Assembly (NCBI RefSeq): GCF_024806835.1
Contig: NZ_JANTYU010000001.1
Location: 1 to 64,000 of the forward strand
DNA length: 64,000 bases
DNA from: Xanthomonas sp. 3793
GTDB lineage: Bacteria > Pseudomonadota > Gammaproteobacteria > Xanthomonadales > Xanthomonadaceae
Direction: 5' to 3'
Each line of letters starts with the position of its first letter. Position 1 is the first letter of the stretch. The notes under the pieces were generated by a model. The model did not search any database. It was not told the origin of the DNA and saw only the letters and a program-made list of their open reading frames with translations. This document shows, piece by piece, positions 1-64,000 of the stretch. The translations under genes were made by a program, and so were the position numbers.

Positions 1-92
1 CCCGCCCACCATCGCGGGACACGCTGCAAGTACGTCCTTGTAAGCTCCGTGGCGGCATCCATGCCGCCAAGGGTCCCGCGACGGTGGGCGGG
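1..92. repeat. Palindromic dispersed element, copy 1
   Basis: The outer arms 1-20 and 73-92 are inverted repeats of 20 bases with one mismatch. Inside them, 51-68 (GGCGGCATCCATGCCGCC) is a second palindrome with an 8-bp stem. A related element lies at 215-316, with the same GGCGGCAT/ATGCCGCC core in the opposite orientation. It looks like a REP/MITE-like intergenic repeat of the kind common in Xanthomonas. The left end may extend beyond the window. Confidence 0.7.
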
Positions 93-171
93 CAAGGACC
101 AGTCGAGTTGATCGGTGCCCAAGGTTCAGCACAGCAACCAGCAACCAGCAACCCTCGAAACCGCACGACGC

Positions 172-199
172 GGTAGTTTCGTTCTTCAACGAAACCACC
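172..199. other. Stem-loop with 12-bp imperfect stem
   Basis: Bases 172-183 pair with 188-199 with one mismatch around the loop CTTC. No T-tract follows, so it is not a clear intrinsic terminator. It lies between the two palindromic elements, just after a short tandem repeat (AGCAACC three times, about 133-153). Confidence 0.45.
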
Positions 200-214
200 A
201 GCCAACTGTCTAGT

Positions 215-316
215 GCGGTGTCCTCGCCGCTTGCGGGACCGTTGGCGGCATGGATGCCGCCATCGAGCCCCCATGGACGGGTTAACGGCGTGTCCCGCGA
301 GCGGTGAGGGCACCGC
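215..316. repeat. Palindromic dispersed element, copy 2
   Basis: The outer arms 215-239 and 292-316 are imperfect inverted repeats of 25 bases. The centre 244-261 (GGCGGCATGGATGCCGCC) is the reverse complement of the core of copy 1. I see no gene in the rest of 1-579. A 126-codon open frame covering the element has no recognisable domain and looks like chance. Confidence 0.65.
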
Positions 317-579
317 GCCCTCGATGCTGCGCGTTTGCTGCAGGACCCTTTCCCGGACCATCGCAGGACACATTCGACCAAGGGGAGCCTGGATCGTCCT
401 GACGACGCCGATAGCGGCTGACCCACCGATGGCCCGGCGGTTGCCCGGTGCGGCATGTCGTACGCGCAACATTTCAATTCCTCCGCGCCGCCCACACCTG
501 CCTTGCGCTTGCTCGCTGCGTTTGGTTGGCGCTCTTCGTCCGTTGCCCCCCAGGCATTGCAACGCAGGCTGGCGAGCAA

Positions 580-1593
580 TCAGCGGCCGATGACCAGGTC
601 CACTGGCACGCCTGCCGACAGTTCAACCATCACCGGCACGCTCTCGACATCATCTGCCTGACGCATCGCGTTGCCACTGCGCGATAGCCGTGCAAGCACC
701 TGCACCTTTTCCAGCGACGACAGCGCGCGCGTCGGCATCGGGCTGTCGCCATCGTCCAGGGTGATGGTCAACGGGAGTTCGCTCAGCGCGTGTTTTTCCA
801 CTGCCACCGGCATCGGGGTGTCTGCTGCGCGTGCGATGACGAAGACGCTGGTATCGCCGGGCAATCCGGCGCGCTTGGCGAATGCGGCATCCAGCGTCAC
901 CCGCACCTGGATGCGTTTGCCGCTGGCTGCTTTGGTGGCAGGCGCAGCCGGTGCCTTGATCGGTTCCAGTTTGGCCTCCTGTCGCGCAGCATTGAGCTGC
1001 TCGAGCAGGCCGGGCCGGGTGGCGGCGTCGACCACGCTCAGCAGCGGTTCCCAGGTCTCGCTGGCCTTGGCCGGCTGGCCGGCCTGGCGCTGCACCACGC
1101 CGAGAAACCAGCGTGCGCGTTGATGGTCCGGCTGCACCGCCAGCGCGTGTTCGAGCAGGCGCATGGCCTGCGGGTCCGGTCGCCCGCTGTCGTCGGCGAG
1201 CATGCGCGACTGCGCGGCCGCTACCAGCACGTCCGGCTCGTCCGGGCGCAGCGCCACCGCACGCGCAAACGCGTCGCTGGCCTCGGCGAATTTCTGCTGG
1301 CTGGACAGCGAGCGCCCCAACAGCACCCAGCCTTCGGCCTGGTCGGGGTTACGCGCCAGGGCGCTGCGCAGTTGCACGATGGCCTCGTCCAGGGTGCGTG
1401 GCGTGGCCGGGCGGTCGGCCACCTGCTCGATCGCCGACGGCGTGCCGACCAGCCAGTACAGCGACGCGCTTGCGGCAAGCAACAGCAGCGCCACACTGGC
1501 CGCCAGGCCGCGCGTCTGGCGCCACAGCGGGCGCAGCGCCACGCCGAAGGCGAGCAGCGCGATCACGGCAACCGCCAGGACGAAGCCGGCCAT
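580..1593 (-). CDS. ccmI: Cytochrome c biogenesis protein CcmI (CycH-like, TPR)
   Basis: This is the last gene of the cytochrome c maturation operon. CcmI presents apocytochrome c to the CcmF/H haem ligase. The 337-residue protein starts with two membrane helices (about 1-20 and 33-50). A TPR region follows at about 65-190 (repeats such as AEGWVLLGRSLSSQQKFAEA), then a soluble periplasmic C-terminal domain. The ATG at 1593 has AGGAG five bases upstream. It overlaps the ccmH stop (TGATG), so translation is probably coupled. An in-frame GTG at 1599 would overlap the ribosome site and is less likely. Confidence 0.88.
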   Translation of the reverse strand: MAGFVLAVAVIALLAFGVALRPLWRQTRGLAASVALLLLAASASLYWLVGTPSAIEQVADRPATPRTLDEAIVQLRSALARNPDQAEGWVLLGRSLSSQQKFAEASDAFARAVALRPDEPDVLVAAAQSRMLADDSGRPDPQAMRLLEHALAVQPDHQRARWFLGVVQRQAGQPAKASETWEPLLSVVDAATRPGLLEQLNAARQEAKLEPIKAPAAPATKAASGKRIQVRVTLDAAFAKRAGLPGDTSVFVIARAADTPMPVAVEKHALSELPLTITLDDGDSPMPTRALSSLEKVQVLARLSRSGNAMRQADDVESVPVMVELSAGVPVDLVIGR

Positions 1594-2027
1594 CACCACT
1601 CCTGCTCATCGGCGGGCAACGCGGGCGCGGCAGCGCTGCGTCGACGCACCAGCAAGACAACCGCGCCGGCCCCCAGCAACAACACCAGCAGCGGGCCGAA
1701 CCACAGCAGCCAGGTGCGCGATTCCACCTGCGGGCGATACAGCACGAACTCGCCATAGCGGGAGACCAGGAACTGGCGGATCTGCGCATCGCTGCGGCCT
1801 TCGTGCATCAAGGCCAGGACCTCGCGGCGCAGGTCCTGCGCAATCTGCGCGTTGGAGTCGGCCAGCGACTGGTTCTGGCACTGCACGCAACGCAGCTCGG
1901 CAGTCAGCGCGTGGAAGCGCGCTTCTTCGGCCGCCGAGCGATATTGCAGCGGCGCCGGGTCGCCGACCGGCTGGGCCAGGGCCAGCCAGGGCAACAGCAG
2001 CAGCGTCAGCAGCCAGGTGCGCTTCAT
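1593..2027 (-). CDS. ccmH: Cytochrome c maturation protein CcmH
   Basis: CcmH is a periplasmic membrane-anchored thiol oxidoreductase. It reduces the apocytochrome CXXCH cysteines and forms part of the haem ligation complex. The 144-residue protein has a signal peptide (1-18), the hallmark LRCVQCQNQS motif with redox cysteines C47 and C50, and one C-terminal membrane helix at about 105-125. This is the short form, with the CcmI part encoded separately downstream. The ATG overlaps the dsbE stop as ATGA. A longer in-frame extension upstream lies within dsbE and was rejected. Confidence 0.93.
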   Translation of the reverse strand: MKRTWLLTLLLLPWLALAQPVGDPAPLQYRSAAEEARFHALTAELRCVQCQNQSLADSNAQIAQDLRREVLALMHEGRSDAQIRQFLVSRYGEFVLYRPQVESRTWLLWFGPLLVLLLGAGAVVLLVRRRSAAAPALPADEQEW

Positions 2028-2626
2028 GGGCTGGCGTGCAGGTCCGGGGCGGCGGTGGGCGAGCGCTCGATCTTGCTCAGCATTGGAATCAGCTGGGTGT
2101 CGATGATGGATTGGGTGAGCATGCCGCTGTACTTCCAGCGCACCACGCCGCGCCCGTCGACCAGGAAGGTTTCCGGTGCGGCAGCGATGCCGAAATCGAT
2201 CGCGGTGCGCCCGTCTTTGTCGGCCACCACCAACAGATACGGATTGCCCAGTTGTTCCAGCCAGCGCAGCGCATCGGCTTGCTCGTCCTTCCAGTTGTAG
2301 CCGATCACGCGTACGCGCTTGGTCAGCGCAAAGCGGCTCAGTACAGGGTGCTCTTCGCGGCAGGCCGGGCACCAGCTGCCCCACACGTTGATGATGTACG
2401 GGGCGCCGCGCAGTTCGCGCGCGTGCACCACGATGCTGGGGTCGTGCAGCAGCGGCAGCGCGAACTCCGGCGCCGGCTTGCCGATCAGGGCCGAGGGCAG
2501 GGCATCGCGATCGTCCTGACCGGAGCGCACCACCGCGTAGACCAGCAGCGCTGCAAGTGCGAGCAGCAGCACGATGGCGCCCACGAGGACCGCAGTGGGC
2601 AGGCGGGGCGAACGTGACTCAACCAT
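2024..2626 (-). CDS. dsbE: Thiol:disulfide interchange protein DsbE (CcmG)
   Basis: A membrane-tethered periplasmic thioredoxin that keeps apocytochrome c or CcmH reduced during haem attachment. The 200-residue form starts MVESRSPRL, has a membrane anchor at about 11-33 and a thioredoxin fold with active site WCPAC (C86, C89). APETFLVD contains the cis-proline region expected of the family. The start at 2626 is preceded by GGAG and overlaps the ccmF end by 8 bases. An upstream in-frame start would add 18 residues inside ccmF. Confidence 0.93.
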   Translation of the reverse strand: MVESRSPRLPTAVLVGAIVLLLALAALLVYAVVRSGQDDRDALPSALIGKPAPEFALPLLHDPSIVVHARELRGAPYIINVWGSWCPACREEHPVLSRFALTKRVRVIGYNWKDEQADALRWLEQLGNPYLLVVADKDGRTAIDFGIAAAPETFLVDGRGVVRWKYSGMLTQSIIDTQLIPMLSKIERSPTAAPDLHASP

Positions 2627-4556
2627 CTTGGATCTCCGGAGAACGACGAAAACGCCGGTCGGCCGCGGTGACCAGGCCACCGAGCGCCATCAGCAGCGCC
2701 CCCAGCCAGATCCAGCGCACGAACGGTTTGAGGTGGACGCGCACCGCCCAGGCCTGGTTGCCCAGCGGTTCGCCAAGGGCGACATACAGGTCGCCGAACG
2801 GACCGGGACGGATCGCCGCCTCGGTCAGGGTCTGTCCGCCGCTGGCATAGCGGCGTTTTTCCGCATGCAGCAGGCCGACCGGCGCATCGTCCTTGAACAC
2901 CTGCAGGTTGGCGCGGTCTGAAACGTAATTGGGCCCGCGCAGTTCTTCCACGGTATCGAAGTGCAGCGCGTAGCGGCCGATCTGCACCTGCTGGCCCGGC
3001 GCCAATGCGACCTCGCGTTGCAGGCTCAGCGACTCCACCAGCAAGGCGCCGGCCAGAAACACCGCAACGCCCATATGCGCCAGCACCATGCCCAGCATTT
3101 CTGCAGTGAACTTGCGCCCCTTGGCCGCGCGACGGGTCCACAGGAAGCGTGCCGTGCCAAGCAGTACCCACACCGCACCGGCCACGCCGATGGCGGTTTT
3201 CAGCTGGCCTTGCGGCGCCATCAACCAGGCCAGCGCGCCCGCAGCAAGCGCCAGGCCTGCCCACGGTGTCAGCAGCGCCAGCGGCCGCGAGGCCTGCTCA
3301 CGCTGCCAGCGCGTGAGCGGGCCGAACGGCAGCAATGCCACCAGCGGTGCCATCAACACCACGAACAAGGTGCCGAAGTAGGGCGGCCCAACCGACAGCT
3401 TGCCCAGGCCAAGCGCATCGGCCAGCAAGGGATACAGCGTGCCCAGCAACACCATCGCGCAGGCGCAGGTCAGCAGCAGGTTATTCAACAGCAGCAAGGT
3501 TTCGCGCGAGCTGCCGGCAAAGGCGCGGCGCGGGTCGTTGCTGGCGGACATGCCCGGCGCGCGGATGGCGTACAGCAGCAATGCGCCGCCCACCACCACC
3601 AGCAGGAACACCAGGATGAACAGCCCGCGCGACGGGTCGGCGGCAAACGAATGCACGCTGGTCAGCACGCCCGAGCGCACCAGAAAGGTTCCCAGCAACG
3701 ACAACGCAAATGCGGCAATGGCCAGCAGCAAGGTCCAGCTGGCAAAGCTGCCGCGTTTTTCGGTGACCGCCTGCGAATGCAGCAACGCGGTGCCGACCAG
3801 CCACGGCATGAAGCTGGCGTTTTCCACCGGGTCCCAGAACCACCAGCCGCCCCAGCCCAGTTCGTAATACGCCCACCAGCTGCCCAGCGCGATGCCGACG
3901 GTGAGCATCGCCCAGGCCACGTTGGTCCACGGCCGTGTCCAGCGCAGCCAGCGCGCATCCATGCGGCCTTCCAGCAGCGCGGCGATGGCGAAGGCGAACG
4001 GCACCGCAAAGCCGACATAGCCGCAGTACAGCATCGGCGGATGGATGATCAGACCCGGATCCTGCAGCAGCGGGTTGAGGTCAGCGCCTTCCAGCGGCAC
4101 CGGAAACAGGCGCGCGAACGGATTGGAGGTAAACAGCAAAAACGCCAGGAACCCGATACTCACCAGCGCCATCACCCCGAGCACGCGCGCGATGACGTGT
4201 GCGGGCAACTGCCGCGACCACACCGCCACCGCGCCGGTCCACAGCGCCAGCACCAGCGTCCACAGCAGCAGCGATCCTTCGTGCGCACCCCAGACCGCCG
4301 AGTAGCGGTAGATCATCGGCAACAGGCTGTTGGAATTCTCGGCGACATAGCGCACCGAAAAATCCTGCACCAAAAACGCATGCGTCAGCAGCGCGAAGGC
4401 CGCAGCGATCAGGCCAAGCTGCACCAACGCCGCCGGGCGCGCCACCGCCATCCAGCTGCTGTGCCCGCGCTGCGCGCCGGCCAGCGGCAATGCGGCCTGC
4501 ATCAACGCGACCAGCAAGGCCAGCACCAGCAGAAAGGTACCGAGCTCAGGCAGCAT
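2619..4556 (-). CDS. ccmF: Haem lyase CcmF
   Basis: CcmF is the large integral membrane subunit of the cytochrome c haem ligation complex. It accepts haem from holo-CcmE and joins it to apocytochrome thiols. The 645-residue protein is of usual length, with many membrane helices. It carries the tryptophan-rich WWD signature (GWGGWWFWDPVENASFMPWL) and conserved periplasmic histidines, for example in IHPPMLYCGYVG. It overlaps dsbE by 8 bases. A gap of about 324 bases separates it from ccmE, the longest within the operon. Confidence 0.96.
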   Translation of the reverse strand: MLPELGTFLLVLALLVALMQAALPLAGAQRGHSSWMAVARPAALVQLGLIAAAFALLTHAFLVQDFSVRYVAENSNSLLPMIYRYSAVWGAHEGSLLLWTLVLALWTGAVAVWSRQLPAHVIARVLGVMALVSIGFLAFLLFTSNPFARLFPVPLEGADLNPLLQDPGLIIHPPMLYCGYVGFAVPFAFAIAALLEGRMDARWLRWTRPWTNVAWAMLTVGIALGSWWAYYELGWGGWWFWDPVENASFMPWLVGTALLHSQAVTEKRGSFASWTLLLAIAAFALSLLGTFLVRSGVLTSVHSFAADPSRGLFILVFLLVVVGGALLLYAIRAPGMSASNDPRRAFAGSSRETLLLLNNLLLTCACAMVLLGTLYPLLADALGLGKLSVGPPYFGTLFVVLMAPLVALLPFGPLTRWQREQASRPLALLTPWAGLALAAGALAWLMAPQGQLKTAIGVAGAVWVLLGTARFLWTRRAAKGRKFTAEMLGMVLAHMGVAVFLAGALLVESLSLQREVALAPGQQVQIGRYALHFDTVEELRGPNYVSDRANLQVFKDDAPVGLLHAEKRRYASGGQTLTEAAIRPGPFGDLYVALGEPLGNQAWAVRVHLKPFVRWIWLGALLMALGGLVTAADRRFRRSPEIQDG

Positions 4557-4880
4557 GCAGAACTCGATGTTGGCAGCAGGGCATCGCAGCGCGTTGCCGG
4601 GAGCAGGCCATCAAGCGCCGGAGAGGGCCGGACATAGGGGCGTTGGCGGAACACGGGTTTCCCGTCGCCGCGCCGCGCCCACTGTTGGAACCCGCCGGTC
4701 CTGTCGCAGTGTCACGTTCTTTGGTCAGCGCGCCCGCGCAGCGACGTGCTGCCTGGCGGAGCCGGAGCGCGAGGATCAACGGCCGGCAAGCCGCCGCCAC
4801 GGTACGATCCGCGCCGCTGCGTTGAGGCTCCATTGCCTGCGTCTGCCGGTCTTCATGTCGGCCGCCATCGCTTCGGACCG
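4557..4880. other. Non-coding gap between ccmE and ccmF
   Basis: I find no supported gene here. A 112-codon minus-strand frame overlapping the ccmE end has no recognisable domain and an unusual composition. The gap breaks the otherwise overlapping ccm genes, so it could hold a secondary promoter for ccmFGHI. No clear promoter or terminator was identified. Confidence 0.4.
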
Positions 4881-6252
<1,372 letters not shown>

Positions 6253-6364
6253 GCGATGGCGATGGCTCTTGGCATGGCGATGGCTTCTTGCATGGAGACA
6301 GCTCTCGGTACGACACCGCCGTACGACCTACGGTGTCCCATCAACGGCGCATCTGCAATATCGA
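6253..6364. other. ccmB-ccmC spacer with short direct repeats
   Basis: This 112-base spacer interrupts the translational coupling of the ccm operon. It contains direct repeats of GGCGATGGCT and CATGG-type units around 6247-6298, probably slipped-strand duplications. No gene or clear promoter is visible. Confidence 0.45.
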
Positions 6365-7060
6365 TCAGCTGAGCGAAATCCGGATCGCCGCCGCTGCCGC
6401 CAACGGTGCCAGCACGATACCGATCACCAACCCGGCGCCTAACAACAACAACGCACCCACCGCATCCTGTCCTTGCCCGCTGGCCGCAACGCTGCCGGCG
6501 CCGAACACCAGCACCGGCACATACAGCGGCAACGCCAGCAACGCCACGAGAATACCAGAGCGTTTCATCGTCACCGTCAGTGCCGCAACCACGGCGCCGA
6601 GCAGACTCAATAAGGGTGTGCCCAGCGCCAACGATGCCAGCAGCACCGGTAGTTGGTCATGTGGCAGGTGCAGCAATTCGCCCAGCAACGGTGTCACTGC
6701 GATCAACGGCAGCGCGCTGGTCGCCCAATGCAGCAGCACCCGCACGGCGATCAACCACGCCAGCGGCACCGGTGCCAGCAACCATTGCTCCATCGAGCCG
6801 TCTTCCACGTCGCTGCGGAACAGCGCGTCCAGCGACAACAGGCCGGCCAGCAGCACCGACAGCCACAGCACCGCCGGTGCCGCCTGCGCCAGCAGGTCGG
6901 GGCGGCCGCCCAGGCCCAGCGCAAACAACACCACGATCAACAACGCGAACAATGCCGGCTGCAGGGCGTCGCTGCGACGGCGCCACAGCAATTGCAGATC
7001 GCGGCGCAGCAGCGCGCGCGCGGCCTGAAGCAACGAGGGTTGTGGCGACGGCGTGCTCAT
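6365..7060 (-). CDS. ccmB: Haem exporter permease CcmB
   Basis: CcmB is the membrane subunit of the CcmAB ABC complex, which uses ATP to release holo-CcmE. The 231-residue protein has six predicted membrane segments. It contains the conserved sequence [19 protein letters not shown], typical of CcmB, and a Ser/Pro-rich N-terminus. Its ATG overlaps the ccmA stop as ATGA. Confidence 0.94.
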
Positions 7061-7701
7061 GCCGCAGCCTCCAGGGTGAGCATGCGGGTGCGCACCGGCG
7101 GGGCCGCATAGGCGCCATGGGTGGTGACCAGCGCCGCGCCACCACCGCGCAGATGCGCGGAGATCATCCGGTTGACCAGGGTGATGCCATCCAGGTCGAG
7201 GTTGGCATAGGGTTCGTCCAGCAGCCACAACGGCGCAGGCGACAGCCACAGTCGCGCCAGCGCCAGACGCTTGCGCTGCCCGGCCGACAACTGCCGCACC
7301 AGGGCATCTTCGTAGCCGGCCAGCCCGACGATCGCCAGCGCGCTGCCGGGCATCTGCTTGGCACGCCGTCCATGCAGTCCACACAGGAAATGCAGGTTCT
7401 CCAGGGTGCTCAGATCGGCCTTCAGGCCGGGCAGATGCCCCAGGTAGGCCATGAAGCGGCTGCGGTCGCCGCGCCGGGCGGTCTTGCCGTCGATCTGGAT
7501 CTGGCCCTGTTCCACATGCAGCAGGCCGGCCAGCACCCGCAGCAAGGTGGTCTTGCCGGCGCCGTTGTCGCCCTGCACGAGCAGGGCTTCGCCGGCATCG
7601 ACATGGAAATCCAGCGGGCCGAAGACCGGCTCTTCGTTGCGGCTGAAAGCCAGCGCGCGCGCCGCCAGCAGCGGAGGCGCAGTGTGCAGCGGTTCGATCA
7701 T
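7057..7701 (-). CDS. ccmA: Haem exporter ATP-binding protein CcmA
   Basis: The ATPase of the CcmABCD complex and first gene of the operon. The 214-residue ABC domain has Walker [10 protein letters not shown] (44-52), signature [13 protein letters not shown] (about 138-150) and Walker [13 protein letters not shown] (about 157-168). The start chosen is [10 protein letters not shown] at 7701, which gives the usual length. An in-frame ATG at 7758 would add 19 residues. The promoter must lie in the 196-base region shared with the divergent aminotransferase gene. Confidence 0.94.
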
Positions 7702-7897
7702 CGGCGCAGCGGGCTCCCGTCGCAGGACGGCATAAGGAAGGGCGGGCAGGGCGCGCATTGTAGCGACGATGGCCGCGGCACGGGCGCGCTTCAGCGGCGC
7801 GATGTGTCCGGGAACGCTGTTTTGCGCCGGGCCTGGCGCACCCGCGCGGCCGCTTTGCGTACACTCGCGGTCCCCGATTGCTGACCGGACAGGCGCG
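7702..7897. promoter_or_regulatory. Divergent promoter region ccmA / aminotransferase
   Basis: The only non-coding space between two divergent transcription units, so it should carry both promoters. I could not assign -35/-10 boxes with confidence. Confidence 0.4.
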
Positions 7898-9046
7898 ATG
7901 CCCCTCACGACCAAGCTGCCCAAGGTGGGCACCACCATCTTCACCGTCATGTCGCAACTGGCGGCCGAGCACGGCGCGGTCAACCTGGGCCAGGGCTTCC
8001 CCGATTTCGCGGTGCCGCAGCGCCTGGTCGATGAACTGGAGGCGGCCATGCGCGCCGGCCACAACCAGTACCCGCCGATGACCGGCGTGGCGGCCCTGCG
8101 CCAGGCCATCGCCGGCAAGGCGCAGCGCTGCTACGGCGCGCAGGTCGATGCCGACAGCGAGATCACCGTCACCAGCGGTGCCACCGAGGCGATCTTCAAT
8201 GCCATTCACGCGGTGGTGCGCGCGGGCGAAGAGGTCATCGTGCTGGACCCGGCCTACGACTGCTACGAGCCGGCAATCGATCTGGCCGGCGCGCGCGCGA
8301 TCCATGTGGCGCTGCACCCGCAGACTTTCGCCGTGGACTGGGACGCGCTGCGCGCGGCGATCACGCCCAAGACGCGCCTGCTGATGATCAACTCGCCGCA
8401 TAACCCGTCCGGCGCGATGCTCTCGGCCGCCGACCTGCAGACGCTGACCGAACTGCTGCGTGGCACCGATATCTTCCTGCTCTCCGACGAGGTCTACGAA
8501 CACATCGTGTTCGACGGCCACCGCCACGAATCGGTGCTGCGCTGGCCGGAATTGCGCGAGCGCGCGTTCGTGATTTCCAGCTTCGGCAAGACCTATCACT
8601 GCACCGGCTGGAAGATCGGCTACGCCATCGCGCCGCCGGCACTGAGCGGCGAATTCCGCAAGGTGCACCAGTACAACACCTTTACCAGCTTCGGCCCGGC
8701 CCAGCATGCGTTCGCTGCGATGATCCGCGACGAGCCCGAGCACGACGAGCAACTTGGCGCGTTCTATCAGGCCAAGCGCGACCGTTTCCGCGAGCAGTTG
8801 CTGACCACGCGCCTGAAGCCGTTGCCGGTGCCCGGCGGGTATTTCCAGCTGGTGGATTACTCGGCGATCAGCGATCTGCCCGACACCGAATTCGTGAAGT
8901 GGCTGACGGTGGAGAAGGGCGTGGCCGCGATTCCGCTGTCGCCGTTCTACGAGACCGCGCCGCAAGGGCAACGACTGGCACGGCTGTGCTTCGCCAAGAA
9001 CGATGCAACCTTGGATGCGGCGATCGCGCGGTTGCAGAAGCTCTGA
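7898..9046 (+). CDS. PLP-dependent methionine/glutamine transaminase (YbdL-like)
   Basis: A fold-type I aminotransferase of 382 residues. The family transaminates methionine, glutamine or aromatic amino acids with 2-oxo acids, including the methionine-salvage oxo acid. The N-terminal motif [10 protein letters not shown] is typical of the KAT/GTK/YbdL group. [16 protein letters not shown] carries the PLP lysine (K231), and the phosphate/ring-binding segments SGATEAIF and [10 protein letters not shown] are present. The next gene encodes an omega-amidase, which supports a glutamine transaminase-omega-amidase pair. Substrate preference cannot be read from the sequence. Confidence 0.87.
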
Positions 9047-9052
9047 ACAGCT

Positions 9053-9181
9053 GGGATTCGGGAATGGGGATTCGGGAATCGTAAGAGCGGTTGGTCGCTT
9101 TTCGATCCGAATCTGCACTTGGCCCGATGACATAACGTGCTCACCAAACCGCTGTCCAATTCCCGATTCCCGATTCCCGAG
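9053..9181. repeat. GGGATT-type inverted repeat upstream of the omega-amidase
   Basis: A G-rich side (9053-9081, GGGATTCGGGAATGGGGATT) is answered by a C-rich side (9158-9181, ATTCCCGATTCCCGATTCCC). Additional pairing comes from AGCGGTTGG (about 9086) with CCAAACCGCT (about 9143). The C-rich side ends a few bases before the next ATG. G-runs of this kind can also form quadruplexes. Related copies are at 9981-10080, 46821-46848 and 48504-48611. Confidence 0.75.
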
Positions 9182-9187
9182 CCTTCA

Positions 9188-9988
9188 ATGCACGACCTTC
9201 GCATCTCCCTGATCCAAGGCGACACCCGCTGGCACGATCCGGCTGGCAATCGCGATTACTACGGCGCATTGCTGCAGCCGTTGGCCGGGCAGACCGATCT
9301 GGTGATCCTGCCGGAGACCTTCACCAGCGGGTTCTCCAACGACGCCATCGACAAGGCCGAGGACATGGACGGGCCGACCGTGGCCTGGGTGCGTGCGCAG
9401 GCGGCGCGGCTGGGTGCTGCCGTCACCGGTAGCGTGCAATTGCGCACGCCCGAAGGCGTATTCAACCGGCTGCTGTGGGCCACGCCGGACGGAGCGCTGC
9501 AGTATTACGACAAGCGCCATCTGTTCCGCTTCGGCAACGAGCATCTGCGTTATGCGGCCGGGCGCGATCGCCTGTGCGTGGAATGGAAGGGCTGGCGGAT
9601 CAATCCGCAGGTCTGCTACGACCTGCGGTTCCCGGTGTTCTGCCGCAACCGCTTCGATGTCGAGCGGCCGGGTCAGCTGGATTTCGATCTGCAATTGTTC
9701 GTCGCCAACTGGCCGTCTGCACGCGCATATGCCTGGAAAACGCTGCTGCGCGCGCGCGCGATCGAAAACCTGTGCTTCGTGGCGGCGGTCAACCGCGTCG
9801 GCGTGGATGGCAATCAGCTGCACTACGCCGGCGATAGCGCGGTGATCGATTTTCTCGGCCAGCCGCAGGTGGAAATCCGCGAGCAGCCGCAAGTGGTCAC
9901 CACCACCCTCAGCGCTGCGGCCCTGGCCGAGCATCGCGCACGCTTCCCGGCAATGCTGGATGCCGATGCCTTTGAGATCAGGGATTAG
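9188..9988 (+). CDS. Omega-amidase / nitrilase-family amidohydrolase (YafV-like)
   Basis: A carbon-nitrogen hydrolase of 266 residues with the catalytic triad E43 (ILPETF), K109 (YDKRHLF) and C143 (QVCYDLRFP). YafV/Nit2 enzymes hydrolyse 2-oxoglutaramate, the product of glutamine transaminases. The adjacent upstream transaminase fits this role. The ATG at 9188 follows a C-rich repeat and shows no evident Shine-Dalgarno sequence. The final codons and stop (GAG ATC AGG GAT TAG) run into the next GGGATT repeat. Confidence 0.88.
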   Translation: MHDLRISLIQGDTRWHDPAGNRDYYGALLQPLAGQTDLVILPETFTSGFSNDAIDKAEDMDGPTVAWVRAQAARLGAAVTGSVQLRTPEGVFNRLLWATPDGALQYYDKRHLFRFGNEHLRYAAGRDRLCVEWKGWRINPQVCYDLRFPVFCRNRFDVERPGQLDFDLQLFVANWPSARAYAWKTLLRARAIENLCFVAAVNRVGVDGNQLHYAGDSAVIDFLGQPQVEIREQPQVVTTTLSAAALAEHRARFPAMLDADAFEIRD

Positions 9989-10080
9989 AGATTGGGGATT
10001 AGGGATTGGTGCAAGCAGGCAAGGCATAACTTTCCGCTCACCCGCCGTTGCCAATCCCCAATCCCAAATCCCCAATCCCG
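9981..10080. repeat. GGGATT-type inverted repeat between convergent genes
   Basis: A G-rich side (9981-10009) and a C-rich side (10051-10080, CCAATCCCCAATCCCAAATC and on) can pair over about 30 bases. It overlaps the 3' end of the omega-amidase gene and ends one base before the stop of the convergent glutaminyl cyclase gene. It may act as a bidirectional terminator, but there is no T-tract. Confidence 0.75.
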
Positions 10081-10081
10081 G

Positions 10082-10852
10082 CTACTCACCCAGCTTGATC
10101 TCGTAGATCTTCGGCCAACGCTTGCCGGTGACGAACAGTCGATCGTGCTTGGCGTCGTAGGCGATGCCGTTGAGTACATCGTTGCTGGAATCGGTAAGCG
10201 TGTCGGCATCGGGCACCAGCGCCTTCAAATCGATCCAGCCGATCACCTTGCCGTTGGCCGGGTCGATCCGCGCGATGCGGGTCGTGAGCCAGACATTGGC
10301 CCACAGCTCGCCCTTGACCCATTCCAGTTCGTTGAGATTGTCCAACGGCTTGCCGCGGGCGGTGACCTTGATGGTGCCGGTCTGCTGCAGCGTTTGCGGG
10401 TCCAGCCGGCGGATGCGGGAAGTGCCATCGCTCATGTACAGGCTGCGCTCGTCGCTGGTCAACGCCCAGCCTTCGCCGGCATAGGCGAAGTGCGAACGCG
10501 GTGTCAGCGTGGCCAGGTCGTAGACGAAGCCTTGCTGGTTGCGCCAGGTCAACTGGATCAGCCGGTCGCCCCAGGCCACGATGCCTTCGCCGTAGTAGGG
10601 CGCGGGGGTATTGGCTTGCTGCAGCACGCGGCCGGTCTCCAGCTCGACCTTGCGCACGCTGGACTGGCCCAGTTCGCCGGTGCTCTCATACAGGTACCCA
10701 TCGAGATAGAACAGGCCCTCGGTAAAGGCGGCGGTGTCGTGCGGATAACTGTTGACGACGGTGTAGCCCCGGGTCGGAATCGTGTCGCTGCAATGCGCGA
10801 GCGAAGGCAGCAGCAGGGCGGCGAAGAAGAGTCTGTGGGCGATGTGTGACAT
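10082..10852 (-). CDS. Glutaminyl-peptide cyclotransferase (plant-type)
   Basis: It converts N-terminal glutamine of peptides to pyroglutamate in the periplasm. The 256-residue protein has a signal peptide (about 1-24) and a five-bladed beta-propeller core of the plant-type glutaminyl cyclase family. Recognisable blocks are HDTAAFTEGLFYLDGYLYES, YYGEGIVAWGDRLIQLTW, DNLNELEWVKGELWANVW and DVLNGIAYDAKHDRLFVTGK. The family member from X. campestris has been characterised structurally. The start at MSHIAHRLFF gives a good signal peptide; an upstream ATG adds 22 residues without one. Confidence 0.93.
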   Translation of the reverse strand: MSHIAHRLFFAALLLPSLAHCSDTIPTRGYTVVNSYPHDTAAFTEGLFYLDGYLYESTGELGQSSVRKVELETGRVLQQANTPAPYYGEGIVAWGDRLIQLTWRNQQGFVYDLATLTPRSHFAYAGEGWALTSDERSLYMSDGTSRIRRLDPQTLQQTGTIKVTARGKPLDNLNELEWVKGELWANVWLTTRIARIDPANGKVIGWIDLKALVPDADTLTDSSNDVLNGIAYDAKHDRLFVTGKRWPKIYEIKLGE

Positions 10853-11014
10853 GCACGAATGATCCCATGCCGGCGCTGCTTCTGCAGCGCGCTGCCATAC
10901 GCGCGCCGGAATAATCATTCGCTGAACGCGGGTTGGAGAGCTGTCGTGACCTTGTCGCGGCTGCTACGTCGGCGCTGCTAGTCTCGCGCCACGTCCACCA
11001 CCGGCTACGCACAC

Positions 11015-11452
11015 ATGATCAAGTCACTGTCTCTTTTCGCCCTGCTCGGCGCGGCAACGCTGGCGCCGCAGGCGCAGGCCGCCGGCAACATCGATTGCCA
11101 GCTGAAGTTCAACCTGTCCGGGTGGTCGGTGTTCTACAAGACCGCCAGCGGCACCGGCACCATCACCTGCGATAACGGCGCGGTCATTCCGGTCAAGATC
11201 TCCAGCAAGGGTGGCGGCCTGACCGTTGGCAAATCCAAGATCACCGGCGGCCGCGGTTCGTTCTCCGGCGCTTACAGCCTGAATGATCTGTTCGGCACCT
11301 ACGCCGCTGCCGAGGCGCATGCCGGCGTGGTCAAGTCCAGTACCGCGCAGGTGGTCACCAAGGGTGATATCTCGCTGGCCCTGGCGGGTACGGGCGAGGG
11401 CGTCGATCTGGGCATCAACGTCGGTAACTTCGTCATCGAACGCCGCAAGTAA
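11015..11452 (+). CDS. Small exported protein of unknown function
   Basis: A 145-residue protein with a clear signal peptide (MIKSLSLFALLGAATLAPQA, cleavage after AQA at about 22). The mature part has two cysteines (C28 and C52) that could form a disulfide, and a glycine/beta-rich composition. It ends in a charged ERRK tail. The pattern (early cysteine, TITCDNG, then glycine-rich strands) resembles DUF992-like exported proteins, but this is a weak impression. No operon partner exists: a convergent rluB and a divergent glutaminyl cyclase flank it. Confidence 0.75.
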   Translation: MIKSLSLFALLGAATLAPQAQAAGNIDCQLKFNLSGWSVFYKTASGTGTITCDNGAVIPVKISSKGGGLTVGKSKITGGRGSFSGAYSLNDLFGTYAAAEAHAGVVKSSTAQVVTKGDISLALAGTGEGVDLGINVGNFVIERRK

Positions 11453-11750
11453 GCGCAGCCGGTAGCCTGCTGCGCTTGATGTCAGATGGGCGCGACAGCT
11501 ACCTGCGCGGCATCTGAGCTGCGTGTCTTCGCGCCATCCGTGCGCGTCTGATGACCGATGGTTTGCGGTGTGCCTTGCGCCAGTTCACGCGCTTGCGCAT
11601 CGTGCCAGTGGCGCGTGGCGTTCGACTGCCGCCTGCGTCGCTGCGATGGGCCTGGCGAGTCGGACTCCTGTCGCGTGGCATGCGAGGTCATCGTTGCTTC
11701 ACTGCCGCTGCAATTGAACATGACGCGCAGCGCCATTGAGTGCACAAACA

Positions 11751-11776
11751 AAAACGGCCCTTTGCAGGGCCGTTTT
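11751..11776. terminator. Intrinsic terminator, probably for rluB and possibly bidirectional
   Basis: AAAACGGCCCT (11751-11761) pairs perfectly with AGGGCCGTTTT (11766-11776) around the loop TTGC. On the minus strand a T-rich run follows directly, placing it 20 bases after the rluB stop. The rest of the 344-base gap 11453-11796 shows no supported gene. Confidence 0.88.
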
Positions 11777-11796
11777 CTTATTGCGCGTGCCGCCTC

Positions 11797-13434
11797 TTAG
11801 CGGCCGCGATTGCCGCCGCCTGGCGGACGACGGTTGCCGCCGCCCGGCGGGCGCCCACCCGGGCCGCCTGCGCCACGCGGTGCGCCACCCGGGCCACCGG
11901 GACCGCGATTGCCGCCCGGACCACGGTTACCACCCGGGCCGCCGGCGCGTGCACCGGTCGGGCGACCTGCTGGACGCGCCGCGCCGTACGGGCTGAAGCC
12001 CGGATTGGCATGATCGGACGGAAAGCTCGGTGCATTGCCCGGATGCCCGTACGGATGCTTGCGCTGACCCTGGCCCTGCGACTGGCCCTGTCCGCCACCG
12101 GCACCGCCGCGCCCGGGGCCACCTGCGCCGGGACGTGCATTGCCTGGGCCGCCGGCACCTGGACGCGCGCCACCCGGACCCTTCTTGGCATAAGGACGCG
12201 CCTGGCCGGTGCCGGGGCCGCTGGGGCCGGCATTGCGGTGACCGCTGGGGCCGGTGCTCACGCCATCGGGCACATACCAGCTACGGAACGCGGCCGGGTT
12301 GCCGTCCGGCAACGAGCGGTCCCCCTTGGCCGGGCCGCGCTGCTTGAACGGGCGCTGCTGCGACTGCTTGGCGGCCGCTTCGCCGCTGACGGTGAGGCCG
12401 CCCTTGAAGCCGCCGGGCTTGCCGCGACCGCGGCCGCCACGATCCTCGCGCAGGTTGTCGAAGCGACGCAGCTCGCGGCCTTCATCGGCGCCGGAAGTCT
12501 GGCCGTTGACGTAGGCGTTGCTGCGCCCATCGCGCGAGACGTGCACGGTCGACTTGGCAGCGCGACGCTGGCCGATCACCGGCTGCAGCGTCAATGCCGA
12601 CGGCGCGCCTTCTTCGAGCTTGAGTTCGGCGCGCAAGGCATCGACCTTGTCCTGCGCCACTTCCACCGACTGCCCGCGCAGCAGTTCGCGCGGCAACGAG
12701 ATCTTGCCGTAGCGGCTGCGCTTGAGGCGACTGACCTGGCAGCCCTGCGATTCCCACAGCCGGCGCACTTCGCGGTTGCGGCCTTCCTTGACCACCACAC
12801 GGAACCAGTCGTGCGAATCGGTGCCGCCGATGCGCTCGATCTCGTCGAACTTGGCGCCGCCGTCTTCCAGCAGCACACCGCGCGACAGGCGCTCGATGAT
12901 GGCGTCGGAGACCTTTTCCTCGCCTTCCGGGGCGCGCACGCGCACCACGTATTCGCGCTCGACCTCGTAGGAGGGGTGCATCATCGCGTTGGCCAGCTCA
13001 CCGTCGGTGGTCAGCAGCAACAGACCGGTGGTGTTGATGTCCAGGCGGCCGATGGCGATCCAGCGCGAACCCTTCAGTGCCGGCAGCGACTCGAACACGG
13101 TCGGGCGGCCTTCTGGATCTTCGCGGGTGGTCACTTCGCCTTCGGGCTTGTTGTAGATCAGCACGCGCGAAGGTTCGGTCAGCGCGCTGGCCACGAAACT
13201 GCGGCCATCCAGCTCGATCTTGTCGCCGCTGCGCACCGACATGCCGGTCTGCGCGACGGCGCCATTGACCTTGATCAGGCCATCGGCAATACGTTGCTCG
13301 AGCGCGCGGCGCGAGCCCAGGCCGGCCTGGGCCAGCACCTTGTGCAGGCGCTCTTCCAGCTTGGGCGCTTCGGGCGCGCTGTCGCGCTTGAGGGAAAGCT
13401 TGTTCAACGACAGCTTGCGGGGGGTGTCACTCAT
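11797..13434 (-). CDS. rluB: 23S rRNA pseudouridine synthase RluB with long Gly/Arg/Pro tail
   Basis: RluB modifies U2605 of 23S rRNA. The 545-residue protein has an S4 RNA-binding domain (about 28-75, RLHKVLAQAGLGSRRALEQR) and a pseudouridine synthase domain (about 85-250). The catalytic aspartate lies in IGRLDINTTGLLLLT. From about residue 300 the protein is low complexity, rich in Gly, Pro, Arg and Gln, with repeats such as GGPGGNRGPGG. The family core is usually 250-300 residues, so the tail nearly doubles it. The start overlaps the scpB stop by 8 bases. Confidence 0.93.
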   Translation of the reverse strand: MSDTPRKLSLNKLSLKRDSAPEAPKLEERLHKVLAQAGLGSRRALEQRIADGLIKVNGAVAQTGMSVRSGDKIELDGRSFVASALTEPSRVLIYNKPEGEVTTREDPEGRPTVFESLPALKGSRWIAIGRLDINTTGLLLLTTDGELANAMMHPSYEVEREYVVRVRAPEGEEKVSDAIIERLSRGVLLEDGGAKFDEIERIGGTDSHDWFRVVVKEGRNREVRRLWESQGCQVSRLKRSRYGKISLPRELLRGQSVEVAQDKVDALRAELKLEEGAPSALTLQPVIGQRRAAKSTVHVSRDGRSNAYVNGQTSGADEGRELRRFDNLREDRGGRGRGKPGGFKGGLTVSGEAAAKQSQQRPFKQRGPAKGDRSLPDGNPAAFRSWYVPDGVSTGPSGHRNAGPSGPGTGQARPYAKKGPGGARPGAGGPGNARPGAGGPGRGGAGGGQGQSQGQGQRKHPYGHPGNAPSFPSDHANPGFSPYGAARPAGRPTGARAGGPGGNRGPGGNRGPGGPGGAPRGAGGPGGRPPGGGNRRPPGGGNRGR

Positions 13435-14605
13435 GTGTCTGGCTCCGGCCGACGCGCTCTGGGTCGGCCTCTGGGTCGGAATCGGCTTCGTCAACAGCCA
13501 CGGTCGTCGTCGCGACGGCGTTGTCTTCGTCTTCGTTCACTGCATCCGCGCGCGTTCCCGGCGCGGTGTCGGGGTCGCCCTCACGGGCGTCGTCTGGGTC
13601 CAACGTGTTCGGGTCCTGCGCCGAGACAGGCTCGGGGTGCTGCGTTGTCTGCTTACGCGACGCATCCGTGCTGGCATCGTCATCGGCCGCGTCGGCGTGG
13701 TGTTCGTTTTCTTCGTCGACTGCAGTTGCGGTGCCGGCAGCCTGATCGTCGACATCGACATCGACATCCATCTCGGCATCGACGTGCGTTGCATCATCGG
13801 TGTCGCTGGTTGCGTCGGGCGTGCTGTCCGCTGCTGGCAAAACGTCCGCATCGCGGTGTTCCGGCGGACCGTCGCTCGGGTCGGCATCCGCGCCAACATC
13901 CGCCTCCGAGTGCACGCCGGCTGTCGCGTCGGTCGCTGCACCAGCCCCCTCCGCATCCGCCAGCTCCGCATCCGCATCCGGGCCCGCTTCGGCAAGTTCC
14001 GCATCCATCGCCGCCGATGCCGGCACCGCGCCATCCAGTTGCCCGTCGCGGTCCAGCGGCAGCTGCGGTTCCAGCTCGGCAATGTCCTTCAACTCAGACA
14101 ATGGCGGCAGCTCGTCCAATCGCTTGAGCCCGAAATAATCCAGGAAGCCCTTGGTGGTGCCGAACAGCGCCGGCTTGCCGGGTACGTCACGGTGGCCCAC
14201 CACGCGGATCCACTCGCGTTCTTCCAGTGCCTGGATGATGTTGCTGCTGACCGCCACGCCGCGCACCTGTTCGATCTCGCCGCGGGTGATCGGCTGGCGG
14301 TAGGCGATCAGCGCCAGGGTCTCCAGCGTGGCGCGGGTGTACTTGGTGCGGCGTTCGGTCCACAGACGGGCGACCCAGCCGTGCACATCGGCCTTGACCT
14401 GGAAACGGAACCCCGAGGCCACCTCGACCAGCTCCACGCCGCGCTCCGTGCAACCCTCGCGCAGCAGTTCCAGCGCGCGCTCGACGCTGCCGGGCGGCGC
14501 CGGCTCTTCTTCGGGAAACAGCCCCTGCAGCTGCGCCAGCGTCAACGGCTGGCTGCTGGCCAACAGGGCGGCTTCGATAATGCGGGTGATCAGCGCTTGA
14601 TCCAT
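13427..14605 (-). CDS. scpB: Segregation and condensation protein ScpB with acidic tail
   Basis: ScpB is the kleisin-associated winged-helix subunit of the Smc-ScpAB condensin. Residues 1 to about 185 form the two winged-helix domains (LETLALIAYRQPITRGEIEQ, VRGVAVSSNIIQALEEREWI, GKPALFGTTKGFLDYFGL). The remaining roughly 200 residues are an Asp/Ala/Glu-rich low-complexity tail, so the 392-residue protein is about twice the usual length. The start MDQALITRII lies 13 bases after the scpA stop. An ATG at 14650 inside scpA is an alternative. Confidence 0.92.
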   Translation of the reverse strand: MDQALITRIIEAALLASSQPLTLAQLQGLFPEEEPAPPGSVERALELLREGCTERGVELVEVASGFRFQVKADVHGWVARLWTERRTKYTRATLETLALIAYRQPITRGEIEQVRGVAVSSNIIQALEEREWIRVVGHRDVPGKPALFGTTKGFLDYFGLKRLDELPPLSELKDIAELEPQLPLDRDGQLDGAVPASAAMDAELAEAGPDADAELADAEGAGAATDATAGVHSEADVGADADPSDGPPEHRDADVLPAADSTPDATSDTDDATHVDAEMDVDVDVDDQAAGTATAVDEENEHHADAADDDASTDASRKQTTQHPEPVSAQDPNTLDPDDAREGDPDTAPGTRADAVNEDEDNAVATTTVAVDEADSDPEADPERVGRSQTHE

Positions 14606-14618
14606 TCGGTGATCGGCT

Positions 14619-15524
14619 TCAGATAGGTTCGTTGGCAGCGTCGCTGTCATCGAATTCGCTGGAGAATTGCAGCGGCGCATTGGTATTGCCCAACGCCAGC
14701 GACTTCACGTAGATCGGCGCCAGCGGCGCTTCCTGCACGATGTCCAGCAACTGCTCCTTGGCCAATTCGAGTAGCGCCAGGAAGGTGACCAGCACGCCGA
14801 GCTTGCCTTCTTCGGCAGTGAACAGCGATTCGAAACGGTAGAACTTGCCGTCGTCCAGGCGGCTCAGCACATCACCCATGCGCTGGCGCACGCTCAGCGC
14901 CTCGCGCTTGATCGCATGGCCGGTGAACAGCTCGGCGCGCTTGAGCACGTCGTACAGCGCCATCAGCATTTCTTTCAGTTCCACCGGTGGCGGCAGCTTG
15001 ACCGCGGCGCGCTCGGGCAGATGCGCCTGCACCGGGGCGCTGTCGCGGCCCATGCGGGGCAGGGTGTCCAGGTCTTCGGCGGCCTGCTTGAAACGCTCGT
15101 ATTCTTGCAGACGGCGCACCAGCTCTGCGCGCGGGTCTTCTTCTTCGCCGTCCTGGCTGGGTGGGCGCGGCAACAGCATGCGCGATTTGATCTCGGCCAG
15201 GATCGCGGCCATCACCAGATATTCGGCCGCCAGTTCGAAGCGCAGCTCCTGCATCACATTGATGTAGTCCACGTATTGCCGGGTGATCTCGGCCACGGGG
15301 ATATCCAGGATGTCCAGGTTCTGGCGGCGGATCAGGTAAAGCAACAAGTCGAGCGGACCTTCGAACGCGTCCAGAATCACTTCCAGCGCATCCGGCGGGA
15401 TATACAGATCCTGGGGGATCTGCAGTACCGGTTGCCCATGCACCACCGCCAGCGGCATTTCCTGCTGCTGTGGATGAGCGCTTGCGGCTGGCGGAGTCGC
15501 GACGTGCGCGAGTTCGGAATTCAT
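14619..15524 (-). CDS. scpA: Segregation and condensation protein ScpA
   Basis: ScpA is the kleisin that bridges Smc heads for chromosome segregation. The 301-residue protein has the conserved N-terminal kleisin helix region ([20 protein letters not shown] followed by [15 protein letters not shown]) and the middle motif [19 protein letters not shown]-terminal winged helix covers about 210-285 and binds the Smc head. A 40-residue Ala/Pro/Gln-rich N-terminal extension precedes the kleisin part. It is the first gene of scpA-scpB-rluB. Confidence 0.94.
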
Positions 15525-15879
15525 CAGGTCGACATCGGGTCTTACGGTCGCCGGCCGCGGTCTTAAGCCGCGCCTGCAGGGCTTTGCCTTGAGTTATTGC
15601 GATCAATGTCGTGCCTGCTTCGGCACGATCCCACAAATTCACATCCGCCGGTCCGCATATCATCAGGCGCCGCGTGGCAGGCGGCGACGGAATAGCGAGG
15701 AGGTCGTCTACGCGAGCCGGCGGTGGGCAGCGATTCGGTCGTCGAATGAGGCATGGGGCCTGGGCCGACGGGCCGCTGCGTCCGGTTGCGTGTGCAGTAG
15801 CGCCAAGGGTAATGCGTGCGCGGGGGCGGTGTCCAGCGCTGACGCGGCTAGAATCTCGGCGGTGATCTTCAAGTCCTGG
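15525..15879. other. Divergent intergenic region scpA / yciI
   Basis: The 355-base space must contain the promoters for scpA (minus) and the YciI-bolA pair (plus). No gene is supported: the short open frames here lack domains and ribosome sites. I could not assign promoter boxes. Confidence 0.4.
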
Positions 15880-16191
15880 ATGAGGTGGCATGTGTGGTAC
15901 GTAATCGAAGGGTATGACGGGGCCGATGCACTGGCCGCGCGGCAGCAGGCGCGACCGGCGCATCTGGCGCGCCTGCAGGCGCTGGCTGCGGCAGGGCGGT
16001 TGCTGGTGGCAGGCCCGTGCCCGGCCATCGATGCCGAAGATCCGGGTCCGGCCGGTTTCAGCGGCAGTGTGGTGATTGCCGAGTTCGACGCCTTGCAGGA
16101 CGCACGCGCCTGGGCCGATGCCGACCCCTATGTGGCCGCCGGCGTTTACGTGCGCACGGACGTCCGGCCGTTCCGCCGGGTCTTGCCATGA
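15880..16191 (+). CDS. YciI-like protein
   Basis: A 103-residue protein of the YciI/YCII superfamily (dimeric alpha-beta barrel). It shows the opening strand WYVIEGYDG, the helix [23 protein letters not shown] and the family motif [22 protein letters not shown] with a conserved Asp-Pro-Tyr. Its biochemical function is not established. The start could be the ATG at 15880 (MRWHVWYV) or a GTG at 15892 that would give the classic short N-terminus. The stop overlaps the bolA start as ATGA. Confidence 0.87.
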
Positions 16192-16457
16192 GCCGGGTCG
16201 AGCGGATTCGCCAAGCGTTGCAAGCGGCATTGGCGCCGACCGAGCTGGAGGTGGTGGACGACAGCCATCGGCATGCCGGCCACGCCGGCGCCCGCGACGG
16301 CCGCGGCCATTTCAATGTGCGCGTGATCAGCGCCGTCTTCGCCGGCAAGCCGCCGCTGGCGCGTCACCGCGCGGTCTACGCCGCGGTGGGAGAGATGATG
16401 CAGACCGACATTCACGCCTTGTCGATCGAGGCGATCGCGCCGGGCGAGGCTGGGTAG
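16188..16457 (+). CDS. bolA: BolA family protein
   Basis: BolA-type proteins partner with monothiol glutaredoxins in iron-sulfur trafficking and affect morphology under stress. The 89-residue product contains the helix-turn-helix-like BolA core. Features are the N-terminal helix [14 protein letters not shown], the [11 protein letters not shown] histidine loop, and [20 protein letters not shown] with the invariant RHR. It is translationally coupled to the YciI-like gene. Confidence 0.92.
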
Positions 16458-16479
16458 GCCAATCCGACAGACCGCTGTC

Positions 16480-16544
16480 GTAGGAGCGCACGTGGGCGCG
16501 ACGGGCCTTACCGGTAAAGCCGTCGCGCCCCGGTGCGCTCCTGC
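16480..16544. repeat. Palindromic TAGGAGCGCAC element, copy 1
   Basis: Arms 16480-16503 and 16521-16544 are 24-base inverted repeats with three mismatches, around a smaller palindrome (TTACCGGTAA). The same type of element lies at 29926-29999. It follows bolA and could end its transcription. The remainder of 16545-16741 holds no supported gene. Confidence 0.7.
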
Positions 16545-16741
16545 GCAAGAGGACATTGCAAAGTTGGGCAGCGCCGGAGCGACCGACCGATTGGCAAGCC
16601 ATCCTCCGCTCCCGATCCATGAGCAGGCCCAGCCATCCGCAACCGTGATCGCCGTTCACCTTCGTTTGTGGAGACGTGGGTGCGGGTTTGTTGCGTCGCA
16701 GCACATTCATTCACGCATTCATCACTTGCAGATGCTTGATC

Positions 16742-16755
16742 TGTAAGCGTTTTCA
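16742..16755. promoter_or_regulatory. LacI-type operator O1
   Basis: TGTAAGCGTTTTCA is a near-palindrome with the central CG typical of LacI/GalR-family operators. It lies about 90 bases before the lacI-family gene. Its exact reverse complement is O2 at 16788, and a close relative is O3 at 21031. Confidence 0.8.
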
Positions 16756-16787
16756 CGGTTGTGAAGATAGGGGTTTACGCCTGCTTA

Positions 16788-16801
16788 TGAAAACGCTTAC
16801 A
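16788..16801. promoter_or_regulatory. LacI-type operator O2
   Basis: TGAAAACGCTTACA is the exact reverse complement of O1, with centres 46 bases apart. It lies 43 bases before the regulator start, a position suited to autorepression, possibly by looping between the two sites. Confidence 0.8.
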
Positions 16802-16844
16802 GTCCGCGCCAGTTTTGGGAAGTCGGTCGCGGAGGGCGACACGA

Positions 16845-17867
16845 ATGGCCAAGGGTGCGGTCACCATCAAAGATGTCGCTCGGGAAGCGCAGGTCTCTGT
16901 CGCCACCGTGTCGCGTGCGCTCAATGGGCACGACAACGTTGCCGGGCCCGTGCGTCAGCAGGTCATGGACGTGGCCGAACGGCTGCGCTACAGCCCGCAT
17001 GCGGCAGCCCGTAGCCTGAGCAGCCGGCGGTCGCAGACCCTGGGCGTGGTGCTGCCCGATCTGTACGGCGAATTCTTTTCCGAGTTGATCCGCGGCATCG
17101 ACGGCGCGGCGCGCGCTGCCGGCCAGCACCTGCTGGTGTCCAGCTACCACGGCGACCCTGAAGCCCAGGGCAGGGCGCTGCGGTCGATGCGCGGGCGCGT
17201 CGACGGCCTGCTGGTGCTCTCTCCGTATGCCGAGCAGCCGGGATTTCTCACCGACAACCTGCCGCAGTCGCTGCCCACCGTGCTGATCAATGCCCATCTG
17301 CCCGGCGCCGGTTATCCGGTGCTGAGCATCGATGACCATGCCGGCGCCATGGCCATGACCGAGCACCTATTGGGTGCGGGCCATCGGCGCATTGCCTTCA
17401 TCGGCGGGCCTTCGCTCAATTTCGATGCGCGCGAACGCCTGCGCGGTTTCCGCGACGCGATTGCCGGATTCGGCGACCAGGCGCAGGGAATCGAGTATGC
17501 CGGCGACTTCGACGAAGCCTCCGGGCATCGCGCCGGGCTGGCGATGCTGGCCGCCGGCGCATTGCCCGATGCGGTGTTTGCCGCCAACGACATGACCGCG
17601 CTCGGCTGCCTGTACGCGTTTGCGCAGGCCGAGGTGTCGGTACCTGGCGATGTGGCATTGGCGGGCTTCGACGACATTCCGCTGGCGCGCTTCGTCCACC
17701 CGGCGCTGACCACGATGCGGGTCAGCATCGCGCGTCTGGGCGAACAGGCGATGACCCGATTGATGCGGCTGGTGGAACTGCCCGGCCATGACGACGGTAG
17801 CCGCCAACTGCTGACGCCCGAGCTGGTGATACGGACTTCCTGCGGCGCCGGCGAGTCCGGCCCCTGA
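16845..17867 (+). CDS. LacI/GalR-family transcriptional regulator
   Basis: A 340-residue repressor with an N-terminal helix-turn-helix (VTIKDVAREAQVSVATVSRA, residues 5-24), a hinge helix (PHAAARSLSSRRSQ) and a periplasmic-binding-like effector domain (from about 60). Specificity elements include FAANDMTALGCLYAFAQ and PGDVALAGFDDIPLARFVHP. The start at ATG 16845 has GGAGGG about nine bases upstream. Two matching operators lie just upstream and a third before the glycosidase gene at 21059, so it probably controls the whole carbohydrate locus. The inducer is unknown. Confidence 0.92.
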   Translation: MAKGAVTIKDVAREAQVSVATVSRALNGHDNVAGPVRQQVMDVAERLRYSPHAAARSLSSRRSQTLGVVLPDLYGEFFSELIRGIDGAARAAGQHLLVSSYHGDPEAQGRALRSMRGRVDGLLVLSPYAEQPGFLTDNLPQSLPTVLINAHLPGAGYPVLSIDDHAGAMAMTEHLLGAGHRRIAFIGGPSLNFDARERLRGFRDAIAGFGDQAQGIEYAGDFDEASGHRAGLAMLAAGALPDAVFAANDMTALGCLYAFAQAEVSVPGDVALAGFDDIPLARFVHPALTTMRVSIARLGEQAMTRLMRLVELPGHDDGSRQLLTPELVIRTSCGAGESGP

Positions 17868-17970
17868 CTTTCGCGGACGTTCTGTCCGCTCCCGCTGCTC
17901 CCCCGCAGCGGTCGTTCCTGCTGGTTTGCAACACCACAACAACAATCTGTACCGATCCCTGGAGGGACCA

Positions 17971-20958
17971 ATGCGCCACCACCACCCCCATTCCGCCCGC
18001 CCGGCGCGCAAGCTGCTCAGCTGTGCCCTGGCCAGCTGCCTGCTGCTGGGCGCCGCGCCTGCATTTGCGCAGAGCACTGCCGCGACCATCCGCGGCCAGG
18101 TCAGCGTCGACTCCGCTCCCGCCGCCCAGGCGCAGGTGACGGCCACCAACTTGGCGACCGGCCTGACCCGCACCGTACAGGTCAGCAACGGCGGTTACTC
18201 GGTCGGCGGCCTGCCGCCGGGCTCGTACCGCATCGACGTCACCGCCAATGGTCAGACCAGCTCGCAGAATGTGACCGTGCAGGTCGGCCAGACGGCGACC
18301 TTGAACCTGGGCGTCGGCGGCGAGCCGGCCACGGCCGAAGCTGGTAACGCCACCACGCTGGACGCGGTGCAGGTCAAGGCGCCGCCGGTGCTGGTGGAAA
18401 CGCGCACCTCCGAGAACGCCACGTACATCTCCAACGTGCAGATCCAGAACCTGCCGCGTGCCACGCGCAACTTCCTGGAACTGGCCGACACCGTGCCGAA
18501 CGTGCAGTTCACCCGCGATGCCAACGGCACCACCAAGGTCCGTTCGGGCGCCACCTCGGCCGAAGGCACCAACGTCTATATCGACGGCGTGAGCCAGAAG
18601 AACTACGTGCTCACCGGCGGCGTCAGCGGCCAGGACTCCAGCCGTGGCAACCCGTTCCCGCAGTCGGCGATCGGCGAATACAAGGTCATCACCTCCAACT
18701 ACAAGGCCGAGTTCGACCAGGTCAGCGGCGCGGCCATCGTGGCCTCGTCCAAGTCCGGCACCAACGATTTCCACGGCAGCTTCTTCTGGGACACCAGCAA
18801 CGACGGCTGGCGCGAAGAGAGCCCGCTGGAGAAGAAGGCCGGCGTGCGCGACGACTTCGAGGAGACCCAGTACGGCGCCACCTTCAGCGGCCCGATCCTC
18901 AAGGACAAGGCGCATTTCTTCATCGCCTATGAGGCCAAGGAATACACCACCCCCAACGTGGTGATCCCCGGTTCGATCTATTCCGACCGCGTCGACCAGT
19001 TGCCTGCGCAGCTGCAGCCGCTGGTTGCCACCTACAGCACCCCGTTCAAGGAAGACCTGTACTTCGGCAAGATCGACTGGACCATCGGCGAGAACAACCT
19101 GTTCGAGCTGAGTGGCAAGTACCGCAAGGAAGACGAGCTCAACGATGTCGGCGGCACCTCGACCCTCGAGCACGGCAGCATCAACGGCCAGGAAGAAAAG
19201 CGCGCCAACCTGCGTTGGCAGTACAGCGGTGCCAACTTCCTCAACGAAGCCAACCTCAGCTACGAGAGCGCGTTCTGGAACCAGGCGCCGATCAACAACG
19301 GCACCGGTTATGTGCTGAGTTATGCGCCAGTGCGCGGCATCGAGGACGAAGTGCTGTCCGCGGGCGCCGGCAGCAGCTTCCAGCGCAAGGGGCAGAAGGG
19401 CTGGACCTTCCAGGACGACCTGACCTTGAACAGCCTGGAATGGCACGGCGCGCACACCGTCAAGATGGGCGTGAAGTTCAAGAGCATCGATCTGGATTCG
19501 ACCCAGTTCAATCCGGCCAACCCGCAGTACTACTACAACATCCTCGGCGATCTCGAAACGCCGTACCGGGTGCGCTTCGGTGCGCCGCTGGTCGAAGGTG
19601 GTGGTTCGGTGGTGTCCAAGAACAAGCAGTACGGCATCTATCTGCAGGACGACTGGGAGGTCAACGAGCACTGGACCCTCAACCTGGGCGTGCGCTACGA
19701 CTACGAAGAAACCCCTGCGTTCCTGGACTTCGTCACGCCGTCCGATGTGGCCGGTGCGTTGCAGAACTGGCCGAACCTGCAGAATGCCAACTACGACATC
19801 AACAACTTCATCAGCACCGGCAACAACCGCAAGGCGTTCAAGAATGCCTGGCAGCCGCGTCTTGGTGCCTCGTACGACCTGTTTGGCGACCAGGCCCACG
19901 TGATCTACGGCGGTGCCGGCCGTGCATACGACCGCAACATCTTCGATTACCTGGCGCTCGAACAGCTCAACAATTCGTTCAAGTCCTATAGCTACTACTT
20001 CACCAACCCCAACGCCCAGAACGGCCAGGCCTGCCTGGGCGACCCGTGCACCGCATGGAATCCGGCCTACAACACCCAGGAAGGGCTCGATGCACTGGCG
20101 GCGACCAGCGCTGGCGGCGGCGGGCGCGAAATCTATCTGATCGACAACAACATCAAGACCCCGTACTCCGACCAATTCAGCATCGGCATGCGCAACATGG
20201 TGCCGCTATGGGGCCAGGACTGGTTCACCGACGTGACCCTGAGCCGCATCGAAAGCCACGACGGTTTCGCGTTCGTGCGCGGTAACCGTCTGCCGGACGG
20301 CTCGTTCTTCCTGCCGGGTACCACCTCCGGTTCGCCGAACGACGGCCCGGACGGCTATAGCGCGATCGTGCTGGGCACCAATGGCGTGGAGACCCGCAAC
20401 AACCAGCTCGCCCTGCAGGTCGAAAAGCCCTTCGATGAGGAATCCGGTTGGGGCCTGACCGTGGCCTACACCTATTCCGATGCCAAGGAGAACCGCCAGT
20501 TCGGCGAGCACTACGCGCTGGATCGCGAGCGCGTCCAGGACTACGGCTGGCGCGAGGCCGGTGGCATCGCCAAGAACCGTCTGGTGGTCACCGGCATCTA
20601 CGAGCTGCCGTACGAGGTCAAGCTGTCCGGCAAGCTGTCGCTGGCCAGCCAGACCGCGCGCTACGGGCAGAACTGCGTGGCCGGCAACGACCAGTGCTAC
20701 ATCGTCCAGTTCAAGCCGGACGGCACGCTGGGCTACAAGGAGTTCAGCATTGCGGCCAATAAAGAATGGGATACCGGCGGCGGTGTCAAATTCAACGTCC
20801 GTGCGGATATCCTCAACGTGTTCAATTGGGTGAACTACGCCGCCTTTAACGGCGAGACCGGGACACTCGGTGACTTGAACACGGCTTACGGCACGCCAAC
20901 CGGCGTGCTGGCATCGCCGATGCGGACCTTCCGGCTGGCCTTTGGCCTGAACTGGTGA
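17971..20958 (+). CDS. Oar-like TonB-dependent receptor
   Basis: An outer membrane transporter of 995 residues, with a signal peptide ending at about 34 (APAFAQ). A carboxypeptidase-regulatory-like beta domain follows (about 38-115), then a TonB-box-like TTLDAVQV, a plug domain (NVYIDGVSQKNYVLTGG, YKAEFDQVSGAAIVASSKSG) and a 22-strand barrel. The C-terminus ends in the aromatic FGLNW. The start has GGAGGG upstream. The gene lies between the LacI regulator and the glycosidase operon, which suggests uptake of an oligosaccharide. The gap of 103 bases to lacI has no clear operator, so it may be read from the lacI promoter. Confidence 0.92.
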   Translation: MRHHHPHSARPARKLLSCALASCLLLGAAPAFAQSTAATIRGQVSVDSAPAAQAQVTATNLATGLTRTVQVSNGGYSVGGLPPGSYRIDVTANGQTSSQNVTVQVGQTATLNLGVGGEPATAEAGNATTLDAVQVKAPPVLVETRTSENATYISNVQIQNLPRATRNFLELADTVPNVQFTRDANGTTKVRSGATSAEGTNVYIDGVSQKNYVLTGGVSGQDSSRGNPFPQSAIGEYKVITSNYKAEFDQVSGAAIVASSKSGTNDFHGSFFWDTSNDGWREESPLEKKAGVRDDFEETQYGATFSGPILKDKAHFFIAYEAKEYTTPNVVIPGSIYSDRVDQLPAQLQPLVATYSTPFKEDLYFGKIDWTIGENNLFELSGKYRKEDELNDVGGTSTLEHGSINGQEEKRANLRWQYSGANFLNEANLSYESAFWNQAPINNGTGYVLSYAPVRGIEDEVLSAGAGSSFQRKGQKGWTFQDDLTLNSLEWHGAHTVKMGVKFKSIDLDSTQFNPANPQYYYNILGDLETPYRVRFGAPLVEGGGSVVSKNKQYGIYLQDDWEVNEHWTLNLGVRYDYEETPAFLDFVTPSDVAGALQNWPNLQNANYDINNFISTGNNRKAFKNAWQPRLGASYDLFGDQAHVIYGGAGRAYDRNIFDYLALEQLNNSFKSYSYYFTNPNAQNGQACLGDPCTAWNPAYNTQEGLDALAATSAGGGGREIYLIDNNIKTPYSDQFSIGMRNMVPLWGQDWFTDVTLSRIESHDGFAFVRGNRLPDGSFFLPGTTSGSPNDGPDGYSAIVLGTNGVETRNNQLALQVEKPFDEESGWGLTVAYTYSDAKENRQFGEHYALDRERVQDYGWREAGGIAKNRLVVTGIYELPYEVKLSGKLSLASQTARYGQNCVAGNDQCYIVQFKPDGTLGYKEFSIAANKEWDTGGGVKFNVRADILNVFNWVNYAAFNGETGTLGDLNTAYGTPTGVLASPMRTFRLAFGLNW

Positions 20959-20963
20959 GGACC

Positions 20964-20993
20964 CGACCGCCCTGGCGCAGGCCAGGGCGGTCG
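20964..20993. terminator. Strong hairpin after the TonB-dependent receptor gene
   Basis: CGACCGCCCTGGC (20964-20976) pairs perfectly with GCCAGGGCGGTCG (20981-20993) around GCAG. No T-tract follows. It may attenuate readthrough into the glycosidase operon or protect the receptor mRNA 3' end. Confidence 0.65.
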
Positions 20994-21030
20994 AACTCGG
21001 CGCTTGGATAGGGTAGGTTGGCGTGCGGGA

Positions 21031-21044
21031 TGTAATCGATTACA
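21031..21044. promoter_or_regulatory. LacI-type operator O3
   Basis: TGTAATCGATTACA is a perfect 14-base palindrome, identical to O1 at 11 of 14 positions. The shared form is TGTAA-N-CG-N-TT-N-CA. It lies only 14 bases before the ATG at 21059, so a bound repressor would sit at or just after the promoter. Confidence 0.82.
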
Positions 21045-21058
21045 CAAGTGGGGGGCGG

Positions 21059-22678
21059 ATGAACAGGGGCAACACATCGCGTTGGTTGATCGTTCCATTC
21101 ATGCTGGGAGCGCTGTTGCTGGCGTCCTGCAAGCAGGCCGAGGAGCCCAAGGTCGCTGAAAAAAAGGCACCCGTAAAAGTGATCCTGATCGAAGCGCAAA
21201 TCCCCCCCAAGCCGGTCAAACCGCCATTGCCGCCCCTGTTTTCGGACATCGAGCGACGCACCTTCCAGTTCTTCTGGGACACCACCAACGAACTCAACGG
21301 ACTGGCGCCGGATCGATTTCCATCGCGTCCCTTCGCCAGCATCGCCTCGGTGGGGTTTGCGCTGACCGCGTATCCGATCGGCATCGAAAACGGCTGGGTC
21401 AGCCGCAATCAGGCGATCGATCGCACCCTGACCACACTGAAATTCTTCCGCGATGCGCCCATGGGGCCGCAGCGGACCGGTAGGGCCGGCTACAAGGGCT
21501 TCTACTATCACTTTCTGGATATGCAGCAGGGCAACCGCTACGACAGCTGGGTCGAGCTGTCGAGCGTGGACACCGCGCTGCTGATGATGGGCGTGTTGTT
21601 CACCCAGTCGTATTACGACGGCGACGACCCGCGCGAAAAAGAAATCCGCCAGATCGCCGATACGCTGTACAAGCGCGTGGACTGGCGCTGGCTGCAGCAA
21701 CGCGCACCACTGATCTCGATGGGCTGGTTCCCCGAGAGCGGCTTCATCGACCACGACTGGATGGGATACAACGAAGCGATGATGCTGTACATCCTCGCGC
21801 TGGGCTCGCCTACCCATGGCGTGGACCCGGAGGCGTGGACCAGCTGGACGCGGACCTACAACAACGACTGGGGCGTCTACCAGGGGCAGGAGTACCTGTC
21901 CTTCGGCCCGCTGTTCGGCCACCAGTACAGCCATGTCTGGATCGACTTCCGCGATATCCAGGACCAGTACATGCGCGAACGCGGCATCGACTATTTCCTC
22001 AACAGCCGCCGCGCCACCCTGGCCCAGCGCGACTACGCCATCGACAACCCGATGAAGTGGAAGGACTACGGCGAGAACGTCTGGGGCCTGACCGCTGGCG
22101 ACGGCCCGCAGAACACCAGCCAGGAATACCGTGGCGAACAGCGCCAGTTCCGCCATTACTCCTCGCGCGGCGCCGGCCTGCGCGAGAACTTCGACGACGG
22201 CACCATCGTGCCGTCGGCGGCGATCTCCTCGATCGTATTCGCCCCGGAAGTAGTGATCCCGGCCACCGAAGAGATGCACAAGCGCTATGGCGACTTCCTG
22301 TATTCCAGCTACGGCTTCCTGGATTCGTTCAACCCCAGCTTCAACTACGACATCCCGCTCAAGACCGGGCGCATGGTGCCGGACCGCGGCTGGGTGGCCA
22401 GCGACTACATCGCCATCGACCAGGGCCCGATCCTGGCGATGATCGCCAACTACCAGAACGAATTCGTCTGGACCGTGATGAAGAAGAACCCCTACATCCG
22501 CGCCGGTCTGGAACGCGCCGGCTTCACCGGCGGCTGGCTCACCCCCGAGGGCGAGCCGCAGCCGTTGCCGCAAAAGGACGAGCAGAAGGCCGCCGCACGC
22601 TCGCTGGGTATGGCCGAATCGCGTGCCGCCGCCGCCCAGGCCCAGCAAGACCCCTCGCAACGCCAAAAACCCGAGTAA
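21059..22678 (+). CDS. Glycoamylase-like (GH144-type) lipoprotein, candidate beta-1,2-glucanase
   Basis: A 539-residue protein with a lipoprotein signal peptide (LLLASC, C23), a Lys/Pro-rich linker and an (alpha/alpha)6 barrel of the glycoamylase-like family (COG5368/PF10091). Blocks seen are IERRTFQFFWDTTN, GWFPESGFIDHDWMGYNEAM and LFGHQYSHVWIDFRDIQDQY, then ENVWGLTAGDGPQ. Family members include endo-beta-1,2-glucanases of GH144, so a beta-1,2-linked or cyclic glucan is the best guess. The C-terminal 50 residues are Gln/Ala-rich. It heads an operon with sugar importer genes under operator O3. Substrate is inferred from the family only. Confidence 0.85.
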   Translation: MNRGNTSRWLIVPFMLGALLLASCKQAEEPKVAEKKAPVKVILIEAQIPPKPVKPPLPPLFSDIERRTFQFFWDTTNELNGLAPDRFPSRPFASIASVGFALTAYPIGIENGWVSRNQAIDRTLTTLKFFRDAPMGPQRTGRAGYKGFYYHFLDMQQGNRYDSWVELSSVDTALLMMGVLFTQSYYDGDDPREKEIRQIADTLYKRVDWRWLQQRAPLISMGWFPESGFIDHDWMGYNEAMMLYILALGSPTHGVDPEAWTSWTRTYNNDWGVYQGQEYLSFGPLFGHQYSHVWIDFRDIQDQYMRERGIDYFLNSRRATLAQRDYAIDNPMKWKDYGENVWGLTAGDGPQNTSQEYRGEQRQFRHYSSRGAGLRENFDDGTIVPSAAISSIVFAPEVVIPATEEMHKRYGDFLYSSYGFLDSFNPSFNYDIPLKTGRMVPDRGWVASDYIAIDQGPILAMIANYQNEFVWTVMKKNPYIRAGLERAGFTGGWLTPEGEPQPLPQKDEQKAAARSLGMAESRAAAAQAQQDPSQRQKPE

Positions 22679-22681
22679 TCC

Positions 22682-24064
22682 GTGCGCCTTTTGAAACTGT
22701 TGATGTTGGCCGCCGCCCTGTGTGCAGGTGCGGCGGGATGTGACCGCTCCGATCCCGCCAAGACCACCGTGCGCTTCTGGGCCATGGGCAAGGAGGCCGA
22801 AGTGGTTGCCGAACTGGTGGCCGACTTCGAGAAGCAGAACCCGGACATCCAGGTCGATGTGCAGAACATCCCGATGACGGCGGCGCACGAGAAACTGCTG
22901 ACCGCCTTCGCCGCCGACGGCTTGCCGGACGTGTGCCAACTTGGCAACACCTGGCTGCCGGAGTTCGCCCTGCTGGATACGCTGGAGCCGATGCAGCCGT
23001 ACGTGGCGCGGTCCAGGATCGTCGATCCGCAGGATTATTTCCCCGGCGTGTGGGACACCAATCTGGTCGATGGCACGCTGTATGGCGTGCCGTGGTATGT
23101 GGACACCCGGCTGCTGTTCTATCGCAAGGATCTGTTGCGCGAGGCCGGTTACAACGAAATGCCCAAGACCTGGGCCGAGATGGAACAGGTGATGGCGGCG
23201 ATCAAGCGCAAGGTCGGCCCCGACCGTTATGCCATCCTGATGCCGCTCAACGAGTTCGAGCAGCAGCTGTCGTTCGCGCTGCAGCAGGACGACCGCCTGC
23301 TGCGCGACCACGACAATTACGGCAATTTCCGCGGAGAAGGCTTCCGCAAGGCGCTGGGCTTCTACGACGGCATGTATCAGAAGGGTTGGGCGCCGAAGGT
23401 CTCCGAGACCCAGGTCTCCAACGTCTGGTACGAGTTCTTCAACGGTTACTACGCGTTCTACCTGTCCGGCCCGTGGAACGTGCGCGAGTTCAAGCTGCGC
23501 CAGCCGCCGGGCATGGAAGGCAAGTGGGGCACCGCGCCGCTGCCGGGACCCAACGGCCTGGGCGCGGGCATTGCCGGCGGCTCCAGCCTGGTGATCTTCA
23601 AGTCGTCGCAACACAAGGATGCCAGCTGGAAGCTGATCGAATACCTGTCGCAGCCCACGGTACAGGCGCGCTTCCACGCCATCATCGGCGACCTGCCGCC
23701 GCGTCGTAGCACCTGGAAGCTGCCATCGCTGGCCAACGACGAACTGGCGCACGCCTTCGGCGACCAGCTGGAGCGGGTCAAGGCCACGCCCAAGGTGCTG
23801 GAGTGGGAGCGCATCGTGCAGGAAATGCGCCTGGTGACCGAGCGCGTGGTGCGCGGCGGTCAATCGCACGAGGCCGCCGTGCAGGAACTGGACAAACGCG
23901 TGGACGAGATACTGGCCAAGCGCCGCTGGATCTTCGAACAGGAGGGCGGGCATGTCGGCCCCGCTGGTGAATCCACTTCACCTGCTGTTGGGGCAGGCGC
24001 ACCACCAGACGCACCACCAGCCGCGACGCCGGCCGCAGCAGCGGACAAGGAGGCTGCACGATGA
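22682..24064 (+). CDS. Sugar ABC transporter substrate-binding lipoprotein
   Basis: A 460-residue family-1 extracellular solute-binding protein. The GTG start gives a lipoprotein signal peptide with lipobox AGC (C20). The fold is recognisable from VRFWAMGKEAEVVAELVADF, GTLYGVPWYVDTRLLFYRKD and YYAFYLSGPWNVREFKL. It probably binds oligosaccharides released by the upstream hydrolase. The stop overlaps the first permease gene (ATGATGA). The C-terminus has an extra Pro/Ala-rich tail of about 40 residues not usual in the family. Confidence 0.9.
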   Translation: MRLLKLLMLAAALCAGAAGCDRSDPAKTTVRFWAMGKEAEVVAELVADFEKQNPDIQVDVQNIPMTAAHEKLLTAFAADGLPDVCQLGNTWLPEFALLDTLEPMQPYVARSRIVDPQDYFPGVWDTNLVDGTLYGVPWYVDTRLLFYRKDLLREAGYNEMPKTWAEMEQVMAAIKRKVGPDRYAILMPLNEFEQQLSFALQQDDRLLRDHDNYGNFRGEGFRKALGFYDGMYQKGWAPKVSETQVSNVWYEFFNGYYAFYLSGPWNVREFKLRQPPGMEGKWGTAPLPGPNGLGAGIAGGSSLVIFKSSQHKDASWKLIEYLSQPTVQARFHAIIGDLPPRRSTWKLPSLANDELAHAFGDQLERVKATPKVLEWERIVQEMRLVTERVVRGGQSHEAAVQELDKRVDEILAKRRWIFEQEGGHVGPAGESTSPAVGAGAPPDAPPAATPAAAADKEAAR

Positions 24065-24945
24065 TGAAGCGCAATTCCGTCGCCGGCTGGGTCTTCGCCG
24101 CACCGTCGATCCTGGTGCTGGGCATGTTCTTCGGCGTGCCGGTGTTCGCCGCGCTGGTGCTCAGCGTCACCGACTTCGATCTGTACGCATTGGCCGACAG
24201 CAGCCACCTGCGCTTCGTCGGCCTGGGCAATTACATCGACCTGCTGCAGACGCCGCTGTTCTGGAAGTCGTTGTGGAACACCACCTACTTCGTGTTGCTG
24301 GGTGTGCCGATGTCGATCGGCGTGTCGCTCGGTGCGGCCTTGCTGCTCAACGCCAAGGCCTCGCGCTTCAAGGCGCTGTTCCGCACCGCCTTGTTCGCGC
24401 CGGTGGTGACCACGCTGGTGGCGGTGGCGGTGATCTGGCGCTACCTGTTCCATATCAAATATGGCCTGGTGAACTTCGGCCTGAGCCATCTGGGCATCGC
24501 CCCGATCGACTGGCTGGGCGATCCGCGCTGGGCGATGCCGACCATCATGCTGTTCGCGGTGTGGAAGAACTTCGGCTACAACATGGTGATCTTCCTGGCC
24601 GGGCTGCAGGCGATCCCGCAGGACCTGTATGAGGCCGCGCGCATCGATGGCGCCTCGCGCTGGAAGCAGTTCCTGCATATCACCCTGCCGATGCTCGGCC
24701 CGGTGCTGATGGTGGTCGGGGTGATCACCATCTCCGGCTATTTCCAGCTGTTTGCCGAGCCCTACGTGATGACCCGCGGCGACCCGCTGCAGAGCACCGT
24801 CAGCGTGCTGTATTTCATGTTCGAGGAAGGCTTCAAATGGTGGAACCTCGGCCGCGCGTCGGCGGTGGCGTTCCTGTTGTTCCTGATCATCCTGGCGGTG
24901 ACCACCGTGATGCTGCGCTTCGGCCGCAAGAAGGACCTGATATGA
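24061..24945 (+). CDS. Sugar ABC transporter permease (MalF/UgpA type)
   Basis: A 294-residue inner membrane permease with six helices. The EAA loop (EAARIDGASRWKQFLHITLP) contacts the ATPase. It belongs to the CUT1 carbohydrate importer family. Its start overlaps the binding-protein stop and its stop overlaps the second permease start. No ATPase gene follows in this operon. Confidence 0.92.
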   Translation: MMKRNSVAGWVFAAPSILVLGMFFGVPVFAALVLSVTDFDLYALADSSHLRFVGLGNYIDLLQTPLFWKSLWNTTYFVLLGVPMSIGVSLGAALLLNAKASRFKALFRTALFAPVVTTLVAVAVIWRYLFHIKYGLVNFGLSHLGIAPIDWLGDPRWAMPTIMLFAVWKNFGYNMVIFLAGLQAIPQDLYEAARIDGASRWKQFLHITLPMLGPVLMVVGVITISGYFQLFAEPYVMTRGDPLQSTVSVLYFMFEEGFKWWNLGRASAVAFLLFLIILAVTTVMLRFGRKKDLI

Positions 24946-25778
24946 GTCGTGATGTCGGCCAATCGCGCTGGAACGGCGTGCTGATCAACGGCGGCTTGCT
25001 GGTGCTGGCCTTGATCAGCCTGGCGCCGCTGCTATGGATGCTGTCGGTGTCGTTCATGCCCACCGGCGAGGCCAGCCGGTTTCCGCCGCCGATGCTGCCG
25101 TCGGCGTTCACCACCGCCAACTACCACGAGCTGTTCGCGCGCACCGGCATGGCGCGCAACTTCGCCAACAGCCTGCTGGTGTCCGGGCTGATCACGTTGG
25201 GCTCGCTGCTGATCAACACCATGGCCGGCTATGCCTTCGCCAAGCTGCAGTTCGTCGGCCGCGAGCGCATCTTCAAGATCCTGATGGCGGCGTTGGTGAT
25301 TCCGGCACAGGTGGCGATGCTGCCGCTGTTCCTGCTGATGAAGCAGCTGCACCTGGTCAACAACATCGGCGGGGTGGTGGTGCCGGCACTGGCCACCGTG
25401 TTCGGCATCTTCCTGGTGCGCCAGTACGCGCGCAGCATTCCCGACGAGTTGATCGAGGCCGCCCGCATCGACGGCGCCAGCGAGATGCGGATCTTCTTCC
25501 AGATCGTGCTGCCGATGCTCAAGCCGGTGCTGGTCACCCTGACCATCTTCACCTTCATGGGCTCGTGGAACGATTTCATGTGGCCGCTGATCGTGTTGAC
25601 CGACCAGGAGCAATACACCTTGCCGGTGGCGCTGGCGGCGTTGTCGCGCGAGCACATCATGGACGTGGAATTGATGATGGCCGGCGCGGTGGTGACGGTG
25701 ATTCCGGTGCTGCTATTGTTCCTGGCGCTGCAGCGTTACTACATCCAAGGTCTTCTGCTGGGGAGTGTGAAGGGGTGA
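24942..25778 (+). CDS. Sugar ABC transporter permease (MalG/UgpE type)
   Basis: The second CUT1 permease, 278 residues with six membrane helices. The EAA motif is EAARIDGASEMRIFFQIVLP. The ATG overlaps the upstream permease stop, and the stop overlaps the GTG of the next gene. With the preceding gene it should form the membrane heterodimer, energised by an ATPase encoded outside the window. Confidence 0.92.
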   Translation: MSRDVGQSRWNGVLINGGLLVLALISLAPLLWMLSVSFMPTGEASRFPPPMLPSAFTTANYHELFARTGMARNFANSLLVSGLITLGSLLINTMAGYAFAKLQFVGRERIFKILMAALVIPAQVAMLPLFLLMKQLHLVNNIGGVVVPALATVFGIFLVRQYARSIPDELIEAARIDGASEMRIFFQIVLPMLKPVLVTLTIFTFMGSWNDFMWPLIVLTDQEQYTLPVALAALSREHIMDVELMMAGAVVTVIPVLLLFLALQRYYIQGLLLGSVKG

Positions 25779-28700
25779 AACCAGTGTTCCTGCGACTGTG
25801 TGCCATGGCCGCTTTCGTCACGTCTGCGGGCGCGGCGCAGGCGCAGGAGCGCGTGCTCGACGGCTTCAACGACATCGGCGCCTGGCGTCTGGTGGTATCC
25901 AACCAGGTCAGCGGCTCGCTGCGCCCGGTGGCAACGCCCTCCGGTGGGCATGCGCTGTGCCTGGATTACAACTTCAATGGCGTGTCTGGCTACGTCGGCA
26001 TCCGCCGCACACTGCCGCTCGACTACCCCGAAAACTATCGCATCGGGTTTTCGCTGCGTGGCGAATCGCCGTCCAACGATCTGCAGCTCAAGCTGATCGA
26101 TGCTAGCGGCGACAACGTGTGGTGGGTCAATCGGCCGGGCTTCAATTTCCCGAAGAACTGGACCACCTTCAACTACCGCAAGCGCAACATCGAAAAGGCC
26201 TGGGGACCGGGTGCGGACAAGCAGCTGCGCAGCAGCGCCGATGTCGAGTTCACCATCTACAACAAGTTCGGCGGCAAGGGCACGGTGTGCTTCGATCGCC
26301 TGACGCTCACCCCATTGCCGCCGGAAGACACCTCGCCGCTCAAGGCCGAGGCGATCACCGACACGGCGCCGGCGTTGGAACAACGCCTGGCCGATGGCAA
26401 GCCCGACACCTTCTGGCTCAGCGGCGCGGTGAAGCAACAGACCGTCACGCTGGATCTGGGCAAGGTGCGCGAATTCGGGGGCGCGGTGGTGCAGTGGGTG
26501 CCCGGCCTGCAGGCCTCGCAGTACGCAGTGCGTGCATCGGCCGATGGCCGCAGCTGGCGCGATCTGCGCACCGTCACCGCCGGCGCCGGTGGGACCGACT
26601 GGCTGGCACTGCCGGACACCGAAGCGCGCTACCTGCGTTTCGACCTGAAGGACGGCCCCAACTGGCGCTACGGGATCAAAGAGGTCCAGCTGCAGCCGCT
26701 GGCATTTGCGGCAACGCCCAACGACTTCATCAAATCGCTGGCCGGTCAGTTGCCGCGCGGCAGTTATCCACGGGGGTTTTCCGGCGAGCAGCCGTACTGG
26801 ACCATCCTGGGTCTGGATGGCGGCACCGAGCAGGGCCTGATCGGCGAGGACGGCGCGGTGGAAGTGGGCAAGGGCGGCTTCAGTATCGAGCCGTTCGTGG
26901 TCACCGGCGGCAAAGTATTGCACTGGTCCGACGTCAGCAGCGAGCAAAGCCTGCAGGACGATTACCTGCCGATCCCCAGCGTCGACTGGCATCACGACCT
27001 GATGAACCTGCGCGTCACCGCGTTCGTGCAGGGCACCCCGGATCAGGCGCAACTGGTCGCCCGCTATCAGCTGCACAACACCGGCAAGCAGGCGCGCGAC
27101 TTCACCCTGGCGTTGGCAGTGCGGCCGTTCCAGGTCAACCCGCCGGCGCAGTTCCTCAATACCCTGGGTGGCGTCAGCCGGATCGAACAACTGGCGGTGG
27201 ACGGCGCGCAGGTCAGCGTTAACGGCAAGCCGCGCGTGTTCGCCGTGCAGCGGCCGGATGCCGGCTTTGCCAGCGCCTTCGATAGCGGTATGGATGTCAG
27301 CCATCTCACCGCCGCCACGCCGCCCACCGTCACCCAGGTCAAGGACGAAACCGGCCTGGCGTCGGGCGTGCTGCTGTATCGCTGGACGCTGGAACCCGGC
27401 CAGAAACGTGAAGTGGCCTTGGTGATTCCGCAGACCGGTGCTGCGCAACTTCCGGCCGGCTTCGATGCCGAGCAGGCGCAGCGGCAGGTGGCCCAGCAAT
27501 GGCGTGGCAAGCTCGATCGCGTGCGCATCAGCGTGCCGGCCGAGGGCAAGCCGGTGGTCGATACGCTGCGTACCGCGCTGGCGCACATGCTGATCTCGCG
27601 CATCGGTCCGCGTCTGCAGCCGGGCACACGCTCGTACTCGCGCAGCTGGATCCGCGACGGCGCAATGATCTCCGAAGGCCTGCTGCGGCTCGGCCGCGAA
27701 GACGTGGTGCGCGACTACGTCGACTGGTTTGCGCCGTATCAGTTTGCCGACGGCATGGTGCCGTGCTGCGTGGACGACCGCGGCAGCGACCCGGTGCCGG
27801 AAAACGACAGCCATGGCGAGCTGATCTACAACATCGCCGAGTACTACCGCTACACCGGCGACAGGCCGTTCCTGGAGAAGATGTGGCCGCATGTCGCCGG
27901 TGCCTTCGACTACATGGAAAAGCTGCGCGCCAGCGAGCGCACCGAAGACAACTTCATGCGCAACCCGGCCTTCTACGGAATGATGCCGGTGTCGATCAGC
28001 CACGAGGGCTATTCGGCCAAGCCAGTGCATTCGTACTGGGACAACTTCTGGGCACTGCGAGGTTACAAGGACGCCACCCTGCTGGCCGGCGCCCTCGACA
28101 GGCCGGAGGACGTCACCCGTTTCAGCGCTGCCCGCGACGAATTCAGCGGCGACCTGATCGCCTCGCTGGGTGCGGCGGTGCGTGAGCACAAGCTCGATTT
28201 CCTGCCCGGTTCGGCCGAGCTCGGCGATTTCGATGCGACCTCGACCACCATCGCGCTGACGCCGGGCGGCGAGCAGCAGCGCCTGCCGCAGGACCTGCTG
28301 GCCAACACCTTCGAACGCTATTGGAAAGAGTTCTCCGACCGTCGCGACGGCAAGCGCGAGTGGAAGGACTACACCCCGTACGAGTGGCGCAACGTCGCCG
28401 CGTTCGTGCGGCTGGGCTGGCGCGAGCGCGCCTGGGACGCGACCGCATTCTTCTTCAAGGATCGCGCACCGCAGCCCTGGAATCAGTGGGCCGAGGTGGT
28501 CTCTCGCACGCCGCGCACGCCGTTCTTCGTCGGCGACCTGCCGCATGCCTGGGTGGCATCGGATTTCGTGCGCTCGGTATTGGACATGTTCGCGTACATG
28601 CGCGAGTCGGATCAGAGCATCGTGATCGCCGCCGGCACGCCGACGCGCTGGTTCGAAGGCAAGGGCATCGGCATTGCCGAATTGCGCACCCCGTACGGCC

Positions 28701-28942
28701 GCCTCAACTACACCTTGCAGCGCACCGAAAAGCAGCTGTCGCTGCAGTTGCAACCCGGCCTGCTGATGCCGCCAGGTGGCGTGGTGTTTGTCTGGCCGTA
28801 TCAGGGCGAACCCGGCAAGGCCAGCGTCAACGGCGAAAGCGTGGATTGGCAAAATGGCGAGCTGCGGATCCAGCAGATGCCGGCCACCGTGCAGATCGAT
28901 GTGCCCGGCGCGGTGCGGCGGGCCGAGCGCGCCACGCAGTGA
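25775..28942 (+). CDS. Exported six-hairpin glycosidase candidate with two beta-sandwich modules
   Basis: A 1055-residue protein with a signal peptide (about 1-24, ending AAQA), starting at a GTG that overlaps the permease stop. Residues about 25-165 resemble a carbohydrate-binding jelly roll (LDGFNDIGAWRLVVSNQ). Residues about 175-300 resemble an F5/8 type C module (DGKPDTFWLSG to RYGIKEVQLQPL). The C-terminal half is an (alpha/alpha)6 glycosidase-like domain with YSRSWIRDGAMISEGLLRLG (about 619-638) and PENDSHGELIYNIAEYYRYT. Acidic residues near E676 and E682 are possible catalysts. Exact family and substrate are unassigned; context suggests glucan side-chain or oligosaccharide trimming. 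Confidence 0.82.
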   Translation: MKPVFLRLCAMAAFVTSAGAAQAQERVLDGFNDIGAWRLVVSNQVSGSLRPVATPSGGHALCLDYNFNGVSGYVGIRRTLPLDYPENYRIGFSLRGESPSNDLQLKLIDASGDNVWWVNRPGFNFPKNWTTFNYRKRNIEKAWGPGADKQLRSSADVEFTIYNKFGGKGTVCFDRLTLTPLPPEDTSPLKAEAITDTAPALEQRLADGKPDTFWLSGAVKQQTVTLDLGKVREFGGAVVQWVPGLQASQYAVRASADGRSWRDLRTVTAGAGGTDWLALPDTEARYLRFDLKDGPNWRYGIKEVQLQPLAFAATPNDFIKSLAGQLPRGSYPRGFSGEQPYWTILGLDGGTEQGLIGEDGAVEVGKGGFSIEPFVVTGGKVLHWSDVSSEQSLQDDYLPIPSVDWHHDLMNLRVTAFVQGTPDQAQLVARYQLHNTGKQARDFTLALAVRPFQVNPPAQFLNTLGGVSRIEQLAVDGAQVSVNGKPRVFAVQRPDAGFASAFDSGMDVSHLTAATPPTVTQVKDETGLASGVLLYRWTLEPGQKREVALVIPQTGAAQLPAGFDAEQAQRQVAQQWRGKLDRVRISVPAEGKPVVDTLRTALAHMLISRIGPRLQPGTRSYSRSWIRDGAMISEGLLRLGREDVVRDYVDWFAPYQFADGMVPCCVDDRGSDPVPENDSHGELIYNIAEYYRYTGDRPFLEKMWPHVAGAFDYMEKLRASERTEDNFMRNPAFYGMMPVSISHEGYSAKPVHSYWDNFWALRGYKDATLLAGALDRPEDVTRFSAARDEFSGDLIASLGAAVREHKLDFLPGSAELGDFDATSTTIALTPGGEQQRLPQDLLANTFERYWKEFSDRRDGKREWKDYTPYEWRNVAAFVRLGWRERAWDATAFFFKDRAPQPWNQWAEVVSRTPRTPFFVGDLPHAWVASDFVRSVLDMFAYMRESDQSIVIAAGTPTRWFEGKGIGIAELRTPYGRLNYTLQRTEKQLSLQLQPGLLMPPGGVVFVWPYQGEPGKASVNGESVDWQNGELRIQQMPATVQIDVPGAVRRAERATQ

Positions 28943-29919
28943 CGCCTGCGCCTTGGCCGGGACGGGCAGGGCCGCAACGGCGTTGCGCCAGCCTGGGTGC
29001 CGTCGTCGTCGCACTGGCGGTGTGCTGCGCACACGCGCAGGCAGGCCAGCGGCGTCAAGCTGGGCCATCGCCCGCTGCCGTGCAGTCAAGGCAGGGCGGC
29101 GCTACGGCTGCCGGCGACCGGGCAGGGCGGGCAGTTTCAGTTCCGTCTGCGCGCGGACTGACCCTGGTCACGCTGAACCTGCATCACGATCGCGAAGACT
29201 GGCCCGCGCGCCGCGCCTACATCGCCAAGGAACTCAAGCAACTGGCGCCGGATGTCATCGCCTTGCAGGAGGTCATCGAGCGGCGCGGCAGCGTGGAAAA
29301 CCAGGCTGCCTGGCTGGCGCGCAAGCTGGGGTACGAGGTGATCTTCGCCTCGGTCGATCCTGCCGGCGCCCCCAAGCGCTACGGCAATGCGTTACTCAGC
29401 CAGCGCAAGGTGCTGGCGCGGCATCAGCGCCTGCTGCAACCGCTGGACGACTACCGGGTTGCCGCGCATCTGCAGGTGGACGTGGATGGCCAGCCGGTCA
29501 ATGTCTACGTCACCCATCTCAACGAACGCGCCGATGCGCGCGGTACCGCAACGCGCACGCGCCAGGTCGGGGACCTGCTCGACTTCATTGCTGCCACCAG
29601 CGCGCAGGCGCCGGTGGTGATCGCCGGGGATTTCAATACTGCCGCCGACGCGCTGGATCTGGAGGCGCTACGCAAGGGCTATGGCGACAGCTATGGCAGC
29701 GTGCACCGCAACAGCGATGCCTCGGTCAGCACCTTGAATCTGCATGTCTTCGACACGCCGGCGCGGATCGACCACGTCTTCTTCCAGCAGAACCGCCTGC
29801 TCGCCCGCGAGGCCCGCATCCTGTTCGATACGCCTTACGCCGAGGGCCGCTGGGCATCGGATCACTACGGTGTGTGGGTACGCTTGCAGCTGGCGCCCGA
29901 TCAGCCAGCTGCCCCGTAA
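28939..29919 (+). CDS. Exported endonuclease/exonuclease/phosphatase-fold protein
   Basis: A 326-residue protein. A GTG start overlapping the upstream stop (GTGA) yields a signal peptide of about 36 residues ending AHAQA. A low-complexity stretch follows, then an EEP domain from about 74. Family motifs are LVTLNLHHD, APDVIALQEV (metal-binding Glu), YVTHLNERADARG, VVIAGDFNTAADA and ASDHYGVWVRL (catalytic His). Possible substrates are phosphodiesters or phosphate-substituted glycans or lipids. As the last gene of the carbohydrate operon it may remove a phosphorylated substituent, which is inference. Confidence 0.83.
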   Translation: MTPAPWPGRAGPQRRCASLGAVVVALAVCCAHAQAGQRRQAGPSPAAVQSRQGGATAAGDRAGRAVSVPSARGLTLVTLNLHHDREDWPARRAYIAKELKQLAPDVIALQEVIERRGSVENQAAWLARKLGYEVIFASVDPAGAPKRYGNALLSQRKVLARHQRLLQPLDDYRVAAHLQVDVDGQPVNVYVTHLNERADARGTATRTRQVGDLLDFIAATSAQAPVVIAGDFNTAADALDLEALRKGYGDSYGSVHRNSDASVSTLNLHVFDTPARIDHVFFQQNRLLAREARILFDTPYAEGRWASDHYGVWVRLQLAPDQPAAP

Positions 29920-29925
29920 CGCCAT

Positions 29926-29999
29926 CGTCGTAGGAGCGCACCCGGGCGCGACTCGCACTATCGATAACGCCCGTCGCGCCCAGGTGCGCTCTTACGATG
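29926..29999. repeat. Palindromic TAGGAGCGCAC element, copy 2
   Basis: Arms 29926-29952 and 29973-29999 are 27-base inverted repeats with three mismatches. They carry the same TAGGAGCGCAC...GTGCGCTC core as 16480-16544. It fills the space between two convergent genes and may serve as a transcription end for both. Confidence 0.75.
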
Positions 30000-30024
30000 C
30001 GTCGATGGACCACAGGGTTTTCAA

Positions 30025-31257
30025 TCACCCATGCAGGCGATTGAAGATCTGCACGCCGGCCAGCCACACCCCGGCCATGCTGCCGAAGTTGGTCAGCAGA
30101 AACGTCAGCACCACCCGCGACACGCGATTGCGATACCAGCCGCGCAGGGTCTGCGCATCGTCGCGCAGCGACAGGAAATCCCCATAAGCCGGCTTGCGCA
30201 TATGCACTTCGACCAACGCCGCGAAGGCACCGGTCGGTACGCTCAGCCGGAACGGCTTGAACGGTGCCACCAGTGCTGCGGTCAGGATGCTCAGCGGGTG
30301 GCTGCCGGCCAGCAGACAGCCCAGCGCGGCCAGGCCGCCGGTGTACATCGCCCACTGCAGCAACAGGTCGGTGCCCATGCTCAGGCCGCCGCGCCAGAAG
30401 CCGATGCCGATGCCGGTAATGATCACCGCCAGGATGCCCAGCGTGATCCAGGGAACGCGCTTGCGCTGCTGCACGTATTCCAGCGACTCGCGCAGCGGGC
30501 CGGGCGCATCGGTGTCCTGTTCCAGATGCCGCGCAAGCCCGGCCAGATGTCCGGCGCCGACGACCGCCAGCACTTCGTGCTGACCGGCACCGGCTTCCTC
30601 GCGCAGGCGCGTGGCCATGTAGCGATCGCGCTCGGCAATCACCGTCTCGTACAGCTCCGGGCTCTCGCTGGCGAAGTCGCCGAAGCTTGCCTCCAGCATG
30701 TCGCCCTGCTTGAGCTTCTCGATTTCCTCTTCGCCCACTTCGTCGGCCGCAAACAGGCCGCCGAGCAGGCCGCCAGCCAGTTTCATCTTGCCGAAGAATC
30801 CCAACCGCCCGGACGCACGCTTGAAGGTCAGCCCGACTTCGCGATCGATCAGGTGCACCGGCAGCCCTTGCGCACGCGCCAGATTCACCGCTTCCTTCAA
30901 TTCCGCGCCCGGCTCGATGCCGAGCTGTTTGGCCAGCCGGCGCTGATAGGCGGCCAACGCCAGGTTGGCGGCAAACAAGGCCACGCGCCCCTTGCGGATC
31001 ACCTGCACCAGATCCAGCCGGGCCAGTGCGTCCGGGTCGCTGAGCGCCTGCAGCCGTTGCGCGTCCAGTTCCACCGCTACCGCATCGTAGCGGCCGCTGC
31101 CGATCGCCCGCTGCACCGCGGCGACGCTCGCCAGCGAGACGTGGGCAGTCCCCAGCAAGGTGTAGCGCACGCCGTCGCGTTCGACGATGCGGTGCGGCTG
31201 GCCGGACAGTGCATCGTCCAGAAGGTGGGGAGTCTGCTCGGTCATGGGGTCATTCAT
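30025..31257 (-). CDS. TraB/PrgY family membrane protein
   Basis: A 410-residue protein with an N-terminal TraB domain. The domain shows the GTAHVS motif near residue 32, a conserved Glu in VAVELDAQR, and VVGAGHLAGLARHL at about 230. Four membrane helices lie in the C-terminal part. The fold is related to Tiki/erythromycin-esterase-type hydrolases and a metal-dependent peptidase role has been suggested for relatives; the bacterial function is unknown. Either ATG 31257 (overlapping the acetyltransferase stop) or 31245 could start it. Confidence 0.85.
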   Translation of the reverse strand: MNDPMTEQTPHLLDDALSGQPHRIVERDGVRYTLLGTAHVSLASVAAVQRAIGSGRYDAVAVELDAQRLQALSDPDALARLDLVQVIRKGRVALFAANLALAAYQRRLAKQLGIEPGAELKEAVNLARAQGLPVHLIDREVGLTFKRASGRLGFFGKMKLAGGLLGGLFAADEVGEEEIEKLKQGDMLEASFGDFASESPELYETVIAERDRYMATRLREEAGAGQHEVLAVVGAGHLAGLARHLEQDTDAPGPLRESLEYVQQRKRVPWITLGILAVIITGIGIGFWRGGLSMGTDLLLQWAMYTGGLAALGCLLAGSHPLSILTAALVAPFKPFRLSVPTGAFAALVEVHMRKPAYGDFLSLRDDAQTLRGWYRNRVSRVVLTFLLTNFGSMAGVWLAGVQIFNRLHG

Positions 31258-31777
31258 CAGAAGGGGGGACGGTGTCGCCTGGGCCGAGCGCGCGTTGCAT
31301 CTGCACGCCGTCCAGCCAGCGACCCTGTTTGCGGCCGATACCGGTGAACACTCCGACCGTGCGAAATCCAAAACGTTCATGCAGCCGCAGCGATGCCTGG
31401 TTACCGGCATCGCCGATCACCGCAATCATTTGCCGATCGCCACGCTGCTCGCAGCGTGCGATCAGCTCGCCCAGCAGCGCCTTGCCGATCCCGCGGCCCT
31501 GCATGTCGGCAGCGAGATAGATCGAATTCTCCACCGTCCAGCGATAGCCCGCACGTGCGCGATAGGCGCTGGCGTAGGCGTAGCCGACAACGGCGCCATC
31601 ATGTTCTGCCACCAGATACGGGTAACCGGCATCCACGATCGCGCGCATGCGCGCATGCATTTCCGCGCTCGACGGCGCGCTGTATTCGTAGGTATTGAAC
31701 CCGGCGATCTGCTCCGCATAGATCGCGGTGATCGCCGGGATGTCCGCATCGCGGACTGCACGCAGCTCGACGGGCAT
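31250..31777 (-). CDS. GNAT-family N-acetyltransferase (phosphinothricin acetyltransferase-like)
   Basis: A 175-residue acetyltransferase resembling the Pat/MddA group that acetylates phosphinothricin or methionine sulfoximine-type substrates. Motifs include FNTYEYSAPS, VGYAYASAYRARAGYRWTVE, the acetyl-CoA loop QGRGIGKALLGELIARCEQ and NQASLRLHERFGF. It starts 4 bases after the aguB stop and overlaps the TraB gene, so it is part of the agmatine operon. A polyamine or agmatine analogue is therefore a possible substrate. Confidence 0.85.
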   Translation of the reverse strand: MPVELRAVRDADIPAITAIYAEQIAGFNTYEYSAPSSAEMHARMRAIVDAGYPYLVAEHDGAVVGYAYASAYRARAGYRWTVENSIYLAADMQGRGIGKALLGELIARCEQRGDRQMIAVIGDAGNQASLRLHERFGFRTVGVFTGIGRKQGRWLDGVQMQRALGPGDTVPPSDE

Positions 31778-31781
31778 GCGA

Positions 31782-32666
31782 TCAGTCGATGTAACGCTTG
31801 AGCAGGTCGCCATACGCGTCGATGCGACGGTCGCGCAGGAACGGCCAGATGCGCCGCACATGCTCGCTGCGCTGCAGGTCGACATCGCAGATCAGCACGG
31901 TCGGGTCCTGGCCGGCTTCGGCGATGAACTCGCCTTGCGGCCCCAGCACATGGCTGTTGCCCCAGAACTGGATGCCGGACGCGCCCAGCGGCGAGGGCTC
32001 ATGGCCGACGCGGTTGCACGACAGCACAGGCACGCCATTGGCCACTGCATGCCCGCGATGGCTCAGGATCCACGCATCGCGCTGACGCTCCTGCTCGGGT
32101 TGCTGGTCGTCCGGATCCCAGCCGATCGCGGTGGGGTAGAGCAGTAGTTCCGCACCGGCCAGCGCCATCAGGCGCGCGGCCTCCGGATACCACTGGTCCC
32201 AGCACACCAGGACGCCCAGGCGGCCCACCGAGGTGTCGATCGGCGTGAAGCCCAGATCGCCCGGCGTGAAGTAGAACTTCTCGTAGAAGCCCGGGTCGTC
32301 GGGGATGTGCATCTTGCGGTACTTGCCGAGCAGGCGGCCGTCCTTTTCGAACACCACTGCGGTGTTGTGATACAGGCCGGCGGCACGGCGCTCGAATAAC
32401 GAGGCAACCAGCACCACGCCGTGCTGTCTGGCCAGCGCACTCAGGCGCTCGGTGCTCGGGCCGGGGATTGGCTCGGCCAGATCGAATTCGTCCACCGACT
32501 CGTGCTGACAGAAATACGCGCCGTTATGCAGCTCCTGCAGCAGCACCAGCTTGGCGCCCTGTGCGGCGGCTTCGGCCACGCGCGATTCGATGATGGCCAG
32601 GTTGGCCTCGGCGTCGCCGTGGTTGCGCTCTTGAATCAGCGCGACAGAAAGAACGTGACCGGACAT
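31782..32666 (-). CDS. aguB: N-carbamoylputrescine amidase
   Basis: It hydrolyses N-carbamoylputrescine to putrescine, CO2 and ammonia, the last step of the agmatine route. The 294-residue nitrilase-superfamily protein has triad residues E45 (LLQELHNGAYFC), K118 (KYRKMHIPDD) and C155 (VLVCWDQWYPEA). The sequences FYEKFYFTPGD and TAIGWDPDD are characteristic of AguB. aguA lies 112 bases upstream on the same strand. Confidence 0.95.
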   Translation of the reverse strand: MSGHVLSVALIQERNHGDAEANLAIIESRVAEAAAQGAKLVLLQELHNGAYFCQHESVDEFDLAEPIPGPSTERLSALARQHGVVLVASLFERRAAGLYHNTAVVFEKDGRLLGKYRKMHIPDDPGFYEKFYFTPGDLGFTPIDTSVGRLGVLVCWDQWYPEAARLMALAGAELLLYPTAIGWDPDDQQPEQERQRDAWILSHRGHAVANGVPVLSCNRVGHEPSPLGASGIQFWGNSHVLGPQGEFIAEAGQDPTVLICDVDLQRSEHVRRIWPFLRDRRIDAYGDLLKRYID

Positions 32667-32778
32667 GGCATCTCATCCTGCAAAGGTGCGCACTAAGGTA
32701 GCGCGCCATGGCATAACACCGGCCTGCCGGCCGGAACAAGAAACGACGCAGCGTGTGCAGCCGCGTCGAACGCAACGC

Positions 32779-33813
32779 CTAGGCGGCGAGCAGGCCGGCC
32801 GGCAGCTGCATGGTCAAACAATGCAGGCTGCCGTTCTGCCAGATCAGCGCACGGCACGGCACCGGCACGATTTCGTGCTGCGGAAACGCTTCGGCCAGCA
32901 CTGCCTGCGCGGTCGCATCGGCCTTGTCGCCATACGCCGGCATCAGCACCGCGCCATTGACGATCAGGAAGTTGGCATACGACGCGGCCAGGCGACGGCC
33001 CTGATCCAGGATCGGCTCGGCCCACGGCAGCACGAACAGGCGGTACGGCTGCCCGTCGGCGGTGCGCAGCGCTGCCAGCTCGTTGCCCATCGCCTGCAGT
33101 TCGGCGTAGTGCGAATCGCCCGGAACATCGCAGCCCTGGTAGACGATCGCATCCGGGCCGGCAAAGCGCGCCAGCGTATCGATATGCGCGTCGGTGTCGT
33201 CGCCCTCGAGGTAGCCGTGGTCCAGCCACAGCACGCGATCCTGCGACAGCCATGCAGCAAGATCGCTGCTCAGCGACTCACGGGTGCGCTGCGGGTGACG
33301 TTCGTGCAGGCAGGTCCAGGTAGTGAGCAGGGTGCCGGCGCCGTCGGTCTCGATCGCACCACCTTCCAGCGCAAAATCCACCGTCTGTACCGGGGCGGGC
33401 ACGAAGACCTGTGCCGCTTCCAGCGAGCTCACCAATTGGTCGTCCAGGCCGGCCTCGAACTTGCCGCCCCAGCCGGTGAAGCGGAAATCCATCAGGCGGA
33501 AGCCGCCATCCTGGCGCAGCGTGATCGGGCCGGAATCGCGCAGCCAGGTGTCGTTGTAGGCGGCGATCACAAACCGCACGCGCGCCATGTCCACCCGCGC
33601 CGAACGCAGTCGCGCTTCGGCATAGATCTGCAGATCGTCATCGGCCACGCAGATGACCACCGGTTCGAAGCGGGAGATCGCGGTGACCAGCGCGATGTAG
33701 GTCTCTTCCACATCTGCCAGGCGCTCGGCCCAATCGGTACCGGCATGCGGCCACGCAAGCAGCACGGCGGATTGGGGTTCCCACTCGGCGGGAAAGCGAA
33801 GACGGTCGGTCAT
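32779..33813 (-). CDS. aguA: Agmatine deiminase
   Basis: It converts agmatine to N-carbamoylputrescine and ammonia. The 344-residue protein belongs to the peptidylarginine deiminase family, with FPAEWEPQSAVLLAWPH at the N-terminus, NDTWLRDSGPI, FTGWGGKF, DHGYLEGDDTDAHIDTLARF and the catalytic cysteine C332 in NGSLHCLTMQ. The start chosen is MTDRLRFP; a start three codons upstream is possible. Together with aguB it gives a complete arginine-decarboxylase-dependent putrescine route. Confidence 0.95.
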   Translation of the reverse strand: MTDRLRFPAEWEPQSAVLLAWPHAGTDWAERLADVEETYIALVTAISRFEPVVICVADDDLQIYAEARLRSARVDMARVRFVIAAYNDTWLRDSGPITLRQDGGFRLMDFRFTGWGGKFEAGLDDQLVSSLEAAQVFVPAPVQTVDFALEGGAIETDGAGTLLTTWTCLHERHPQRTRESLSSDLAAWLSQDRVLWLDHGYLEGDDTDAHIDTLARFAGPDAIVYQGCDVPGDSHYAELQAMGNELAALRTADGQPYRLFVLPWAEPILDQGRRLAASYANFLIVNGAVLMPAYGDKADATAQAVLAEAFPQHEIVPVPCRALIWQNGSLHCLTMQLPAGLLAA

Positions 33814-34041
33814 GCCAGGCAATACTCATCTTGGTGTCCGGGCAGCGGCCCGGACGTTCATCGATACCCCGCACCCGAGTGCAGGCTCTTGCGATCCTGG
33901 CGCAGGTTGCCGCGCCAGGCATTGATGCAGATTCGCAGCAACGCATGTCCGAGTGCTGACGGACCAGCGACGTTGTGATGCGACGCATTGGGCCGGACCT
34001 GCAGCGCGATGTCTGCAAACTGGCCGAGGTGATCTCAAGTC

Positions 34042-34371
34042 CTACTTGATGGGCGGCTTCGGCCCGATCTCGTTGGCGTCGGCCTGGTTGGCCACCACAT
34101 CGATCACCTTGCTTTTTTCGAAGTACACGGTGAATGCCGGATACACCCAGCGGTGGATCGTCGGCCACTGGCGCTTCTGGCCGCCGCGCGGGTCGAGCTT
34201 TTCCTGCGGCGCACCGTAGCGGCCTTCGACCTGGCTCATGCTGTCGCCACGCAGGGGCAGGGCGGCGGCGGGCTTTTGCTGTGCACGATCGACCAGCAGC
34301 GTTTCGGCAGACGCGGCGGCACTGATCCCCATCAGCGCGATCAGCGGCAGGACTAACAAACGGTTGCGCAT
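34042..34371 (-). CDS. Small exported protein, function unknown
   Basis: A 109-residue protein with a signal peptide ending ASAE at about 22. The mature part has the segment GDSMSQVEGRYGAPQEKLDP, reminiscent of SmpA/BamE-like folds in which M-x-x-V-x-x-x-x-G-x-P is common. The C-terminus WVYPAFTVYFEKSKVIDVV suits a beta strand pair. No lipobox is present. It stands alone between aguA and rpmJ on the minus strand. Confidence 0.75.
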   Translation of the reverse strand: MRNRLLVLPLIALMGISAAASAETLLVDRAQQKPAAALPLRGDSMSQVEGRYGAPQEKLDPRGGQKRQWPTIHRWVYPAFTVYFEKSKVIDVVANQADANEIGPKPPIK

Positions 34372-34530
34372 GTCATCTACTCCCCAGTGGACAAGATTCG
34401 GACGGTGATTACAGCAAAAAACCACAGCAGGCGTCGGCGCGGTGCATACCGATCGGCGGCCGCGTCAGCGTGTGGCCGCAGGTCGCGTCTCAACGCGCCA
34501 GGGACGGCGGTGCATCAGGCATCGGCCAAG

Positions 34531-34556
34531 AAAAAACCGCCCGGAGGCGGCTTTCT
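34531..34556 (-). terminator. Intrinsic terminator after rpmJ
   Basis: On the minus strand CCGCC pairs with GGCGG (34537-34541 with 34546-34550), followed directly by TTTTTT. It lies 31 bases after the L36 stop codon. Confidence 0.8.
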
Positions 34557-34581
34557 CGGGTCTGGCACGCACAGCAATTAC

Positions 34582-34707
34582 TTAGCGCTGACGCGCCTTG
34601 AAACGCGGGTTCGACTTGCAGATCACGAAGACCTTGCCGCGGCGGCGGACCACCTTGCAGTCGCGGTGACGGGTCTTCGCAGACTTCAGGGAGGACAGGA
34701 CTTTCAT
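34582..34707 (-). CDS. rpmJ: 50S ribosomal protein L36, zinc-free (C-) type
   Basis: A 41-residue ribosomal protein beginning [20 protein letters not shown] and ending NPRFKARQR. Only two cysteines remain and the four-ligand zinc site of classical L36 is incomplete, so it belongs to the zinc-independent type B (YkgO-like). It is monocistronic with its own terminator, outside the spc ribosomal operon. The start is set by homology. Confidence 0.93.
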
Positions 34708-34879
34708 GGCACACCTCGGCGTAAACGGTTGGATTCGATGGAAGAGTGCGCGCGATCGAGGCTGCACCCGGAATTAAGCCGGCAATTCTAACCGGCTTTT
34801 CGTCGTGCTTTCAAGTGGTTGCATCGCAATCGCTGCGAGCGGCGCTACACTACCGCCTGATGACCTTCCGGAAACCTGA

Positions 34880-35563
34880 ATGACCGACCTCTCGCCCGTC
34901 CTCACCATCGATGGTCCCTCCGGTGCCGGCAAGGGCACGGTCAGCCGCATCGTGGCTGCCCGGCTGAGCTGGCACTACCTCGATTCGGGCGCACTCTACC
35001 GCGCGGTGGGTGTGGCGGCGAGCTGGGCCGATCTGGATGTCTCCGACCCGGCCGCGCTGGTGCGCTGCACCTTCGACACCAGGGTCGAGTTCGACGATGC
35101 GGGCGAGGCGGGGCTGCGGGTGCTGGTCAATGGCGTGGATGCGACCGGCGAACTGCGCCTGGAAACCACCGGCGCCCTGGCTTCGGCCATTGCGGCGATT
35201 CCCGAGGTGCGCAGCGCGCTGAAGGAGCGTCAACGCGCATTCAGGCGCGCTCCCGGCCTGGTCGCCGATGGGCGCGACATGGGTACGGTGATCTTCCCCG
35301 ATGCCGCCTTCAAGGTGTTTCTGACCGCCAGTGCCGAAGAACGTGCGGGCCGTCGCCATAAACAGTTGATGGAAAAGGGTGTTTCGGTTATCTTTGACGA
35401 CCTGCTGCGCGAGATCATGGCCCGAGATGCCAGGGATGCCCAGCGGGTGGTGGCGCCATTGCGGCCGGCCGAAGACGCCGTGCTGATCGATACCAGCGGC
35501 ATAGGGATCGAGGATGTCGTCCAGCGTGTGGTCGGGGTGTTGTCCGCCCGCACGTCGTCGTAA
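34880..35563 (+). CDS. cmk: Cytidylate kinase
   Basis: It phosphorylates CMP and dCMP. The 227-residue protein has the P-loop GPSGAGKGT (12-20), [10 protein letters not shown] for nucleotide monophosphate binding, [20 protein letters not shown] and the LID-like [10 protein letters not shown]. It directly precedes rpsA, the usual proteobacterial arrangement. The start at 34880 is supported by the N-terminal strand preceding the P-loop. Confidence 0.96.
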
Positions 35564-35745
35564 GCGTTCCGCAAGCGGGCAGGTCCCGCCGACCGTAAGG
35601 CGTTCCAAGCTCCGTCGCGCATCCTGCGTGGCGGTTCTACTACTTCTAAACCGACTCGTTGTTGGGGTCGACCAACAGGCTGGGCGGTCCGTCTCTGTCG
35701 CAATCCGACGACCGGCGCCCGTGTGTTCAACTGAGTAAAATCCAA
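35564..35745 (+). promoter_or_regulatory. rpsA leader region
   Basis: A 182-base untranslated space between cmk and rpsA. In gammaproteobacteria the rpsA leader folds into hairpins that S1 uses for translational autocontrol. The sequence here is rich in short inverted repeats, but I could not define the structure. The immediate upstream sequence (GAGTAAAATCCAA) has only a weak Shine-Dalgarno match. Confidence 0.45.
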
Positions 35746-37431
35746 ATGACAGAATCTTTTGCTGAACTGTTCGAAGCCAGTCAAGCCAATCTGGCGAAGC
35801 TGAAGCCGGGCTCCATCGTCACCGGTACCGTCGTGGAAGTGCGCGGCGACGTGGTGGTGATCAACGCTGGCCTGAAGTCCGAAGGCATCGTGCCGATCGA
35901 GCAGTTCCGTAACGACGCTGGCGAGATCGATGTGGGTGTGGGCGACCAGGTCAAGGTTGCGCTGGACTCGATCGAAAACGGCTTTGGCGAGACCGTGTTG
36001 TCGCGCGAGAAAGCCAAGCGCGCGATGGTGTGGGACGAGCTGGAAGAGGCGTTGGAAAAGAACGAAACCATCACCGGCCGCATCAGTGGCAAGGTCAAGG
36101 GTGGTTTCACCGTGGACATCAAGGATGTCCGCGCGTTCCTGCCCGGTTCGCTGGTGGATGTGCGCCCGGTGCGCGACCCGGCTTACCTGGAAGGCAAGGA
36201 ACTCGAGTTCAAGCTGATCAAGCTGGACCGCAAGCGCAACAACGTGGTGGTCTCGCGTCGTGCCGTGGTCGAGAGCGAGCACTCGGAAGAGCGCGAGCAG
36301 CTGATGGACAAGCTGCAGGAAGGCGCGATCCTGAAGGGTGTCGTCAAGAACCTGACCGATTACGGCGCGTTCGTGGACCTGGGCGGTATCGACGGCCTGC
36401 TGCACATCACCGACATGGCCTGGAAGCGCGTGCGCCATCCGTCCGAAGTCGTCAACGTCGGCGACGAGCTGGACGTGCGCGTGCTGAAGTTCGATCGCGA
36501 GCGTAACCGCGTCAGCCTCGGCCTGAAGCAGCTGGGCGAAGATCCGTGGGACAACATCGCCCGTCGTTACCCGGCCAACAGCCGCGTGTTCGGCAAGGTC
36601 TCCAACGTCACCGATTACGGCGCGTTCGTCGAGATCGAGCCGGGCGTCGAAGGTCTGGTGCACGTCTCCGAGATGGATTGGACCAACAAGAACGTCAACC
36701 CGTCCAAGGTTGTGCAGGTTGGTGACGAAGTCGAGGTGATGGTGCTGGATGTCGACGAGGAGCGTCGCCGCATCTCGCTGGGCATGAAGCAGGTTGCCGC
36801 CAATCCGTGGGAAACCTTCGCTGCGACCCACAAGAAGAACGACAAGGTGTCCGGTCAGATCAAGTCGATCACCGACTTCGGCATCTTCATTGGTCTGGAC
36901 GGCGGCATCGACGGTCTGGTGCACCTGTCCGACATCAGCTGGAACACCACCGGCGAAGATGTCGTGCGCAACTACAAGAAGGGCGACACGCTGGAAGCCG
37001 TCGTGCTGGCAGTGGACCCGGAGCGCGAGCGCATCAGCCTGGGCGTCAAGCAGCTGGAGCAGGACCCGTTCGGCCAGTACATGGCCTCCAACCCGAAGGG
37101 TTCCAAGGTCGAAGGCGTTGTGCGTGAAGTGGATGCCAAGGGCGCCACGATCGACCTGGCCGATGGCATCGAAGGCTACGTCGCTGCACGCGATATCGCC
37201 AACGAGCGCGTCGACGATGCGACCCAGCACCTGAAGGTCGGCGACAAGATCGAAGCCAAGTTCGTGGGCATGGACCGCAAGGGCCGCACCCTGCAGCTGT
37301 CGATCAAGGCCAAGGACGATGCCGAAATGCGCGAAACGCTGGAGGAATACCAGTCCTCCGCTGCGTCGGGCGGCATGACTCAGCTGGGCGCGCTGCTGCG
37401 TGCACAGTTGAACAGCAACAAGTCCGAGTAA
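35746..37431 (+). CDS. rpsA: 30S ribosomal protein S1
   Basis: S1 unfolds mRNA at the ribosome and helps initiation on structured leaders. The 561-residue protein has six S1/OB repeats. Examples are [60 protein letters not shown] and [20 protein letters not shown]. The start [12 protein letters not shown] is the conserved N-terminus. Confidence 0.97.
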
Positions 37432-37459
37432 GCGCGTAGCGCTCGCAAGAGCGTGATGG

Positions 37460-37485
37460 ATCGGCCCGGGCTTGCCCGGGCCGAT
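37460..37485. terminator. Hairpin between rpsA and ihfB
   Basis: ATCGGCCCGGG (37460-37470) pairs perfectly with CCCGGGCCGAT (37475-37485) around CTTG. The following sequence lacks a T-run. It may set the S1 mRNA 3' end while allowing partial readthrough into ihfB. Confidence 0.65.
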
Positions 37486-37517
37486 TCCGATGTGTCAGTC
37501 GAAAAAAGCAAGTTCCC

Positions 37518-37829
37518 ATGACCAAGTCCGAATTGATTGAAATCCTGGCGCGACGCCAAGCGCATCTGAAGTCGGACGACGTGGATCTGGCGGTGAAGTC
37601 ACTGCTGGAAATGATGGGGCAGGCGCTCTCCGATGGTGATCGGATCGAAATCCGCGGGTTCGGCAGCTTTTCGCTGCATTACCGTCCGCCACGTCTGGGC
37701 CGCAATCCCAAGACCGGAGAATCGGTTGCGCTGCCGGGCAAGCATGTTCCTCACTTCAAGCCGGGCAAGGAATTGCGCGAGCGTGTCAGCTCCGTGGTCC
37801 CGGTCGATCTGGCCGATGCCGCCGAGTGA
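37518..37829 (+). CDS. ihfB: Integration host factor beta subunit
   Basis: A DNA-bending histone-like protein, 103 residues. It has [14 protein letters not shown] at the N-terminus, [20 protein letters not shown] in the beta-arm region and the DNA-intercalating proline in [10 protein letters not shown]. The C-terminus [11 protein letters not shown] is typical. The linkage rpsA-ihfB is conserved in gammaproteobacteria. Confidence 0.96.
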
Positions 37830-37896
37830 CGACGGCTCTAGCGCTGCATTTATGTCGGCTCGGTTAAGCTAGGCGCCTTCCCGACGGAGTCGCGCG

Positions 37897-38202
37897 ATGA
37901 AGGTGTTTCGCTTGCTGGTGATGCTGGCTTTCCTGTTGGTCGGCCTGATTATCGGTGCGGTCAATTCCCAGGACATCACTCTCGATTTCCTGTTTTCCAG
38001 TGTCCACACCAGTTCCGGGGTGGCGATCATCGTCGCGCTGCTGGTCGGTGTGTTGATCGGTGCCGGCATGGTGCTGGTCAGTGTGGTCATTCCTCTCTAT
38101 TCCAAGCTGCGTCAGGCCAACAAGGCTGCTGCGGTCAGCCGCGCCGATGCAAGGCCCGTCACGCCTGCCGCAGTCGAGCCGCGCCCTCTCGATGGACTCT
38201 AA
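37897..38202 (+). CDS. lapA: Lipopolysaccharide assembly protein A (LapA-domain)
   Basis: A 101-residue inner membrane protein with two helices (about 5-24 and 45-68) and a cytoplasmic Ala-rich tail. The N-terminal pattern (NSQDITLDFLF between the helices) is typical of LapA/YciS. It lies 6 bases before lapB; LapA and LapB together tune LpxC turnover and LPS synthesis. Confidence 0.9.
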   Translation: MKVFRLLVMLAFLLVGLIIGAVNSQDITLDFLFSSVHTSSGVAIIVALLVGVLIGAGMVLVSVVIPLYSKLRQANKAAAVSRADARPVTPAAVEPRPLDGL

Positions 38203-38208
38203 GCACGT

Positions 38209-39387
38209 ATGGACTTCCTGACCGAGTGGTTCTGGTTTTTCCTGTTTTTACCGCTGGCAGCGCTCAGTGGCTGGATCGTCGGCCGCCGCGGTGGTCAGCG
38301 TCATGGCGATACCCAGGTCAGCCGACTGTCCAGCACCTATTTCCGTGGTCTGAACTACCTGCTCAACGAGCAGCCGGACAAGGCGATCGAGCTGTTTTTG
38401 CATATCGCCGAGCTGGATAAGGAAACCTTCGAGACCCAGGTCGCGCTTGGCCACCTGTTCCGCCGCCGCGGTGAAGTCGATCGTGCCATCCGGCTGCATC
38501 AGGGACTGGTGCAGCGCGCTGACCTGACCGACCAGCAGCGCGTGCAGGCCTTGCTGGCGCTGGGCGAGGACTACATGAAGTCCGGCCTGCTGGATCGCGC
38601 CGAAACGGTCTTCACCGAGCTTGCGCAGCTGGATCAGCGTGCGCCGCAGGCCCTGCGTCACCTGATCGGGATCTACCAGGCCGAGCGCGACTGGGAAAAG
38701 GCGATCGACAACGCCACCCGCTACGAAGAAGTCACCGGCGAGCCGATGGGCAAGCTGATCTCGCAGTTCGAATGCGAGCTGGCCGATCGATACCGTGGCC
38801 TGGGCAAGGCCGATGAAGCCTTGCAGGCGATTGCGCGTGCTTACCAGGCCGACGGCACGTCCGTGCGCGCCGGCATCCTGGAGGGGCGTATCGAAGCCGA
38901 GCGCGGCCATGACGAGGCCGCCGTGCGCGCCTTCGAGCGTGCCGCACGCCACGACCCGGAATACCTGCCGGAAATCATTCCTGCCTTGATGGCTGCGTAT
39001 CGGCGGGTGGGCGACATCGCCGGTGCACGCAATTTCCTGTCGGAGATGACCGAGCACTATCGCGGTATCGCGCCGGTGCTGGCGCTGACCCAGTTGATGG
39101 AAGCGCAGGACGGAGTTGCGCCCGCACTGGCCTATCTCGGTCGTCAGCTCAAGGACCGGCCATCGGTGCGCGGCGAGTCGGCGCTGATCGATCTGACGCT
39201 TGCCGAAGGCAGCGACCCGGTGGGCACCTTGAACGATCTCAAGCACATCACCGATCAGCTGTTGGTGCGTAACCCCAGCTACCGCTGCACCCGTTGCGGG
39301 TTCGGCGCAAAGACTCATCATTGGCAATGCCCGAGCTGCAAGGAGTGGGGCACCGTCAAGCCGCTGTTGAACTACGCGGTGGTGTAA
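38209..39387 (+). CDS. lapB: Lipopolysaccharide assembly protein B (TPR, zinc ribbon)
   Basis: LapB (YciM) adapts LpxC to the FtsH protease and balances LPS with phospholipid synthesis. The 392-residue protein has an N-terminal membrane anchor (FLFLPLAALSGWIVGRR), about nine TPR-like repeats (for example FRGLNYLLNEQPDKAIELFL) and a C-terminal rubredoxin-type knuckle with C360, C363, C374 and C377. All these are hallmark features. Confidence 0.95.
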   Translation: MDFLTEWFWFFLFLPLAALSGWIVGRRGGQRHGDTQVSRLSSTYFRGLNYLLNEQPDKAIELFLHIAELDKETFETQVALGHLFRRRGEVDRAIRLHQGLVQRADLTDQQRVQALLALGEDYMKSGLLDRAETVFTELAQLDQRAPQALRHLIGIYQAERDWEKAIDNATRYEEVTGEPMGKLISQFECELADRYRGLGKADEALQAIARAYQADGTSVRAGILEGRIEAERGHDEAAVRAFERAARHDPEYLPEIIPALMAAYRRVGDIAGARNFLSEMTEHYRGIAPVLALTQLMEAQDGVAPALAYLGRQLKDRPSVRGESALIDLTLAEGSDPVGTLNDLKHITDQLLVRNPSYRCTRCGFGAKTHHWQCPSCKEWGTVKPLLNYAVV

Positions 39388-39668
39388 GGCGTGTCTTTGT
39401 CTTTTCGGCAGTGTGCATTGGGTCCACTGGACGCTGGGGTGGTGCGCCTTCGCAGCCTGCGTCGGTGGCGATCACACTGTGTCGTAGATTGCAGGGTCGT
39501 AGATCGCAGGTCCGCGGATGTGCAGATGCAGCCGCGAACCCTACGCCTTGGTTTGCCCGTCAACTTCATGCTTGGCCGGGCCGGCTTGCCGCCGTGCTGC
39601 TTTTCTGTGGCTGCATCGCACATGCGTCGATCCCGTGCCTGTGGTTCCCGAAGCGGTGATCGGCGCTG
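39388..39668. other. Non-coding space between lapB and the glycosyltransferase gene
   Basis: Two overlapping open frames occur (for example ending at 39659 with a hydrophobic stretch). Neither has a good ribosome site or recognisable domain. The space probably carries the promoter for the following LPS-sugar genes, but no boxes were assigned. Confidence 0.35.
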
Positions 39669-40643
39669 ATGCCTCACATCTGGCTCTGGTGCGCCTTGCA
39701 CGTGAGCGTTGCGGCGCTGGGAACGTGGCTGCTGCGCCGTTATGCCTTGCATCGTCGTCTGCTCGATGAACCCGGTGAGCGACGCAGCCATGTGGTCGCC
39801 ACCCCGCGCGGCGGCGGCATGGCGATCGTCGTTGCAATTCTGTCGGGGTGCGTGGCGGCCAGCCTGCTGTGGCCGGCGGCGCGCATGGTGGTCGGCTGGT
39901 TCGCGATCGGCTTGATCCTGGTGGCCGGCGTGGGTTGGTGGGACGACCATCGGCCGTTGTCGGCCAGGCTGCGGTTTGCGATCCATCTGGCCGCCTCCGC
40001 GTCGCTTGGGGCGCTGGTCATTTATTCCACAGGCAACGTCGTGGACGGCATTCTCAGCGCGGTGGCGTCGGTGGTGTTGATCAACGTCTGGAACTTCATG
40101 GACGGCATCAACGGACTGGCCGCCACGCAGGCCGCGCTGGCTGCGCTGGCATTCGCGTTGGTGGCTCCGGCGGGTTGGTCGTTGGCCGGCCTGGCGGTGG
40201 CGGCAGCATGCCTGGGGTTTGTTCCGTTCAATTTTCCGCGCGCGCGCATCTTCCTGGGCGACGGTGGCAGCGGTGCGCTTGGCTATGTGCTGGCTGCGTT
40301 GCTTGCCCTGAGCGTGGCGGGCGGGCAGATGAGCTGGTGGATCGGCTGGTTGCCGCTGACGGCGTTCCTTGTCGACGCCGGCTTCACGCTGCTGTCTCGC
40401 ATGCTCGCCGGGCAGCGTTGGTGGGAGCCTCACGCCCAGCACGTCTATCAGCGTCTGGCGCGCCGGCTTGGGACGCACGTTCCGGTAACCGCCGTTTATT
40501 TCGCTTTCAGCCTCGCTGCCGTCTGCTTGTCTGTGTTACTTCGTCATGATGTGTTCGGTCAGCAAGTCTGGGCGGCAGTGGTGTGGGGCCTGGGTGCGAG
40601 TGCCAGCTGGTATTTTCTGCGCGATGGATTGCGCAATTCCTGA
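39669..40643 (+). CDS. WecA/WbpL-like undecaprenyl-phosphate sugar-1-phosphate transferase
   Basis: A 324-residue polytopic membrane enzyme of the MraY/WecA superfamily that starts lipid-linked O-antigen or other polysaccharide units. Active-site motifs are AGVGWWDDHRPL (Asp-Asp), NVWNFMDGINGLA, FLGDGGSGALGYVLA and the C-terminal HAQHVYQRL histidine motif. It is followed 13 bases later by a WbpM-type dehydratase gene, as in WbpL-WbpM pairs that make QuiNAc/FucNAc-initiated O-antigens. Confidence 0.9.
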   Translation: MPHIWLWCALHVSVAALGTWLLRRYALHRRLLDEPGERRSHVVATPRGGGMAIVVAILSGCVAASLLWPAARMVVGWFAIGLILVAGVGWWDDHRPLSARLRFAIHLAASASLGALVIYSTGNVVDGILSAVASVVLINVWNFMDGINGLAATQAALAALAFALVAPAGWSLAGLAVAAACLGFVPFNFPRARIFLGDGGSGALGYVLAALLALSVAGGQMSWWIGWLPLTAFLVDAGFTLLSRMLAGQRWWEPHAQHVYQRLARRLGTHVPVTAVYFAFSLAAVCLSVLLRHDVFGQQVWAAVVWGLGASASWYFLRDGLRNS

Positions 40644-40656
40644 ATAATGGATTCTT

Positions 40657-42564
40657 ATGATTTCCTGGCGTGACCGTTTGACCAAGGCGCTGCCGCAAGT
40701 GGCAGTCGTGTTGCACGACCTTCTGATGGTCTGGGTGTGCTGGCAGCTGCTGCATGCGGGCCGCTACTCGATGTTGCGCGAGGCGCCGGATCTTCCGCTG
40801 TGGGACTGGCGCACCGCCGTGGTCCTGGTGGCACAGGGCCTGGTGTTCTGGAAGATGGGGCTGTACCGCGGGCTGTGGCGCTTCGCGTCGGTGCCCGACC
40901 TGTGGAATATCTTCAAGTCGAGCTTTCTCGGCCTGGTGGCGATCGTATTGGCGCTGTCGTACGACCGCCTGGACGGCGTGCCGTTGTCGGTCCTGGTGGT
41001 CTATCCGTTTGCGCTGTCTGCGCTGCTGGGGACGCCACGCCTGCTGTATCGCGCCTGGAAGGACTACCAGATTGCGCACTCCGGAGATGCGGCGCAACGC
41101 GTGCTGATCCTGGGCGCCGGGCGGGCTGCCGAAGGTCTGGTGCGCGACCTTCGCCGCACCGGCACCTTCGTTCCGGTCGGCTTTCTGGACGATGCCAACA
41201 ACCTGCATGGCGCAAAGATTCAGGGCCTCAACGTGCTGGGCAATCTGGATCAGGCCGCGTCGATCGCGAAAGAGACCGCCGCCAAGCTGCTGGTGATCGC
41301 GATCCCGTCGCTCGATGCATCCGGCATGCAGCGCGTGGTGGCGATCTGCGAGAGTACCGGCCTGCCGTTCCGGATGGTGCCCAAGCTGATCAATGTGCTG
41401 GAAGGCCGCTCGCTGCCCGGCGAATTGAAGGAAGTCGCCATCGAGGACCTGCTCAATCGCAAGCCGGTGACGCCGGACTGGCGCCTGATCCGCGACTGGC
41501 TGACCAACAAGACCGTGATGGTGACCGGTGCCGGCGGGTCGATCGGCTCGGAGGTCTGCCGTCAGTGCGCGCGCCATGGGGCGCGCCGCATCGTGCTGCT
41601 GGAAATCGACGAGCTGGCGCTGTTGACCATCGATTCGGACCTGCGTCGATTGTTCCCCGATATCGAAGTGGTACGGGTGCTCGGCGATTGCGGCGATCCG
41701 GCCGTGGTGGCGCACGCATTGAATACCGCCGCCCCCGACGCGGTGTTTCATGCCGCCGCGTACAAGCAGGTGCCCTTGCTGGAAGAGCAGCTGCGCGAGG
41801 CCGTGCGCAACAATGTGCTGGCGACCGAAAACGTGGCGCGTGCCTGTCAGCGCGCACGCATCGAGACGTTCGTGTTCATTTCCACCGACAAGGCGGTCGA
41901 GCCGGTCAATGTGCTGGGCGCAAGCAAGCGCTACGCGGAGATGATCTGCCAGAGTCTTGACGCGCGTGATGCGCCCACGCGCTTCATCACCGTGCGCTTC
42001 GGCAATGTGCTGGATTCGGCCGGTAGCGTAGTGCCGCTGTTCCGCGAGCAGATCCGCCAGGGTGGCCCGGTCACCGTGACGCATCCGGATGTGACGCGCT
42101 ACTTCATGACCATCCCCGAGGCCTGCCAGTTGGTGATCCAGGCAGCTGCCTCGGCCTCGCATGGCGCGATCTATACGCTGGACATGGGCGAGCCGGTGCC
42201 GATCCGGCTGCTTGCCGAGCAGATGATCCGTCTTGCCGGCAAGCAGCCGGGCAAGGATGTGGCAATTCTCTACACCGGTCTGCGTCCGGGCGAGAAGCTG
42301 CACGAGACGCTGTTCTACTCCGACGAAGACTACCGCCCGACCGCGCATCCCAAGATCCTGGAAGCCGGCGTGCGCGAGTTCTCGCACGAGCAGGTGCTGC
42401 AGCTGGTGACGCGTCTGCGCGAGGCGGTTAATCGCTATGACATCAAGGCAATGGAGACTGTGCTGGGCAGTCTGATGCCGGATTTTGCGGCTGCTCGACG
42501 GAAAGTCGACGCGCGATCTGATACGGTCGTTCCATTCCCCGCACGTGAGGTCAGAAGACTGTAA
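40657..42564 (+). CDS. capD: Membrane-bound UDP-HexNAc 4,6-dehydratase (CapD/WbpM type)
   Basis: A 635-residue polysaccharide biosynthesis enzyme with four N-terminal membrane helices (about 12-115). A CoA-binding-like Rossmann region follows (LILGAGRAAEGLV, about 149), then a catalytic SDR domain from 289 with nucleotide motif TGAGGSIGSEV. The motif STDKAVEPVNVLGASKR contains the catalytic Lys. It makes 4-keto-6-deoxy sugar nucleotides for LPS. The stop overlaps the galU start (TAATG). Confidence 0.92.
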   Translation: MISWRDRLTKALPQVAVVLHDLLMVWVCWQLLHAGRYSMLREAPDLPLWDWRTAVVLVAQGLVFWKMGLYRGLWRFASVPDLWNIFKSSFLGLVAIVLALSYDRLDGVPLSVLVVYPFALSALLGTPRLLYRAWKDYQIAHSGDAAQRVLILGAGRAAEGLVRDLRRTGTFVPVGFLDDANNLHGAKIQGLNVLGNLDQAASIAKETAAKLLVIAIPSLDASGMQRVVAICESTGLPFRMVPKLINVLEGRSLPGELKEVAIEDLLNRKPVTPDWRLIRDWLTNKTVMVTGAGGSIGSEVCRQCARHGARRIVLLEIDELALLTIDSDLRRLFPDIEVVRVLGDCGDPAVVAHALNTAAPDAVFHAAAYKQVPLLEEQLREAVRNNVLATENVARACQRARIETFVFISTDKAVEPVNVLGASKRYAEMICQSLDARDAPTRFITVRFGNVLDSAGSVVPLFREQIRQGGPVTVTHPDVTRYFMTIPEACQLVIQAAASASHGAIYTLDMGEPVPIRLLAEQMIRLAGKQPGKDVAILYTGLRPGEKLHETLFYSDEDYRPTAHPKILEAGVREFSHEQVLQLVTRLREAVNRYDIKAMETVLGSLMPDFAAARRKVDARSDTVVPFPAREVRRL

Positions 42565-43457
42565 TGAGCCAGCGTATTCGCAAGGCCGTATTCCCCGTCG
42601 CAGGTCTTGGGACCCGCTTTCTTCCGGCGACCAAGACGGTGCCGAAGGAAATGCTGCCAATCATCGACAAACCATTGATCCAGTACGCCGTCGACGAGGC
42701 CATCCAGGCCGGCTGCGATACGTTGATCTTCGTGACCAATCGCTACAAGCACTCGATCGCCGACTACTTCGACAAGGCCTACGAGCTGGAGCAGAAGCTC
42801 GAGCGTGCGGGCAAGCTGGAGCAGCTGGAGCTGGTGCGGCATGCGCTGCCGGAAGGGGTTCGCGCCATTTTCGTGACGCAGGCCGAGGCGCTGGGTCTGG
42901 GGCATGCGGTGTTGTGTGCCAAGGCCGTGGTCGGCGATGAGCCGTTCGCGGTGCTGTTGCCGGACGATCTGATGTGGAACCGTGGCGACGCCGCGCTGAC
43001 CCAGATGGCCGATGTGGCCGAAGCATCCGGTGGCAGCGTCATCGCCGTGGAAGACGTGCCGCACGACAAGACCGCCAGCTACGGCATCGTGTCCACCGAC
43101 GCATTCGACGGCCGTAAGGGTCGCATCAATGCGATCGTCGAAAAGCCCAAGCCGGAAGTGGCCCCGAGTAATCTGGCCGTGGTCGGTCGCTATGTGCTCA
43201 GCCCGAAGATTTTCGAGTTGCTCGAAGCCACCGGTGCAGGTGCCGGCGGCGAGATCCAGCTGACCGATGCCATTGCCGAGTTGTTGAAGAAAGAGCAGGT
43301 CGACGCGTTCCGGTTCGAAGGCCGTCGTTTCGATTGCGGCGCGCACATCGGTTTGATCGAGGCGACCGTCCACTTTGCGCTCGAGCATGAGAAGCATGGT
43401 GGGCCGGCGAAGGAAATTCTGCGCAACGCATTGGCCCAGGCCGACGCGCGCGGCTGA
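42564..43457 (+). CDS. galU: UTP-glucose-1-phosphate uridylyltransferase
   Basis: It makes UDP-glucose for xanthan, LPS and periplasmic glucans. The 297-residue protein has the nucleotide-binding signature GLGTRFLPATKTVPKEMLPI, IQYAVDEAIQAG, the sugar-binding LPDDLMWN and IVEKPKPEVAPSNLAVVGRY. It is translationally coupled to capD. Confidence 0.97.
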   Translation: MSQRIRKAVFPVAGLGTRFLPATKTVPKEMLPIIDKPLIQYAVDEAIQAGCDTLIFVTNRYKHSIADYFDKAYELEQKLERAGKLEQLELVRHALPEGVRAIFVTQAEALGLGHAVLCAKAVVGDEPFAVLLPDDLMWNRGDAALTQMADVAEASGGSVIAVEDVPHDKTASYGIVSTDAFDGRKGRINAIVEKPKPEVAPSNLAVVGRYVLSPKIFELLEATGAGAGGEIQLTDAIAELLKKEQVDAFRFEGRRFDCGAHIGLIEATVHFALEHEKHGGPAKEILRNALAQADARG

Positions 43458-43476
43458 TCGCGCCACGAATGTTTTA

Positions 43477-43504
43477 TCACGAACGACGCCAGCTGGCGTC
43501 GTTC
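43477..43504. terminator. Terminator-like palindrome after galU
   Basis: ACGAACGACGCCAG and CTGGCGTCGTTCGT form a perfect 28-base palindrome, effectively a 12-bp stem with a 4-base loop. It is followed by CGTTTCGG with only a short T-run. It lies 20 bases after the galU stop. Confidence 0.75.
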
Positions 43505-43626
43505 GTCGTTTCGGCGTCCCGATTACAGGGGAGGAGGCTTCGTGGAAACGTCGGCATCCGGGCTGGTCGGCGCAACAAGCAAGCAGATGCAAGGCATCGG
43601 CGCGTGCGTGTCGTTAGAATCCAGGC

Positions 43627-45474
43627 ATGAGCCAATCTGCGCACGCCAGTGAATTGATCAACGTTGTCGCTCTGCTGGGCGCTGCGGTTGTTGCTATCCC
43701 GCTCTTTCGCCGGTTGGGCCTGGGCTCGGTGCTCGGCTATCTGGCAGCGGGGCTGGCGATCGGGCCCTTCGGACTGGGCCTGTTCGACGACCCGCAGGCG
43801 ATCCTGCATGTCGCCGAATTGGGCGTGGTGATGTTCCTGTTCGTGATCGGGCTGGAGATGCGGCCGTCGCATCTGTGGAGCCTGCGCAAGGAAATCTTCG
43901 GCCTGGGCACCGTGCAGATCTGCCTGTGCGCACTGGTGCTGACCGGTATCGGGATGTTGCTGGGTTTTCCGCCACCGGTCGCCTTCGTGGCCGCGTCCGG
44001 TTTCGTGCTGACCTCGACAGCGGTGGTGATGCAGTTGCTGGCCGAGCGCGGCGACGTGGCCTTGCCTTCGGGGCAGAAGATCGTGGCGATCCTGTTGTTC
44101 GAGGATTTGCTGATCGTCCCGTTGCTGGCGATCGTGGCGTGGATGGGTTCCAGTGGCGACCCGCAGGCCGCGTCGCAGCGCTGGCACGACATCGGCATTG
44201 GCCTGGCCTGTATCGTCGGCCTGCTGGTTGCCGGGCGCTGGCTGCTCAATCCGCTGTTCCGGGTCCTGGCTGCGTCCAAGGCGCGCGAGGTGATGACGGC
44301 CGCGGCGCTGCTGGTGGTGTTGGGCGCGGCGCTGCTGATGCAGGTAGGCGGGTTGTCGATGGCGATGGGCGCTTTCCTCGCCGGGGTGCTGTTGTCCGAA
44401 TCCACCTTCCGCCATCAGATCGAAGCGGATATCGAGCCGTTCCGCGGCATCCTGCTGGGCCTGTTCTTCCTGGGTGTGGGCATGAGCCTGGACCTGCGCG
44501 TGGTCGCAGCCGACTCGCGGCTCATCCTCGTCGGCGTGTTGGCGCTGATGGTGGGCAAGGCGATCTGCATCTATGCGGTGGCGCGGGTGATGGGCAGTGA
44601 TCATCGCCAGGCAATGGACCGTGGTGTGCTGATGGCGCAGGGTGGCGAGTTCGCCTTTGTGTTGTTTGCCGCGGCCTCGGCATCGGGCGTGATCGATGCG
44701 CAGGTCGATGCCACCCTCACTGCCATCGTGGTGCTGTCGATGGCGCTGACGCCGTTGTTCGTCCTGGTGCAGCGGCGTTTGACGCCCGCGCCGGAGGTGT
44801 CGCTGGAGGGAGTGGAAGCGGCCAACGGTCAGACCGGCAGCGTGCTGGTCATCGGCTTCGGCCGCTTCGGCCAGGTGGCCAGCCAGTCGCTGCTGGCGCG
44901 CGACGTGGACGTGACCATCATCGATAACGACATCGAGATGATCCAGAGCGCAGAAGAGTTCGGTTTCAAGATCTATTATGGCGACGGCACGCGGCTCGAT
45001 GTGCTGCACGCCTCCGGCGCGCACAGTGCGCGCGCAATCGCGGTATGCATCGACGATCGCGAAGCGGCCAACCGCATCGTCGAGCTGGCGACCCGCGAGT
45101 TTCCGCATGCGCGCCTGCTGGTGCGTTCGTTCGATCGTGAGCATTCGCTGCAACTGATCGCGGCCGGTGTGGATTACCAGATCCGCGAAACCTTCGAGTC
45201 GGCGGTGACCTTCGGCCAGATGGCGCTGGTCGAGCTGGGCGTGGATGAGGACGAGGCCGGCACGATCGCGCGCGAGATCCGCCGCCGCGATGCGGAGCGG
45301 CTGGAGCTGGAAATCGCGGCGGGGAATGTCCGTGCCGGGGCAGGGTTAATGTTCGGCAACATCACGCCGACGGTGCCCAAGCCTACGCCGTTTACGCCGC
45401 CGCGCCGGGAGAGCCGGTCGCTCAACCGTGAAGCGGCGGTCGCGGCTGGCGAAGAGCCGAGCGTGCGGGACTGA
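43627..45474 (+). CDS. Cation:proton antiporter 2 family protein (KefC/YbaL-like)
   Basis: A 615-residue membrane transporter with 12-13 helices (about 5-385) and a cytoplasmic RCK/TrkA-N domain beginning VLVIGFGRFGQVASQSLLAR (about 405). The domain binds NAD(H)/nucleotide to gate cation efflux. Motifs include LGSVLGYLAAGLAIGPFGLG and ESTFRHQIEADIEPFRGILL. It is probably a potassium/proton antiporter. No glutathione-linked ancillary flavoprotein gene (kefF/kefG) is adjacent. Confidence 0.9.
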   Translation: MSQSAHASELINVVALLGAAVVAIPLFRRLGLGSVLGYLAAGLAIGPFGLGLFDDPQAILHVAELGVVMFLFVIGLEMRPSHLWSLRKEIFGLGTVQICLCALVLTGIGMLLGFPPPVAFVAASGFVLTSTAVVMQLLAERGDVALPSGQKIVAILLFEDLLIVPLLAIVAWMGSSGDPQAASQRWHDIGIGLACIVGLLVAGRWLLNPLFRVLAASKAREVMTAAALLVVLGAALLMQVGGLSMAMGAFLAGVLLSESTFRHQIEADIEPFRGILLGLFFLGVGMSLDLRVVAADSRLILVGVLALMVGKAICIYAVARVMGSDHRQAMDRGVLMAQGGEFAFVLFAAASASGVIDAQVDATLTAIVVLSMALTPLFVLVQRRLTPAPEVSLEGVEAANGQTGSVLVIGFGRFGQVASQSLLARDVDVTIIDNDIEMIQSAEEFGFKIYYGDGTRLDVLHASGAHSARAIAVCIDDREAANRIVELATREFPHARLLVRSFDREHSLQLIAAGVDYQIRETFESAVTFGQMALVELGVDEDEAGTIAREIRRRDAERLELEIAAGNVRAGAGLMFGNITPTVPKPTPFTPPRRESRSLNREAAVAAGEEPSVRD

Positions 45475-45571
45475 GCGGCGCGAAGGCGCGAGTCTTCTCG
45501 ATCGCCACGAATCAGCACCGTCATCGCTGGCATACCGGCCATTGCGCGGTGCCAGCGGACAGAGCCAACGA

Positions 45572-45892
45572 TCAGCCGTGTTTGCGCTGAGCCGCAGCGA
45601 AGGCTTCGAGCTGTTCGGCAGTGGCGTCTTTCTGGTGCTGCTGCTTCCACTGCGCGAACGGCATGCCGTAGACCGCCTCGCGTGCCTGTTCCTTGCTCAT
45701 CGGCTGGCCCTGTGCCTCGGCCGCTTCGCGGTACCAGTCGCCCAGGCAGTTGCGGCAGAAGCCGGCCAGGATCATCAGGTCGATGTTCTGTACATCGGTG
45801 CGCTGCTGATTGAGATGCTGCAGCAATCGGCGGAATGCGGCCGCTTCGATGGCGGTGGTAGTCGAATCGGTGGGCAAGGTGGTGTCGGTCAT
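45572..45892 (-). CDS. DUF1244 family protein
   Basis: A 106-residue soluble protein with the conserved centre DLMILAGFCRNCLGDWYREAAEAQGQ containing a Cys-x-x-Cys pair. The helix PMSKEQAREAVYGMPFAQWK follows. DUF1244 proteins are small and helical with unknown function. It faces the convergent antiporter gene and is divergent from folD. Confidence 0.88.
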   Translation of the reverse strand: MTDTTLPTDSTTTAIEAAAFRRLLQHLNQQRTDVQNIDLMILAGFCRNCLGDWYREAAEAQGQPMSKEQAREAVYGMPFAQWKQQHQKDATAEQLEAFAAAQRKHG

Positions 45893-45941
45893 GACGGAAT
45901 CGGGGACAATAGACGGCCTTCGACTCTACACCTGACGCCCC

Positions 45942-46835
45942 ATGACCGCTTCCGCGCCAGCTGCCTCCGCTTCGGCCCGCCTTCTCGATGGTCGCCGCAT
46001 TGCCGAGGACCTGCTCGACGGGCTGAAGCTGCGCGTGGATGCGCGCGTGGCAGCGGGCAAGGCGCGGCCCGGGTTGGCGGTGGTGCTGGTGGGTGGCGAT
46101 CCGGCGTCGTCGGTGTATGTGCGCAACAAGCGGCGCGCGGCGGAAAAAGTGGGTATCGCAGCGTTCGATTACGACCTGCCGCACGGCACCAGCGAGGCCG
46201 AGCTGGCGGCCCTGATCGACGAACTCAACACCGATCCCAAGATCCACGGAATCCTGATCCAGCTGCCGCTGCCGGGGATTCCCGATGCCAATCGGCTGAT
46301 CCAACGGATCGATCCGCGCAAGGATGTGGATGGCTTCCATCCGCAAAATGTGGGGCATCTGGCGTTGCGCGAATTCGGCCTGCGCCCGTGCACGCCGCGC
46401 GGCATCGTGACCTTGCTCGCGCATACCGATCAACCGGTGCGCGGACGCAACGCGACCATTGTTGGCGTGAGCAATCACGTCGGCCGGCCGATGGGGCTGG
46501 AACTGTTGATCGCCGGTTGCACGGTCACCAGCTGCCACAAGTTCACCCCGGCCGATGTGCTGGAGGCCAGCGTGCGCAATGCCGACATTCTGGTGGTGGC
46601 CGTAGGCCGCCCCGGGCTGATTCCCGGCGAGTGGGTCAAGCCGGGTGCGGTGGTGATCGATGTCGGCATCAACCGCCTGGAAGACGGACGCCTGGTTGGC
46701 GATGTCGGCTTCGATGCGGCAGCCAAGCGCGCGGCCTGGATTACCCCGGTGCCAGGCGGGGTGGGGCCGATGACGGTGGCCACGCTGATGCAGAACACCA
46801 TCGAGGCCGCTGATGCGGCCGGGATTGGGGATTAG
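45942..46835 (+). CDS. folD: Methylenetetrahydrofolate dehydrogenase/cyclohydrolase
   Basis: A bifunctional one-carbon enzyme of 297 residues. The active-site segment is [14 protein letters not shown] (catalytic Lys), the NADP site is [15 protein letters not shown], and [17 protein letters not shown] closes the domain. The last four codons and stop (GGG ATT GGG GAT TAG) are themselves the start of a GGGATT repeat, so the C-terminal GIGD may be repeat-derived. Confidence 0.96.
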
Positions 46836-46848
46836 GGATTGGGGATTC
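46821..46848. repeat. GGGATT-type repeat overlapping the folD stop codon
   Basis: Four G-runs (GGGATTGGGGATTAGGGATT and on) continue from the last folD codons into the spacer. A weaker C-rich counterpart, CCCCAGACTCCCC, lies at about 46971-46983. The G-runs could form a quadruplex in the folD mRNA end. Confidence 0.7.
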
Positions 46849-46932
46849 GTTAAAGGCGACGGCCAAGCGCATGCGTCGGCCGATCCGGATTGCGTGCGGG
46901 ATCGGCGGGCCATCGGCATCCTGACGAACTGA

Positions 46933-48492
<1,560 letters not shown>

Positions 48493-48503
48493 ACCAGCGC
48501 ACG

Positions 48504-48611
48504 GGAGTGGGGATTCGGCATTCGGGATTCGCAAGAGCCTACCGCGTCCTCATCCGGCAACGGTTGTGGCGTGTGCTCTTGCGAATCTCCAATCCCAACT
48601 CCCCAATCCCG
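48504..48611. repeat. GGGATT-type inverted repeat between guaB and guaA
   Basis: The G-rich arm (48504-48538) and C-rich arm (48575-48611) pair well, including the perfect segment GATTCGCAAGAG with CTCTTGCGAATC. The C-rich arm stops 7 bases before the guaA ATG and occupies the usual ribosome-binding region. Confidence 0.78.
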
Positions 48612-48618
48612 GCTCTCA

Positions 48619-50184
48619 ATGACCAGCATCCATAACGACAAGATCCTCATCCTCGATTTCGGCGCGCAGTACACGCAGTTGATCGCGCGGCGCATTCGCG
48701 AAATCGGTGTGTACTGCGAGATCTGGGCCTGGGATCACGATCCGTCCGAGATTGCCGGCTTCGGTGCCAAAGGCATCATTCTGTCTGGTGGCCCGGAGTC
48801 GACCACCTTGCCGGGCGCGCCGGTGGCGCCGCAGGAAGTGTTCGACAGCGGCTTGCCGGTGTTTGGTATCTGTTACGGCATGCAGACCCTGGCTGCGCAA
48901 CTGGGCGGCGCCACTGAAGCGGCCGATCAACGCGAATTCGGCCATGCGGAGGTGGACGTCGTCGCGGCCGATGCGCTGTTCTCCGGCCTGACCGACCATG
49001 CCGGCGCATCGCGGTTGAACGTGTGGATGAGCCATGGCGACCACGTGTCGCAAGTGCCGCCCGGCTTCACGATTACTGCCGTGACCGACCGCATTCCGGT
49101 GGCTGCGATGTCCAACGAGGACAAGCGCTGGTACGGCGTGCAGTTCCACCCCGAGGTCACCCACACGCTGCAGGGCCAGACCTTGCTGCGTCGTTTCGTG
49201 GTCGATGTCTGCGGCTGCCAGACGCTGTGGACCGCCGCCAACATCATCGACGACCAGATTGCGCGCGTGCGCGCGCAGGTCGGGGACGACGAAGTGATCC
49301 TGGGTTTGTCAGGCGGTGTGGATTCGTCGGTGGTCGCCGCATTGCTGCACAAGGCGATCGGCGACAAGCTGACCTGCGTGTTCGTCGATACCGGCCTGCT
49401 GCGCTGGCAGGAAGGCGATCAGGTGATGGCGATGTTCGCCGAGCACATGGGCGTCAAGGTGATTCGCGTCAACGCGGCAGACCGTTACTTCGCCAAGCTC
49501 GAAGGCGTGAGCGACCCGGAAGCCAAGCGCAAGATCATCGGCAACCTGTTCGTGGACATCTTCGATGAAGAGTCCAACAAGCTGGCCAATGCCAAGTGGC
49601 TGGCGCAGGGCACGATCTACCCGGACGTGATCGAGTCGGCCGGCAGCAAGACCGGCAAGGCGCACGTGATCAAGAGCCACCACAACGTGGGCGGCTTGCC
49701 GGAACACATGAAGCTGGGCCTGGTCGAACCGCTGCGCGAACTGTTCAAGGATGAAGTGCGTCGCCTCGGTGTGGAACTGGGCCTGCCGCGCACCATGGTC
49801 TATCGCCATCCGTTCCCGGGCCCGGGCCTGGGCGTGCGTATCCTGGGCGAAGTGAAGCGCGAATACGCCGAGCTGCTGGCCAAGGCCGATGCGATCTTCA
49901 TCGACGAACTGCGCAAGGCCGACCTGTACGACAAGACCAGCCAGGCGTTTGCGGTGTTCCTGCCGGTCAAGTCGGTCGGTGTGGTCGGCGATGCACGCGC
50001 CTACGAATGGGTGATCGCGCTGCGTGCGGTGGAGACCATCGACTTCATGACCGCGCACTGGGCGCACCTGCCGTACGACTTCCTCGGCACGGTGAGCAAC
50101 CGCGTCATCAACGAACTGCGCGGCGTCTCGCGCGTGGTCTACGACATCTCCGGCAAGCCGCCGGCGACGATCGAGTGGGAGTGA
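48619..50184 (+). CDS. guaA: GMP synthase (glutamine-hydrolysing)
   Basis: It aminates XMP to GMP. The 521-residue protein has an N-terminal class I amidotransferase domain ([18 protein letters not shown]; catalytic C85 in [15 protein letters not shown]). The ATP-pyrophosphatase domain carries the P-loop LSGGVDSSV at about 230, and the dimerisation domain ends KPPATIEWE. Its start follows the repeat arm with no visible Shine-Dalgarno sequence. Confidence 0.97.
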
Positions 50185-50210
50185 ATTGATTCTGCTCGAG
50201 AAATCGAACG

Positions 50211-50234
50211 AAAGGGCGCCGCAAGGCGCCCTTT
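50211..50234. terminator. Intrinsic terminator after guaA
   Basis: AAAGGGCGCC (50211-50220) pairs perfectly with GGCGCCCTTT (50225-50234) around GCAA, followed by TCATG with a short T-run. It lies 27 bases past the guaA stop. Confidence 0.85.
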
Positions 50235-50291
50235 TCATGTCTGGCAATTCCATCGCTGGCAATCAGGCCGCAAGATGCCGCCGCAACAAAA

Positions 50292-50312
50292 AAGCCGCGC
50301 ACTGCGCGGCTT
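50292..50312 (-). terminator. Intrinsic terminator of the Cache-HAMP operon
   Basis: AAGCCGCGC (50292-50300) pairs with GCGCGGCTT (50304-50312). On the minus strand the stem is followed by TTTTTTTGTTG. It lies 29 bases after the stop of the minus-strand gene ending at 50341. Confidence 0.85.
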
Positions 50313-50340
50313 GTTGCAGGCGCTGCGTTGAAGGCTGGCG

Positions 50341-50970
50341 TCAACGCACCTTGGTCAGTGCCGCGCGCGCGTCGGCCATGAATTTCTGCGCTTCCTGTGG
50401 CGTTGCCAGGTTGGCGCCGAGTTGGCTGAGCACCTGCTCGACGTCGCTGGAGGCTTCCCAGGCTTCATCGCAGAGCATGCCGGCGATCGGGCCGAGATAA
50501 TTCAATGCGACTTTCTCCAGCGCCTGGCGAACCGCTTCGTCCGGCGCTGCGCCGTTGCCGGCAGACGCCGGTGCGGGCGTTGTGGGTGCCGCGCTGGCTG
50601 CGGCAGGCGCCGAAACAGGTGCGGGCGCAGCCGGGGCACGCACCGGGGCCGGTGCACCGCCCAGATCCTGCTCGAACCCCCCCATCAACCACTGGCGCGA
50701 GTCTTCGCTCAGCAAGGATGGCTTGCCCAGGCCGGCGCCGGGGTCGGTCTGGAAGCGGGCCTTCGCGGCGCCGACCATGGTGAGGCGTTGCACCGCCTCG
50801 TCATTGCGCAGCATGCGGAAGACCACTTCTTCGATCTGCCCGGCATTGAGGCGGACGATGCAGGAATGGTTTTCTTCGGTGACGACAAACAGAAAGCCGG
50901 ACGCCTTCTTCAGTGCCAGCGCCCTGAGCTCGCGCAGGACCTCGATCAGCGGACGGAATTCATTGGACAT
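50341..50970 (-). CDS. Two-domain cytoplasmic protein of unknown function (PATAN/DUF4388-like N-terminus)
   Basis: A 209-residue soluble protein. The N-terminal 75 residues (IEVLRELRALALKKASGFLF, then IVRLNAGQIEEVVFRMLRND) resemble the PATAN/DUF4388 fold found in response-regulator partners, a weak match by eye. An Ala/Pro-rich linker (about 105-145) follows. The C-terminal helical domain reads ALEKVALNYLGPIAGMLCDE, like domains appended to signalling ATPases. It follows the Cache-HAMP gene by 44 bases, so it is probably a partner in sensing. Confidence 0.75.
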   Translation of the reverse strand: MSNEFRPLIEVLRELRALALKKASGFLFVVTEENHSCIVRLNAGQIEEVVFRMLRNDEAVQRLTMVGAAKARFQTDPGAGLGKPSLLSEDSRQWLMGGFEQDLGGAPAPVRAPAAPAPVSAPAAASAAPTTPAPASAGNGAAPDEAVRQALEKVALNYLGPIAGMLCDEAWEASSDVEQVLSQLGANLATPQEAQKFMADARAALTKVR

Positions 50971-51014
50971 GGCGTCTTCCTTGCATCATCTGGTACGAAA
51001 TCGGGCGGAGCGGC

Positions 51015-52142
51015 TCAGCGTTTGCTGAGGCGCTCCATGGCCAACCGGACGCTGTTGGACAGGCGAGAGATGGCACGCGCCAGGGTACCAATTTCATCCT
51101 TGAGGTTGACCTCTTCGATGGTGTGGTTCCACTTGCCCAGGCTCAGTTCTTCGGCCACGGTGGTCAGATGCTGGATGGGGCGCAGCACGCGGTTCCAGAT
51201 CAGGGCCCACTGCAGGCCAAGCAACAGGGCGCAGACCAGCAGGCCGATGCCGGCGATCCACAGCGACTGGCGCACGATCACGCCATTGACGTCGCTCTTG
51301 GGATAGGCCGAGACCAGGGTGAAGCCCCAGTCGGGCACTTCCTGCTTGGTCACGACCCAGTCGTCCGGGCTGTCCTTGACGATGCGCTCAATGGTGGCGG
51401 TGTCGGTGGTGGCACCGGTGGTGGACTGGAAGCGCAGCTTGTTCTTGCTGTCGAACACGGCGATGAAGCCGGAATCGAGCACGCGACGGCTGCTGACCAC
51501 GTTTTCCAGGGCCTGGGTGTCGGCCTTATAGCCGACGTACCAGGCGCCGATGACGCGCTTGTCGTTGCCGGCGAAGATCGGCTCGTAGCCGGTGACGTAC
51601 GGGTTGCCGAGGATGTCGACCACGCCGTAGAAGCTCTCGCCGTTGCGCAGCTTGGCGGCAGCCTGGCCGTTGGGGTCGAGCACGGTGCCGATGGCGCGGC
51701 TGCCGTCGTCCTTCTTGACGTTGGTGGAAATGCGTACGAACTCATCGCCGGTACGCGAGAACAAGGTCGCGGTGCCTTCGTGAATGGCGGTGACGTCGTC
51801 CAGCATGGTGAAGGCGTTTGCCTGCGGGCGCTGGCCCAGCAGCAGGTCGTTGGCGTTGCGGTCGGCGACGCGGATTTCGCTGCCGATGCTCGGGGCGCCC
51901 TGCGCATTGGCTTCCTTGCGCAACTGGCGCATCGAGGAATTGACGCGGTCGAGCATCATCGAGCGGGTGACGGCGAACAAGGTCTGCAAGGACACCGACT
52001 GGCGCTCGATCGCGTCGCCGGTCTCGAACTTGACCCGGTTCGCTTCGGTAATGGCCAGAATGACCGTGAGGGCCACCACCACGACCAGCACCAAGGCCAG
52101 CACCGGCAACAGCAGGCGCACCCGCAAAGAGTGACGAAGCAT
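51015..52142 (-). CDS. Cache-domain membrane sensor ending in HAMP, no output domain
   Basis: A 375-residue protein with a membrane helix (about 8-30), a large periplasmic Cache_3-Cache_2 type domain (about 35-290), a second helix (about 293-315) and a HAMP domain (about 316-366). Cache features include RTGDEFVRISTNVKKDDGSR and ESFYGVVDILGNPYVTGYEP. Such domains usually carry a chemoreceptor or kinase output, but this protein stops nine residues after HAMP. The next gene encodes a small two-domain protein that could take the signal. Confidence 0.88.
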   Translation of the reverse strand: MLRHSLRVRLLLPVLALVLVVVVALTVILAITEANRVKFETGDAIERQSVSLQTLFAVTRSMMLDRVNSSMRQLRKEANAQGAPSIGSEIRVADRNANDLLLGQRPQANAFTMLDDVTAIHEGTATLFSRTGDEFVRISTNVKKDDGSRAIGTVLDPNGQAAAKLRNGESFYGVVDILGNPYVTGYEPIFAGNDKRVIGAWYVGYKADTQALENVVSSRRVLDSGFIAVFDSKNKLRFQSTTGATTDTATIERIVKDSPDDWVVTKQEVPDWGFTLVSAYPKSDVNGVIVRQSLWIAGIGLLVCALLLGLQWALIWNRVLRPIQHLTTVAEELSLGKWNHTIEEVNLKDEIGTLARAISRLSNSVRLAMERLSKR

Positions 52143-52556
52143 CGCAATTCCCCTGAACGCGTTTAGTGATTGAATCGAGTGCCGCCGCAGCGCTGTGCGG
52201 CGGTCGGACCTAGCCGTTATCGGCTGTCAGACAAGATGCTGAAGCGGCCCCCATGCCGCTTGGCGGGGCATAAGATAGCTCAAGCCGATCGATTTGACAG
52301 TGCGTGTCGATCGCCTTGTGCGCCTTGCGTTCAAGAATGGTGGACCGGGTTACAGAGTTGGCGCTGGCGAGCGTGGTGGGCAGCGGGGTGGGGGAGTCCT
52401 CCATGGCGCGATCCATCGCGGCGCCATGGGTGAGCCGGCCGATGCGCGCGGGGGGGGCTTGGCATCCCCGCCTGCCGTTGCCGCGCTACCGCGATGACCG
52501 GATGAAGCGGCGATTGAAGAGCGACCGACGCTTGCGACCACCGGGTAGCAGGCGGC
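52143..52556. other. Intergenic region upstream of the Cache-HAMP gene
   Basis: No gene is supported in these 414 bases. A hairpin (CCGCCGCA 52182-52189 with TGCGGCGG 52196-52203) lies about 40 bases upstream of the Cache gene start, in its probable leader. The rest contains the promoter of that gene and the 3' end region of the response regulator unit; no boxes were identified. Confidence 0.4.
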
Positions 52557-53198
52557 TCAGGTTTCCAGCGACAGGATTCCCCGGCGCAGGGCAACGGTGA
52601 CCGCGTGGGTGCGATCGCGCACGCCGAGCTTGGCCAGGATGTTCTTCATATGCGCCTTGACCGTCTCTTCGGAAATGCTCAAGGCGTTGCCGATCTGCTT
52701 GTTGGAGCATCCGGTGGCCACCAGGCTCAGTACCTCCGTCTCGCGGGCGGATAGTGCGTCGTCGAGCACGTGGGCGGCGATGTTTTCGGCCACCGATGCC
52801 GGCACATGCCGCCGCTGGCCGCGGCGCACGTCGCGGATGGTGTCGACCAGCTCGCGGCGCAGCGCGCTCTTGAGCAGGTAGCCGCAGGCGCCGGCCTGCA
52901 GTGCGCGCACCGCACGCACATCGCCGGTGTAGGTGGTCAACACGATGACCTTGGCGGCGGGGTCGACACGGCGGATGCGCTGGATGGCTTCGACGCCATC
53001 CACGCGCGGCATCTGCAGATCCATCAGCACCACGTCCGGGCGCAGGCTGGCGTAGCAGGCCACGGCCTGTTCGCCGTCTTCGGCTTCGCCGACCACACGC
53101 ATGTCGTGTTCGGCGGCGAGCATGGCGCTGAGACCGTCGCGCAGCAGCGGATGATCGTCTACCACCAGCACCTCGGTCGGTTTGACCATCTCAGCCAT
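52557..53198 (-). CDS. NarL/LuxR-family response regulator
   Basis: A 213-residue regulator with a receiver domain (phosphoacceptor D60 in VVLMDLQMPRVDGVEA; acidic pair D14-D15; conserved TTYTGD and K-containing YLLKSA). The LuxR helix-turn-helix is LSARETEVLSLVATGCSNKQ and following. The start at 53198 overlaps the kinase gene end by 8 bases; an alternative start lies three codons downstream. It is the cognate partner of the upstream kinase. Targets are unknown; the divergent AraC operon is a candidate. Confidence 0.93.
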   Translation of the reverse strand: MAEMVKPTEVLVVDDHPLLRDGLSAMLAAEHDMRVVGEAEDGEQAVACYASLRPDVVLMDLQMPRVDGVEAIQRIRRVDPAAKVIVLTTYTGDVRAVRALQAGACGYLLKSALRRELVDTIRDVRRGQRRHVPASVAENIAAHVLDDALSARETEVLSLVATGCSNKQIGNALSISEETVKAHMKNILAKLGVRDRTHAVTVALRRGILSLET

Positions 53199-56100
53199 TG
53201 GAGCTCTCCGTGGATCGTGCAGGTCGAAATCGCCACCACCAGCGCGGTGGCGTCGCATAGGCGGTGCGGGCCGGAAGCGTGATCTGGATTGCGGTGCCGC
53301 TGCCTGGACGCGACCACAACTGCATCTTGGCGCCGATGCGTTTGGCGCGTTCCTGCATGCCGGTCAGCCCCCAGTGCCCGGTGCGCGCATGCCCATGCAG
53401 CACGTCCGGATCCAGGCCGCAGCCATCGTCGCGGATGCGCAGCACGAAGTCACGTGAACCGTAACGCAGTTCCAGCGCGATGCGCGTGGCGTCGGCATGG
53501 CGATCGGCATTGGCCAATGCTTCGCGGCCAAGCTGGAACACTTCGTCGGCCACCAGCGGGCGCAGCGCCACCGGGCGTCCTTCCACCGACACCTGCAGGT
53601 CGGCCGACGGCGGTGGCATGCTGGCCTCGCGTGCGCGCTGCAGTGCGGCGGCCAGATCCTGGCGCAGCGAATAACTGTCGCGCAGGCCGTTGACGCGGTC
53701 GCGGCCTTCGACCAGCGCATTCTCGGCCAGGTCGACCGCCTGTTCGAGCTCCAGCCGGCGCGGGTCGTCCTGCGGCAACGAGCGGCTGGCGGCATGCAGC
53801 CGCAGGATCAGCCCCTGGGTGCCCTGCAACAAGGTGTCGTGCAGCTCGCGCGCGATGCGTTCGCGTTCGCGGTAGCGCTCTTCCAGTCGTGCACGCAGGC
53901 GTCCGGCAACATGCCGGGTGCGCATGCGCCACAGCATCGCAAGCGTCAGCAACAGGGCGAACGCGACGCACACCTTGAACTGCCAGGTCTGCACGAAGGC
54001 CGCTTCGATGACGAAGTCCAGGGTGTCGCCGCGCGCGTTCCATACGCCATCGTTGTTGGCGGCGGCAATGCGGAAGCGGTAACGGCCGGGCGCGAGGTTG
54101 GTATAGAACGCCTCGTTACGGTTGCCGGCGTCCTGCCATTGCGCGTCCACGCCCTCCAGCCGGTAGCGGAAGCGCACGCGTTCGGGCCGGGTCAGGCTCA
54201 CAGCGTCGTAGCCGATGCGCAGGCGGTGCGTCCACCTGGGCAGGCGCAGCCCGGCGGTGCGCGGGTAGGGGCGGTCGTTGGCGACCACGTCGGTGATGGA
54301 GACTTCCGGCGCGGTGGGGTTGCGGTAGGTCTGTTCGGGGTCCAGCCAGGCCAGGCCCTGGTTGGTGGTGAACCACAACAGGCCGTCGTCGGCGGCGATG
54401 GCCGTGGGGACCGGTGTGGCCTGCTGGGCGACACCGGGCAACCCGTCCATGATGTCGTACAGGCGCAGCGCCGGGCTGACCACGCCCGATTGCACGCTGC
54501 GCAGCAGCGCAGGTTGAGCGATCTGCACCACGCCGCGGTTGCCGTTCAACCACAGCGTGCCGTACCGGTCCTGCTCGATGCCGGTGATGCCTTGCAGGAG
54601 CGGATTGGTCTGATCGGCCACTTGCCGGAACCGGCCGTCGGCGCCCAGCGCCGCCAGCCCGGTTTCGCCGGCGACCAGCGTGAGCGACGGGCCTTGCCAG
54701 ATGGCGGTGATCGGCCCCACCGACAGGCCATCTTCTGTGCTGTAGCGCGTCACCTGCCGGCCCTGCAGCAGGCGCACATCGCCCTTGATGGTGCCCACCC
54801 ACACGCCACCATCGCGCGTGTTGGCGAGCACCGTGCACGGGCTGTCCTGCAGAGTGGGCAGCGGCTGCCAGGCGTTGCCGTCGAAAGCGTAGGGGCCGCC
54901 GGCATCCGGGCAGACCCAGGGATGGTTGCGGTTGTCCACGACGAAGGCGCGGATGGCGCCGGTCGGCAGGCCGAGCGGCAGCGCCACCGGTTGCACGCGG
55001 CCGACCTGCAGACGTAGCAAGGCATGCTCGCCGAGCACCCAGCCATTGGCGGTCGCCGGCACATCCAGGATGTGGTGGGACGCACCATGCTGCAAGCCTT
55101 CGAGGCGATCGCGGCTCAAGGCCAGCAGCCGGCCATCGCGCAGGCTGGCCAGGAGCGGCCGTGCGGCGGTGCCCGGGGCGGGATTGAAGGTCGCCACCGC
55201 CATCGCCTGGCCCGGCAGCAAGGACGCCAACGGCAGCAACGCGCGATGCCGGAACCGGTTGAGGCCCAGATTGGTGCCGGCCCACAGATTGCCTTCGCGG
55301 TCTTCGAGCAAGGGGCCGGCAGTGGCCGAGGTCAGGCCTTGTACGGTTCCGAAGCGTTCCAGCACCGGCGTGGGCGATGTGGGCAAGGCGATACGGAACA
55401 GACCATGCGCTGCGTAGTCGCTGCCCCATAGCGCGCCATCGCGCATGAACCGGATGCGCCGCGCGAACAGCCCGGGAAATTGCAGCCGGGCACGGGCCGC
55501 GGCGGGCAGCACGTCGCCATGCGCATCGGTCAACGCAAACACGCCGCGGTACGGGTCTGCAACCCAGATCGCTCCGTCCGGACTTTCGGCCATGGTGACG
55601 TAGAGGCCCACCTGCTGGCCGCTGGGTTCGAAGCGTTTGGCGCCAGGCCGCAACGACAGAATCTGGGTGCCGTCGCTGACCCAGAGCGTGCCGCGCACAT
55701 CGCGCAGCAGCCAATGCGCGCGCTCGGCGGTGTAGCCCCAGTCGGCGCCTGCACGCTGCCAGCGTTGCCCATCGAACCAGCACAAACCGCCATCGATGGC
55801 GGCCCACCAGCGCCCACTGCCATCGTGCTCGATGCGGAACACCATGCCGGCGGGCACGTCCCTGCCCGGGCTGAAGTGCGTCAGGTGACCGTCGGCAAGG
55901 CGATCGATGCCGGCGTTGAAGTAGCCGATCCAGTCGGTGTCGTCCGGCGCCAGCGCAAGCGCGGTCATGTTGTGCGATGCATAGGCCTCGCCGTCCGGCG
56001 CCGCCTGCCGCGCGAAACGGTCGCCATCGAACTGAAACAGCCCAAATCCGGTCGCCAGCCACAATGGCCCGGCATCGGCTTGCTGGATATCCCAGATATC

Positions 56101-56283
56101 GGCCGGTGCGCCGCGCTCGGTGCTCCAGGCGGTGTGGTGGAATTGCAGCAGCCCAGCACGCGTTGCGGCGATGCCTTCGGCATACACGGGGGTGCACGGC
56201 CACCCGTAACTGCACAGCACAACGATCACCGCTGCGCACAGGCGCCAGAGCAGGTGGAGGCGGATGGGGGGCTCGCGCGGCAT
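53191..56283 (-). CDS. Sensor histidine kinase with Reg_prop beta-propeller and Y_Y_Y domain
   Basis: A 1030-residue sensor with a signal peptide or anchor (1-37). Two seven-bladed-type propeller repeats fill about 45-690 (Reg_prop units such as DIWDIQQADAGPLWLATGFG). A Y_Y_Y domain follows (about 705-765, SLTRPERVRFRYRLEGVDAQ), then a membrane helix, HisKA_3 with H815 (RIARELHDTLLQGTQGL) and a HATPase domain (IRDDGCGLDPDVL, WGLTGMQERAKRIG). This architecture is related to hybrid carbohydrate sensors of Bacteroidetes but without the fused regulator. The ligand is unknown. Confidence 0.93.
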   Translation of the reverse strand: MPREPPIRLHLLWRLCAAVIVVLCSYGWPCTPVYAEGIAATRAGLLQFHHTAWSTERGAPADIWDIQQADAGPLWLATGFGLFQFDGDRFARQAAPDGEAYASHNMTALALAPDDTDWIGYFNAGIDRLADGHLTHFSPGRDVPAGMVFRIEHDGSGRWWAAIDGGLCWFDGQRWQRAGADWGYTAERAHWLLRDVRGTLWVSDGTQILSLRPGAKRFEPSGQQVGLYVTMAESPDGAIWVADPYRGVFALTDAHGDVLPAAARARLQFPGLFARRIRFMRDGALWGSDYAAHGLFRIALPTSPTPVLERFGTVQGLTSATAGPLLEDREGNLWAGTNLGLNRFRHRALLPLASLLPGQAMAVATFNPAPGTAARPLLASLRDGRLLALSRDRLEGLQHGASHHILDVPATANGWVLGEHALLRLQVGRVQPVALPLGLPTGAIRAFVVDNRNHPWVCPDAGGPYAFDGNAWQPLPTLQDSPCTVLANTRDGGVWVGTIKGDVRLLQGRQVTRYSTEDGLSVGPITAIWQGPSLTLVAGETGLAALGADGRFRQVADQTNPLLQGITGIEQDRYGTLWLNGNRGVVQIAQPALLRSVQSGVVSPALRLYDIMDGLPGVAQQATPVPTAIAADDGLLWFTTNQGLAWLDPEQTYRNPTAPEVSITDVVANDRPYPRTAGLRLPRWTHRLRIGYDAVSLTRPERVRFRYRLEGVDAQWQDAGNRNEAFYTNLAPGRYRFRIAAANNDGVWNARGDTLDFVIEAAFVQTWQFKVCVAFALLLTLAMLWRMRTRHVAGRLRARLEERYRERERIARELHDTLLQGTQGLILRLHAASRSLPQDDPRRLELEQAVDLAENALVEGRDRVNGLRDSYSLRQDLAAALQRAREASMPPPSADLQVSVEGRPVALRPLVADEVFQLGREALANADRHADATRIALELRYGSRDFVLRIRDDGCGLDPDVLHGHARTGHWGLTGMQERAKRIGAKMQLWSRPGSGTAIQITLPARTAYATPPRWWWRFRPARSTESSNG

Positions 56284-56636
56284 TGCAGCATTGTCGGGCG
56301 AGATCGGGGCCAAGCACCACCACCTCTTTCGGGGGAGGCAGGTCGGGCAGTAAATCGGCTACGCATGGATCGTCATGTGGCGTGGGGTGCGTGCATGTCG
56401 CTGCGATGCGGTGTGCGCTGAGCCGGATGCCATCGGTTGGCTGCAGCAGCGATGACGCTGCCTTGTAGCGTGTCGTGCCATGCGCTGGCGTTCGCTTGGT
56501 TTGCGTGTCGTGCGGATGCCGACCTGGACACTGCAAGGCGCGACAGAAACAACCGCACGGTCTCGCCGCTGCGTCGGCCTGCATGCGCCGGTGCAGGCCA
56601 TGGCGATGCACCCATGCGATCCCATGCGTGCTTGTC

Positions 56637-56717
56637 GCAGCACGCATGCTGCTCACCCGAAAGAGTGAGCGATCGGCCTCACCATCAGGGGTGGGGCGAT
56701 CGGCATGTTCGCCCCAC
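56637..56717. promoter_or_regulatory. Cluster of three inverted repeats before the AraC-family gene
   Basis: Three small inverted repeats follow each other. They are GCAGCA/TGCTGC (56637-56652), GCTCAC/GTGAGC (56651-56670) and GTGGGGCGA/TCGCCCCAC (56691-56717). They occupy the 110 bases upstream of the AraC-family start and may be regulator binding sites or leader structures. The rest of 56284-56747 holds no supported gene. Confidence 0.5.
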
Positions 56718-56747
56718 CATGGCGTCATTCCTCGCCGGAGACGCCGC

Positions 56748-57224
56748 ATGGCACGTCTGACTGCCGCTGGTCGCCCCGATCTGCATGCAGGCAACGCCAC
56801 CAACGCACCGCATGCCCCACGCGCACGTGCCGTGGCAAGAGCGCTGCAGTACATCGATACGCATCTGTACGAGCCCATCGGCGTGACGCAACTGGCCGGC
56901 GCTGCCTGCATGAGCCGCTTCCATTTCGCGCGCGTGTTTCGCGATGCGCTGGGCGCCAGCCCGATGGAGTACTTGCGGCGTCGTCGCCTCGAACGCGCGC
57001 AGGCGATGTTGCGCGAAGGCCGCCACACCATCAGCCAGATCGCCACCGATCTGTGCTTCTTCGATCAAAGCCATTTCGTGCGCAGCTTCCGCAATGCCAC
57101 CGGCTGCACGCCGGCGCGCTTTGCCGCGCAAGTGGCCAACGCCCCCTGCGCCGCGCGCACCGCACCGCGTGCGCATCGGCACGCCGCTGGTTCTTTTTCA
57201 TCCTCCCTGGAGCATCACGCATGA
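56748..57224 (+). CDS. AraC-family regulator consisting of the DNA-binding domain only
   Basis: A 158-residue protein. The double helix-turn-helix of AraC/XylS spans about 25-125 (IGVTQLAGAACMSRFHFARV for the first helix pair; ISQIATDLCFFDQSHFVRSF for the second; YLRRRRLERAQAML between). No ligand-binding domain is present, so it may act constitutively or be controlled at expression level, as with MarA/SoxS-type proteins. The stop overlaps the next start (ATGA). Confidence 0.87.
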   Translation: MARLTAAGRPDLHAGNATNAPHAPRARAVARALQYIDTHLYEPIGVTQLAGAACMSRFHFARVFRDALGASPMEYLRRRRLERAQAMLREGRHTISQIATDLCFFDQSHFVRSFRNATGCTPARFAAQVANAPCAARTAPRAHRHAAGSFSSSLEHHA

Positions 57225-57877
57225 CCACCGCCACCGCCGTCCCCGGTCAGTCTCTGTTGTCGCCCGGCGATCACGCGTTGATCCTGATCGACCACCAATC
57301 GCAGATGGCGTTCGCCACGCATACCATCGACATCTCGGCGCTGCGCAACAACGTGTCGCTGATTGCCAAGGGCGCCAAGGGCTTCAAGGTGCCGGTGATT
57401 CTGACCACCGTCGCAGAGAAATCGTTCTCCGGCCCGTTGTTTCCCGAGCTGCCGGAGATCTTTGCCGGCGAGCCGGTGTTCGACCGCACCAGCATGAATG
57501 CCTGGGAAGACCAGGGCGTGATCGATCGCGTCAACGCCATCGGCAAGCAGCGTCTGGTGATTGCAGGGCTGTGGACCAGCGTGTGCATCGTCGGCCCGAC
57601 GCTGTCGGCGATCGAACAGGGGTTCGAGGTCTACGTCATCACCGATGCCTGCGGCGATGTCAGCGACGAAGCGCACGAGCGCGCGGTGACGCGGATGGTG
57701 CAGGCCGGCGCCGCGCCCATCACCAGTGTGCAGTACCTGCTGGAATTGCAGCGCGACTGGGCCCGCAGCGACACCTACGACCTCACCACCGGCATCGCGC
57801 GTGCGCATGCGGGCGGCTACGGCATCGGCATTCAGTACGCCAAGACGATGTTCGGCGCGCAGGAAGGCGGGCATTGA
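57221..57877 (+). CDS. Isochorismatase-like cysteine hydrolase
   Basis: A 218-residue hydrolase with the superfamily triad: Asp in ALILIDHQSQMAF, Lys in TVAEKSFSG and the nucleophilic Cys in AGLWTSVCIVGPTLSAIEQG. Relatives hydrolyse amides or imides (nicotinamidase-type, YcaC-like). The sequence around the Cys resembles YcaC-type enzymes of unknown substrate. It is coupled to the AraC gene upstream and to the DoxX gene (TTGA overlap) downstream. Confidence 0.87.
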   Translation: MTTATAVPGQSLLSPGDHALILIDHQSQMAFATHTIDISALRNNVSLIAKGAKGFKVPVILTTVAEKSFSGPLFPELPEIFAGEPVFDRTSMNAWEDQGVIDRVNAIGKQRLVIAGLWTSVCIVGPTLSAIEQGFEVYVITDACGDVSDEAHERAVTRMVQAGAAPITSVQYLLELQRDWARSDTYDLTTGIARAHAGGYGIGIQYAKTMFGAQEGGH

Positions 57878-58311
57878 ACGCATCGGTACCACGCAGCAGC
57901 GCCGGTCTTGCATCGGCATTGCTGATGCTACGCATTGCCGGCGGCGGCTTCCTGCTGCCGCATGGTCTGGGCAAGTTGCTGGGATGGTTCGGTGGACCGG
58001 GACTGGCTGGATTTGCTGCTGAATTACAGCAATTCGGGTTTCCGTCCGCACCGCCGCTGCCGTTGCTGCTGGCCTTGGTACAGACGCTCTCGGGGCTGGC
58101 GGTGCTGCTGGGTCTATGGACGCGCGTCAGTGCCGCGCTGGCGGCCGTGTTCATCGCCACCACCGTCGTGGTGGCCGTGCCCAATGGCTGGTTCTGGATG
58201 CACGGTGGCATGGAATATCCGCTGATGTGGCTGTTGCTGTTGCTGGCCCTGACCGCCGCCGGCGGTGGCGCATGGTCGCTGGATGGGCTGCGCAGGCGTG
58301 GTGCCGCATGA
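57874..58311 (+). CDS. DoxX family membrane protein
   Basis: A 145-residue inner membrane protein with four helices. The first contains MLRIAGGGFLLPHGLGKLLG, the usual DoxX/DoxD N-terminal signature; the later pattern GLAVLLGLWTRVSAALAAVF also fits. It starts at a TTG overlapping the hydrolase stop. The family is linked to redox and thiosulfate metabolism in some organisms, but the role here is unknown. Confidence 0.85.
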   Translation: MNASVPRSSAGLASALLMLRIAGGGFLLPHGLGKLLGWFGGPGLAGFAAELQQFGFPSAPPLPLLLALVQTLSGLAVLLGLWTRVSAALAAVFIATTVVVAVPNGWFWMHGGMEYPLMWLLLLLALTAAGGGAWSLDGLRRRGAA

Positions 58312-60266
58312 GCAGTGCACCGAAGGATCACGATGCCGGGCGGCGCCTGTGGATGCAGGGCGCCGCCGCCGGTCTTGCGTTGGGCGCCTTGCCCGGCGCT
58401 TCGTCTGCTTCAAGGAAGTCTGAGATGGTCGATCTTGTCGTTCGCAATGCACGCATCACCACGCTCGATCCGCGTCAGCCCAGCGCCACCGCCATAGCAG
58501 TGGCCGATGGACGCATCGTGGCGGTGGGCGACGACGCGCAGATCATGGCGCTGGCAGCTGGCGCCCGCAGCATCGATGCGCAAGGCCGGCGCCTGTTGCC
58601 TGGCCTCAACGACAGCCACACCCATCTGATTCGCGGCGGGCTCAATTACAACCTGGAGCTGCGCTGGGATGGCGTGCGCTCGCTTGCCGATGCGATGGCG
58701 ATGTTGAAGGCGCAGGTCGACCGCACGCCAGCGCCGCAATGGGTACGTGTGGTCGGTGGATTCACCGCACATCAGTTCGTCGAAAAGCGCTTGCCGACCC
58801 TGGACGAGATCAATGCACTCGCACCGGAGACACCGGTATTTTTGCTGCATCTGTACGACCGCGCCCTGCTCAACCGCGCGGCCTTGCGCGCCTGCGGCTA
58901 CGACAAGGCCACTGCCGATCCGCCCGGCGGGCGCATCGAGCGCGACAAGCTGGGCAACCCCACCGGCCTGCTGCTGGCCAAGCCCAATGCGCTGATTCTC
59001 TACGCCAGCCTGGCCAAGGGCCCGCGTCTGCCGTTGGAGTATCAGGCCAATTCCACCCGCCATTTCATGCGCGAACTCAACCGGCTGGGTATCACCTCGG
59101 TGATCGATGCCGGCGGTGGTTTCCAGAATTATCCGGAGGACTACCAGGTCATCGAGCAGTTGCACGCGGCCGACCAGTTGAGCGTGCGCATCGCCTACAA
59201 CCTGTTCACCCAGAACAAAGGCAGGGAAGTCGACGACTTCCGCGGCTGGACCGAGATGCTGCCGGTGCGCAAGGGCGACGATCTGTTGCGGCACAACGGG
59301 GCAGGCGAAATGCTGGTGTTCTCGGCAGCGGATTTCGAGCAGTTCAGCGAGCCGCGCCCGGAGCTGCCGCCGGGACTGGAGCCCGAGCTGGAGCAGGTGG
59401 TGCGGTTGCTGGTCGAGAAGCGGTGGCCATTCCGTATCCATGCCACCTACGACGAAAGCATCGCGCGCATTCTCGATGTCTACGAAAAGGTCAATGCCGA
59501 CATTCCCTTCGATGGCCTGCATTGGTTCATCGACCACGCCGAAACCATCACGCCACGCAATATCGACCGCATTCGCGCCTTGAACGGCGGCATCGCCGTG
59601 CAGCACCGCATGGCCTATCAGGGCGAAGCGTTTGTCCAGCGCTATGGCGTACAGGCTGCGCGGCACACGCCACCGGTGCGCCGCATGTTGGCGGCCGGCG
59701 TACCGGTGGGCGCCGGCACCGATGCGACGCGCGTGGCCAGTTACAACCCGTGGGTGGCGCTGTCGTGGCTGGTCACCGGACGCACCGTGGGCGGCCTGGC
59801 GTTGTACGGCGAAGAGAACCTGCTCGACCGCGAGCAGGCGTTGCGGCTGTGGACGCAGGGCAGCGCGTGGTTCTCCGGCGATGAGAGCCACAAGGGCACG
59901 CTGGCGACGGGGCAACTGGCCGATTTCATCGTGTTGTCGGACGATTACTTCCGCGTCGACGATGCCGCCATTGCCGACATCACCAGCGTGCTGACCGTGC
60001 TGGGTGGTCGCATCGTCCATGGCGATGGCGACTTCGCCGCGCTGGCGCCCACCTTGCCGCCGGCGATGCCGGACTGGTCGCCGGTCAATCGTTTCGGCGG
60101 CTATCACGTGGGTGGTGCGGTCAGCGGGCTTGCCAGCGCCACGCACGTGCATGGTCATGGCTGTCGCGCGCACGGGCCGCATGGACATGCAGCGCAGCAT
60201 GCTGCGCCCAGCGATGATTTGCGCGGCTTCTGGGGTGGGTTGGGTTGCGCGTGTTTCGCGTTCTGA
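58308..60266 (+). CDS. Tat-exported amidohydrolase (YtcJ-like) with His-rich C-terminus
   Basis: A 652-residue metal-dependent hydrolase. The N-terminus has a twin-arginine signal (GRRLWMQGAAAGLALGALPG). The amidohydrolase-3 fold follows, with metal ligands H104 and H106 (NDSHTHL), HWFIDHAETI and GAGTDATRVASYNPWVALSW. The end carries an unusual histidine/cysteine-rich stretch (HVHGHGCRAHGPHGH), possibly for metal acquisition. Its periplasmic location differs from typical cytoplasmic YtcJ proteins. It is coupled to doxX by ATGA. Confidence 0.88.
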   Translation: MSSAPKDHDAGRRLWMQGAAAGLALGALPGASSASRKSEMVDLVVRNARITTLDPRQPSATAIAVADGRIVAVGDDAQIMALAAGARSIDAQGRRLLPGLNDSHTHLIRGGLNYNLELRWDGVRSLADAMAMLKAQVDRTPAPQWVRVVGGFTAHQFVEKRLPTLDEINALAPETPVFLLHLYDRALLNRAALRACGYDKATADPPGGRIERDKLGNPTGLLLAKPNALILYASLAKGPRLPLEYQANSTRHFMRELNRLGITSVIDAGGGFQNYPEDYQVIEQLHAADQLSVRIAYNLFTQNKGREVDDFRGWTEMLPVRKGDDLLRHNGAGEMLVFSAADFEQFSEPRPELPPGLEPELEQVVRLLVEKRWPFRIHATYDESIARILDVYEKVNADIPFDGLHWFIDHAETITPRNIDRIRALNGGIAVQHRMAYQGEAFVQRYGVQAARHTPPVRRMLAAGVPVGAGTDATRVASYNPWVALSWLVTGRTVGGLALYGEENLLDREQALRLWTQGSAWFSGDESHKGTLATGQLADFIVLSDDYFRVDDAAIADITSVLTVLGGRIVHGDGDFAALAPTLPPAMPDWSPVNRFGGYHVGGAVSGLASATHVHGHGCRAHGPHGHAAQHAAPSDDLRGFWGGLGCACFAF

Positions 60267-60351
60267 GATCGACACCGTAGCGATGCGCCTGCCGGCGCAT
60301 CCTGGCCCGTCACCTTGTTTGTTTCACCCCGTTCACTGGAGCCTTGCCGCG

Positions 60352-61980
60352 ATGACTTCTTCTGCCGCACCCGCCGATAGCGGTGCCTGGGCGCCGCTGC
60401 GCGAGCCGATCTTTCGTGCGTTATGGCTGGCCATTTTAGGCAGCAACATCGGCACCTGGATCAACGATGTCGCCGCGTCCTGGGTCATGGCCGAACAGAC
60501 CGGCTCGCCGTTGATGGTGGCGGCGGTGCAGTCGGCCACCACCTTGCCGGTGGTGCTGTTCGCACTGGTGGCCGGCACGCTGGCCGACATCGTCGACCGC
60601 CGCCGCTACCTGATGCTCACCCAGGGCTGGATGTTGCTGGTGGCCGCAGCGTTGGCCTTGCTATCGCATTTGCAGTTGCTCACCCCATGGGTACTGGTGG
60701 CATTGACCTTTGCGATGGGCATGGGCGCGGCAATGGCGATGCCTGCGCAGGCGGCAATCGTGTCGGAGCTGGTGCCGCGGCCGATGCTGGCCTCGGCGGT
60801 GGCGCTCAATTCGATCGGCATGAACATCGCCCGCTCGATCGGCCCTGCGGTTGGCGGTTTGATCGTGGCGCAATTCGGGCCGCCGTGGGCATTTTTGCTC
60901 AACGGCGTGACCTTCGGCCTGATGCTGCTGGTGTTGTGGCGTTGGCGTCGCGATGCGCACGTCTCTGCCTTGCCGCCGGAGAGCTTCGGTGCGGGCCTGC
61001 GTGCCGGTCTGCGCTACGCCGCACGCGCCGGGCGCTTGCAGGCGGTGCTGATCAAGGCCGCCGGGTTTTTCCTGTTCGCCAGCGCGTTGACCGCATTGCT
61101 GCCGTTGGTGGTCCGTCGCGACATGCAGTTGGGCGCCGGTAGCTACGGCATCTTGCTCGGCTGCATCGGCATCGGTGCGATCAGTGGCGCATTGCTGTTG
61201 CCACGCCTGCGTGCGCGCTACGACCGCGACCTGCTGGTGTTTGTGGCCACCATCGTGTGCGCAGCCTCGTTGCTGGGGCTGGCATTGTCGCGTCAGATCG
61301 GAGTGCTGTGCGTGGTGATGGTGGTCAACGGCCTGGCCTGGATCAGCGTACTGTCGTCCTTGCAGATCGCCGCACAAACGGCGGTGCCTGCCTGGGTGCG
61401 CGCACGTGCATTGTCGCTGTACATCGTGGTGTTTTCCGCGGGTATGGCGGCCGGCTCGCTGGTCTGGGGCGCGTTGGCGCAGCGCACCTCGATCGCGACC
61501 GCCCTGCAGATTGCCGCCGTTGGTGCGGTGATCGCGGCGCTGCTGGTCAAGCGCGCACGCATTGCCGGCACCGAACAGCTGGACCTCGCCCCCGGCGGGC
61601 ACTGGCCTGTGCCGGCGCAATCGGATGCGGTCGAACACGACCGCGGCCCGGTGCTGGTGACGGTCGAATACCGCATCGCTGCCGACGCGCGCATGACCTT
61701 CCTGCAGCTGATGACGCAACTGGGTAACGCGCGGCGTCGTGATGGTGCGGTGGTCTGGGGTATCGCCGAAGACGCGGCAACACCCGGCGTGCAACTGGAA
61801 TATTTCATCGTCGCCTCGTGGCTGGAACATCTGCGCCAGCACGAGCGCGTCACCGGCGACGACCGCCAGTTGCAGGAGCAGATCCGCGCACTGCATCAAG
61901 GCGAGCGCGCGCCGGTGGTGCGCCACTTCGTCGGTGGCGGCGGTGTGGCGGTGCCGCCGCATGCGCATGCGGATATTTGA
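60352..61980 (+). CDS. MFS transporter of the MFS_3/EntS-like group
   Basis: A 542-residue exporter with 12 membrane helices (about 20-410) of the PF05977 type. MFS signature segments are LADIVDRRRYLMLTQGW and PRPMLASAVALNSIGMNIAR. The C-terminal cytoplasmic extension (about 440-540, VEYRIAADARMTFLQLMTQL) resembles an antibiotic-biosynthesis-monooxygenase-like domain typical of this group. The start MTSSAAPADSG lies 85 bases after the amidohydrolase stop. It may export a substrate or product of the upstream enzymes. Confidence 0.88.
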   Translation: MTSSAAPADSGAWAPLREPIFRALWLAILGSNIGTWINDVAASWVMAEQTGSPLMVAAVQSATTLPVVLFALVAGTLADIVDRRRYLMLTQGWMLLVAAALALLSHLQLLTPWVLVALTFAMGMGAAMAMPAQAAIVSELVPRPMLASAVALNSIGMNIARSIGPAVGGLIVAQFGPPWAFLLNGVTFGLMLLVLWRWRRDAHVSALPPESFGAGLRAGLRYAARAGRLQAVLIKAAGFFLFASALTALLPLVVRRDMQLGAGSYGILLGCIGIGAISGALLLPRLRARYDRDLLVFVATIVCAASLLGLALSRQIGVLCVVMVVNGLAWISVLSSLQIAAQTAVPAWVRARALSLYIVVFSAGMAAGSLVWGALAQRTSIATALQIAAVGAVIAALLVKRARIAGTEQLDLAPGGHWPVPAQSDAVEHDRGPVLVTVEYRIAADARMTFLQLMTQLGNARRRDGAVVWGIAEDAATPGVQLEYFIVASWLEHLRQHERVTGDDRQLQEQIRALHQGERAPVVRHFVGGGGVAVPPHAHADI

Positions 61981-62588
61981 GAACTTCATCAGCGCGACGC
62001 TCCCGATCGGCCCGGCGCTGAAATGGACGTCGCTTTCGGCTGCCAGATCGGCCGTGCCTGCCGCGCGTGAGGACGGTTGCCGGCGCTGGCAACGGCTTGC
62101 GCAGACGCAGTGCTGAAGCGCCTGCTGGCCAAATGGACCGGGCGCAACCTGCTTGCTGGCGGCGGCCCGATCGGCCGCACGGTCTGCCAGGGCAGGGCGC
62201 GTGTCTTTCACCGGTCGGCGTATCGCGTGCGTTGCTGATCGATATCGGCTGCCGGCTGCCTGACCTGCCATTGCTGGCATCGCCAAGGCTAGGCGTCGCG
62301 TTGCTGGTGGTCGTGCTGCGTGGCGGTTTCTTCCGGGTACTGGCTGCTGCGCTGACCGGTGGCTGGCCAGTCCATGCCTGGAGCTGGTCCGTTGCGCCTC
62401 GTTGCGACCAGGCTGCGAAGCTGCACCGTTGCCACATCGCTTGCTGGTTCGGCATCTTGCGAGCACGGCACGGACCCGCATCGCGCCTGCACGAGGCGCA
62501 TCGATGCCCGGCACGGGCGCCACTGGCAACAAGCCATCGACGCTGAGGCCGCCAGCCTGATCGCAACGCATTCCCGCGCACCAAAGCG
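61981..62588. other. Long gap without a supported gene
   Basis: About 600 bases between the convergent MFS and hydrolase genes. Several open frames exist (for example 62067-62546 plus), but they have no recognisable domain and no good ribosome site. A hydrophobic stretch in the plus frame may be a decayed membrane gene, which I cannot show. Confidence 0.4.
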
Positions 62589-62616
62589 AAAGGCCGGCTC
62601 TCACGAGCCGGCCTTT
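62589..62616. terminator. Intrinsic terminator of the chloroperoxidase-like gene
   Basis: AAAGGCCGGCT (62589-62599) pairs perfectly with AGCCGGCCTTT (62606-62616) around six bases. On the minus strand the stem ends in TTTCGCTTTGG. It lies 22 bases after the stop of the minus-strand gene ending at 62639. Confidence 0.82.
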
Positions 62617-62638
62617 GCCTGACGCAGTGAAGCAAAAA

Positions 62639-63631
62639 TCAGCTCTTGGCGAAGGCCAGCAGATCCTTGTTGAACTGATCGGCGTGGGTGACGGTCAAGC
62701 CATGCGGCGCGCCAGCGTAGATCTTCAGTTCGGCGTTGCTGATGATCTTGGCCGACAACTTGCCCGACGCATCGATCGGCACGATCTGGTCGTCGTCGCC
62801 ATGCACCACCAGCGCCGGCACATCGATCTTCTTCAGGTCGGCGGTGTAATCGACCTCGGAGAATTCCTTGATGCAGTCGTACTGACCCTTGTGGCCTCCC
62901 AGCATGCCTTGCAGCCAGAACGAATCGCGCATGCCCTGGGTGACCTTGTTGCCGTCACGGTTGGCACCGAAGAACGGCGTGGTCAGGTCCTGATAGAACT
63001 GCGAACGGTCCTTGGCCACGCCATCGCGGATGCCGTCGAACACGCTCATCGGCAGGCCGCCCGGATTGGTCGGGCTCTTGACCATCTGCGGCGGCACTGC
63101 GCCGACCAGTACCACCTTGGCCACGCGCTTGCTGCCATGGCGGCCAACGTAATGCGCCACTTCGCCACCGCCGGTGGAATGGCCGACCAGGATCGCATCC
63201 TTCAGGTCCAGCGCGTCGATCACTGCAGCCAGGTCGTCTGCATAGGTGTCCATGTCGTTACCGTCCCAGGTCTGCGAGGAGCGGCCATGGCTGCGGCGGT
63301 CGTGCGCGATCACGCGATAGCCGTGCTGACCCATGAACAGCATTTGCGGGTCCCAGGCATCGGCGCTGAGCGGCCAACCATGTGCGAAGACGACCGGTTG
63401 GCCCTTGCCCCAATCCTTGTAGAAGATGTTGGCGCCGTCGGGGCGTTTGACGAAATTGGACATCGGGTTGACTCCGTGAGTGGACGAGTGGGACGGGCTG
63501 GCAGCGGGGGCGCGTGCGGGAGCAGCGGCAGTGGCGAGCGCTGGCAATGACAACGCTGCCACGGCGACCGTGCCGGTGATGAGAAAACTGCGGCGTCCGG
63601 CGTCGGCCGGATGCGCCTCGAACGGATCCAT
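62639..63631 (-). CDS. Tat-exported alpha/beta hydrolase, non-haem chloroperoxidase type
   Basis: A 330-residue protein. An N-terminal twin-arginine signal ([20 protein letters not shown]) and an Ala/Pro/Ser linker precede a standard chloroperoxidase-like hydrolase beginning at M57 ([20 protein letters not shown]). The catalytic Ser is S152 in VGHSTGGG, Asp lies in [10 protein letters not shown] and His in [14 protein letters not shown]. The start at 63631 has AGGAG seven bases upstream. Relatives are cytoplasmic esterases/perhydrolases; export is the unusual feature here. An internal start at 63463 would give the cytoplasmic form. Confidence 0.88.
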
Positions 63632-64000
63632 AAATACTCCTGGGGGCGAGGGGCATGCAGCCCGGCGATGGCACGATGCGATCGCATCGCGCTTGCATGG
63701 GCCTGCGCCACGCAGCGCGAGCAGGCCACGGGCGTGCCGGTGCATGCGAGCAGTAGACCGCCTGCGTTGCAGCGCAGATTGCATCTGCGTGCGCTCTACA
63801 GCGGTTATCCCCCGTGTTGCAGATCAGCTCGTTCGCTGCAGTCGATGCGCCGTTGTGGATCTTTCCGGACATCCACCTCGCATGAACGCAGTGCGGCGCT
63901 GATCAAAGCCTCAGCGTGCATCGCCGACTGGCTCTGCAGCGCGCGCCGATGCCGTGTTCCATCGACCATTCCGGCTGTGCCCGCCACTCAGTGCAGTGCG
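63632..64000. other. Window end, no supported gene
   Basis: Upstream region of the chloroperoxidase-like gene. It should contain that gene's promoter. Short open frames run in several directions, none with recognisable content. A gene may begin beyond the window edge. Confidence 0.35.

What the first reader, a model, noticed from the sequence alone, without database searches (positions are those of the whole stretch)
16742..29919. Candidate glucan utilisation locus: LacI, Oar-like receptor, GH144-like lipoprotein, ABC importer and a three-module glycosidase
Seven consecutive genes on one strand combine outer-membrane uptake, surface or periplasmic hydrolysis, inner-membrane import and regulation. 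The operon genes are joined by ATGA/GTGA overlaps. The first hydrolase belongs to the glycoamylase-like family that includes GH144 endo-beta-1,2-glucanases. Xanthomonas makes a cyclic beta-1,2-glucan with one alpha-1,6 link, so the locus could recycle its own osmoregulated glucan or use those of rhizobia and other neighbours. The receptor is Oar-like rather than SusC-like, and no SusD-like partner is present. Seen: gene order and motifs. Family knowledge: GH144 link. Inference: the substrate.
Basis: partly seen in the sequence, partly recalled or inferred. Interest (0 to 1): 0.78.

Follow-up and report, generated by a model that had tools for sequence, protein, structure and literature searches.

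The report
Xanthomonas beta-1,2-glucan feeding locus
A conserved gene cluster in Xanthomonas and its relatives appears to cut, import and burn beta-1,2-glucan, a sugar polymer that many of these bacteria also make themselves, and it carries a large sugar-cutting enzyme that fits no described family in the libraries searched.

Summary
In detail: eight (not seven) same-strand genes, LacI, Oar-like receptor, GH144 lipoprotein, binding protein, two permeases, large glycosidase (GHx) and EEP-type phosphodiesterase; four 4-base overlaps join the last five. The GH144 protein is near-identical to XCC2207 (8XUL), a published beta-1,2-glucanase. The binding protein is near-identical to Xac-MalE (3UOR, specificity 'unknown' in print); its next solved relative is Lin1841, which binds beta-1,2-glucooligosaccharides. 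New here: LacI-type operators before lacI and GH144, and a distant one between zwf-glk-edd and an MsmK-type ATPase gene, the importer's missing part. In many relatives ATPase, glk, edd or zwf, and in some a GH1 beta-glucosidase, lie beside the locus; in 80 loci 143 of 147 operator matches lie upstream of these genes. GHx has CBM11-like and F5/8 modules and a GH15-like six-hairpin catalytic part that passes no Pfam or NCBIfam cut-off. It occurs only with GH144 (98 of 98 carriers among 198 family genomes). Its reaction is unproved; opening the alpha-1,6 link of Xanthomonas cyclic glucan is attractive, but its tie to the cyclase OpgD is weak once only GH144 carriers are compared.

The parts
16742..16755 (+). 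LacI-type operator TGTAAGCGTTTTCA
   Evidence: present before lacI in most Xanthomonas loci
16788..16801 (-). second operator, inverted copy, between the first operator and lacI
16845..17867 (+). LacI-family regulator
   Evidence: Pfam LacI 54.5 bits, Peripla_BP_3 123.6 bits; ATG start
17971..20958 (+). Oar-like TonB-dependent receptor (probably XCC2208 in X. campestris, inferred from gene order)
   Evidence: Pfam OMP_b-brl_4 170.6, TonB_dep_Rec_b-barrel 52.7, CarboxypepD_reg 44.1 bits; XCC2208 reported without a canonical plug domain (passage)
21031..21044 (.). perfectly palindromic operator TGTAATCGATTACA, 14 bases before the GH144 start codon
21059..22678 (+). GH144 endo-beta-1,2-glucanase, lipoprotein-type signal (LLLASC, by eye)
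   Evidence: PF10091 302.1 bits; 8XUL 1201 bits; E239/F286/Y367 present
22682..24064 (+). solute-binding lipoprotein (by eye) of the importer, ortholog of Xac-MalE (3UOR), relative of Lin1841
24061..24945 (+). ABC permease 1
   Evidence: BPD_transp_1 60.9 bits
24942..25778 (+). ABC permease 2
   Evidence: BPD_transp_1 77 bits (with a longer frame from 24837); ATGA start
25775..28942 (+). GHx, 1055 aa multi-module glycosidase with a signal peptide (by eye)
25847..26326 (+). GHx module 1, CBM11-like beta-sandwich
26375..26674 (+). GHx module 2, F5/8 type C (CBM32-like)
   Evidence: Pfam 57 bits, residues 201-300
26711..28903 (+). GHx catalytic part: beta-sandwich, (alpha/alpha)6 barrel (about residues 590-940), C-terminal beta part; R627, D628, E744, E907 invariant in alignment A1
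28939..29919 (+). EEP-superfamily phosphodiesterase/nuclease-like protein, probably exported (by eye), accessory
   Evidence: PF03372 92.2 bits; short motifs NLH, LQE, THLN, GDFN, SDHY present; in 27 of 80 loci

Best explanation
It is a carbohydrate-utilisation (CUT-type) locus dedicated to beta-1,2-glucans. Inferred flow: the Oar-like receptor brings glucan or fragments through the outer membrane; the GH144 lipoprotein cuts beta-1,2-glucan (shown in print for the near-identical XcSGL) into short sophoro-oligosaccharides; the secreted GHx removes what GH144 cannot cut; the Lin1841-like binding protein and two permeases, powered by an MsmK-type ATPase encoded elsewhere in this genome, import the products; a cytoplasmic beta-glucosidase yields glucose, which goes through glucokinase and the Entner-Doudoroff route. 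A LacI repressor ties the operon, the ATPase gene and probably zwf-glk-edd together through shared operators. Shown here: gene content, family assignment, operator sites, linkage, co-inheritance. Published for the near-identical ortholog: GH144 activity. Inferred: receptor substrate, import specificity, repression, and the reaction of GHx. My leading guess for GHx is an inverting, GH15-like exo-glucosidase, perhaps acting on the alpha-1,6 link of alpha-1,6-cyclised beta-1,2-glucan (about 0.3).
For: GH144: 8XUL/XCC2207, 1201 bits, activity in PMC12102758 (passages). SBP: Lin1841 233 bits against 124 for the next relative, GacH. Operators: 3 places in the window; the same exact pattern has one further place in the whole genome, C1:105447, between zwf and an MsmK/UgpC-type ATPase gene, control 0. 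All 9 genomes of the genus searched hold TGTAATCGTTTTCA; zwf and ATPase flank it in the own genome and in 3 of 4 further loci looked at. In 80 named loci 143 of 147 operator matches lie in windows before lacI, receptor, GH144, ATPase, zwf or glk that make up 4.6% of the bases; reversed control motif 0 (windows drawn after one search had shown the sites). Linkage in the 80 loci: GH144 78, SBP 78, P1 78, P2 79, ATPase 37, glk 35, edd 27, zwf 21. GH1 beta-glucosidase beside the ATPase in L115 and L142, and beside lacI in L181. GHx orthologs only in GH144 genomes: 98 of 98 in 198 family genomes, 59 of 59 in 250 genomes of the order. GHx and GH144 distances correlate at r = 0.90 over 43 chosen loci.
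Against: No expression or growth data. The receptor is only 34-56% identical in relatives outside Xanthomonas and can be doubled, so its cargo is not fixed. No beta-glucosidase was looked for in this genome. In 15 chosen loci of the second family (f12) only 4 had an upstream operator and 6 of 11 matches lay elsewhere. Every genus genome has further sites of the looser operator pattern elsewhere, and its backwards control also matched in 2 of 9 genomes, so other LacI regulators may share the core and could be the ones acting at zwf and the ATPase gene. One locus with the zwf-type site has neither gene (L219). The loci compared are related, so counts are not independent events.
Confidence: 0.82

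Rival explanations
1. GHx opens the alpha-1,6 link: GH144 cuts the beta-1,2 part of alpha-1,6-cyclised glucan (16 glucoses in X. campestris), and GHx, a GH15-like exo-enzyme, removes the alpha-1,6-linked remnant that beta-glucosidases cannot pass. The locus then completes reuse of the cell's own or a neighbour's cyclic glucan.
Against: Within GH144 carriers the OpgD link is weak: 76 both, 22 GHx only, 4 OpgD only, 5 neither, p = 0.043 without correction for kinship; in the genus of G032 and G211 one genome (G769) has GHx without OpgD; 7 OpgD genomes of genus g285 and G645 have no GHx. The 5 carriers of another class searched lack PF04349. A smaller first sample of 54 family genomes had looked cleaner (37, 2, 0, 15). 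Fold neighbours of like Z include GH116 and GH94, which act on beta-linkages.
Confidence: 0.3
2. GHx is a beta-1,2-specific exo-glucosidase or sophorose-releasing enzyme that trims GH144 products before import.
Against: E907 sits on the GH15 base Glu; an importer for oligosaccharides plus a cytoplasmic GH1 already does that job in some relatives.
Confidence: 0.3
3. The operon is a maltose/trehalose system, as the published name Xac-MalE of the binding protein says.
For: 3UOR is called Xac-MalE, putative maltose/trehalose-binding (PMC7676653, passages).
Against: The same paper lists its specificity as unknown and another lists the structure as apo; Lin1841 is the far closer relative; the published GH144 ortholog shows no activity on the other glucans of the table part seen.
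Confidence: 0.06
4. GHx debranches or strips another sugar (for example side-chain glucose, or a plant sophoroside) and the locus serves plant beta-glucosides.
Against: Strict coupling to an endo-beta-1,2-glucanase.
Confidence: 0.2

Closest known systems
XcSGL (XCC2207, PDB 8XUL), GH144 endo-beta-1,2-glucanase of X. campestris
   Same: Near-identical protein over nearly its whole length, same clan residues
   Different: The paper, in the passages seen, characterises the enzyme alone; I saw no description of its operon, importer or regulator there
Listeria innocua lin1839-1841 cluster and Streptomyces griseus SGR_2422-2427
   Same: Sophoro-oligosaccharide binding protein, ABC genes, beta-glucosidase (GH3 or GH1) and in S. 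griseus a beta-1,2-glucanase homolog (passages)
   Different: Gram-positive, hence no TonB-dependent receptor; GH193 or a phosphorylase rather than GH144; GHx was not mentioned in the passages seen
Xanthomonas CUT loci (sux and others)
   Same: TonB-dependent receptor, degradative enzyme, inner-membrane transporter and regulator together (passages of PMC1790865)
   Different: Substrate is a bacterial glucan; importer is an ABC system; I did not see this locus among the CUT loci named in the passages, and its supplementary tables were not seen
GluR and BglR regulons of Caulobacter (LacI family)
   Same: LacI-type control of zwf-pgl-edd-glk, with paralogs for beta-glucoside operons (PMC4052901, passages)
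   Different: There separate regulators; here one operator type joins both gene sets; the main text held of that paper has no mention of Xanthomonas
GH15 (glucoamylase, glucodextranase, dextran dextrinase)
   Same: Beta-sandwich plus barrel, W-x-RD motif, base Glu position
   Different: No Pfam GH15 match; no family cut-off passed

Membership tests
GH144 (SGL clan) | PF10091 domain over the curated cut-off | tested here: met
   302.1 bits against 27
GH144 (SGL clan) | clan residues E239, F286, Y367 | tested here: met
   residue list
GH144 (SGL clan) | hydrolysis of beta-1,2-glucan | not testable with these tools
   shown in print for the near-identical XCC2207 (passages)
Sophoro-oligosaccharide (Lin1841-type) binding protein | closest solved relative with known ligand is Lin1841 | tested here: met
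   233 bits, next 124
Sophoro-oligosaccharide (Lin1841-type) binding protein | ligand-contact residues of Lin1841 conserved | not tested
   the Lin1841 paper is not held
CUT locus | receptor, degradative enzyme, inner-membrane transporter and sugar regulator together | tested here: met
CUT locus | receptor needed for uptake, induced by the sugar | not testable with these tools
   needs an experiment
GH15 | Pfam Glyco_hydro_15 match over cut-off | tested here: not met
   PF00723 is not among the matches of the GHx catalytic part up to E = 1
GH15 | profile homology and catalytic residue positions | tested here: inconclusive
   hhalign probability 96.2, E907 aligned with the base Glu, acid region gapped (E744 proposed); other families were not compared by profile
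GH133-like amylo-alpha-1,6-glucosidase (GDE_C) | Pfam GDE_C over cut-off | tested here: not met
   19.0 and 19.7 bits against 21
CBM11 (GHx module 1) | fold of CBM11 | tested here: met
CBM11 (GHx module 1) | binding of beta-glucan | not testable with these tools
   needs an experiment

The most novel reading that the evidence does not exclude
GHx founds a new glycoside hydrolase family that breaks the alpha-1,6 link of alpha-1,6-cyclised beta-1,2-glucan, so that Xanthomonadales and some other proteobacteria (probably alphaproteobacteria) can eat the glucan that plant pathogens use against plant immunity, under a regulator that couples this to the Entner-Doudoroff route.
Probability: 0.27. Interest if true: 0.78.

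Novelty: new variant of a known kind. Interest (0 to 1): 0.6.

Why it matters
[quoted passage not shown] campestris is reported as vital for infecting model plants (start of the abstract of PMC11228985), and a reference title listed there names suppression of plant immune responses. The enzyme that makes it was published in 2024; in my searches I found no description of a pathway for its breakdown and reuse. This locus supplies a full candidate pathway, gives a testable ligand for the solved but unassigned protein Xac-MalE, names the missing ATPase, and offers a probable new glycosidase family with invariant catalytic candidates.

Tried and rejected

Counts and rows dropped: 65 of 250 genomes matched GHx; I counted 59 as orthologs and left out G032 and G211 (distant paralog only) and four genomes with matches to the F5/8 module or a short stretch (G174, G179, G198, G248). 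In one search, 100 of 198 matched; G032 and G211 were left out, giving 98. GH144 was counted as a PF10091 match above 200 bits; the partial G717 match (118 bits) and the roughly 2,900-residue proteins near 70-85 bits were left out. Handles were typed into from the printed tables. Of the 37 ATPase matches one (L117) has only 30% identity and may not be the ortholog. For alignment A2 I examined 54 of the 80 named loci, dropped 4 with a stop in the matched stretch and 2 more by choice, and used 48; A3 used 38 of those. In one search, 43 loci were chosen by me and only the best blast stretch of each protein was used. Of 17 GH15 loci one short frame (L201) was left out. The five genomes that belong to the window's own order were already known to lack OpgD.

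Full report
Observation. The window is the first 64 kb of contig C1 of a 5.2-Mb genome; its GHx is 98% identical to that of Xanthomonas pisi. Eight same-strand genes span 16845-29919. Their Pfam matches are LacI, Oar-like outer-membrane receptor, Glycoamylase (GH144), solute-binding protein, two permeases, a multi-module protein with an F5/8 domain, and an EEP phosphodiesterase-like protein. Four-base overlaps join the last five genes; GH144 and the binding-protein gene are 3 bases apart.

GH144. The protein matches PDB 8XUL, molecule XCC2207, at 1201 bits; the next relative scores 199. PMC12102758 (abstract and passages seen) calls XCC2207 XcSGL, classes it as GH144, reports activity on beta-1,2-glucan alditol (3.85 U/mg) and none on the other glucans in the part of the table shown, and solves it with a bound heptasaccharide. 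Its clan residues E239, F286 and Y367 are present here. The lipobox LLLASC is read by eye (recalled rule). A second PF10091 match in the genome lies in a 2,896-residue frame, by size a cyclic glucan synthase (recalled).

Importer. The binding protein matches 3UOR at 945 bits, then Lin1841 at 233, then the acarbose/maltose protein GacH at 124. [quoted passage not shown] citri with specificity 'Unknown'; PMC13084667 (passages) lists it as apo. PMC12369401 (passages) describes Lin1841 as the binding subunit for Sop3-5. So the evidence favours sophoro-oligosaccharides as the cargo of Xac-MalE and of this protein; the contact residues were not compared.

Operators and the missing ATPase. TGTAAGCGTTTTCA stands at 16742, its inverted copy at 16788, and the palindrome TGTAATCGATTACA at 21031, 14 bases before the GH144 start codon. 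With up to two mismatches 6 matches (3 places, both strands) were found in the window against 1.8 expected; 2 of 100 shuffles reached 6. In the whole genome the exact pattern TGTAAKCGNTTWCA has one more place, C1:105447; the backwards control has none. That place lies between zwf (leftward, followed by glk and edd) and an MsmK/UgpC-type ATPase gene (rightward); the families are confirmed (UgpC subfamily 481.6 bits against 432). All 9 genomes of the genus searched have TGTAATCGTTTTCA. I looked at the flanks in the own genome and in four other fetched loci with that sequence: zwf and the ATPase gene flank it in L218, L235 and L236, and neither is present in L219. Every one of the 9 genomes has further sites of the looser pattern elsewhere, and its backwards control matched in 2 of 9, so other LacI regulators may share the core.

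Support by linkage. A GH1 beta-glucosidase without an obvious signal peptide (by eye) lies between zwf and the ATPase in L115 and L142. A fifth carrier, G615, has GHx at its contig end (L180). Of 147 operator matches in the 80 loci (1.76 Mb), 143 fall in windows before lacI, receptor, GH144, ATPase, zwf or glk covering 80 kb; the reversed control motif has no match; 71 of 80 loci have a site. The windows were drawn after one search had shown where sites lie. In 15 chosen loci of the second family (f12) only 4 have an upstream site and 6 of 11 matches lie elsewhere; in 4 loci of the other class 3 of 3 matches are upstream. Loci are related, so these counts are not independent events.

Who has GHx. 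In 250 genomes of the order, 59 hold the ortholog and all 59 hold GH144; 25 more hold GH144 without it. In 198 genomes of the family, 98 hold it, all with GH144 (107 genomes). These tallies are by genome; in the named loci the two genes share the stretch in 78 of 80. OpgD (PF04349; 84 of 198) occurs with GHx in 76; 22 have GHx alone, 8 OpgD alone, 92 neither. Among GH144 carriers the association falls to p = 0.043 (76, 22, 4, 5), before any correction for kinship. A first sample of 54 family genomes had looked cleaner (37, 2, 0, 15). G032 and G211 retain receptors, GH144, binding protein and a permease gene but neither the GHx ortholog nor OpgD, while G769 of the same genus has GHx without OpgD, and seven genomes of genus g285 have OpgD without GHx. 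Several f12 genomes have the operon without GHx (L189, L190, L192, L193). The five carriers of the other class have no PF04349 match. So GHx is an add-on to a beta-1,2-glucan operon and is not bound to home production; scavenging fits as well as recycling.

Literature. [quoted passage not shown] In the listings and passages seen I found no description of this locus as a beta-1,2-glucan system, of GHx, or of its regulon. The LacI-family survey PMC4052901 (passages) describes comparable Caulobacter regulons; its main text has no occurrence of Xanthomonas. The library holds open-licence papers only and I saw no supplementary files, so print elsewhere is not excluded.

Verdict.

Noticed in passing
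L038, L042, L070, L074, L186, L187, L188, L190: A tryptophan-halogenase-type flavoprotein (PF04820; 663 bits in L074; the others by likeness of their first residues) stands between the receptor and GH144 genes in several relatives; its role in sugar loci is unexplained.
   Followed up: partly
L046-L055 and L074: A 31-33% identical paralog of GHx with F5/8 domain but without the CBM11-like module, in varied surroundings; in L074 it lies next to GH144 and GHx.
   Followed up: partly
28939-29919: EEP-type phosphodiesterase at the end of the operon, fast-evolving (65-93% identity), in 15 Xanthomonas and 12 Stenotrophomonas loci of 80; could remove phospho-substituents from glucan or be a nuclease.
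   Followed up: partly
16480-16545 and 29925-29995: Similar GTAGGAGCGCAC...GCGCTC inverted repeats flank both ends of the locus (seen by eye), like interspersed palindromes; not tested.
   Followed up: no
genome C6:173322-173948 and C9:80939-82378: A 2,896-residue frame with a weak PF10091 match and one OpgD/MdoG homolog (658 bits) in the same genome: likely makers of beta-1,2-glucan coexist with its degrader.
   Followed up: partly
genome C2:600618 and C6:78832: Two further operator-like sites (TGTAAACGTTTTCA, TGTAACCGTTTTCA), perhaps of other LacI regulators.
   Followed up: no
L219 (G791:C1:311782): A TGTAATCGTTTTCA site in one genome of the genus that is not next to zwf, the ATPase or any gene of the locus.
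   Followed up: no
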